28,459 nt of DNA from a virus, in the IMG/VR virus record IMGVR_UViG_3300032326_000319, positions 1 through 28,459 of that record; one strand, 5' to 3'. This document shows, piece by piece, positions 1 to 28,459 of this stretch. Below the pieces are notes generated by a model. It saw only the letters and a list, made by a program, of their open reading frames with translations. It searched no databases and was not told the origin of the DNA. Positions within the stretch are counted from its first letter, which is position 1, and every line of letters begins with the position of its first letter. The position numbers were made by a program, and so were the translations under genes.

Positions 1-317
1 TCCAAAGGTATTTGGTTATTAGGTTCACTTTTATCTACAGATTGTGATGTAAATACTTGTATTGAACCATGCCAATATACACTACTACTATCGTATATTC
101 TTGCTCTGTATTCATCACCAACCAATGGGTTAGTCAATGATGCAGTAAATGTTAATAACGATTGGTATTTATCATAAGAATAATTCCCTAAAGAAGATGT
201 GACCTTTTGGAAAGTATAAAGATTTTCAGTTTCCCACTTCAATCCAACTGCATTAGTGCATGCTTGATCTATTCTAATGGTATTTATGTTGCTCGCAGAT
301 ATGTAATATCCTATCAT
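1..317 (-). CDS. Unknown phage protein, N-terminal part, runs off the left edge
   Basis: An open frame starts at the ATG at 317 and continues without a stop to position 1, giving about 105 residues of an incomplete protein. An in-frame TAA lies eight codons upstream of the ATG, so this is the first possible start. The translation begins MIGYYISASNINT and contains a beta-rich stretch with a GDEYRARIYDSSSVYWHG-type run, which would suit a virion or fibre domain. I do not recognise the family. It follows the tail tube gene but is separated from it by a strong terminator, and it has its own TTGTTATAT-containing leader, so it probably begins a new transcription unit. The function is open; the coding call rests on the uninterrupted frame and plausible amino-acid use. 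Confidence 0.7.
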   Translation of the reverse strand, partial: MIGYYISASNINTIRIDQACTNAVGLKWETENLYTFQKVTSSLGNYSYDKYQSLLTFTASLTNPLVGDEYRARIYDSSSVYWHGSIQVFTSQSVDKSEPNNQIPL

Positions 318-348
318 TATGTTAGATTTATCTTGTCTTTATATAATA

Positions 349-358
349 ATATAACAAC
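349..358 (-). promoter_or_regulatory. TTGTTATAT leader motif
   Basis: On the minus strand this reads GTTGTTATAT. It lies 31 nt upstream of the ATG at 317 and directly downstream of the terminator at 383-412. The same word occurs at 9709-9718, 12220-12229, 14710-14719 and 16016-16025, always at the start of a gene group or candidate RNA. It may be a promoter element, but the function is inferred only from recurrence and placement. Confidence 0.35.
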
Positions 359-382
359 TTTATCTACAAAAATAGTATATAA

Positions 383-412
383 TAAAAAAAGGGTGGAATA
401 TTTCCACCCTTT
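383..412 (-). terminator. Rho-independent terminator after the tail tube gene
   Basis: A perfect 11-bp stem (AAAGGGTGGAA with TTCCACCCTTT) closes a 3-nt loop and is followed on the minus strand by a run of seven T. It lies 25 nt beyond the stop of the gene at 438-983 and should end the scaffold-capsid-tube transcript. Confidence 0.88.
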
Positions 413-437
413 ACCATATATACATCTATACTGTGTA

Positions 438-983
438 TTAACTGTTTGTTCCGTATACGATTGTAGGTTTTACGGTCAAATTACCAAATGCACTAGTGAA
501 GCTAGAACCAGAAACAAATGATGCTGGTAATGGCTCTTGTCCAGTGAATGTAATTGAATAACCATAAAGGTCTCCTAAAGCAGCTCCAGTTTGGATAGTT
601 CCAGCAGTTACATCAGCTCCTTCTCTTTCACCAACCAATAGGGTATCACCCTGCATAGTTTGTACAAAGATTTGAGGTCTTCCGTATGCCATCAACTTTA
701 GTTGAGTAGTCATTTCGTTTGTTAACTTCTTTAGATTAAGGGTTAATTCTTGTGAAAAGAATGTAGTACCATTATCTCTAGAAGTATTTACAGTTTCAGT
801 ATAGCTTGAGTTGCCCTTTAGTTCGTATTGGTAAACAACTGAACCAGATGGTACTGCGGTTACTTCACCGTTTCCGTTTTTAGTAAAAGAACCGGTAGTA
901 AAGTTTAAGAAATATACAGCGGTTATACCACCGATACTATCCTTACATACTTCGTTTCTTCCTGCTGATAAATTACAAGCCAT
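438..983 (-). CDS. Major tail tube protein (probable)
   Basis: This 181-residue protein starts MACNLSAGRNEVCKD and carries the pattern I know from tube proteins of Bacteroidetes phages: a Cys-containing N-terminal arm, a YELKG strand, an SRDNGTTFF segment, an LKKLT helix region, and an AYGRP...GDTLLVGEREGADVT core ending in an aromatic-rich beta strand. Length and position fit a siphovirus tail tube subunit, which stacks in hexamers around the tape measure to form the DNA conduit. It is the last gene of the scaffold-capsid-tube group, 78 nt downstream of the capsid gene. A GC hairpin lies in that gap and a terminator follows. Another head-decoration or head-tail role is possible; the tail tube is the best reading from sequence alone. 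Confidence 0.7.
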   Translation of the reverse strand: MACNLSAGRNEVCKDSIGGITAVYFLNFTTGSFTKNGNGEVTAVPSGSVVYQYELKGNSSYTETVNTSRDNGTTFFSQELTLNLKKLTNEMTTQLKLMAYGRPQIFVQTMQGDTLLVGEREGADVTAGTIQTGAALGDLYGYSITFTGQEPLPASFVSGSSFTSAFGNLTVKPTIVYGTNS

Positions 984-1028
984 ATTATTTAAGTTTTTTA
1001 GTTATTGTTTAATTTCTTTGATATAAGT

Positions 1029-1048
1029 AGGGGAGTTTTACCTCCCCT
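1029..1048 (-). other. GC-rich hairpin between capsid and tail tube genes
   Basis: A perfect 7-bp inverted repeat (AGGGGAG and CTCCCCT) with a 6-nt loop sits 14 nt after the capsid stop codon. No T run follows on either strand, so it is not a classical terminator. In a highly expressed transcript it could slow 3' exonucleases or partly attenuate read-through and so set the capsid-to-tube ratio; this role is inferred. Confidence 0.5.
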
Positions 1049-1061
1049 TTGATTATCAAAA

Positions 1062-2012
1062 TTATGGTAAGTGGATAGCGATGTCACTACCGATACCAAA
1101 CTGAGTACCAGCTGTATATCTCATTACAATTCTGTAGTTTTGAGAACCGTCAATGTTAGCCATATCCAATACTCTTACTTCGTTGTAATCACTCATCAAA
1201 CCAGTACCGAAGAACAAGTTTGATTTTTCAGCAGCTACTACTTGAGAAGCTCCCAAACCTGGACACAATGCCAATTCGATACCATTGAAGTTCATTGGTT
1301 TTTCACCAACGTTCATCATATTGTTGTATCCGTTAGCACCTTGTGCTCCACCAGCCAATGCCTGCTGATATGCTTTAGCAACATTAGTAGGTACATAGAT
1401 AGTAAGGTCTTCTTTGCCATATACTTCAGCAGGGATAGCATCAACCAATGCATTAAGAGCAGTCAATACGTTTGCAGAAGTGATAGAACCAGATACAGAA
1501 GATCTAACTACTGCGTCAGATCCACCAGCTGCGAAAGAAGCAGAAAGAGCAGGGAATAATCCACCGAACTGTCCGTTAGTTGCAGCATTACCTTGCCAGA
1601 TAGAGATTTCAGTAGCTTCAGCTACTTTACCACCTACATAAGATACTAAGTAATCGTTGAAAGAAGCAGGGATTTCATCGAATGCGGAAAATCCTAACTG
1701 AAGAGCTTCCCAGCTATCTACGAATTCTTGCTTACAAAGTTGTAAGTTAACTTGCAATTCTTTTGGTTCCAATATTCTTTCTGTAAGAGCTACAGTTCCA
1801 GAAGTAGTGAAATCGCAAGATGCGTTGTTTACAATGCTATCTACAGCAATCTTTTGGATTACTTGCTTGTACTTAACATTAGGAACAATAGTGATGTACT
1901 GATTATCCAAAGTTCTAGCACTCAACAATGCTGCTGCAATGTATTTTCCAGCGAACTCACCTGCGTAGGTAGAAGTTACTGAAGGTTGTTGAAAGTTTTG
2001 TTTTCTTTTCAT
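1062..2012 (-). CDS. Major capsid protein, HK97-like (probable)
   Basis: This 316-residue protein is rich in Ala, Ser and Gly and follows directly after an acidic scaffold-like gene, the standard order for HK97-fold capsid proteins. The N-terminus (residues 9-32, QPSVTSTYAGEFAGKYIAA...) is a hydrophobic/Gly arm. The middle holds an EFVDSWEALQLGF segment and a Gly/Ala-rich stretch around SASFAAGGSDAV. The C-terminal half has DLTIYVPTNVAKAY and NLFFGTGLMSDYNEVRVLDM, which look like the A-domain and P-domain strands of this fold. It assembles the icosahedral shell around the scaffold. The N-terminal arm is echoed inside the protease encoded at 18260-19588. The ATG lies 14 nt after the scaffold stop codon. 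The fold assignment is from pattern and context, not an alignment. Confidence 0.85.
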   Translation of the reverse strand: MKRKQNFQQPSVTSTYAGEFAGKYIAAALLSARTLDNQYITIVPNVKYKQVIQKIAVDSIVNNASCDFTTSGTVALTERILEPKELQVNLQLCKQEFVDSWEALQLGFSAFDEIPASFNDYLVSYVGGKVAEATEISIWQGNAATNGQFGGLFPALSASFAAGGSDAVVRSSVSGSITSANVLTALNALVDAIPAEVYGKEDLTIYVPTNVAKAYQQALAGGAQGANGYNNMMNVGEKPMNFNGIELALCPGLGASQVVAAEKSNLFFGTGLMSDYNEVRVLDMANIDGSQNYRIVMRYTAGTQFGIGSDIAIHLP

Positions 2013-2026
2013 TTTGTTAATTTTTT

Positions 2027-2617
2027 TTATTTATATAATTTAGATAGGAAAGATGATTGTGCGTTTTTAGTCACTTTCACATTTGCTACCTTACTCATTT
2101 TCTCAATAGGTGCTCCATTCAATTTTGGGAGTTCTTCTTCATCATCTTCCAAATCTACAATATCAGCATCTTTATCTACTACCTCTTCTTTCATCTTTGG
2201 TAGTGCATCCTCAAACTTAGCCATCTTCTTCTCCATCTCTTCAATTCTGTAAGCCAATTGAGTAAGTGGGTCTTCATCACCAGGTAATGGTCCAACTTCT
2301 TCAGTAACTTCAGCCATCTCTTCAACAATATCTTCAATTCTATCTGTAATATCTACATCTTCTCTTTCAGTGATTATACCACCTGCGGTTTCAATTTTGA
2401 TAAGGATTTCGTTTCCAGACTCATCTCTAAGTACCAATTCATGTTCGCCATCTGGAGCAGGTACTTTACCTTCTTCAGTTACAACTTCAACTGGCTGTCC
2501 AACATCAAATGAAGGAGACTCGACAACAGTTCCGTCAACCAATTTAGCTTCAGTCATCTTAGTTTCGCTTTTGCTTAAAAGGGTTACGATTTTATCTAAT
2601 ACATTTTTTGCGTTCAT
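2027..2617 (-). CDS. Capsid scaffolding/core protein (probable)
   Basis: This acidic 196-residue protein lies immediately upstream of the capsid gene. Residues of roughly 25-75 form a small beta domain with the pattern LVDGTVVESPSFDVGQPV and DGEHELVLRDESGNEI, which I know from scaffold-type proteins of Bacteroidetes phages. It is followed by very acidic helical segments (DRIEDIVEEMAEV, QLAYRIEEMEKKMAKFEDAL) that should form a coiled coil, and a basic C-terminus ending SFLSKLYK. An acidic coiled-coil body with a basic tail that contacts capsid subunits is typical of scaffolds, which are removed before DNA packaging. The N-terminal beta domain could have another role, but context makes scaffold the best call. 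Confidence 0.75.
   Translation of the reverse strand: MNAKNVLDKIVTLLSKSETKMTEAKLVDGTVVESPSFDVGQPVEVVTEEGKVPAPDGEHELVLRDESGNEILIKIETAGGIITEREDVDITDRIEDIVEEMAEVTEEVGPLPGDEDPLTQLAYRIEEMEKKMAKFEDALPKMKEEVVDKDADIVDLEDDEEELPKLNGAPIEKMSKVANVKVTKNAQSSFLSKLYK
2028..2035 (-). promoter_or_regulatory. TATAAATA box ahead of the capsid gene
   Basis: The minus strand reads TATAAATA, identical to the T4 late promoter core, 15 nt upstream of the capsid ATG. It overlaps the last codons and stop of the scaffold gene (TAT AAA TAA), so it may simply be coding sequence. It is listed because a late-sigma-like protein is encoded at 16036-16956. Confidence 0.2.
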
Positions 2618-2669
2618 AATAATATTATTTTTTAATTTAACAATTCTATTTTAATTTATATTACTTTTT

Positions 2670-4205
2670 TTATACTAACCAAGTAAAATTAGTTGAACCA
2701 GTCACAAATAAGTGGTAAGTATATCTACTATCTTGTGTTATTGTACCACCTGTTGCTTTAGGTATTCCATCGTATCGTATGATTGCAACCCCAGCAGATC
2801 CTGACTCAGGTGATATTCCAGCAGTACCACCTGCTCCATATACACCAATACCATCAGCTCCTGAACCAGAAGGTGAATAACCACCTCCTCCAGGTGCGTA
2901 TCTTAATGGAGTTGAGAATATATCTAACAATATACCATCTCCACCTTTTCCACCAACTAAACCGATTACATCTCCACCAACTTGACCAGCACCGCCACCG
3001 CCGCCACCAGCTCCTATTAGTTGAAAACTAGAAGTTCCAGCAGTATCAAATGTATGGAATGTGTTTCCTCCACTCTGTGTTATAGTACCACCTGTTGCTT
3101 TTGGTGTACCTGCATATTTAATTATTACAGCACCTGTGGAACCTGAAGTGGCTGCTCTAGGTGCTTGAGTTCCTACGTTTGTAAATCCACCATTACCACC
3201 ATTACCATATATACCAGAACCAGGAGTACCTGATAGATTTTGTTGGTTACCAGCTCCTCCAGGTCCATATAATACAGGCGTACCAGTGAAGTTTAATGAA
3301 ATACCATTACCACCATTTTGCCCTGAACCAGAAACTCCAGCTCCACCACCACCTCCGGCTCCACCAACTCCACCTACTGAAACTGATGTACCACCATTGT
3401 TACCAAATCCAGAATAAGATGCGGTTGGTTGTAATCCAATACCTACTATTCTATTTTCGTCAGTACCTCCACCTGATCCACCATTACCATCGTTATCTCC
3501 AGCATTTCCATCTTTAGCGCCACCACCACCTAATGCAGTTACACCAAATAATACAGTATTTTCTCCTCTAGATCCTGTTATAGGAACTGTAATACCGTTA
3601 CCAGGAGCTCCACCAGCACCAACTACAATTGGATATATTTGTAAAAGTAATGGATTAAAAGAACCTGTGATTACACCACCTGCTCCACCACCATTACCTC
3701 TTTCTGGTTGTCTGCTACCTCCACCACCACCTGCTACTGCAAGAAACTCAATAGTTAGAGGAGGTTGAACAATTCCACCACCATTATTACCCCATTGACC
3801 ATAAAAATCTAGATTAACAGGTAGTCCTGTATATGAAGCAGTTGGTTGTAATCCAATACCCCCAATTCCACCACCACCACCAGATCCTCCATTAGAACCG
3901 GTATCGTTACTTCTCCGTCCTGCACCACCACCTATTGCGGTTGTAGCGAATAGTGTAGTATTAACACCATTAGTTTCAGGTGCTCCACCATTACCAACTA
4001 CAATTGGATATGTAGTATTTCTTTGTGGAATAAATGAACCTGTGATTACACCTCCACCTCCGCCACCACCAGCACCTATAGAAGGTACAGATAATGAAGC
4101 AGAAGCTGCCCCACCACCACCAGCAACACCAATATATTTAACACGAAATGCTCGCTTTTTACCTAGTGCTTCCTGTACATTAAATAAGGTATTTATTTGT
4201 GGCAT
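2670..4205 (-). CDS. Glycine-rich adhesin/tail fibre tip protein
   Basis: This 511-residue protein is dominated by poly-Gly runs (for example GGGGGGG and GGAGGGGGAG). It contains tandem copies of a glycine-rich module. Recognisable repeats are YPIVVGNGGAP / YPIVVGAGGAP and GIGLQPTASYTG / GIGLQPTASYSG. A unit with the pattern GTPKATGGTITQSGG...HTF occurs twice, the second copy ending the protein. Poly-glycine blocks of this kind can form polyglycine-II sandwiches in phage receptor-binding tips such as those of T4-like gp38 adhesins, so host-surface recognition is likely. It follows the terminase and fibre genes, and the same terminal unit ends the neighbouring protein at 4532-5335. Partnership with a particular fibre cannot be read from sequence. 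Confidence 0.7.
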   Translation of the reverse strand: MPQINTLFNVQEALGKKRAFRVKYIGVAGGGGAASASLSVPSIGAGGGGGGGVITGSFIPQRNTTYPIVVGNGGAPETNGVNTTLFATTAIGGGAGRRSNDTGSNGGSGGGGGIGGIGLQPTASYTGLPVNLDFYGQWGNNGGGIVQPPLTIEFLAVAGGGGGSRQPERGNGGGAGGVITGSFNPLLLQIYPIVVGAGGAPGNGITVPITGSRGENTVLFGVTALGGGGAKDGNAGDNDGNGGSGGGTDENRIVGIGLQPTASYSGFGNNGGTSVSVGGVGGAGGGGGAGVSGSGQNGGNGISLNFTGTPVLYGPGGAGNQQNLSGTPGSGIYGNGGNGGFTNVGTQAPRAATSGSTGAVIIKYAGTPKATGGTITQSGGNTFHTFDTAGTSSFQLIGAGGGGGGAGQVGGDVIGLVGGKGGDGILLDIFSTPLRYAPGGGGYSPSGSGADGIGVYGAGGTAGISPESGSAGVAIIRYDGIPKATGGTITQDSRYTYHLFVTGSTNFTWLV

Positions 4206-4633
4206 AAAATTATCTTAAAGCAATAATTAGTGATGCGTTTGATGAAGCGGATACCGCTGTAAATATACCTGGAACAAATCCTTGAATTGTTGCAAAAGTA
4301 AGAACTGAACCATCATAGGTTTTAGCAGTTACATCACCTTCAACTCCAACATATAATCCACCTGCTACAAATCCAAATGCAGGATTGTCAGGAGTTGAGT
4401 TATTGAATGCTGAACCTGATACAGGTACTACATTTACTCCACCTACGAATTGTGGATTAGTAATATATGAGCTTTGTGTTTCTAATTTCATATTTTTATT
4501 ATTTATTTATTTAACAATTATATTCCTTTTTTTAGTATGTAAATGTTCCATCTGTTGTAAAGGTATGGTATGTATATCCACCACTTTGTGTTATTGTACC
4601 ACCACTTGCGCGAGGTGTGCCTAAATATCTTAA
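2687..4633 (-). repeat. Three dispersed copies of a GGTITQ-coding unit
   Basis: Segments at about 2670-2777, 3018-3125 and 4532-4633 all encode a G(T/I)P(K/R)A(T/S)GGTITQ...(Y/F)HxF unit and are visibly similar at the DNA level. They end or divide the two glycine-rich proteins. Such repeats are good substrates for recombination between adhesin genes. Confidence 0.65.
4210..4491 (-). CDS. Small virion-associated protein (spike/structural, putative)
   Basis: The 93-residue product has an extended N-terminus (YITNPQFVGGVNVVPVSGSAF), a middle GGLYVGVEGDVTAKTYDGSVLTFATIQGFVPG and a Ser/Ala-rich end (TAVSASSNASLIIALR). The pattern of a Gly-Asp-Val strand, a threonine/Gly turn, a phenylalanine strand, and a final Pro-Gly-x-(F/L) followed by small residues is one I know from small structural proteins of marine and freshwater phages. 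It sits between the two glycine-rich proteins, so it is most likely a virion surface or fibre component. The leader holds an ATTGTTAAAT word 17 nt upstream of the ATG, the same spacing as at the scaffold gene. The exact role is unknown. Confidence 0.55.
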   Translation of the reverse strand: MKLETQSSYITNPQFVGGVNVVPVSGSAFNNSTPDNPAFGFVAGGLYVGVEGDVTAKTYDGSVLTFATIQGFVPGIFTAVSASSNASLIIALR

Positions 4634-5335
4634 TATAAATACACCACCTACACCTGCTCCTGAGCTCTGACCACTGTCACCACCCCCACCACCATCACCT
4701 CTTTGTGTACCACCACTAACGCTAGTACCACTACCACCAGCACAATAAGTTACTCCATCTAACCAAGCTCTTCCAGCTGAATTATGTGTACCATCATTAC
4801 TAGCTGCACCACCACCGAAACCTGCGATTGGAGCTGAACCTGTACTTTTACCTTGACCATTACTACCAAATCCTGATATTGGTGAGCCAGCTGTATTAGA
4901 ACCGCCAGTAGTGGTAGTACCTATTCCAGTTGCAGCTCCACCTCCACCAGATCCACCACTTCTACCATTTCTTAAAGCATTAGTTACCCCTGCTCCTCCA
5001 CCACCTCCACCAGGAGCTGTATATGTTGTACCTAAAATTATTGCAGATGATTGACCACCATCATTACCTTGTGAAGAACTATTTGTTTGAGATGAACCCG
5101 CACCGCCAATTGTTACACTTATTGATGCTGGCGAAACTAAAGTTAAAGATGATGATACAAACCTACCAGCTCCACCACCACCTGCTCTTTGGTTTCCAAA
5201 AGTTCCACCAGATGCTCCACCACCAACTAATAGCCAATCAATAGAAAGTTGTGCTTCTTGTAAAACATCATCCATTCTATCATCACCTAAAAATATATCG
5301 TTGATTAAAGCCCCTCCTAAATATACTTGTCTCAT
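4532..5335 (-). CDS. Glycine-rich adhesin-like protein
   Basis: This 267-residue protein begins with a short non-repetitive segment (MRQVYLGGALINDIFLGDD). It then enters glycine-rich sequence with blocks such as GGGGGGAG and GGSGGGGAA separated by Ser/Thr-rich turns, and closes with GTPRASGGTITQ...YHTFTTDGTFTY. That closing unit matches the repeats in the protein at 2670-4205, so the two share a domain by duplication. The likely role is a receptor-binding tip or fibre-associated adhesin. The ATG overlaps the stop of the upstream 68-residue gene by 4 nt, implying translational coupling. Confidence 0.65.
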   Translation of the reverse strand: MRQVYLGGALINDIFLGDDRMDDVLQEAQLSIDWLLVGGGASGGTFGNQRAGGGGAGRFVSSSLTLVSPASISVTIGGAGSSQTNSSSQGNDGGQSSAIILGTTYTAPGGGGGGAGVTNALRNGRSGGSGGGGAATGIGTTTTGGSNTAGSPISGFGSNGQGKSTGSAPIAGFGGGAASNDGTHNSAGRAWLDGVTYCAGGSGTSVSGGTQRGDGGGGGDSGQSSGAGVGGVFILRYLGTPRASGGTITQSGGYTYHTFTTDGTFTY

Positions 5336-5538
5336 AATGTGTTTCGTAAATGTCTTATATAATAAATTGTATCATCTTCGTTTACAGATATATCATAAGC
5401 TGAACTATTATTTTCTAATTCATCAATATAAATTAAATCATATAAAAATAAATTATCTTCTATTTGTGAAGTAAAATAGTATGTCTGTATTTCAGGATTA
5501 GATTGTATCCAATTTTCTATTTTTTCTTTATTAGTCAT
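5332..5538 (-). CDS. Small acidic protein of unknown function
   Basis: The product is 68 residues, acidic, and rich in Tyr, Asn and Ile (IQTYYFTSQIEDNLFLYDLIYIDELE). There is no signal peptide or membrane segment. It is coupled to its neighbours: the stop overlaps the start of the glycine-rich protein, and the start follows the LamG-like gene by 10 nt. Its place between two adhesin genes suggests a fibre chaperone or small virion part, but nothing in the sequence shows this. I do not recognise it. Confidence 0.5.
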   Translation of the reverse strand: MTNKEKIENWIQSNPEIQTYYFTSQIEDNLFLYDLIYIDELENNSSAYDISVNEDDTIYYIRHLRNTL

Positions 5539-5548
5539 AATCTGTTTA

Positions 5549-6376
5549 TTATGTTGCTATACACCATTTATTAGCAAGGTAAGCTACTACTTCGTTTCTC
5601 TCAAACTCACTTAAAACTCTATTGTATTGTATTATTTCACATAAATGTGTTCCAATAGGCATTGCTTCCGCTACTGAGTTTGTACCATATCTACCTAATG
5701 TATGAAATTGTCTAAATAATCTTGTTTGAGTATCATTACCACTTGTATTTGTTGCAGTTAAAGTTCTTCCTCTAAATGCTCTTCTAGTAGCACCATTATT
5801 TTCCCTAACTGCAATTATATCTCTAAAATTATTATCATCAAAATATTGTACCGCACTAGCACCAGCTCCAAAATCATATATACCTGTAGGTTGAAAAGGA
5901 GTTATACCAATTCTATTTTCCGCAAATAATACCCCTCTATCAGTTGAATTATTAAATCTAGCTAACAAATAACCTAATTTATCAACTGCTTCTTTGTTAT
6001 ATACAAAAAATGTCATACCATCAGGATGTGAAGTAGTATTAGTTTTAGGCCCTTGTACAATAGCACTATCATCTGCAGTATTCCAACTACTAGCTAAGTA
6101 TTGAGTAGGCATTGCGGTTACTCTAGCTGCATTTAATGAAGGATTAGATAATGATGCAACTAATGAAAATCTTAAAGTAGATCCACCACCACTAGGCGCT
6201 TGTGGATTTAATGTATGTGATGTAACACCACCCACTTTAGATGTTATTGTTGCAATTTCGGTACCTGATAAAGTATAGAAATCACGATTGCTAAAATCAA
6301 CCCAAAATGTTAGATTTGCTAAATCATTTGGATTAAATCTATTTGATAAATTTGCAAAAGGTGTGAATAATCCCAT
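5549..6376 (-). CDS. LamG/concanavalin-like tail fibre protein (putative)
   Basis: The 275-residue protein opens with NLTFWVDFSNRDFYTLSGTEI and ends LCEIIQYNRVLSEFERNEVVAYLANKWCIAT. The closing pattern (E-I-(I)-x-Y-N-R-x-L-S-x-x-E-R-x-x-V-x-x-Y-L-x-x-K-W) is the hallmark C-terminal strand and helix of LamG/concanavalin-like lectin domains in phage and environmental fibre proteins. The body is beta-rich with Asn/Thr turns. It should act as a carbohydrate-binding part of a tail fibre. It follows the 1015-residue collagen-like fibre by one nucleotide and so belongs to the same adhesin operon. Confidence 0.7.
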   Translation of the reverse strand: MGLFTPFANLSNRFNPNDLANLTFWVDFSNRDFYTLSGTEIATITSKVGGVTSHTLNPQAPSGGGSTLRFSLVASLSNPSLNAARVTAMPTQYLASSWNTADDSAIVQGPKTNTTSHPDGMTFFVYNKEAVDKLGYLLARFNNSTDRGVLFAENRIGITPFQPTGIYDFGAGASAVQYFDDNNFRDIIAVRENNGATRRAFRGRTLTATNTSGNDTQTRLFRQFHTLGRYGTNSVAEAMPIGTHLCEIIQYNRVLSEFERNEVVAYLANKWCIAT

Positions 6377-6377
6377 A

Positions 6378-9300
6378 TTATACTAATCTATTTACTGCTA
6401 CTAAATTAACTGATGATGTATCAAATGATATGAGTGTTAGTATATCTCTACTTCCACTCGCAGATGCTACATAGAATGAACCTGTTGGTTGTCTAACATT
6501 AGAACTAAATGATGCAGTTGATGCAGTATTAGTATTTACCAAAATGTTAGATACTTCGCCAGGTTTTATATTTGTTATGTTAAAGAAAGTTGTTGCACTT
6601 GCTCCTAATGTTACGGTGTGGAAATCTCCAGCGTTTAAGTCCACAGATGCAGTATTAGAAGATACTGTAATAGATACCACATTACCTTGTGCCGAACCAG
6701 TCACTGTTAGGGAACCAGTTATGATAGCTGAACCAGTAAATGGAAACGATGCTCCACTTACACCGCTAGTTCCTGAAGTTCCATTTACACCACTAGTTCC
6801 AGTAAGTCCTGAAGTACCTGAAGTACCATTTACTCCATTTATTCCACTCGTACCATTAACTCCGTTGATGCCTGATGTACCATTTACTCCAGATGTACCA
6901 GCTGCTCCATTTACTCCACTTGTTCCGTTGATACCACTAGTACCATTTACACCACTAGTACCACTTGTTCCAGCGGTTATATTGGATGCGGATACAATGT
7001 AAAGTGTATTATCATCAATCAAACTTGCAGTTACTAATCCTGCATAAGATGCTGATGTTAAGGTTACGATATGTTCTACTCTAGGTACAGAGAATGTATC
7101 TGTAATGTTATCTATAAGACTTCCACTAAATGAACCTGATCTCAAACTGATTGAACCAGTCACTCCAAATGAACCAGTCACTTGCGCAGAACCAGTGTAT
7201 GGGAATGCTAATGCGGTTTGACCAGATGTACCTGATGTACCAGTAACACCGGAAGTACCTGAAGTACCATTAACCCCATTCACACCACTAGTACCATTGA
7301 TACCGCTAGTTCCGTTAACACCGGAAGTTCCATTTGCTCCATTTACTCCGCTTGTACCATTAACACCTGAAGTTCCATTGACTCCACTAGTACCATCCGC
7401 TCCATTTACGCCTGATGTACCATTTATACCACTTGTTCCAAAAGTTCCATTAACTCCACTTGTTCCATTTACACCCGAAGTACCATTTACTCCAGAAGTT
7501 CCAGAACTTCCATTTACACCACTCGTACCATTTACACCACTCGTACCATCAATACCACTAGTTCCGTTGATGCCAGAGGTTCCAGATGAACCAGCAACAC
7601 CATTCACTCCAGATGTTCCACTTACACCACTAGTTCCAGAAGAACCATTAGCTCCGTTTACTCCACTCGTTCCATTAACACCAGAAGTACCAGAAGTACC
7701 TGATGGAGTTTGTGCAATTATTAGTAATATATTTTCTCCACCTGTAAAACTAAAAGAACTTGTTACAAAAGTTGCTGGAAACTCCCAATATGAGTTAGGT
7801 CCAACTTCATTACCAGTACCAAATGTCCATTTTTGGAATTGGTCTGAATTGTTTTGGTCTTGTATGATTATAGTAGAGCCTGATGGTATCAATCCTAAAA
7901 ACAAATCTACATCATCACCACTTCTATCTAAATGTGATACATTTATTTGTGTTGCGCTTTGTTGTGTTGCATTATTCCAAATTATATTAGCATTGCCAGG
8001 ATTACCAGAAGTAATATTTGTTCTTGCATTGTATGGGAAGAATGTATTAGATTGTCCATCTGCCCCATTCACACCACTTGTACCACTTACACCAGATGTG
8101 CCAGAAGTTCCACTTATACCACTAGTTCCGTTTATACCTGAAGTACCATTGATACCTGAAGTACCATTTACCCCAGAAGTACCACTTACTCCACTACTAC
8201 CAGAAGAACCAGCTGCACCATTCACACCCGATGTTCCGTTAACACCTGATGTTCCATTTACACCACTAGTTCCACTTACACCAGATGTTCCATTAGAACC
8301 AGCTGATGCAACCAATGACCAGAACATAGTTTGTGTTGCTGGATTTTGGTTTGTATTACTTCCAGCTATAGATATGTATGAACTACCATTAAATAATACT
8401 ACATCATTTACACTATATGTTGTTCCACTATTCCAAGCTCCTCTCCAAGTAAATGATGTACCAGAACTTCCGTTAACACCACTTGTACCATTTACGCCAG
8501 ATGTTCCACTTACTCCACTTGTTCCAGAAGAACCATTAGCTCCACTTGTACCAGAGGAACCATTTACTCCACTAGTTCCGTTTACACCCGAAGTTCCGTT
8601 TACACCACTTGTACCATTACTTCCTGCCTCTGCTACCAATGCCCATTTCGCAGGGTCTACATCTGGAGTGTTATTTTGATTATTTGTGATTAAAGATATA
8701 TAAGAACTACCATTGTATTCTACTACATCATTTATAGTATATACTACAGGTGTTCCTATCCATGTACCTTGCCATGTGAAGGAAGTACCTGATGTTCCAC
8801 TCACTCCAGAAGTTCCATTAACACCGCTAGTTCCGCTTACACCACTTGTACCAGCAGAACCATTTGTACCACTTACACCTGAAGTTCCAGATGTACCCGA
8901 AGTACCATTACTGAATGTAGTACCATTTACAGTAATTGAACCAGTAATTGCCAAAGAACCAGTTATTGTTTGCCCTCCAACAAATACATTAGAACCCGTA
9001 GTTGCATACGAACCTGTCTTTGCTTGCAAACTGTTAATTTCCGCATCCGCAGATGCAGTAAATGCGTTTAATGCAGATATATCTGTTTGAGTTGCATTTA
9101 CTCTAATAGTTGCAGTTCCATTGGATACAGATGCAGTTATTGTAGAACCTACAAAATCAAAAGTACCTGCTACTCCTAATAAAGCACCTTCTTCTTCTAC
9201 AATAACACCACCTGATACTACTAGTGTATTAACTTGATTTTGTAAAGATGCTAGACTCCCACTCACAGATGCACTATCTGCGTTGTAAGTAATCTCATCA

Positions 9301-9425
9301 ACCAAACTATCAATCATATTACGATTGAATGTTCTTAATTTATCAGGTGTAATAAATCCCGTATTATTGTTTGGAAAACTGGCGTTGTTTTCGCTTATTA
9401 ACTGGTTTTTTGTTATTTCAGCCAT
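6378..9425 (-). CDS. Collagen-like tail fibre with two CBM5/12-like modules
   Basis: This 1015-residue fibre has an N-terminal, virion-attaching region (about 1-168; TPDKLRTFNRNMIDSL near residue 30). The rest is built of five Gly-X-Y blocks made of GTS, GVN, GVS and GIN triplets, around residues 174-212, 264-320, 372-455, 572-733 and 820-890. Two similar modules of about 50 residues (near 212-262 and 320-372) carry the W...Y..(N)DVV.(Y/F)NGSSYIS...W.LVA pattern of chitin-binding CBM5/12 domains. Globular inserts lie at about 455-572 and 735-820, and there is a non-repetitive C-terminal domain (890-1015). Gly-X-Y blocks should form trimeric collagen-like rods that carry sugar-binding modules to the cell surface. 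It is the longest gene here and leads the adhesin group. Confidence 0.85.
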   Translation of the reverse strand: MAEITKNQLISENNASFPNNNTGFITPDKLRTFNRNMIDSLVDEITYNADSASVSGSLASLQNQVNTLVVSGGVIVEEEGALLGVAGTFDFVGSTITASVSNGTATIRVNATQTDISALNAFTASADAEINSLQAKTGSYATTGSNVFVGGQTITGSLAITGSITVNGTTFSNGTSGTSGTSGVSGTNGSAGTSGVSGTSGVNGTSGVSGTSGTSFTWQGTWIGTPVVYTINDVVEYNGSSYISLITNNQNNTPDVDPAKWALVAEAGSNGTSGVNGTSGVNGTSGVNGSSGTSGANGSSGTSGVSGTSGVNGTSGVNGSSGTSFTWRGAWNSGTTYSVNDVVLFNGSSYISIAGSNTNQNPATQTMFWSLVASAGSNGTSGVSGTSGVNGTSGVNGTSGVNGAAGSSGSSGVSGTSGVNGTSGINGTSGINGTSGISGTSGTSGVSGTSGVNGADGQSNTFFPYNARTNITSGNPGNANIIWNNATQQSATQINVSHLDRSGDDVDLFLGLIPSGSTIIIQDQNNSDQFQKWTFGTGNEVGPNSYWEFPATFVTSSFSFTGGENILLIIAQTPSGTSGTSGVNGTSGVNGANGSSGTSGVSGTSGVNGVAGSSGTSGINGTSGIDGTSGVNGTSGVNGSSGTSGVNGTSGVNGTSGVNGTFGTSGINGTSGVNGADGTSGVNGTSGVNGTSGVNGANGTSGVNGTSGINGTSGVNGVNGTSGTSGVTGTSGTSGQTALAFPYTGSAQVTGSFGVTGSISLRSGSFSGSLIDNITDTFSVPRVEHIVTLTSASYAGLVTASLIDDNTLYIVSASNITAGTSGTSGVNGTSGINGTSGVNGAAGTSGVNGTSGINGVNGTSGINGVNGTSGTSGLTGTSGVNGTSGTSGVSGASFPFTGSAIITGSLTVTGSAQGNVVSITVSSNTASVDLNAGDFHTVTLGASATTFFNITNIKPGEVSNILVNTNTASTASFSSNVRQPTGSFYVASASGSRDILTLISFDTSSVNLVAVNRLV
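6760..8920 (-). repeat. Collagen-like Gly-X-Y coding repeats
   Basis: Five blocks of short tandem repeats encode GTSGVN/GTSGVS/GTSGIN units, interrupted by non-repetitive modules. Codon choice varies between copies, so the DNA repeat is imperfect although the protein repeat is strict. Only a few units depart from the pattern, for example one GTF. The complementary strand of these repeats creates long false proline-rich open frames. Confidence 0.85.
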
Positions 9426-9436
9426 TGTTGTAGTGT

Positions 9437-9454
9437 TATTTATATATATTTATA
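9437..9454 (-). promoter_or_regulatory. Tandem TATAAATA boxes ahead of the collagen-like fibre
   Basis: The minus strand holds TATAAATA at 9444-9437 and again at 9454-9447, spaced 10 nt, 11 nt upstream of the fibre ATG. The sequence equals the T4 late promoter core. A phage late-sigma-like protein is encoded in this window. The A/T-rich background makes chance occurrence possible, and no transcript evidence is available here. Confidence 0.3.
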
Positions 9455-9686
9455 TATCTCCAATATCAAATCCATTAGAAAAGCCTGATGAGAATGCTCC
9501 CTGTACTATAGGTGCAGATTGTGTTTGACCTATACTTTGATTTTGTAAATATCCTTTACAACATTTAACATCGTAAGTATTACTATCCAAACAAATACAT
9601 CCTCTTCTACTATTTTTAGGTGAAGATTTCCCCCACGTAGGACCTATGAATATACCATAAGGTGGCTGTTTCTTTGTGTATGACAT
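9450..9686 (-). CDS. Small Cys-rich protein linked to tail fibres
   Basis: The product is 78 residues. The core RRGCICLDSNTYDVKCCKG..QNQSIGQ has a C-x-C-x8-C-C pattern followed by a Gln/Ile-Gly segment. I recognise this arrangement as a small protein commonly next to collagen-like fibre genes in Bacteroidetes phages, where its role is not known. The cysteines could bind a metal or form disulfides on the virion. It sits directly before the 1015-residue fibre gene and has its own leader with a TTGTTATAT word 22 nt upstream. Confidence 0.6.
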   Translation of the reverse strand: MSYTKKQPPYGIFIGPTWGKSSPKNSRRGCICLDSNTYDVKCCKGYLQNQSIGQTQSAPIVQGAFSSGFSNGFDIGDI

Positions 9687-9708
9687 ATTATTTAATCATT
9701 CATTTATT

Positions 9709-9718
9709 ATATAACAAT
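9709..9718 (-). promoter_or_regulatory. TTGTTATAT leader motif
   Basis: The minus strand reads ATTGTTATAT, 22 nt upstream of the ATG at 9686. This is exactly the spacing found for the same word before the small terminase gene (12220-12229). It marks the likely start of the fibre operon. Confidence 0.4.
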
Positions 9719-9741
9719 ATAACACTTAAATATAACACATC

Positions 9742-10014
9742 CTATTTCATGCTCTTTAACATCTCTTTATGCATCAACTCTTCTAAAAATGCCTTATCAC
9801 TTCTGTAAGATAATAAGAGTAAGCATTTTTCCAATGGTTGACGGACTACATCATCTATTTTTAAGATATCATCACCCGCTAATTGAACTATTGTGGAGTA
9901 AGGACCCCACTTCTTTCCAAAATTGATTTGATGCTGGGTGGTACTTCCTCCATTCCCATCAAATAGTTCATTGTATCTTTCAGCAAGTCCGTTAACAAAT
10001 TGCGTAAAAAAAAA
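9742..10014 (-). CDS. -1 frame extension of the tail assembly chaperone-like protein
   Basis: Reading the run of ten T in the -1 frame gives an open frame that continues 144 nt past the zero-frame stop and ends at TAG (9742-9744). The added sequence (88 residues after the slip) includes NFGKKWGPYSTIVQLAGDDI and LEKCLLLLSYRSDKAFLEEL. These look like genuine coding, with the W-G-x-Y/F...L/I..L..(G/N)DI.K pattern I know from C-termini of tail-chaperone-like proteins in this phage group. The full fusion would be 255 residues. It fills what would otherwise be an empty 200-nt gap before the next gene. It may arise by programmed -1 frameshifting, by polymerase slippage, or reflect a one-base error in the homopolymer. 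Confidence 0.75.
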   Translation of the reverse strand, partial: FFFTQFVNGLAERYNELFDGNGGSTTQHQINFGKKWGPYSTIVQLAGDDILKIDDVVRQPLEKCLLLLSYRSDKAFLEELMHKEMLKSMK

Positions 10015-10508
10015 AGTGCACCAAAGTGAATATCCATCCCTAATGAAAGGAATGGTGTTCCATCAATCTTACCATCGTATTCTTTAATATCGTATAACTT
10101 ACCAGTCTTTATAATAACAGGTCTGTATAGTATAGACATTATCTCTGCCCACTTATCATTTATAGTGAGTTCATTATACTTCGTAATATCTATGTACGAA
10201 CCATAACTCATATTAGATAGGTTAGGCTCAAATCCATATTCTACTCCATCTATTTTTATAATCTGTTGTAATGGTTGCTCTGTATTTGATAAGAATGTGG
10301 ATAAGTCCTTTTTAATCTTTACATAAGTTTCTATATCCAATTTGGCAATCCATTCTACGGGCATCTTACATAATCTATGAAACATAACTGCTGTCATTGC
10401 TTCATCACTATCTTCGTATGCTTTCAGGTCTTTAGATAATTCCAAATAATCTTTTAGTGTAACTGCTGACCAACTTTTCGGCACTACTATCTCTACTTCC
10501 TTTTTCAT
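9888..10508 (-). CDS. Tail assembly chaperone-like protein, zero-frame product
   Basis: The zero-frame product is 206 residues. It has a helical N-terminus (VPKSWSAVTLKDYLELSKDL), a conserved-looking centre (YGFEPNLSNMSYGSYIDITKYN), and a segment MSILYRPVIIKTGKLYDIKEYDG followed by GALFFLRNLL at the T10 run. This arrangement resembles a protein family that usually precedes the tape measure gene in Bacteroidetes siphophages and probably acts as a tail assembly chaperone. After the T10 run the zero frame yields only 39 more residues, while the -1 frame yields 88. Two products with different C-termini would match the gpG/gpGT strategy of other siphophages. Here the gene is far from its tape measure (19614-21944) and lies next to the terminase. 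Confidence 0.65.
   Translation of the reverse strand: MKKEVEIVVPKSWSAVTLKDYLELSKDLKAYEDSDEAMTAVMFHRLCKMPVEWIAKLDIETYVKIKKDLSTFLSNTEQPLQQIIKIDGVEYGFEPNLSNMSYGSYIDITKYNELTINDKWAEIMSILYRPVIIKTGKLYDIKEYDGKIDGTPFLSLGMDIHFGALFFLRNLLTDLLKDTMNYLMGMEEVPPSIKSILERSGVLTPQ
10006..10015 (-). other. T10 slippery site
   Basis: Ten consecutive T on the coding strand contain, in the zero frame, a T TTT TTT heptamer that fits the X XXY YYZ rule for -1 frameshifting. The -1 frame downstream is open and gives a better-looking C-terminus than the zero frame. Homopolymers of this length are also prone to polymerase slippage and to sequencing error. Confidence 0.75.
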
Positions 10509-10509
10509 A

Positions 10510-10749
10510 TTAGAATTGTTTTACTTCTCTGTATTGTTCTGGATTTTCTAATGAATAATCAATATCCAATGTACTACTACCGATTACTGGTTTGTATAAC
10601 TTTGATGTTATCTCTTTTAACTTACCCATCGCAGCGTTTCTCTGTTGTACTACTGTGATTGCTGTTGCTTTCAGGTCCTCAACCTGTCCTTCTAAATGTT
10701 TTACATAACTTAATAAATCATCTAAATCCTTTTGTGTAAATTGTTCCAT
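10510..10749 (-). CDS. Small coiled-coil protein
   Basis: The likely start is the ATG at 10749, one nucleotide after the terminase stop. An upstream ATG at 10794 would overlap the terminase by 44 nt. The resulting 79-residue protein begins MEQFTQKDLDDLLSYVKHLEG, and its first two thirds form a heptad-type helix. The C-terminus is DIDYSLENPEQYREVKQF. The gene ends one nucleotide before the chaperone-like gene. It could be a scaffold-like or assembly helper. The family is not recognised. Confidence 0.6.
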   Translation of the reverse strand: MEQFTQKDLDDLLSYVKHLEGQVEDLKATAITVVQQRNAAMGKLKEITSKLYKPVIGSSTLDIDYSLENPEQYREVKQF

Positions 10750-10750
10750 A

Positions 10751-11911
10751 TTATTTAACTGATATAATGTATTTTCCCTTTGATGTTGCAACATTACTTA
10801 ATCTTGCCATAGCACCATACCTCATTGCATCCATTAAGTGATCATTAAATGCATTAGGTCTATCTAATTGTTTTCCAAACCTGTCCGTTTCCCATTCGTA
10901 TCCATACGCTTCATTTAGGAGATTAGGACATTGTTTAGGGATTTTTAATTTATAATTCTGTAAGACCTGTATACCAAAGTTTATACTATCTTTACCTTTT
11001 ACTACTGGTTTTACATTATACCCCATTCGTTTTAGTTCTTCTATTAGTCTAGGTTCAGCACTATCCGCCCATATCTCTTCTCTACCTTCTACTAATTCTT
11101 TTAATTTGTTTGCTATATCACTAGTCACCATTCCTTTTTCGTAGCAGTGTTCTACTACATAGATTTCGTTATCCAGTTTCCATAAACTTACTATAGCAGT
11201 TGGGTCTAAACTATAACCAAAGTCCATAGCATAACATACAAACTCTGCGGTATTTGGTATTCCCTCCACTACCTCAAACTCATATATTGCTTTATCATTC
11301 GCAACAAACTCTCCTAATCCATATATTCTCCATGCTTTAGGATTACTCTTTTCCAATGCTTTAATTGCATTTATTATCTCTTTAGAAAGATATGGGTTAT
11401 CCCTAAATGTAGTGAAGTATCTGTGACAATCATCCATCATCCTTAACCAATGGAATGGTGATACAGTTGGGTTGTATGCCAATATGATAGGACCTGATGT
11501 TCGTATCATTAGTTGGAAGTAACTTTCTTCATCTAATTCATTTGACTCATCAATAAAAAGTATATCACTCTTTAGACCTCTCAACTTTTGTGGGTCATCA
11601 GTTGATATAAATTGTATCTCTGCATCATTATAGAATGTATATACTCTATCTGTAATGTTATAACAATCATCTTCCCATATACCCAATCCATTCATTATGT
11701 CCTTAAAGTCTTTAATGACTGTCCGTTTTAATGATGGTATAGTTCTTCTTACTATAGTAGCAGTTTGTTTATTTTGTAATAACTGAACTATAATCCATTG
11801 TAGTATTGCGTAACTCTTGCCACTCCTTGTGCCGCCCACATGATGAGTTACCCTTTTAGGTGAGTTCTGTTGGTTTTGGTAAGTTATAGTTGTCTCTATA
11901 TTAAGCTCCAT
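10751..11911 (-). CDS. terL: Terminase large subunit
   Basis: This 386-residue packaging motor has both expected domains. The ATPase shows Walker A GGTRSGKS (26-33), Walker B ILFIDE (117-122) and the coupling motif LAYNPT (144-149). The nuclease has the acidic residues of an RNase H fold: D230 in CYAMDFGYSLDPTA, D283 in WADSAEP, and D357/D361 in NDHLMDAMRYG. This is the PBSX/Terminase_3 type, slightly short for the family (about 400-450 residues). It pumps DNA into the prohead and cuts concatemers. The start overlaps the end of the small subunit by 11 nt, as in a coupled terS-terL pair. No portal gene follows, which is unusual. Confidence 0.95.
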   Translation of the reverse strand: MELNIETTITYQNQQNSPKRVTHHVGGTRSGKSYAILQWIIVQLLQNKQTATIVRRTIPSLKRTVIKDFKDIMNGLGIWEDDCYNITDRVYTFYNDAEIQFISTDDPQKLRGLKSDILFIDESNELDEESYFQLMIRTSGPIILAYNPTVSPFHWLRMMDDCHRYFTTFRDNPYLSKEIINAIKALEKSNPKAWRIYGLGEFVANDKAIYEFEVVEGIPNTAEFVCYAMDFGYSLDPTAIVSLWKLDNEIYVVEHCYEKGMVTSDIANKLKELVEGREEIWADSAEPRLIEELKRMGYNVKPVVKGKDSINFGIQVLQNYKLKIPKQCPNLLNEAYGYEWETDRFGKQLDRPNAFNDHLMDAMRYGAMARLSNVATSKGKYIISVK

Positions 11912-12197
11912 CTATATTCTTTTGATTGATATTGACCGTAATTTGTTCTATTCTTTGTGTAACTTCTGCTCTCATCTCTACTCTACTTTGTTTTGGAAGG
12001 TGGAACTCTAACATCTTTAATGCAATATCAACTGCTCCTTTAGGATCCTTCTTCATCAAATCTTCCATAATCTTTGGCAGGTTATCCAACACTTTATTAG
12101 TTGCTCTCGCAATACTAACTTTCATCATTTCAGTTGAACGATTGATAGCTCCTTTTGGACGGCCTCTACTTAACTTATTTCCTTGCTCAAATCCCAT
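11901..12197 (-). CDS. terS: Terminase small subunit (probable)
   Basis: The product is 98 residues, basic at the N-terminus with GNKLSRGRPKGAINRSTEMM, an AT-hook-like GRPKG segment common in small terminase subunits of this type. Helices follow (LDNLPKIMEDLMKKDPKGAVDIALKMLEFHLPK). The last segment (QRIEQITVNINQ) could mediate oligomerisation or contact TerL. It recognises the packaging site and loads the large subunit. It is translationally coupled to terL through an 11-nt overlap. The leader holds a TTGTTATAT word 22 nt upstream. Confidence 0.8.
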   Translation of the reverse strand: MGFEQGNKLSRGRPKGAINRSTEMMKVSIARATNKVLDNLPKIMEDLMKKDPKGAVDIALKMLEFHLPKQSRVEMRAEVTQRIEQITVNINQKNIDGA

Positions 12198-12219
12198 GTT
12201 ATTCCGTGTTATTTAATTA

Positions 12220-12229
12220 TATAACAACT
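12220..12229 (-). promoter_or_regulatory. TTGTTATAT leader motif ahead of terS
   Basis: The minus strand reads GTTGTTATAT, 22 nt upstream of the small terminase ATG, overlapping the stop of the 59-residue ORF. The spacing is the same as at 9709-9718. This is a candidate promoter element for the packaging genes. Confidence 0.35.
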
Positions 12230-12407
12230 ACTCTGCCTTTTGTTGTGTATGCATCTTTGGAATAGTAATGATTGGAGTTGGTGGAGGTGCTGGATTGTTT
12301 ATCTCCCACTCCTTAATCCTTTCAATCCAATTCTCTTCATCTTCTTTTATCAATCTGTGAAACTCTGTAAACCAAAGTTGCAACCATTCTTCGTTCGGTT
12401 CTTCCAT
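12228..12407 (-). CDS. 59-residue protein between sigma factor and terS
   Basis: An ATG at 12407, 4 nt after the sigma-like gene stop, opens a 59-residue frame ending in TAG at 12228-12230. The product begins MEEPNEEWLQLWFTEFHRLI, an acidic amphipathic helix. It continues with EENWIERIKEWE and ends with a proline run (NPAPPPTPIITIP). The tight spacing and helix-plus-Pro-tail composition support a real gene. I do not recognise it. It may be an assembly or packaging accessory. Confidence 0.6.
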   Translation of the reverse strand: MEEPNEEWLQLWFTEFHRLIKEDEENWIERIKEWEINNPAPPPTPIITIPKMHTQQKAE

Positions 12408-12411
12408 AGTG

Positions 12412-12957
12412 TTATTGTTTTTCTTTTGTGAATGGATTACTTAATGTATTTTTTAGATGTACTCTTATCTTCTTAGTATTTAAGAATGCTGTACTCTTAC
12501 TTATCTTTATTGTACTTGCTAATTTGTCCAAAGTCATCTGGTCATCCAACAAATACATCTGCGCTAACTTAGATGATGCCCATAGTTTCGTACTTTCTAA
12601 TCTTTTTAATTCTGCAATCATTTGATTATAAGCATCTTCCAACTTTTTATCAAACTCTTCATCATAGGTTTCAATTACGTCATCATGTTTTTGTGTAAAC
12701 TCACACATCTTATTTTCACTCTTTATTTTATTTATAAATCTAGTCTTTATAAACAATCTACAATATTGTAAGTTAAACGAGTCTTCATACCATAGTTTAG
12801 GATTTATAGATTGAGATAGGTAAAGGTATAATTCACTTACCATTTCTTTTGCAGCTTCTCTATCTTTACATATATTGTTTGCAGCACCCAATAACCATTT
12901 ATGATGATTACGATATAGGTAATCTAATCTTCTATTGTTTTCTATACTATTGTTCAT
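12412..12957 (-). CDS. ECF-like RNA polymerase sigma factor
   Basis: This 181-residue protein has the layout of a small sigma-70 family factor. The N-terminal part resembles region 2 (LDYLYRNHHKWLLGAANNICKDREAAKEMVSELYLYLSQ, residues about 11-49). An acidic linker follows, and then region 4 with a helix-turn-helix (LAQMYLLDDQMTLDKLASTIKISKSTAFLNTKKIRVHLK, about 131-169). It should direct host RNA polymerase to phage promoters or act in packaging-gene regulation, since it lies just upstream of the terminase genes. Similar small sigma-like proteins next to terS are common in Bacteroidetes phages. The start overlaps the upstream gene by 11 nt. Confidence 0.75.
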   Translation of the reverse strand: MNNSIENNRRLDYLYRNHHKWLLGAANNICKDREAAKEMVSELYLYLSQSINPKLWYEDSFNLQYCRLFIKTRFINKIKSENKMCEFTQKHDDVIETYDEEFDKKLEDAYNQMIAELKRLESTKLWASSKLAQMYLLDDQMTLDKLASTIKISKSTAFLNTKKIRVHLKNTLSNPFTKEKQ

Positions 12958-13165
12958 TAAGTTTTACATAAGATCTTAAGTCATTAACGCAACTGCCCCA
13001 TAATCCTGCTGATGAAGGACAACTACAAGGTTGGTTTGTTTTTTCATTTCTTATCTTATTACATAGTGCCCAAAACTTATTCATTAAATCTTCTGGTAAA
13101 TGATTTTTTACCCGTTTTAGGTCTTCTTTTAGTCCTTCTAATTCTTCTGTTGTTAGCTTTTCCAT
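12947..13165 (-). CDS. Small protein with Cys motif, unknown
   Basis: The product is 72 residues. The first half is a charged helix (LTTEELEGLKEDLKRVKNHL). The second half contains NQPCSCPSSAGLWGSCVNDL, a C-x-C...C pattern that might bind a metal. It overlaps the sigma-like gene by 11 nt and follows the 63-residue Cys-containing gene by 3 nt, so it belongs to that small-gene operon. The function is unknown. Confidence 0.6.
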   Translation of the reverse strand: MEKLTTEELEGLKEDLKRVKNHLPEDLMNKFWALCNKIRNEKTNQPCSCPSSAGLWGSCVNDLRSYVKLNEQ

Positions 13166-13168
13166 ATT

Positions 13169-13360
13169 TTAGTTTAATTTAATTCCTTCGTTACATCCAA
13201 AAAACTCATTCAACCATATCCTACGTTCCTCACAGCCACAATTTGCGTACCCTAGCTTCAACGCAATCCAACTGGCTATATTCTTACCCCAACCTAGTGT
13301 TAAAACATTTATAACACCATCTAAAATGTTTCCTACCTTAATTAAGCATATTCGTTTCAT
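13169..13360 (-). CDS. Small protein with CGCEERR motif
   Basis: The product is 63 residues. The segment IASWIALKLGYANCGCEERRIWLNEFFG carries a C-x-C-x-x-R-R centre. I recognise it as a recurrent small protein of Bacteroidetes phages, often found near sigma or terminase genes, without a known role. The N-terminus (ICLIKVGNILDGVINVLTLGWG) is hydrophobic and might associate with membrane. The start overlaps the HNH gene end by 4 nt. Confidence 0.6.
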   Translation of the reverse strand: MKRICLIKVGNILDGVINVLTLGWGKNIASWIALKLGYANCGCEERRIWLNEFFGCNEGIKLN

Positions 13361-13749
13361 AACTTATTTTGCTTCTTAAACTGAATTGATTTTACCTTAT
13401 TCTGTGAGTAAGTAAGTGCCTGTAGATTTTCTAATCGGTTATCAGCTTTGTTTTCGTTGATGTGATCTACTATTTGATTGCGTTTTAATGTTTTACCAAA
13501 ACTCTCAAATACTACTCTATGCACTCTCTTCCATATTCTTTCTGTATTTCCATCAATAGTTTTACGGTACAGCCCCACATAGACATAACCGGTTGGATGG
13601 TTTCTCTGTCTCAATAATCTAAATGATTTTCCCCAACGAGGTGAGTAATAGTTTGTAAAAGTTCGTCCAAGGTTTGATACATAATAGTCATCAAATCCTA
13701 CAATAGGTTTAATTTCTTCACCTTCTAATAGTAATGATTGTGTATTCAT
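13357..13749 (-). CDS. HNH homing endonuclease with NUMOD4
   Basis: The 130-residue protein has an N-terminal NUMOD4 region (EEIKPIVGFDDYYVSNLGRT, residues 11-30). It continues with GYVYVGLYRK and a compact HNH nuclease: VHRVVFESFG (76-85), VDHINENKADNRLENLQAL (94-112) with D95/H96 and the conserved Asn residues, and the closing YSQN. It is a free-standing phage homing endonuclease that nicks or cuts intronless sites and promotes its own spread. It sits between a terminator and the small Cys genes, in a region of accessory genes, which fits a mobile insertion. Confidence 0.92.
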   Translation of the reverse strand: MNTQSLLLEGEEIKPIVGFDDYYVSNLGRTFTNYYSPRWGKSFRLLRQRNHPTGYVYVGLYRKTIDGNTERIWKRVHRVVFESFGKTLKRNQIVDHINENKADNRLENLQALTYSQNKVKSIQFKKQNKL

Positions 13750-13774
13750 AAGTAGTTTTTGGTTATTTAGTTCT

Positions 13775-13805
13775 TAAAAAACCGCAGAGACGTATTCCCT
13801 GCGGT
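13775..13805 (-). terminator. Rho-independent terminator or attenuator
   Basis: On the minus strand ACCGCAGGGA pairs with TCTCTGCGGT (10 bp with one G-U), with a 5-nt loop, followed by six T. It lies 26 nt upstream of the HNH ATG. It ends the candidate small RNA that starts near 13853, or attenuates transcription into the HNH gene. Confidence 0.88.
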
Positions 13806-13853
13806 CTAGAAACAATTCATCAAATGGCAGTTTGATATTGTGTACCCGTAACA
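13775..13853 (-). ncRNA. Candidate ~80-nt small RNA
   Basis: A Bacteroidetes-type promoter (13860-13891) would start transcription near 13853 and the terminator at 13775-13805 would end it. The RNA would have a first hairpin, CAATATCAAA pairing with TTTGAT-GA-ATTG (10 bp with a 2-nt bulge) around the loop CTGCCA, and then the terminator hairpin. No open frame is present. Promoter, hairpin and terminator in 110 nt is the classic layout of a trans-acting or antisense RNA. The alternative is an attenuated leader of the HNH gene. Confidence 0.5.
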
Positions 13854-13859
13854 ATTTAA

Positions 13860-13891
13860 CAAATATAATAAAAAAAATTGTAATATCCAAG
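13860..13891 (-). promoter_or_regulatory. Bacteroidetes-type promoter for the small RNA
   Basis: The minus strand shows CTTG, a 20-nt spacer, then TATATTTG, matching the TAnnTTTG -7 box and TTG/TTTG -33 box known for Bacteroidetes. The same arrangement and spacing occur at 14706-14737. Confidence 0.55.
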
Positions 13892-13895
13892 TACA

Positions 13896-14126
13896 TTATA
13901 TTTTATTTATTTGTAATTGTTCTAATAATTCATTTACCCTGAATATATGTTTAACTTCAGCTGTCAAACCAGGTATAATAACTGCTCTACCTCTAGTATC
14001 AATATATTCATTTATTATTTCGTATGTTAAATACTCATCTATAAACTTCCAATCTTTTTTAGAAATTTTACCTGCTTCAGTTTCTAACAACTTAAATAGT
14101 TTCTTTTTAATTTCTTTCTTTTTCAT
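13896..14126 (-). CDS. Small basic protein, unknown
   Basis: The ATG at 14126 lies two nucleotides after the stop of the upstream gene and gives 76 residues. A longer version would need a TTG start inside that gene. The protein is Lys-rich at the N-terminus (MKKKEIKKKLFKLLETEAG). It then has DWKFIDEYLTYEIINEYIDTRG and a VIIPGLTAEVKHIFRVNELLEQL end, all probably helical. The gene forms a two-gene unit with 14129-14392. I do not recognise the family. A role in early phage takeover is possible but not shown. Confidence 0.55.
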   Translation of the reverse strand: MKKKEIKKKLFKLLETEAGKISKKDWKFIDEYLTYEIINEYIDTRGRAVIIPGLTAEVKHIFRVNELLEQLQINKI

Positions 14127-14128
14127 AA

Positions 14129-14392
14129 TCAATCCCAACTTTTAGTTACATTATTAAACACATCTATTACATTGGTATAACGATTTATTAACTTAAATTG
14201 CTGAAGTGATAGTTTTTTATTATTGATACAGTAAGCAATTGTATTTCCAATATTTGTCAACCATACATCTTTTTCCCAATCTTTAGGAAAGTTATGTTTG
14301 CAATAATCAAGAGATTTAATTAAAAAATCTCTGCAATCATTACCACTCATTTCATCAAATCTTTCTTTAATAATTTCTTCAGTATTTTTCAT
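14129..14392 (-). CDS. Small phage protein, unknown
   Basis: The product is 87 residues and mostly helical (MKNTEEIIKERFDEMSGNDC, KDWEKDVWLTNIGNTIAYCI). The A/T-rich leader connects it to the structured gene-free stretch upstream, so its mRNA may carry a leader of about 300 nt. It is followed directly by the basic 76-residue gene. I do not recognise the family. Confidence 0.55.
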   Translation of the reverse strand: MKNTEEIIKERFDEMSGNDCRDFLIKSLDYCKHNFPKDWEKDVWLTNIGNTIAYCINNKKLSLQQFKLINRYTNVIDVFNNVTKSWD

Positions 14393-14399
14393 AACATAT

Positions 14400-14699
14400 T
14401 TTTTTTAATAATTTAAGAATAATTCAGGAGAATAACTACTCCCCGTCAAAGCAGTTTTCTTCCTATAAAGCTTCAGAGTTCATATAGTTGTGAGTTCTTA
14501 CCTCCTACACTATATTAGTTCACCTCTCTTACTGTCTCCGTTACACTACACTAACTTACCCATTATAGGCCAAAGGTGTTCCTCCCACTTACGAACCCTT
14601 CCCAACTGCTTCGTTTGGGCTAGGTAATTGATTTACTATATCAATTAGGACACTACGGATGAATGTTTTAGAGTGATATACCGCACTCAAAGATATTCG
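14400..14699 (-). ncRNA. Candidate structured RNA or long leader (~300 nt)
   Basis: This stretch has no open frame of note on either strand and is visibly richer in G/C than the rest of the intergenic DNA. On the minus strand it folds into local hairpins: GAGTG/CACTC (14684-14688 with 14671-14675), TAATTGAT/ATCAATTA (14640-14647 with 14625-14632), CCCAA/TTGGG (14615-14619 with 14601-14605), ATATAGT/ACTATAT (14509-14515 with 14482-14488), and a GGAG/CTCC element near 14432-14443. A Bacteroidetes-type promoter lies just upstream. I find no match to tRNA, tmRNA, RNase P or group I intron signatures. It could be a free RNA or a structured leader of the gene at 14129-14392. Confidence 0.5.
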
Positions 14700-14705
14700 G
14701 TAATA

Positions 14706-14737
14706 CAAATATAACAAATAATTTTGGTATATACAAC
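14706..14737 (-). promoter_or_regulatory. Bacteroidetes-type promoter for the structured stretch
   Basis: The minus strand has GTTG (14737-14734), a 20-nt spacer and TATATTTG (14713-14706), a perfect TAnnTTTG -7 box. The spacing equals that of the promoter at 13860-13891. The predicted start is near 14699, at the beginning of the hairpin-rich stretch. Confidence 0.6.
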
Positions 14738-14738
14738 A

Positions 14739-14780
14739 GACAATGTGTCAGTAGTTTAGTATGACACTTTGTCAGTAGTT
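14739..14780. repeat. Palindrome with overlapping direct repeat upstream of promoter
   Basis: GACAATGTGTCA (14739-14750) and TGACACTTTGTC (14762-14773) form an inverted repeat matching at 11 of 12 positions around an 11-nt spacer. The word TGTCAGTAGTT also recurs directly at 14746-14756 and 14770-14780 (24-nt period, about two helical turns). It ends two nucleotides before the -33 box of the promoter at 14706-14737, so a dimeric regulator could bind here. Confidence 0.55.
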
Positions 14781-14865
14781 GATATAATTAAATGTATATT
14801 CGTATATAAATAGCAGGGTAGTGCCCCAAACGATAAGTTTTTGTGAATTATTTTTCAATTATTTT

Positions 14866-15186
14866 TTACTGTAAGTGTGAAATACATGCTTCAATATCTC
14901 GTTTGAACCATTCCAAAGATTGGATACAATCCTCTCTTTGTTTTTTACTCAATGCAACATTTATGTAATTTGGATGGTCTTTCATAAATGGTTCACCATT
15001 TTTGATTGCTTGATTATGTGAATACCATATTGTTTGATGATCTACATAGTGAAGAAAATTACTCTTTAATGTTTCAATTCTTTGTTTCAATGATGCACTA
15101 TCCATCTGCTCATAGAAACCTTTACTTTTAGGACTTTCACAGTATCTTTTGACAGTCTGTAATGCATTTTTTAATTCTGTGTTCAT
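14866..15186 (-). CDS. Helical protein, unknown
   Basis: The product is 106 residues and almost entirely helical: NALQTVKRYCESPKSKGFYE, SLKQRIETLKSNFLHYVDH, and a C-terminal LSKKQREDCIQSLEWFKRDIEACISHLQ. It has no signal peptide or membrane segment. It lies alone between a terminator (15325-15353) with repeated leader sequence and the palindrome-promoter region, so it is probably expressed from its own promoter. I do not recognise it. Confidence 0.55.
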   Translation of the reverse strand: MNTELKNALQTVKRYCESPKSKGFYEQMDSASLKQRIETLKSNFLHYVDHQTIWYSHNQAIKNGEPFMKDHPNYINVALSKKQREDCIQSLEWFKRDIEACISHLQ

Positions 15187-15205
15187 AACATTTTTGTTTT
15201 AAGGG

Positions 15206-15292
15206 TTAGTAGTTTATTTATTACAATGTAAATGTACTAAAAAGATTTCACTATTCCAAATGTTTAGTAGTTTATTTTACAAAATAAATGTA
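15206..15292. repeat. Imperfect ~30-nt direct repeat in the leader of 14866-15186
   Basis: TTAGTAGTTTATTT occurs at 15206-15219 and again at 15264-15277. Both copies are followed by TACAA and then TAAATGTA, giving two imperfect copies of about 30 nt with a 58-nt period. They lie between the terminator and the start codon, where regulator binding sites would be expected. This 196-nt interval holds no gene. Confidence 0.55.
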
Positions 15293-15324
15293 AGTAGTTG
15301 ATAGTGAGGAGAATTATTTTTAAT

Positions 15325-15353
15325 AAAAAAAAATCCATAGAAAATCTATGGAT
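15325..15353 (-). terminator. Rho-independent terminator
   Basis: ATCCATAGA and TCTATGGAT pair perfectly (9 bp) around a 3-nt loop, followed on the minus strand by nine T. It lies 30 nt after the stop of the membrane/coiled-coil gene and ends the two-gene unit 15985-15383. Confidence 0.9.
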
Positions 15354-15382
15354 CTTAAAAAGTAAAACACTATAGGGATATT

Positions 15383-15670
15383 TTACAAACCTTTATGTGG
15401 GGTTCCTACACCCTTCTCAATCAGGTCAAGTCTTGTTGTCAGTTGTGAAACTAAAATAGAAAGTTCTAATATCTTTTGAGAGAGTTGTTTATTCTCTTGC
15501 TCTGATTTTGCTAGTTCATCTTCTAACTTATCTATTCTTGATCTACACTCAAACTTATATGAGTATTGTTCTTCTTTCTTTAATTCCAATCTTCTTTGGA
15601 AGTACTGCCAACCGGTAGTGCCGAAGATACCTGTAATAAGTGCAATTGCTACTGTATATATGTTTTCCAT
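15383..15670 (-). CDS. Membrane-anchored coiled-coil protein (spanin/holin-like)
   Basis: The product is 95 residues. An N-terminal membrane segment (TVAIALITGIFGTTGWQYF, residues about 5-23) is followed by a basic stretch and a long coiled coil (CRSRIDKLEDELAKSEQENK through LSQKILELSILVSQLTTRLDLI). One membrane anchor plus a coiled-coil ectodomain is the layout of an inner-membrane spanin or a small holin-accessory protein, so a role in lysis is possible. No endolysin or outer spanin is adjacent. It follows the 103-residue gene by 3 nt and is followed by a terminator. Confidence 0.6.
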   Translation of the reverse strand: MENIYTVAIALITGIFGTTGWQYFQRRLELKKEEQYSYKFECRSRIDKLEDELAKSEQENKQLSQKILELSILVSQLTTRLDLIEKGVGTPHKGL

Positions 15671-15673
15671 ACT

Positions 15674-15985
15674 TTATTTAATAGGTATACAATTCGGTAC
15701 TTCCCTACCATCTAACATTTTAGTTCCGTATTGTTCGTATCCCTCCCAACACGGCTCTTCCATATTTACCTCATCCTTAAAGTTTAGATTTATACCCTTA
15801 AACTTTGTGATGTTTTGGATTTTTGCTGCTACTTTTTTATTTGATGCTTTCATTTTTTCCTCCCTCCATTTAGAATAACATATCGCCGCTGCTTGTGGTG
15901 CATCATATCCAGCACTTACTTCTGTTCCAATACAACGAGATATGAACTCATCTCTAGTTTCGTTTGATTTAGGTTTAATTGGCAT
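15674..15985 (-). CDS. Small two-part phage protein, unknown
   Basis: The product is 103 residues. The N-terminal part (TRDEFISRCIGTEVSAGYDA, then QAAAICYSKWRE) is a helical motif with conserved Cys, seen attached to various phage structural proteins. The C-terminal part (EEPCWEGYEQYGTKMLDGRE, then VPNCIPIK) is a C-W-x-G-Y-E-Q-x-G-x-K...G-R-x-V-P-N-C-(V/I)-P motif, also recurrent in phages. The two motifs are joined by a basic linker. Both are familiar to me, but neither has a function I can state. It is divergent from the plus-strand sigma-like gene. Confidence 0.6.
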   Translation of the reverse strand: MPIKPKSNETRDEFISRCIGTEVSAGYDAPQAAAICYSKWREEKMKASNKKVAAKIQNITKFKGINLNFKDEVNMEEPCWEGYEQYGTKMLDGREVPNCIPIK

Positions 15986-16008
15986 TAGGATATATCAGTT
16001 ATATTTTG

Positions 16009-16034
16009 TATATTTGTTGTTATATTTTAACAAC
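16009..16034 (+). promoter_or_regulatory. -7 box and operator-like palindrome ahead of the late-sigma-like gene
   Basis: TATATTTG (16009-16016) is a perfect Bacteroidetes -7 box. No convincing -33 box is seen at the usual distance. It is followed at once by GTTGTTATATTTTAACAAC (16016-16034), a perfect 7-bp inverted repeat with a 5-nt centre that covers the expected transcription start. A repressor or autoregulatory site is plausible. The same word TTGTTATAT recurs at other leaders. Confidence 0.5.
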
Positions 16035-16035
16035 T

Positions 16036-16956
16036 ATGTTAACAAAAGTTATGAATAAGAGTACGAAAGGTCAACCCCTAAAGAATAAAAAAGGAAGGAC
16101 TGGTGTGTATTTCACCGAGGATACGCAAAAATGGATTTTAGAATATGTAAAGGAAACCGACCCTATTAAACGCGATATTATCCTTAAAAAGTATTTGTAT
16201 AAACCCATAAAGAAAATCTGTGAGATTTACTATTTTAAGATTAGTACTCCTTATTTGGATAAACAACATACACCATACGAATTACAGATGGATTGCTTCA
16301 CTCATCTTATCACTAAAGCGCTTGATGGATTTACAGAAGCTAAAGGGAAAGCGTTTGCATACTTGTCCATCTCTGCTCGCAATTATTACATACAACTTAA
16401 TGATACATATAAAGTAAAATACAATAAAATCTACCATTCGTATGTAGATCATGACGAAGAAATGGAAGATGGTGAAGATGAACGATTAGAATATAACAGA
16501 GAGTTCTTAACTAACTATTATGGATTTATCCAATGGGTAAGGGATGGTATAGATTGTTTACCATTTTCAGGTATTATGAAACAAACTATCTTAATGGTTT
16601 TAGATTTTATGGAAGAGTTTGATGAAGTTGAAAAGTATTACAGATTAGAAGTAAATACTGCCTTTCGTAAAAGATTTCCAGGTGTTAGGGAAGCATCGTA
16701 TAAAACTGCTAAAGATAAATTACACCATCTTTGGTTGCAGTATCAAGATAACATAGCAAATGAAGTGGATGCAAAACCTTACTATTGGAAAAATAATTGT
16801 TCTGCAAAAAGATTACCCGCTGAAATTAGAGATAGGATATTATCTAAATACAAACCTGGAACACACACTAACTCTGTTAATATGGTTTCTGTAAAATTGG
16901 GAATACCCAAACATATTGTTTGTGATGTAATTAAGTTAAGAGGATTACCTAACTAA
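16036..16956 (+). CDS. Phage late sigma-like factor (gp55-type, putative)
   Basis: The ATG at 16036 (or 16051) is preferred. An upstream extension to 15979 would need a TTG start and would precede the likely promoter. The product is 306 residues. Its first half resembles sigma region 2 of phage late factors: an L/Y-x-P-I-x-K-I segment, YELQMDCFTHLITKALDGFTE, and KAFAYLSISARNYYIQLNDTYK. An acidic stretch (HDEEMEDGEDERLEYN) and a helical C-terminal part follow, ending in a possible helix-turn-helix (VKLGIPKHIVCDVIKLRGLPN). It should redirect host RNA polymerase to late promoters. It starts the only plus-strand operon here. Confidence 0.65.
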   Translation: MLTKVMNKSTKGQPLKNKKGRTGVYFTEDTQKWILEYVKETDPIKRDIILKKYLYKPIKKICEIYYFKISTPYLDKQHTPYELQMDCFTHLITKALDGFTEAKGKAFAYLSISARNYYIQLNDTYKVKYNKIYHSYVDHDEEMEDGEDERLEYNREFLTNYYGFIQWVRDGIDCLPFSGIMKQTILMVLDFMEEFDEVEKYYRLEVNTAFRKRFPGVREASYKTAKDKLHHLWLQYQDNIANEVDAKPYYWKNNCSAKRLPAEIRDRILSKYKPGTHTNSVNMVSVKLGIPKHIVCDVIKLRGLPN

Positions 16957-16957
16957 G

Positions 16958-16989
16958 TTTGGAAATGTGAGATAATTTTTGTATATTTA
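16958..16989 (+). promoter_or_regulatory. Bacteroidetes-type promoter
   Basis: TTTG (16958-16961), a 20-nt spacer and TATATTTA (16982-16989, seven of eight to TATATTTG) lie 24 nt upstream of the ATG at 17014. This could drive the 74-residue ORF and the GIY-YIG gene independently of the sigma-like gene. Confidence 0.55.
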
Positions 16990-17013
16990 GAAAATCAAAT
17001 ATTAAAAAGTTAT

Positions 17014-17238
17014 ATGAAAAACAAAAACAAAATTATTGGAGAAGTTAAAAGTGCATTACCATCTGTAGTAAAGTTTATGCAAACTTATGGATTTAAGGAC
17101 TTTGATTATGGGTTTTTATATGGTGCTAATGAATGGGAATGTTCTTTTTTTAAGAACGAAGATGATGCAGAACCATCTGTTTATTTTAATACTCAAACAT
17201 TAGATGAATTGATATATCAGTTAGAGAACTATGGATAA
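17014..17238 (+). CDS. Small acidic protein, unknown
   Basis: The product is 74 residues. It begins with a Lys-rich stretch (MKNKNKIIGEVKSALPSVVK) and continues with an aromatic, acidic part (GFKDFDYGFLYGANEWECSF, then DDAEPSVYFNTQTLDELIYQL). It is preceded by its own promoter-like site and overlaps the GIY-YIG gene by 8 nt. I do not recognise the family. Confidence 0.6.
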   Translation: MKNKNKIIGEVKSALPSVVKFMQTYGFKDFDYGFLYGANEWECSFFKNEDDAEPSVYFNTQTLDELIYQLENYG

Positions 17239-17839
17239 GATATATTACATTTACCACATTCCAACTTTCATTCATAAAAACGGAAGGATTGGAAAGATTG
17301 GATGCTCGGAGGAACACGAAGCAAGAGTAAATAAACAAGGTTATACTCATTACGAAATCCTTGAAACTCATACTGATATTATGATTGCTTCTGCAAGAGA
17401 AATTGAATTACAGAAAGAGTATGGGTATCCTGTTGATTGTATACCTTACTACAAAAGTAGAAGTAAATGGGGAAGTGTTGCAGGTAAAGTTGGTGGTAAA
17501 ATATCAGGTAAAAAGTTTGCTGAAAATGGCCATATGAAACGAATGGCTAAATTAGCTGGAAAAAAAAATGCTGAAAGTGGTTGGGCTTATACTATGGGAA
17601 AGATACAAGGTAAAAAAAATATAAAAAGTGGTCATTTAGATAAAATACGAAAAGCTGCAAATGATGTTCTTAAAAAACCTATTTTGGGATTTACAAAAGA
17701 AGGTAAGTTTATTAAAGAATGGGAAAGTGGATCTTCTGCTGGGAGAGAATTAAATATTGATGTAGCTTCTATAAGTAAATGTTGTAAAGGTAAAATAAAA
17801 TCAGCAGGTGGATATGTTTGGAAATACAAAGAGGAGTAA
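17231..17839 (+). CDS. GIY-YIG homing endonuclease with NUMOD motifs
   Basis: The 202-residue protein has an N-terminal GIY-YIG nuclease: the tyrosine strand IYYIYHI (4-10), GRIGKIGCSEEHEARVNKQG with R32, and the acidic helix AREIELQKEYG (55-65) holding the metal-binding Glu. The middle contains several NUMOD3-like Gly-Lys repeats (for example GKVGGKISGKKF). The C-terminus is a NUMOD1 DNA-binding motif (GSSAGRELNIDVASISKCCK and GGYVWKY). This is the modular form of free-standing Seg-type phage homing endonucleases. It lies on the opposite strand to the structural genes, between terminators, and overlaps the 74-residue gene. It is probably a mobile insertion. Confidence 0.92.
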   Translation: MDKIYYIYHIPTFIHKNGRIGKIGCSEEHEARVNKQGYTHYEILETHTDIMIASAREIELQKEYGYPVDCIPYYKSRSKWGSVAGKVGGKISGKKFAENGHMKRMAKLAGKKNAESGWAYTMGKIQGKKNIKSGHLDKIRKAANDVLKKPILGFTKEGKFIKEWESGSSAGRELNIDVASISKCCKGKIKSAGGYVWKYKEE

Positions 17840-17855
17840 AAACTCCTCTTTTTTT
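17830..17855 (+). terminator. Rho-independent terminator of the plus-strand operon
   Basis: AGAGGAGT and ACTCCTCT pair perfectly (8 bp) around AAAA and are followed by a T run. The stop codon of the GIY-YIG gene lies inside the stem. It separates the convergent gene at 17854-18159. Confidence 0.88.
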
Positions 17856-18159
17856 ATCTAACTAAATAAGTCTTTCCACCCATCTCTAACTTATATACAT
17901 TATCGTATACTACTGTCCTAAATCCAGTCTTATCTGAGTCAAAGAAAATCATATATCCCATTGCTTCGTAATCGTACTTAACATTACCTGATGGACCTGC
18001 TACTGAGAACATCTCCCTAACCATTCTCGTCCCATCCAACTTAAAAGTATATATCTTAAAGGGTTCGTAATAATCGAGGGTCATTTGTATCATTCTACTT
18101 CTACTGATTTCAGTTTGTTCAGCGAACTTATGTAAATGTTTTAAGAATGTATTTTTCAT
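17854..18159 (-). CDS. Phage protein, unknown
   Basis: The product is 101 residues with an N-terminal helix (FLKHLHKFAEQTEISRSRMI) and a beta-rich remainder (YEPFKIYTFKLDGTRMVREM, then VYKLEMGGKTYLVR). It has no membrane segment or signal. It lies downstream of the protease gene after 100 nt that contain no gene and ends against a convergent terminator. I do not recognise it. Confidence 0.55.
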   Translation of the reverse strand: MKNTFLKHLHKFAEQTEISRSRMIQMTLDYYEPFKIYTFKLDGTRMVREMFSVAGPSGNVKYDYEAMGYMIFFDSDKTGFRTVVYDNVYKLEMGGKTYLVR

Positions 18160-18259
18160 TATTACTTATTTTTATTCGTTTTAAGAAGAGTTAGTACTAA
18201 AGTTAGGTAAGTATATTACTTTTAATAGATCTCTTCTTATATTAAAGATTTATGGGGTA

Positions 18260-19588
18260 TTATAACAATTCTCTAATGATTTTGATATGATTATCCATAT
18301 AAGATATATCGTGCTTCATACCTGTCCTCTCATCTACAGTTTGGATAATATCCTTAAACATATCTACTAACACAATTGCTCTTTCTAATTCTTGTGGAGT
18401 ACTCTTACCTTTCTCAATTACATCTGCTTCAATCTTAAATACATTATCAGCAAATACAGCAGCTGCTCTAATCATATCAACTAAATCATCATCTACGATA
18501 TTCATTTCGTTTACCAAATGATTAAATGTTCCAACAGCACCTGGACAGATATAGAAGTATTCGGTTTGGTATCCGTAAATATTCATTTCAGGTACTTCTG
18601 CTAATAGTGCAGGAGATATACTACCACTTGCTACTTCACCTGGATATGTAGATGTAATAGATGGTTGTGCTTCACCTTCTTCTAATAATCCTAATTCATT
18701 TAATTTATTTCTACTCCAACTAAGAGCGGATTTACCACCCCATAGTAGATAAGATATTGTACCACATGCTTCGGTATCATTCTCATCGTAATATACCTCT
18801 GCTCTACTCAAATAAGAGTACATGCGTTTGATAGTTTCAACTGAAATCGGTTCACCATTTGCTAACTGCTGTGCACGAACTTTGCCTGTTTGGGTTGCAC
18901 ACTTATTACCAACCTTTTCGTTTAACTCAATACCTCTCTTTGCGTTATTCTGTATCTCTGTTCCGTAATCTGCATAACTCTCAAATAATACAGATATTTT
19001 TGATAATAGTAATTCAGCTTCTTCTTCTGTTAGTTCATCTACAGATTTTGATAATAAATCAGTTTGTTTAGATGCAGATACTAACTTATGCTCAAAGAGA
19101 CCTTCAATAGAAAATCCTTTTACTTTACCAGTCTTTACATAATCTCTCCATATCTCATCACTATCGATCTTCATTATACCCATCCAAGTACCAATTGGTA
19201 GATTTAGATTATAAAGTGCTGATTTATCTTTTGTTCTACTTTCTACAATCCAACTTTCAACGAGAGTAACTCCGTTTATTTTTTTATCATGCTCTAAAGT
19301 AGAAGATGCTTGATATCCTCTTTTTAAGTAATTCTCTGCTAACTTCTGTATAGTATTTTTACTAAAGAATACAGTATATGGTACACCATCACCATCCATA
19401 CGGAATATGTGTTTATCCGGTATAAGGATAGGTCCAATTACCAATCTCTTTTCATCATCTATAGAAGAAAAATGTACCTCTTCTTTATTGAAGTATAAAA
19501 ACTCTCTTTCAATGGCAGGATTTTCTACCAAAGATATTGCAAATACCTCATCTGTATTCTCGTCTTCTATTACTAATTCGTATATCAT
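18260..19588 (-). CDS. XkdF-like prohead protease with C-terminal extension
   Basis: The first 170 or so residues match the XkdF type of phage maturation protease: LVENPAIEREF (20-30), GPILIPDKHIFR (52-63), STLEHD with H100, ESWIVE (111-116), GTWMGIMKI (133-141) and VKGFSIEGLF with S160, giving candidate catalytic His and Ser. Next is a conserved phage segment (KRGIELNEKVGNKCATQTGK, YLSRAEVYYDENDTEACGTI, SYLLWGGKSAL; about 217-288). The remaining part (305-442) contains a stretch at 308-331 that resembles the N-terminal arm of the capsid protein, then YFYICPGAVGTFNHLVNEM and helices. It should cleave scaffold and capsid during head maturation. It lies directly after the tape measure gene rather than beside the capsid gene. 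Confidence 0.8.
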   Translation of the reverse strand: MIYELVIEDENTDEVFAISLVENPAIEREFLYFNKEEVHFSSIDDEKRLVIGPILIPDKHIFRMDGDGVPYTVFFSKNTIQKLAENYLKRGYQASSTLEHDKKINGVTLVESWIVESRTKDKSALYNLNLPIGTWMGIMKIDSDEIWRDYVKTGKVKGFSIEGLFEHKLVSASKQTDLLSKSVDELTEEEAELLLSKISVLFESYADYGTEIQNNAKRGIELNEKVGNKCATQTGKVRAQQLANGEPISVETIKRMYSYLSRAEVYYDENDTEACGTISYLLWGGKSALSWSRNKLNELGLLEEGEAQPSITSTYPGEVASGSISPALLAEVPEMNIYGYQTEYFYICPGAVGTFNHLVNEMNIVDDDLVDMIRAAAVFADNVFKIEADVIEKGKSTPQELERAIVLVDMFKDIIQTVDERTGMKHDISYMDNHIKIIRELL

Positions 19589-19613
19589 ACTCTTTTAACA
19601 ATTTAATTCTAAT

Positions 19614-21944
19614 TTATCCACCACCTGTAAATGTAGCAGCTCTATTTGTTTTTCTATCCAACGCCTGTTGTGATGTAACATCTCCACTAACTACATACGC
19701 TTTAACTGGTCTATTATCTCTTTGTGCTATGGTTTGAGCAATTTGTGAAGTAGGATTGTTACCACCTTCTACACCTGTAATCTGTGGTGCAGATGTTGCA
19801 GCTACTTTAGGTGCAGCTATAGATGAACTCAATGATGCAGCACTACCACCACCTCCAGCAGCTCCTCCTCCACCTGAACCTGCGGAGTTGATTTGTCTAA
19901 TTGCTTTTGTTGCTGCAGCTATTGAAGATGCAATACTTAAACCTGCAGATATAGTGTTTATTGCTACAAATGGTTGTCCGCCCGTTAAAGGAAGTGCCGC
20001 TACTGCTTTTGCATTCGCTACCGCAGTATTTGCAATAATTCTACCAATAGATGAAGCCTGTTCTATAACAACACCTGCGATTGCAATTTTTTTATTTTCT
20101 CCTGCTATAGATTGTAATGCTTGACCGAATTGACCTGCTAAATCTAAATATGCATTTTGTACTGCCGCTCTCGCATCTAACTCTTCTTGATCAATTGCTG
20201 CTCTTTGAGCTGCTGCTTGTTGTCTAATTGCAGTTCTCTGTGCTTCAGTAGCACCTTCCATCTGCAACATTATTGCTTCCTGCTCACCAATTATTTGCCT
20301 TCTTCTCTCAAAGGAAGTTGTTAGGTTATTTGCTTCATTATCTAATGCAAGTAGATTATCATTTAATTCAGTAGCTCTTACATCTGCTCTCTGTTGTGCA
20401 AAATCTCTTGATATTTGTAATCTTTCGTTTTCTGTAAGTTGAGTATTAGAAAGTAATATTCTTTCTTTCTCATCTATAATACTGATTAGTTTATCGTAAT
20501 CTTCCGCATTAGTTGATAATATTTTCTCAAATTGTAAATCCAATCCTAATAACTCATCTGCATATTGTTTTTCCAATATACTCTTTCGTTCGCTTATCGC
20601 ATCTAATTGGATTTGTTTTCTCTCATCTTCAGTTAGTTGAGTATTAGATAATAACTCATCTTCTTTTTGTGTTACTAATGCAATCAACTCATCGTATCCA
20701 GCATTTGTAGCAGAAACGATTTCGTTAAACCTTGTCTCTAATCCTTTTACTCTTTTATCTCTAGCTTGTGCTTCGTACTTATCGTTTATTGCCTGTAAAT
20801 CTTTGTTATATACTTCTTCTAAGTTCTTAAAATCAGTTATACCAGCAGCTAATAGTTTTTTCTTATCCTCAATAAACTTTTGCTCTCTTAAAGTTAATTC
20901 TCTCTGTCTCTCATCTAATAGTGCAAGGTATGCTTCTGTTTGTACCTTTTCAGCTTCATCTAACAACTTCTTTCTTTCTTCAGCTGCTTTTTTAGCTTCT
21001 TCTAATCTTTTCTTTTCTGCTTCTTTTTCAGCTTCTGTTAAACGTTCAGCACCTTCCTTAAATGCGTTTGATCCTGCCTCAAATCCTTCCTTTACTCCAT
21101 CTACTACTGCTGTACCAATACCACTTGCAGTATCTTTTACATTGGTTACAAATCTTTCTACACCTTTATTTACTTCTGTTCCAACTTCATCTAATCCCTC
21201 TTGTATTAGTGCTAAATCAAAAGTGAATACACCTTTTAGAACTTTACCTGCTGCTTCTGCAACACCTATAAGAGTTGTGAATGCGTTTACAAAATTATTT
21301 ATAACAAATCCAGCTAATTGTTGAATAATACCAAATACAGCGGTAAGTGCACCTGATAATACACCAACCACAACTGATAGGGTATTCATTACCGCCTCTG
21401 ACGATAGTAATTGGATTACCAAATCTGCAATTGCCATTGCTATTGGTTCAATTACTGCAAACAAACCATTCATTATTTTAGTGAATGCTTCGCTTATTTG
21501 ATTTAGTTTAGCTTGTCCTTCTTCAGTTCTTTCTAATGACTCTTTAAGAGCAAGGAATGCTCCTGCTATACCAGCAATTACTGCTAAAATAGGATTTGCT
21601 GCAAATATCTTAAATACACCATCTAAACCTTTCATAGCATTACCAGCTGCTCCCGCAGGTCCTGGTAAAGATGCTAACTGGTCATCAAATTGTTTAGATT
21701 GGAATTGTACTTTCTCCAATCCTTCTTCCAACTCATCTAATTGACCTCTTAACTGATTAAACTTTACAGTATCACCTGCCGCAGCTGCAGCTTGCAATTG
21801 CTTTTGAGTTTCTCTAATCTGTAGTTGTAATTTTTGGAAACTTCCACCTGCGGTTTCTGCTTTAGTACCTAAACCTTCTAATTCACCATCTCCCTTTACT
21901 TCCGTATCAATTACTACTTTGTATGTTTCTGTATTTTCAGCCAT
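19614..21944 (-). CDS. Tail tape measure protein
   Basis: The 776-residue protein has an N-terminal coiled coil (QKLQLQIRETQKQLQAAAAA). Hydrophobic, possibly membrane-interacting segments follow (IFAANPILAVIAGIAGAFLA, VVVGVLSGALTAVFGIIQQ). Then come long helical repeats, including two similar units ending LLSNTQLTEDERKQIQLDA and LLSNTQLTENERLQISRDF. The Gly/Ser-rich C-terminus ends with AYVVSGDVTSQQALDRKTNR, typical of tape measures in this phage group. It sets tail length and leaves with the DNA. At about 1.5 angstrom per residue it predicts a tail of roughly 115 nm (inference from the helical rule). The start overlaps the stop of the preceding 48-residue ORF by one nucleotide. Confidence 0.9.
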   Translation of the reverse strand: MAENTETYKVVIDTEVKGDGELEGLGTKAETAGGSFQKLQLQIRETQKQLQAAAAAGDTVKFNQLRGQLDELEEGLEKVQFQSKQFDDQLASLPGPAGAAGNAMKGLDGVFKIFAANPILAVIAGIAGAFLALKESLERTEEGQAKLNQISEAFTKIMNGLFAVIEPIAMAIADLVIQLLSSEAVMNTLSVVVGVLSGALTAVFGIIQQLAGFVINNFVNAFTTLIGVAEAAGKVLKGVFTFDLALIQEGLDEVGTEVNKGVERFVTNVKDTASGIGTAVVDGVKEGFEAGSNAFKEGAERLTEAEKEAEKKRLEEAKKAAEERKKLLDEAEKVQTEAYLALLDERQRELTLREQKFIEDKKKLLAAGITDFKNLEEVYNKDLQAINDKYEAQARDKRVKGLETRFNEIVSATNAGYDELIALVTQKEDELLSNTQLTEDERKQIQLDAISERKSILEKQYADELLGLDLQFEKILSTNAEDYDKLISIIDEKERILLSNTQLTENERLQISRDFAQQRADVRATELNDNLLALDNEANNLTTSFERRRQIIGEQEAIMLQMEGATEAQRTAIRQQAAAQRAAIDQEELDARAAVQNAYLDLAGQFGQALQSIAGENKKIAIAGVVIEQASSIGRIIANTAVANAKAVAALPLTGGQPFVAINTISAGLSIASSIAAATKAIRQINSAGSGGGGAAGGGGSAASLSSSIAAPKVAATSAPQITGVEGGNNPTSQIAQTIAQRDNRPVKAYVVSGDVTSQQALDRKTNRAATFTGGG

Positions 21945-22090
21945 TACTTTTTACTTTTCCAAATCCTTTTCCATAACTTTTTTGCCTCTGTAAAGTTATA
22001 TGGTAATTTATACATACCTTTAGCAGTATCAATTGTTTTAGATACACCGTAGTATTCCCTCAAAACTAATAAATCAATTATATCTTTCAT
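21944..22090 (-). CDS. 48-residue ORF coupled to the tape measure gene
   Basis: The ATG at 22090 opens a 48-residue frame whose TAA shares its last base with the tape measure ATG (TAATG), a strong sign of coupled translation. The product (MKDIIDLLVLREYYGVSKTI, then YNFTEAKKLWKRIWKSKK) has a hydrophobic N-terminus and a basic C-terminal helix. Its place just before the tape measure is where tail assembly chaperones usually sit, but it is too short for one. A small fitting or chaperone remnant is possible. The function is unknown. Confidence 0.7.
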   Translation of the reverse strand: MKDIIDLLVLREYYGVSKTIDTAKGMYKLPYNFTEAKKLWKRIWKSKK

Positions 22091-22121
22091 ACCAATTTAA
22101 CAATTACAACCTATTATATTC

Positions 22122-23045
22122 TTAAAGGAGTACTGATGTTTGTTGAGTTAATAGTATCTCATTCCAATAAAAAGAACTCGCTTTAGTTTTATCTATATCC
22201 AAATCTATTCCGTATGGTAATCTATCTAAATAATCACCTTTATAGAATAATCGTTTAGAATTATCAACTACACCTGCATTATGTAATATACTATACTTTT
22301 CCACTTCACTATAATCACCAGTCACCCATCCAAAGTTTAATCTATTATCTACTATTGTTTGATGTCCAAAATACCAAGCATTCCATAGAAGAGACCACAT
22401 ACCAGCAGTCCATTTTTGTATAGGCCATATATCAGGATGTTGATTTACAAATATAGGTTCGTAAGCACAAAACCATTTATATAGTTTTACACTATCCTTT
22501 TCTACTTTATCCCAAAATGTAGCATTAGTATTTTTAACTATGTATTGAGCACCGCCTGAATGCCAGTTCATTAGTTTAGGTATTCTCCAATCTATTCCAA
22601 CTATATTACACATCTCTTTATATATGTAATCTCCTTTCTGTTGTATATAATCATAGTTTATATAGGAGTTGGTATTAGATAGATACCACATATTACCTTT
22701 TTCCATATCACTAAAGTTTATTTCTTTAGTAAACACAATATCACTATCATGTAGGAATAGAGTTTCGTTTTCTAAATAAGGGTTTACCTCTAAATGTCTT
22801 TTCATCAAATAGAAGTATATAGATGGAATATAACTTTTATCCTCTCTAAAATCTTTATAAAAGAAAAACCTTACATTAGAATATCTTTCTTTTAATTTCT
22901 TCCAGTCTTCAGTAATTTCATCTGTATATCCTAATAAAATATCTATATCGTTTGGATTTACACCCATACGAATAAAATTATTGATAAGAACTTCAACTTG
23001 CCAAGTATAATATTTAATCGCAGGTTGGGCACATATATATCTCAT
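22122..23045 (-). CDS. Phage glycosyltransferase, GT-A type (putative)
   Basis: The ATG at 23045, ten nucleotides after the upstream stop, gives 307 residues. A longer form would need a TTG inside the previous gene. The DxD metal/nucleotide-sugar motif is LFLHDSDIVF (D100-S-D102). Other glycosyltransferase-like traits are the early IDILLGYTDE and the late SILHNAGVVD. The domain is rich in Trp and Tyr. It should transfer a sugar from a nucleotide donor. Embedded among tail genes directly after a Thr-rich tail protein, it may decorate virion proteins or host surface glycans. The substrate is not shown by the sequence. Confidence 0.75.
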   Translation of the reverse strand: MRYICAQPAIKYYTWQVEVLINNFIRMGVNPNDIDILLGYTDEITEDWKKLKERYSNVRFFFYKDFREDKSYIPSIYFYLMKRHLEVNPYLENETLFLHDSDIVFTKEINFSDMEKGNMWYLSNTNSYINYDYIQQKGDYIYKEMCNIVGIDWRIPKLMNWHSGGAQYIVKNTNATFWDKVEKDSVKLYKWFCAYEPIFVNQHPDIWPIQKWTAGMWSLLWNAWYFGHQTIVDNRLNFGWVTGDYSEVEKYSILHNAGVVDNSKRLFYKGDYLDRLPYGIDLDIDKTKASSFYWNEILLTQQTSVLL

Positions 23046-23055
23046 AACATTTTGT

Positions 23056-24021
23056 TTATGTACAACATTGAACAAGACTTCCTGTTACAGGTACTATACT
23101 TGCAGTTACAAATGTTGGACTTGCAATTTCTCCACAGGTAGGAGGAGTTCCACACTGCACAGTACTTGTAGCAATAATCAAACTACCAGTAGAACCTGAT
23201 GGTATCAATAAACTTGATGTTGAACTATCACTATAACTTGCTGTCACATTTATAGCAAATGGAGGGAATATTTGACTACCACTACAAGCACTAAAGATTT
23301 TTAGTATCGTATCTGTTGTACTGAAGAAATCACCAGGACAACCAAAACATTCACCAGGAGCACTTTGTACCGTCTCTATTGTATAACAAAAAGTAGTTGG
23401 TGCTGCAGTTGTAGTTGTAGTTGTTGTTGTACTAGTAGTAGTTGTTGTACTCGTAGTAGTGGTAGTGGTACTAGTAGTAGTACTAGTGGTGGTAGAAGTT
23501 GTAGTTGTGGTAGGAGTTACCATAGAATAATTAAATGCATCATCTAATATAGGACCTAACAACTGAATTGTACATTCACCATTTTTTAAGTTATAATCAT
23601 TTATAGCACGAAGGTGATAATAGTTTCCTCTAAACTCTATAATATCATTCAGTTCCATTTGGAAATAATCAGCCAATGGTATAATAGCACTAGCATTTAA
23701 TAATCTAGTCCGCGGATTATATAATAACTCTACATAGTTTTCCCAATATTCAGTATAAAGAGATGATGTTGGTATAGCACCATAAGGTGCTACTTCATTA
23801 TTAAATAGTAATGATAAAGATGATGTTGTTGTTACCTGACCTGAATAGTTGTCAAAATATGGAAATTGTGTATAATCTAACGAATTAGAACCAGAGGATA
23901 TATAATACTCTTCACAATCTTTTAATCCATTATAAAAAAATATACGAGGTAATACCCTTGACGGATTATAACTTTGATCCGATATATAAGTTGGTATGAA
24001 TATTTTTTGTTTAGTTGACAT
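23056..24021 (-). CDS. Tail protein with Thr-rich linker and Cys-containing C-terminus
   Basis: The 321-residue protein has three parts. The N-terminal half (to about residue 166) is a globular domain with DYFQMELNDIIEFRGNYYHL and LKNGECTIQLLGPILDDAFN, which suggests a structural or baseplate-linked fold. A linker of about 40 residues is nearly all Thr and Ser (TTTTSTTTSTTTT). The C-terminal part has spaced Cys residues (ETVQSAPGECFGCPG, QCGTPPTCGE, VQCCT). The same style of C-terminal domain ends the neighbouring 703-residue protein. It is probably a fibre or tip protein with an extended, possibly glycosylated stalk. Confidence 0.65.
   Translation of the reverse strand: MSTKQKIFIPTYISDQSYNPSRVLPRIFFYNGLKDCEEYYISSGSNSLDYTQFPYFDNYSGQVTTTSSLSLLFNNEVAPYGAIPTSSLYTEYWENYVELLYNPRTRLLNASAIIPLADYFQMELNDIIEFRGNYYHLRAINDYNLKNGECTIQLLGPILDDAFNYSMVTPTTTTTSTTTSTTTSTTTTTTSTTTTTSTTTTTTTTAAPTTFCYTIETVQSAPGECFGCPGDFFSTTDTILKIFSACSGSQIFPPFAINVTASYSDSSTSSLLIPSGSTGSLIIATSTVQCGTPPTCGEIASPTFVTASIVPVTGSLVQCCT
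23393..23520 (-). repeat. Thr/Ser codon repeat (linker coding)
   Basis: A low-complexity stretch of AC(A/T) codons, with a few AGT, encodes the Thr/Ser-rich linker. Such stretches expand and shrink readily by replication slippage. Confidence 0.75.
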
Positions 24022-24031
24022 ATATTATAAT

Positions 24032-26143
24032 TTAACAAGCAGATAAATCAGATCCTGTACCTAATGTAGCATTAGATATGAATTGTATACAATTAGCAGT
24101 TATAGTTTGTTGAGTACAAGTAGGACCAGTTCCACAATCTACATATTGAGATGCGTAATAATCATAAGTTGCAGATGTTCCACCAAAAGGTATTGTTATT
24201 CCAACAGGAAATGTAAAACTTGAAAAACAACCTACTTGATTAAATCTTACTACTACAGTAACACTATCACCTTGGTTTATTACATTCGCATTAGCGCTAT
24301 TTCTTAATTGTACAACAATCCTACGGATTTCACTATCAGGAGCACCGCCAGGAAGGAAACAGGTTGTAGCTTCATCTCTAAGAAAATCGTCCGTAACTAA
24401 TACATTATAGTTCAAGTTCAAGTTCTGTGAACCAGATATACCTGTACCAGATAGGTAAGTTAAAGGTGATGATGCTAGACCTGTTTTAACCTCATACTTA
24501 CCTTGTGAAAAGAAGTTTTCGGTATCTACATAATATGTTTTACCATATTCTCTATTAGCAGCTTTACTGAATTGTTGAGATATATAATCTTGATCTAAAG
24601 TATCACCAAAGTTTAACTCATTTACAGCCAAATTGTTAGCAGGTATTACTTCAATCTTATCATTTAGATTTATGTATCTGTTAAAATCTTTTAACTGACC
24701 TCTTTTATACCATTCATTAAATGTTTCTACTATAAACTGATTTCTTTGTGTTTTAGAAGGATATATTACAAGGTTAAACTTTTTCTGTATAGATGTAATA
24801 AAATCTACCTTACGAATACCATTAGTACCGAACGGCATATTATTTCCAATCTTCATCACAAATCCTTCACCCACATTACCAACTTTGGTTACACTTAATG
24901 TAGATTTTAATTCGTTATTCGGGTCTAATACAACCGCAAAGTTAGTACCACCTAATGTTCTGTATTTAACCGCAAACTTATAACTACCTGATGGTAGGTA
25001 TGGTGTGTTGAACTCTGTTTCTAAAGTATACTTAGCAGTTTGAGTATCTAAGTTTTGAGATATATAACCTTCCCTAACTTGCTGAAAGAATGTGTTATAT
25101 GATGTTAGTTCTACAGTCTCTACTACAGTATTAGAAGGGTTTAATACAACCAAATCAAATTGTGGTACTCCATTACCTGCTGCAGATTTAGATACTGATA
25201 GGTTTAGGTTTAGTATACCTCTCAATTTTGATGGGTATTCTATTCCATATATCAAATCCTGTGATATGTTATCATCTGGATTTTGTAATATAGTGTAATA
25301 TGGTAATGCGAATGGTGTATTTGCAACTAATAGGTTATTAGTACTACCCGATGCTGGACCTATTCGTATTTGTCCGTATGTTTCCAAATCCAACTCCTCA
25401 AATATAGGGTATCGTAATTGGTTATTACATACCATATACACTTGATTTAGAAAAGGTTGCTCCCAAAATGAACTTGAGTATGTAAATCCATACTCCTCAA
25501 ATATAGCATCCCATACCTTTTTTATACGAATTGCAGGTTTGTAATCCTGCACAAAAAGAGAACCTGATGGTGAGTCTATACCTGTTAGGTTTTCTTCAGG
25601 TGAATATATGATTTTTTGTCCATATTCTGCGAATGGATAAACTATATCACCATTAAATAAAGAACCTGACCAACTCGCAATTATATTTGATAAAGATGCA
25701 GTATGATTATATTGTGCCAATGAACTAGTCATATCAGTTAAGAATGACCTGTTTATTTCTCTAGCAAAAGATGATAGTGAACCGAATACAGAAACCTCAT
25801 AACTATCAATAAACTTATTTGCTAATACATTTACTTGGTTTAATTGTAAATATCCTTGTGCAAGATATATACCACCAAAATCTAAGTAGCAAGGTATTTT
25901 TGCATTAGTTGCAAATAGTAAAGGATTTTGTACTGATATATCGTAAAAGTGCTCAAAGAATGCGTTATTCTTTTTAGTACCTGGTAAAGTTATTTGTCGT
26001 GTAAACTCCGCAGGTAATACTCCTAAATCAAAAAGACCGGTGACATTGTCTGAGACCTTTATTTCTTCATCTGCAAATAGGTCTAAATCTACATTATTTG
26101 CAACTAACTTAAATAAAAACCCTTGAGTACTAGTTACTCCCAT
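24032..26143 (-). CDS. Large virion/tail tip protein (putative baseplate component)
   Basis: The 703-residue protein begins GFLFKLVANNVDLDLFADEE and has FDLGVLPAEFTRQITLPGTK followed by an AFFEHFYDI segment. This N-terminal pattern is one I know from large tail-end proteins of Bacteroidetes phages. The centre is beta-rich with Asn/Tyr repeats (VDFITSIQKKFNLVIYPSKT, LAVNELNFGDTLDQDYIS). The C-terminus has a separate domain with GTGPTC and final Cys, similar to that of the protein at 23056-24021. It is likely to form part of the tail tip or baseplate hub. It starts one nucleotide after the 405-residue gene, so the two are co-translated. Confidence 0.55.
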   Translation of the reverse strand: MGVTSTQGFLFKLVANNVDLDLFADEEIKVSDNVTGLFDLGVLPAEFTRQITLPGTKKNNAFFEHFYDISVQNPLLFATNAKIPCYLDFGGIYLAQGYLQLNQVNVLANKFIDSYEVSVFGSLSSFAREINRSFLTDMTSSLAQYNHTASLSNIIASWSGSLFNGDIVYPFAEYGQKIIYSPEENLTGIDSPSGSLFVQDYKPAIRIKKVWDAIFEEYGFTYSSSFWEQPFLNQVYMVCNNQLRYPIFEELDLETYGQIRIGPASGSTNNLLVANTPFALPYYTILQNPDDNISQDLIYGIEYPSKLRGILNLNLSVSKSAAGNGVPQFDLVVLNPSNTVVETVELTSYNTFFQQVREGYISQNLDTQTAKYTLETEFNTPYLPSGSYKFAVKYRTLGGTNFAVVLDPNNELKSTLSVTKVGNVGEGFVMKIGNNMPFGTNGIRKVDFITSIQKKFNLVIYPSKTQRNQFIVETFNEWYKRGQLKDFNRYINLNDKIEVIPANNLAVNELNFGDTLDQDYISQQFSKAANREYGKTYYVDTENFFSQGKYEVKTGLASSPLTYLSGTGISGSQNLNLNYNVLVTDDFLRDEATTCFLPGGAPDSEIRRIVVQLRNSANANVINQGDSVTVVVRFNQVGCFSSFTFPVGITIPFGGTSATYDYYASQYVDCGTGPTCTQQTITANCIQFISNATLGTGSDLSAC

Positions 26144-26144
26144 A

Positions 26145-27362
26145 TTAGATAATCAGTTTATATTGTTGTCCGTAATCAAAATCAAAAGCGTATTGAATAA
26201 CTTTATCTACTACTCCTGTCTTAAATTGTATTGTTTCTGTTTTTATTGTAATAGGTCTTATTAAACTATCGTTTTGATAATCAGTACCTTCATCATATAC
26301 CCAATATATTTCGTCCGATACTAATAATTGTTTTAATATATCGTTATAATCTTCGTTTATCCAATCTGTATTTACACTTAAAGTTTGTGTAGAGTCAGAT
26401 ACATAATTTAATACCGAACTATCGTATCTATTATATTGTAATGTTTGTCCAGTCCATGTACCTAATTGTGGTTGATACTTTTTAGTTTGTACTTGGAAAC
26501 CTTCTCTACTAACCATATTAAAGTTAAAGTAATCAAACTGTCCATATCTGTTTTTCCACTTAATCCTTACATTAGGATATTTGGTATTACAAATATAACT
26601 AGATGTTACCGCTTGTGATATCGGTACACTACCTGAATATATCTGTATTGTAAAATCACTATCAAAATCTCCAGATGGTAACGGCCAGTTTGGTTCTTTA
26701 GGTCCAAATGGTATTTGTTGTATTTGTCCTGATGATGATATAGATGTAGTGAGTAAAAACTCTGCACCATTATTAAATACACCATTGTACGAGGATGAAT
26801 AAACTGCTCTGGTGGGTTGTAATGACCCAGATGGTATACTACCTACCCACACACCTAAAGTACCCTTATTATCCTCTGTATGGTATTGTACGGAAGGTCC
26901 ATCACTTAGTATAGGAAAGAATGGAGTTTTATTATTTAATTGCTGACCTATTTGTTCTTGAAATATTGAATATCCATCTAATGCTCTGTATATAGATGAA
27001 CTAACTATAGATGATGATACAAAAGTTGAACCTGATAGGTATGTCCAATAAAAATCACCCTTAAAATACTTTACATTTGATGGGTTAGACTCTCTTAAAT
27101 CAGTTAAAGTTGAATTGATAATTCTACTTACCTCAAACATACCAACTCCTGATTGATTAGGATATTTTACTAATTGGTATTGTGCTAAAGAACTAGATTG
27201 AGATGGTGTACCATTCCAATAATACAAATCACAATTATATTGGAAAGATGAGCTAAATATTACCCCACTACCAGAGGCTGCGCTACTTTCACTTATAGTA
27301 AACACAATAGGTGATTGTGCTAACGAAGCAGTAGCAGGAGTTTGTGTTAAAGTTAGAGACAT
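26145..27362 (-). CDS. Structural tail protein, unknown (putative)
   Basis: The 405-residue protein is Ser, Tyr and Asn rich and beta-dominated: SPIVFTISESSAASGSGVIF at the start, VRIKWKNRYGQFDYFNFNM in the last third, and YQNDSLIRPITIKTETIQF near the end. The N-terminal pattern resembles an immunoglobulin-like fold followed by a larger beta domain. It is next to the 703-residue tip protein and is therefore probably a minor tail or adaptor component. The start is preceded by an A/T-rich leader with a GGTTATATATA word (27378-27390). Confidence 0.5.
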   Translation of the reverse strand: MSLTLTQTPATASLAQSPIVFTISESSAASGSGVIFSSSFQYNCDLYYWNGTPSQSSSLAQYQLVKYPNQSGVGMFEVSRIINSTLTDLRESNPSNVKYFKGDFYWTYLSGSTFVSSSIVSSSIYRALDGYSIFQEQIGQQLNNKTPFFPILSDGPSVQYHTEDNKGTLGVWVGSIPSGSLQPTRAVYSSSYNGVFNNGAEFLLTTSISSSGQIQQIPFGPKEPNWPLPSGDFDSDFTIQIYSGSVPISQAVTSSYICNTKYPNVRIKWKNRYGQFDYFNFNMVSREGFQVQTKKYQPQLGTWTGQTLQYNRYDSSVLNYVSDSTQTLSVNTDWINEDYNDILKQLLVSDEIYWVYDEGTDYQNDSLIRPITIKTETIQFKTGVVDKVIQYAFDFDYGQQYKLII

Positions 27363-27413
27363 AATATGTTTTCTTTTTATATATAACCAAAAAGAAGTAA
27401 AAAGTTATTGATA

Positions 27414-27860
27414 CTATGTTTTTGATAATCCACCAAATATTGGATTAAGTATCTTTACATATTTCTGTACTTGTTCTGCAGCCTGTGCATCTAAAAATTG
27501 TTTTATAACATCTTTTACTTCCTGTTGTTGAGCACCTATTCTAGCGAACGGTCTTTCACCCATTTTAGATGTACCATTATGTACATACTCACCATACTTT
27601 GCTCCATCAGGTGCAATATCTAAAACGAACTCATACCTAAAGTAATTGTTGGATACTATCTTAGTTGCTAATATAGCTGCATCCGCATTCTTTCTAACAA
27701 ATTGTGAAAGTAGATTACCAGTCTTAAATGCGGTAGATTGCTTGAAGTTTTTTATAGTTCTTCTACCCTTAAACTTTGCAAGTGGTGAGTCTAAACCAGG
27801 ATATATTGCCTGTGCTGATTTCTTTTTCCAAGTTCTTGCTACATCTTCTAAAGTTGCCAT
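27414..27860 (-). CDS. HK97 gp10-like head-tail/tail completion protein (putative)
   Basis: The product is 148 residues. The C-terminal half contains YGEYVHNGTSKMGERPFARI, the Y-x-x-(Y/F)-V-(E/H)-x-G-T-x-(K/x)-M-x-x-(R)-P-F pattern of the HK97 gp10 family. These proteins act at the head-tail interface or the tail terminus. The N-terminal part is helical and basic (VARTWKKKSAQAIYP, KFKGRRTIKNFKQ). It follows a 38-residue membrane peptide gene by one nucleotide. Confidence 0.75.
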   Translation of the reverse strand: MATLEDVARTWKKKSAQAIYPGLDSPLAKFKGRRTIKNFKQSTAFKTGNLLSQFVRKNADAAILATKIVSNNYFRYEFVLDIAPDGAKYGEYVHNGTSKMGERPFARIGAQQQEVKDVIKQFLDAQAAEQVQKYVKILNPIFGGLSKT

Positions 27861-27861
27861 A

Positions 27862-27978
27862 TTACCAATATATTTGGAATATCTCTTGTAATGTAATTCG
27901 TGTTACACAATAAACAAATACAGTTGTAGCTATAGCTAAAACAACACCCAATTCTATATCTTCGTATTTATATTTCAT
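27862..27978 (-). CDS. 38-residue membrane peptide
   Basis: The ATG at 27978 directly follows the stop of the upstream gene (27979-27981). The frame ends at TAA (27862-27864), one nucleotide before the gp10-like ATG. The product has a short charged start (MKYKYEDIE), one hydrophobic segment (LGVVLAIATTVFVYCV) and a short tail (TRITLQEIFQIYW). The end-to-end packing with both neighbours supports a real gene. The role is unknown; a small membrane-active protein is the simplest reading. Confidence 0.6.
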   Translation of the reverse strand: MKYKYEDIELGVVLAIATTVFVYCVTRITLQEIFQIYW

Positions 27979-28459
27979 TTAACAATTGTTTACATCGTTC
28001 TGGTCAAATAGGTTGAATATACACTTATTTCTATCGTTATGAGTTGTTAAATCAAATCCTGCAACCCAACCAGCTAATCCATTATCAAAGTTATCTACAA
28101 ATGCTTCACACACAATATCACTATCTATATCGAAGTTAGTAACACCATCTGCTGTAAAAGAAAGAATATCGTTTATAATAGCTAATGTATTTGCGTGTAT
28201 ATCTACCATATCATCAGTACCTAAGTACTTAGTTTTCATAGTATTACGTTCACCAAAAGATGCATTCTCTTTATCCTTTGGTTTATCAGCAATTAGTAAT
28301 TGACAAGAATAGATTGAAGTACTACCTACAAATCTAACTCTATCCACCATTATATTTGCAATTGGATAAGCAGGATATTGTAAAGTATCAACTTGCCACA
28401 TATCACCTTGTGTTACATGACCTATTGATGGATGATTGTTTAGTACAGTCCTAAAATAA
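27979..28459 (-). CDS. Conserved neck/tail protein, 5' end outside the window
   Basis: The frame stays open upstream of the ATG at 28401 to the edge of the window (YFRTVLNNHPSIGHVTQGD), so the true start lies beyond position 28459 and the ATG is internal. At least 159 residues are visible. They include MWQVDTLQYPAYPIANIMVD, CQLLIADKPKDKENASFGER and TLAIINDILSF. The order before an HK97 gp10-like gene fits a head-tail connector or tail-completion protein. The family pattern is familiar from Bacteroidetes phages but its function is inferred. Confidence 0.65.
   Translation of the reverse strand, partial: YFRTVLNNHPSIGHVTQGDMWQVDTLQYPAYPIANIMVDRVRFVGSTSIYSCQLLIADKPKDKENASFGERNTMKTKYLGTDDMVDIHANTLAIINDILSFTADGVTNFDIDSDIVCEAFVDNFDNGLAGWVAGFDLTTHNDRNKCIFNLFDQNDVNNC

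Follow-up and report, generated by a model that had tools for sequence, protein, structure and literature searches.

A gene on the minus strand of the virus record IMGVR_UViG_3300032326_000319 (IMG/VR) raises the question of whether its stop codon is the true end of its protein, or whether a run of ten Ts ahead of that stop leads to a second, longer product in the -1 frame and, if so, by which machinery. The window, the whole stretch of DNA analysed here, comprises 28,459 nt of that record, and the host of the virus is a bacterium of the Flavobacteriia type. Frameshifted tail chaperones are textbook knowledge and polymerase slippage at nine Ts is likewise known in bacteria; a literature search outside which most subscription journals lay brought up no phage tail chaperone described as arising by transcriptional slippage.

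The zero-frame open reading frame (9888..10508, minus strand) encodes 206 residues, probably the short form ('G') of a tail assembly chaperone. The T10 run (10006..10015, minus strand) begins at codon position 2 in the context GCA CTT TTT TTT TTA CGC; the candidate slippage site reads CTT TTT TTT TTA in the zero frame, and past it the zero-frame tail amounts to 39 residues. The -1 frame stays open from the run to a stop ending at 9742 and would add 88 residues beyond ...ALFF (9742..10014, minus strand), a putative 'T'-like domain completing a fusion of 255 residues. The stretch 9888..10005 (minus strand) would then be read in both frames, as the zero-frame tail and as the first part of the extension, and the predicted peptide at the fusion junction, ...ALFFFTQFVNGLAER, spans ...ALFFFTQF.... 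If the extension were left unread, about 200 nt would stand without a gene, because the next gene begins only at 9686. The first-pass annotation, which had proposed both products, had these coordinates and lengths right. The T10 is the sole homopolymer of at least ten in the whole window. Separately, the plus-strand ORF at 17231-17839, which matches an HNH endonuclease, contains a run of nine As (17560-17568), a sufficient length for polymerase slippage.

Comparison of the number of Ts across related phages, suggested together with the first proposal, gave a uniform answer: T9 or T10 stands at the junction in 222 of 222 homologous genes, in five codon registers, and runs of eight or fewer or of eleven or more are absent from these 222 genes, which include near-duplicates and form 69 clusters whose extensions share less than 75% identity with one another. 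The run is exactly T10 and keeps its phase in each of twelve relatives of the 206-residue protein at 55-65% identity, with a similar -1 extension intact after it, and in one relative (L008) the run is shifted by nine nucleotides and is T10 all the same. The layout, a T run followed by an open -1 frame, is conserved in all near relatives found. A wider search with N-terminal patterns lying clear of the run yielded 70 distinct genes, of which 58 have T10 in register 1 and 2 have it in register 2, the other 10 having T9 in register 0. Searches starting from gp38 of Nonlabens phage P12024S, with one of six peptide patterns crossing the run, returned members that all have T9 except for one T10, while the extension motif alone recovered 75 distinct genes, 52 with T9 and 23 with T10 without exception, none of them a continuous-frame fusion. 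A first scan of genome contigs gave no matches, nor did tblastn of the extension alone against cultured phages. The cultured phages P12024S and P12024L have T9, and T9 or T10 is present in five bacterial-assembly loci labelled Winogradskyella, Flavobacterium, Flavobacteriaceae, Bacteroidetes and Galbibacter; the Galbibacter pacificus prophage locus has T9 and sits on a contig of 871 kb from a deeply sequenced isolate, the assembly being labelled 413x. Across 130 dereplicated loci (437 kb of coding DNA), coding runs of at least nine Ts occur 129 times at the junction site and 3 times elsewhere. The layout is concordant in relatives, isolates included, and therefore reflects neither chance nor assembly error; these comparisons indicate that the frame change is programmed.

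As to the machinery, it seems likely from the sequence comparisons that the frame change would come about by programmed slippage of RNA polymerase, giving the two products in a programmed ratio. A faithful transcript (U10) would yield the 206-residue protein; where the polymerase adds one U on the T10—or, more rarely, drops two—normal translation would continue in the -1 frame and yield the 255-residue fusion, since one inserted U leads to exactly that frame. Bacterial RNA polymerase slips efficiently in vivo at nine A/T, for example at the T9 of Thermus dnaX (PMC5009743), and transcriptional errors in A/T runs are mostly single-nucleotide insertions that rise exponentially with run length (PMC5574713). 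The window gene can be likened to Thermus thermophilus dnaX, in which nine Ts give two products of one gene through extra nucleotides in the mRNA; dnaX, however, encodes a cellular DNA polymerase subunit and its slippage has been demonstrated experimentally, whereas the window gene is a probable phage structural gene for which we infer it.

The first-pass annotation had instead proposed a shift by the ribosome. Classical programmed -1 ribosomal frameshifting at T_TTT_TTT (or T_TTT_TTA), like that of lambda G/GT, we consider possible but rather unlikely. Tail assembly chaperones are the classic users of this route (PMC5009743), and the canonical heptamer, of the X_XXY_YYZ type, is indeed intact and in phase in every member, so that ribosomal -1 slippage is possible at each site and would suffice. 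Seven Ts would be enough for it, yet runs of seven or eight are absent from the 69 clusters, as are T_TTT_TTC, A_AAA_AAG and other heptamers. The Ts before and after the in-phase T_TTT_TTT number (1,1), (1,2), (2,0), (2,1) or (0,3), a total of 2 or 3 in each case, and the flanks thus compensate in a way that keeps at least nine Ts, which speaks against a ribosomal origin. This compensation was reached in 0.0001 of trials in a permutation over the 69 clusters, a figure that overstates independence, the 222 genes being relatives of one another. Dual coding to either side of the run could itself hold the flanking Ts in place, and in T9 register-1 genes (NTT TTT TTT TAY) coding alone supplies them, so the argument from synonymous freedom against ribosomal slippage is weak in those genes. 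No 3' RNA structure was detected in 55 genes (mean z 0.0 in 60 nt windows and -0.06 in 100 nt windows); such structure is a common stimulator of ribosomal frameshifting, not an obligatory one, and lambda-type sites may also be without strong 3' stimulators (PMC5009743). Candidate 3' pseudoknots or stem-loops and upstream nascent hairpins did not exceed control regions and were rejected, as was selection for an early +1-frame stop after the run (median 4 codons versus 5 in controls, no difference).

Polymerase slippage is favoured because a floor of nine Ts with compensating flanks is kept where seven would do, because runs of at least nine Ts are almost absent elsewhere in coding DNA, because downstream RNA structure is absent, and because slippage in vivo is efficient at nine A/T, with single insertions dominating. 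A homopolymer of at least nine A/T is conserved at the frame junction irrespective of codon register, as expected of programmed transcriptional slippage. Of the original proposal, the two products, the C-terminal domain, the intact heptamer and the tail-chaperone-like gene hold up; the ribosomal route is not established, since the strict nine to ten Ts in five registers, the compensating flanks and the missing 3' structure fit polymerase slippage better. On balance, we lean towards the view that throughout a large clade of Flavobacteriia phages the ratio of two chaperones is set by host RNA-polymerase slippage at nine to ten Ts and not by ribosomal frameshifting.

The -1 frame evolves as a protein. 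The substitution maximum falls on zero-frame position 3 upstream of the run and on -1-frame position 3 downstream of it. Read in the -1 frame, four-fold third positions change at a rate of 0.354 in the overlap, against 0.537 past the zero-frame stop and 0.497 upstream; this lower rate implies some constraint on the zero-frame tail too. The third-position pattern and the homologues uphold the first-pass claim of a C-terminal domain, which proves real and conserved, and the -1 frame is protein-coding.

Public annotation presents the matter otherwise. The direct homologues in the Nonlabens phages P12024S and P12024L, gp38+gp39 and gp40+gp41 (PHROG 32199, 38404), have T9 at the same site; there the -1 extension is the downstream gene, the two parts are annotated as unrelated hypothetical proteins with the frameshift unmarked, and the second gene is annotated from an internal ATG in both phages. 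P12024S gp38/gp39 (L094 6001-6695) and P12024L gp40/gp41 (L243 2947-3641) are in each case the halves of one frameshifted gene. Were the downstream domain instead a separate gene with an internal start and no fusion, as these two records have it for P12024S gp39 and its P12024L counterpart, usable start codons should precede it; yet ATG, GTG and TTG are all absent from the first 38 extension codons in 55 of 69 clusters. The window extension has none ahead of codon 58, which leaves its conserved motif without a usable start codon before it; conservation of the extension begins right at the run, and continuous-frame homologues are fused. A separate gene is thus very improbable, and was rejected for want of start codons ahead of the motif.

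Distant homologues (Duneviridae, Helgolandviridae, Microcystis-phage) of 259-301 aa are encoded in one frame. With hhalign, the window-family fusion aligns end to end with the continuous-frame homologue (98.6%, 230 columns), the extension part being collinear, though weaker, and the two halves are therefore, on independent evidence, one protein. The extension, for which a profile search had been suggested, has no Pfam match. The Duneviridae family PHROG 25418 (Flavobacterium phages FPSV-F7 and laban; Cellulophaga phage Ingeline) is collinear with the whole 255-residue fusion and, unlike the window gene, lies in one continuous frame with no short form predicted. In Flavobacterium phage 6H (L245, NC_021867; 10352-10927), gp10 is annotated with 191 aa and followed by an empty 305-nt gap, where the near-identical phage FPSV-F7 has one uninterrupted frame of 293 aa. 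Locally, just ahead of its early stop, the 6H record deviates, in what appears to be either an error in the sequence or a genuine break. An assembly or sequencing error in the window—a true T11 encoding only the 255-residue protein, which the first-pass annotation had tied to relatives with that protein in one frame—could appeal to these distant homologues, but only far Duneviridae relatives are so built, both frames are under constraint in the overlap, and the frame break is common to 222 of 222 near relatives, among them the isolates P12024S/L and the Galbibacter prophage, so that with more than 200 concordant relatives this explanation is rejected as barely conceivable.

What, then, is the protein? 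It is probably a tail assembly chaperone of the G/GT type, and the first-pass term 'tail chaperone-like' is plausible, profile hits and fold matches being suggestive though short of the family thresholds. The PF10109 (Phage_TAC_7) profile gives the window protein 18.7 bits, below the Pfam cut-off of 25, and matches 10 of 20 members (best 8e-5). The tail protein phrog_166 matches 15 of 41 members weakly and the tail assembly chaperone phrog_3140 matches one; ten further proteins gave no match to a chaperone-family profile. AF2 models the 206-residue short form with a pLDDT of 86.5 and the extension as all-helical with a pLDDT of 77.9. In BFVD the short-form model matches two proteins that bear the name tail assembly chaperone, with E values of 0.01 and 0.76, the other hits being mostly unnamed phage proteins, and neither domain has a significant fold match in the PDB. 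The G/GT hallmark is present, in that a short product and a -1-frame C-terminal extension are both conserved. Lambda gpG/gpGT (also P2 E/E+E', Mu gp41-type and PF10109) similarly pairs a short protein with a -1-frame extended fusion, and in these systems, as here, the slippery site lies towards the end of the short ORF and the extension has about 90 aa. By analogy, abundant short chaperones would coat the tape-measure protein and the scarcer long form would recruit the tail-tube protein via its extra domain. Unlike such chaperones, which have a variable heptamer, the window gene has an invariant T9/T10 homopolymer and adjoins the terminase large subunit gene.

The terminase gene (TerL; 10751..11911, minus strand) is the upstream neighbour, and P12024S/L and the Galbibacter prophage likewise have a terminase gene upstream. 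The position expected of G/GT, after the tube gene and just upstream of the tape-measure gene, is not found in the window, where the gene follows TerL and lies downstream of a tape-measure gene about 9 kb away. In the Galbibacter prophage the homologue stands between TerL and head-tail/tail genes, and the next genes resemble, by eye, window ORFs 27979-28401 and 27414-27860, the latter with a tail completion/neck1 match. Elsewhere in the window, 6378-9425 encodes a 1015-residue fibre protein with collagen-like repeats of the GTSGVNGTSG type, opposite which a 460-residue ORF is probably spurious. A 442-residue protein (18260-19588) has an N-terminal XkdF-like head maturation protease (Peptidase_S78_2) domain, and its other ~260 residues match only phrog_2859 (function unknown), at about residues 226-293.

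For the annotation of phages, two 'hypothetical' families, PHROG 32199 and 38404, are joined into one protein, and a T9 or T10 run after TerL offers a simple rule for many uncultured phages. Deriving both chaperone lengths from a single gene is widespread among long-tailed phages, and the documented route is ribosomal frameshifting. If polymerase slippage does the same work here, the ratio of the two products would matter more than the means of their production, and a different route may be preferred in hosts where Shine-Dalgarno signals are seldom used.
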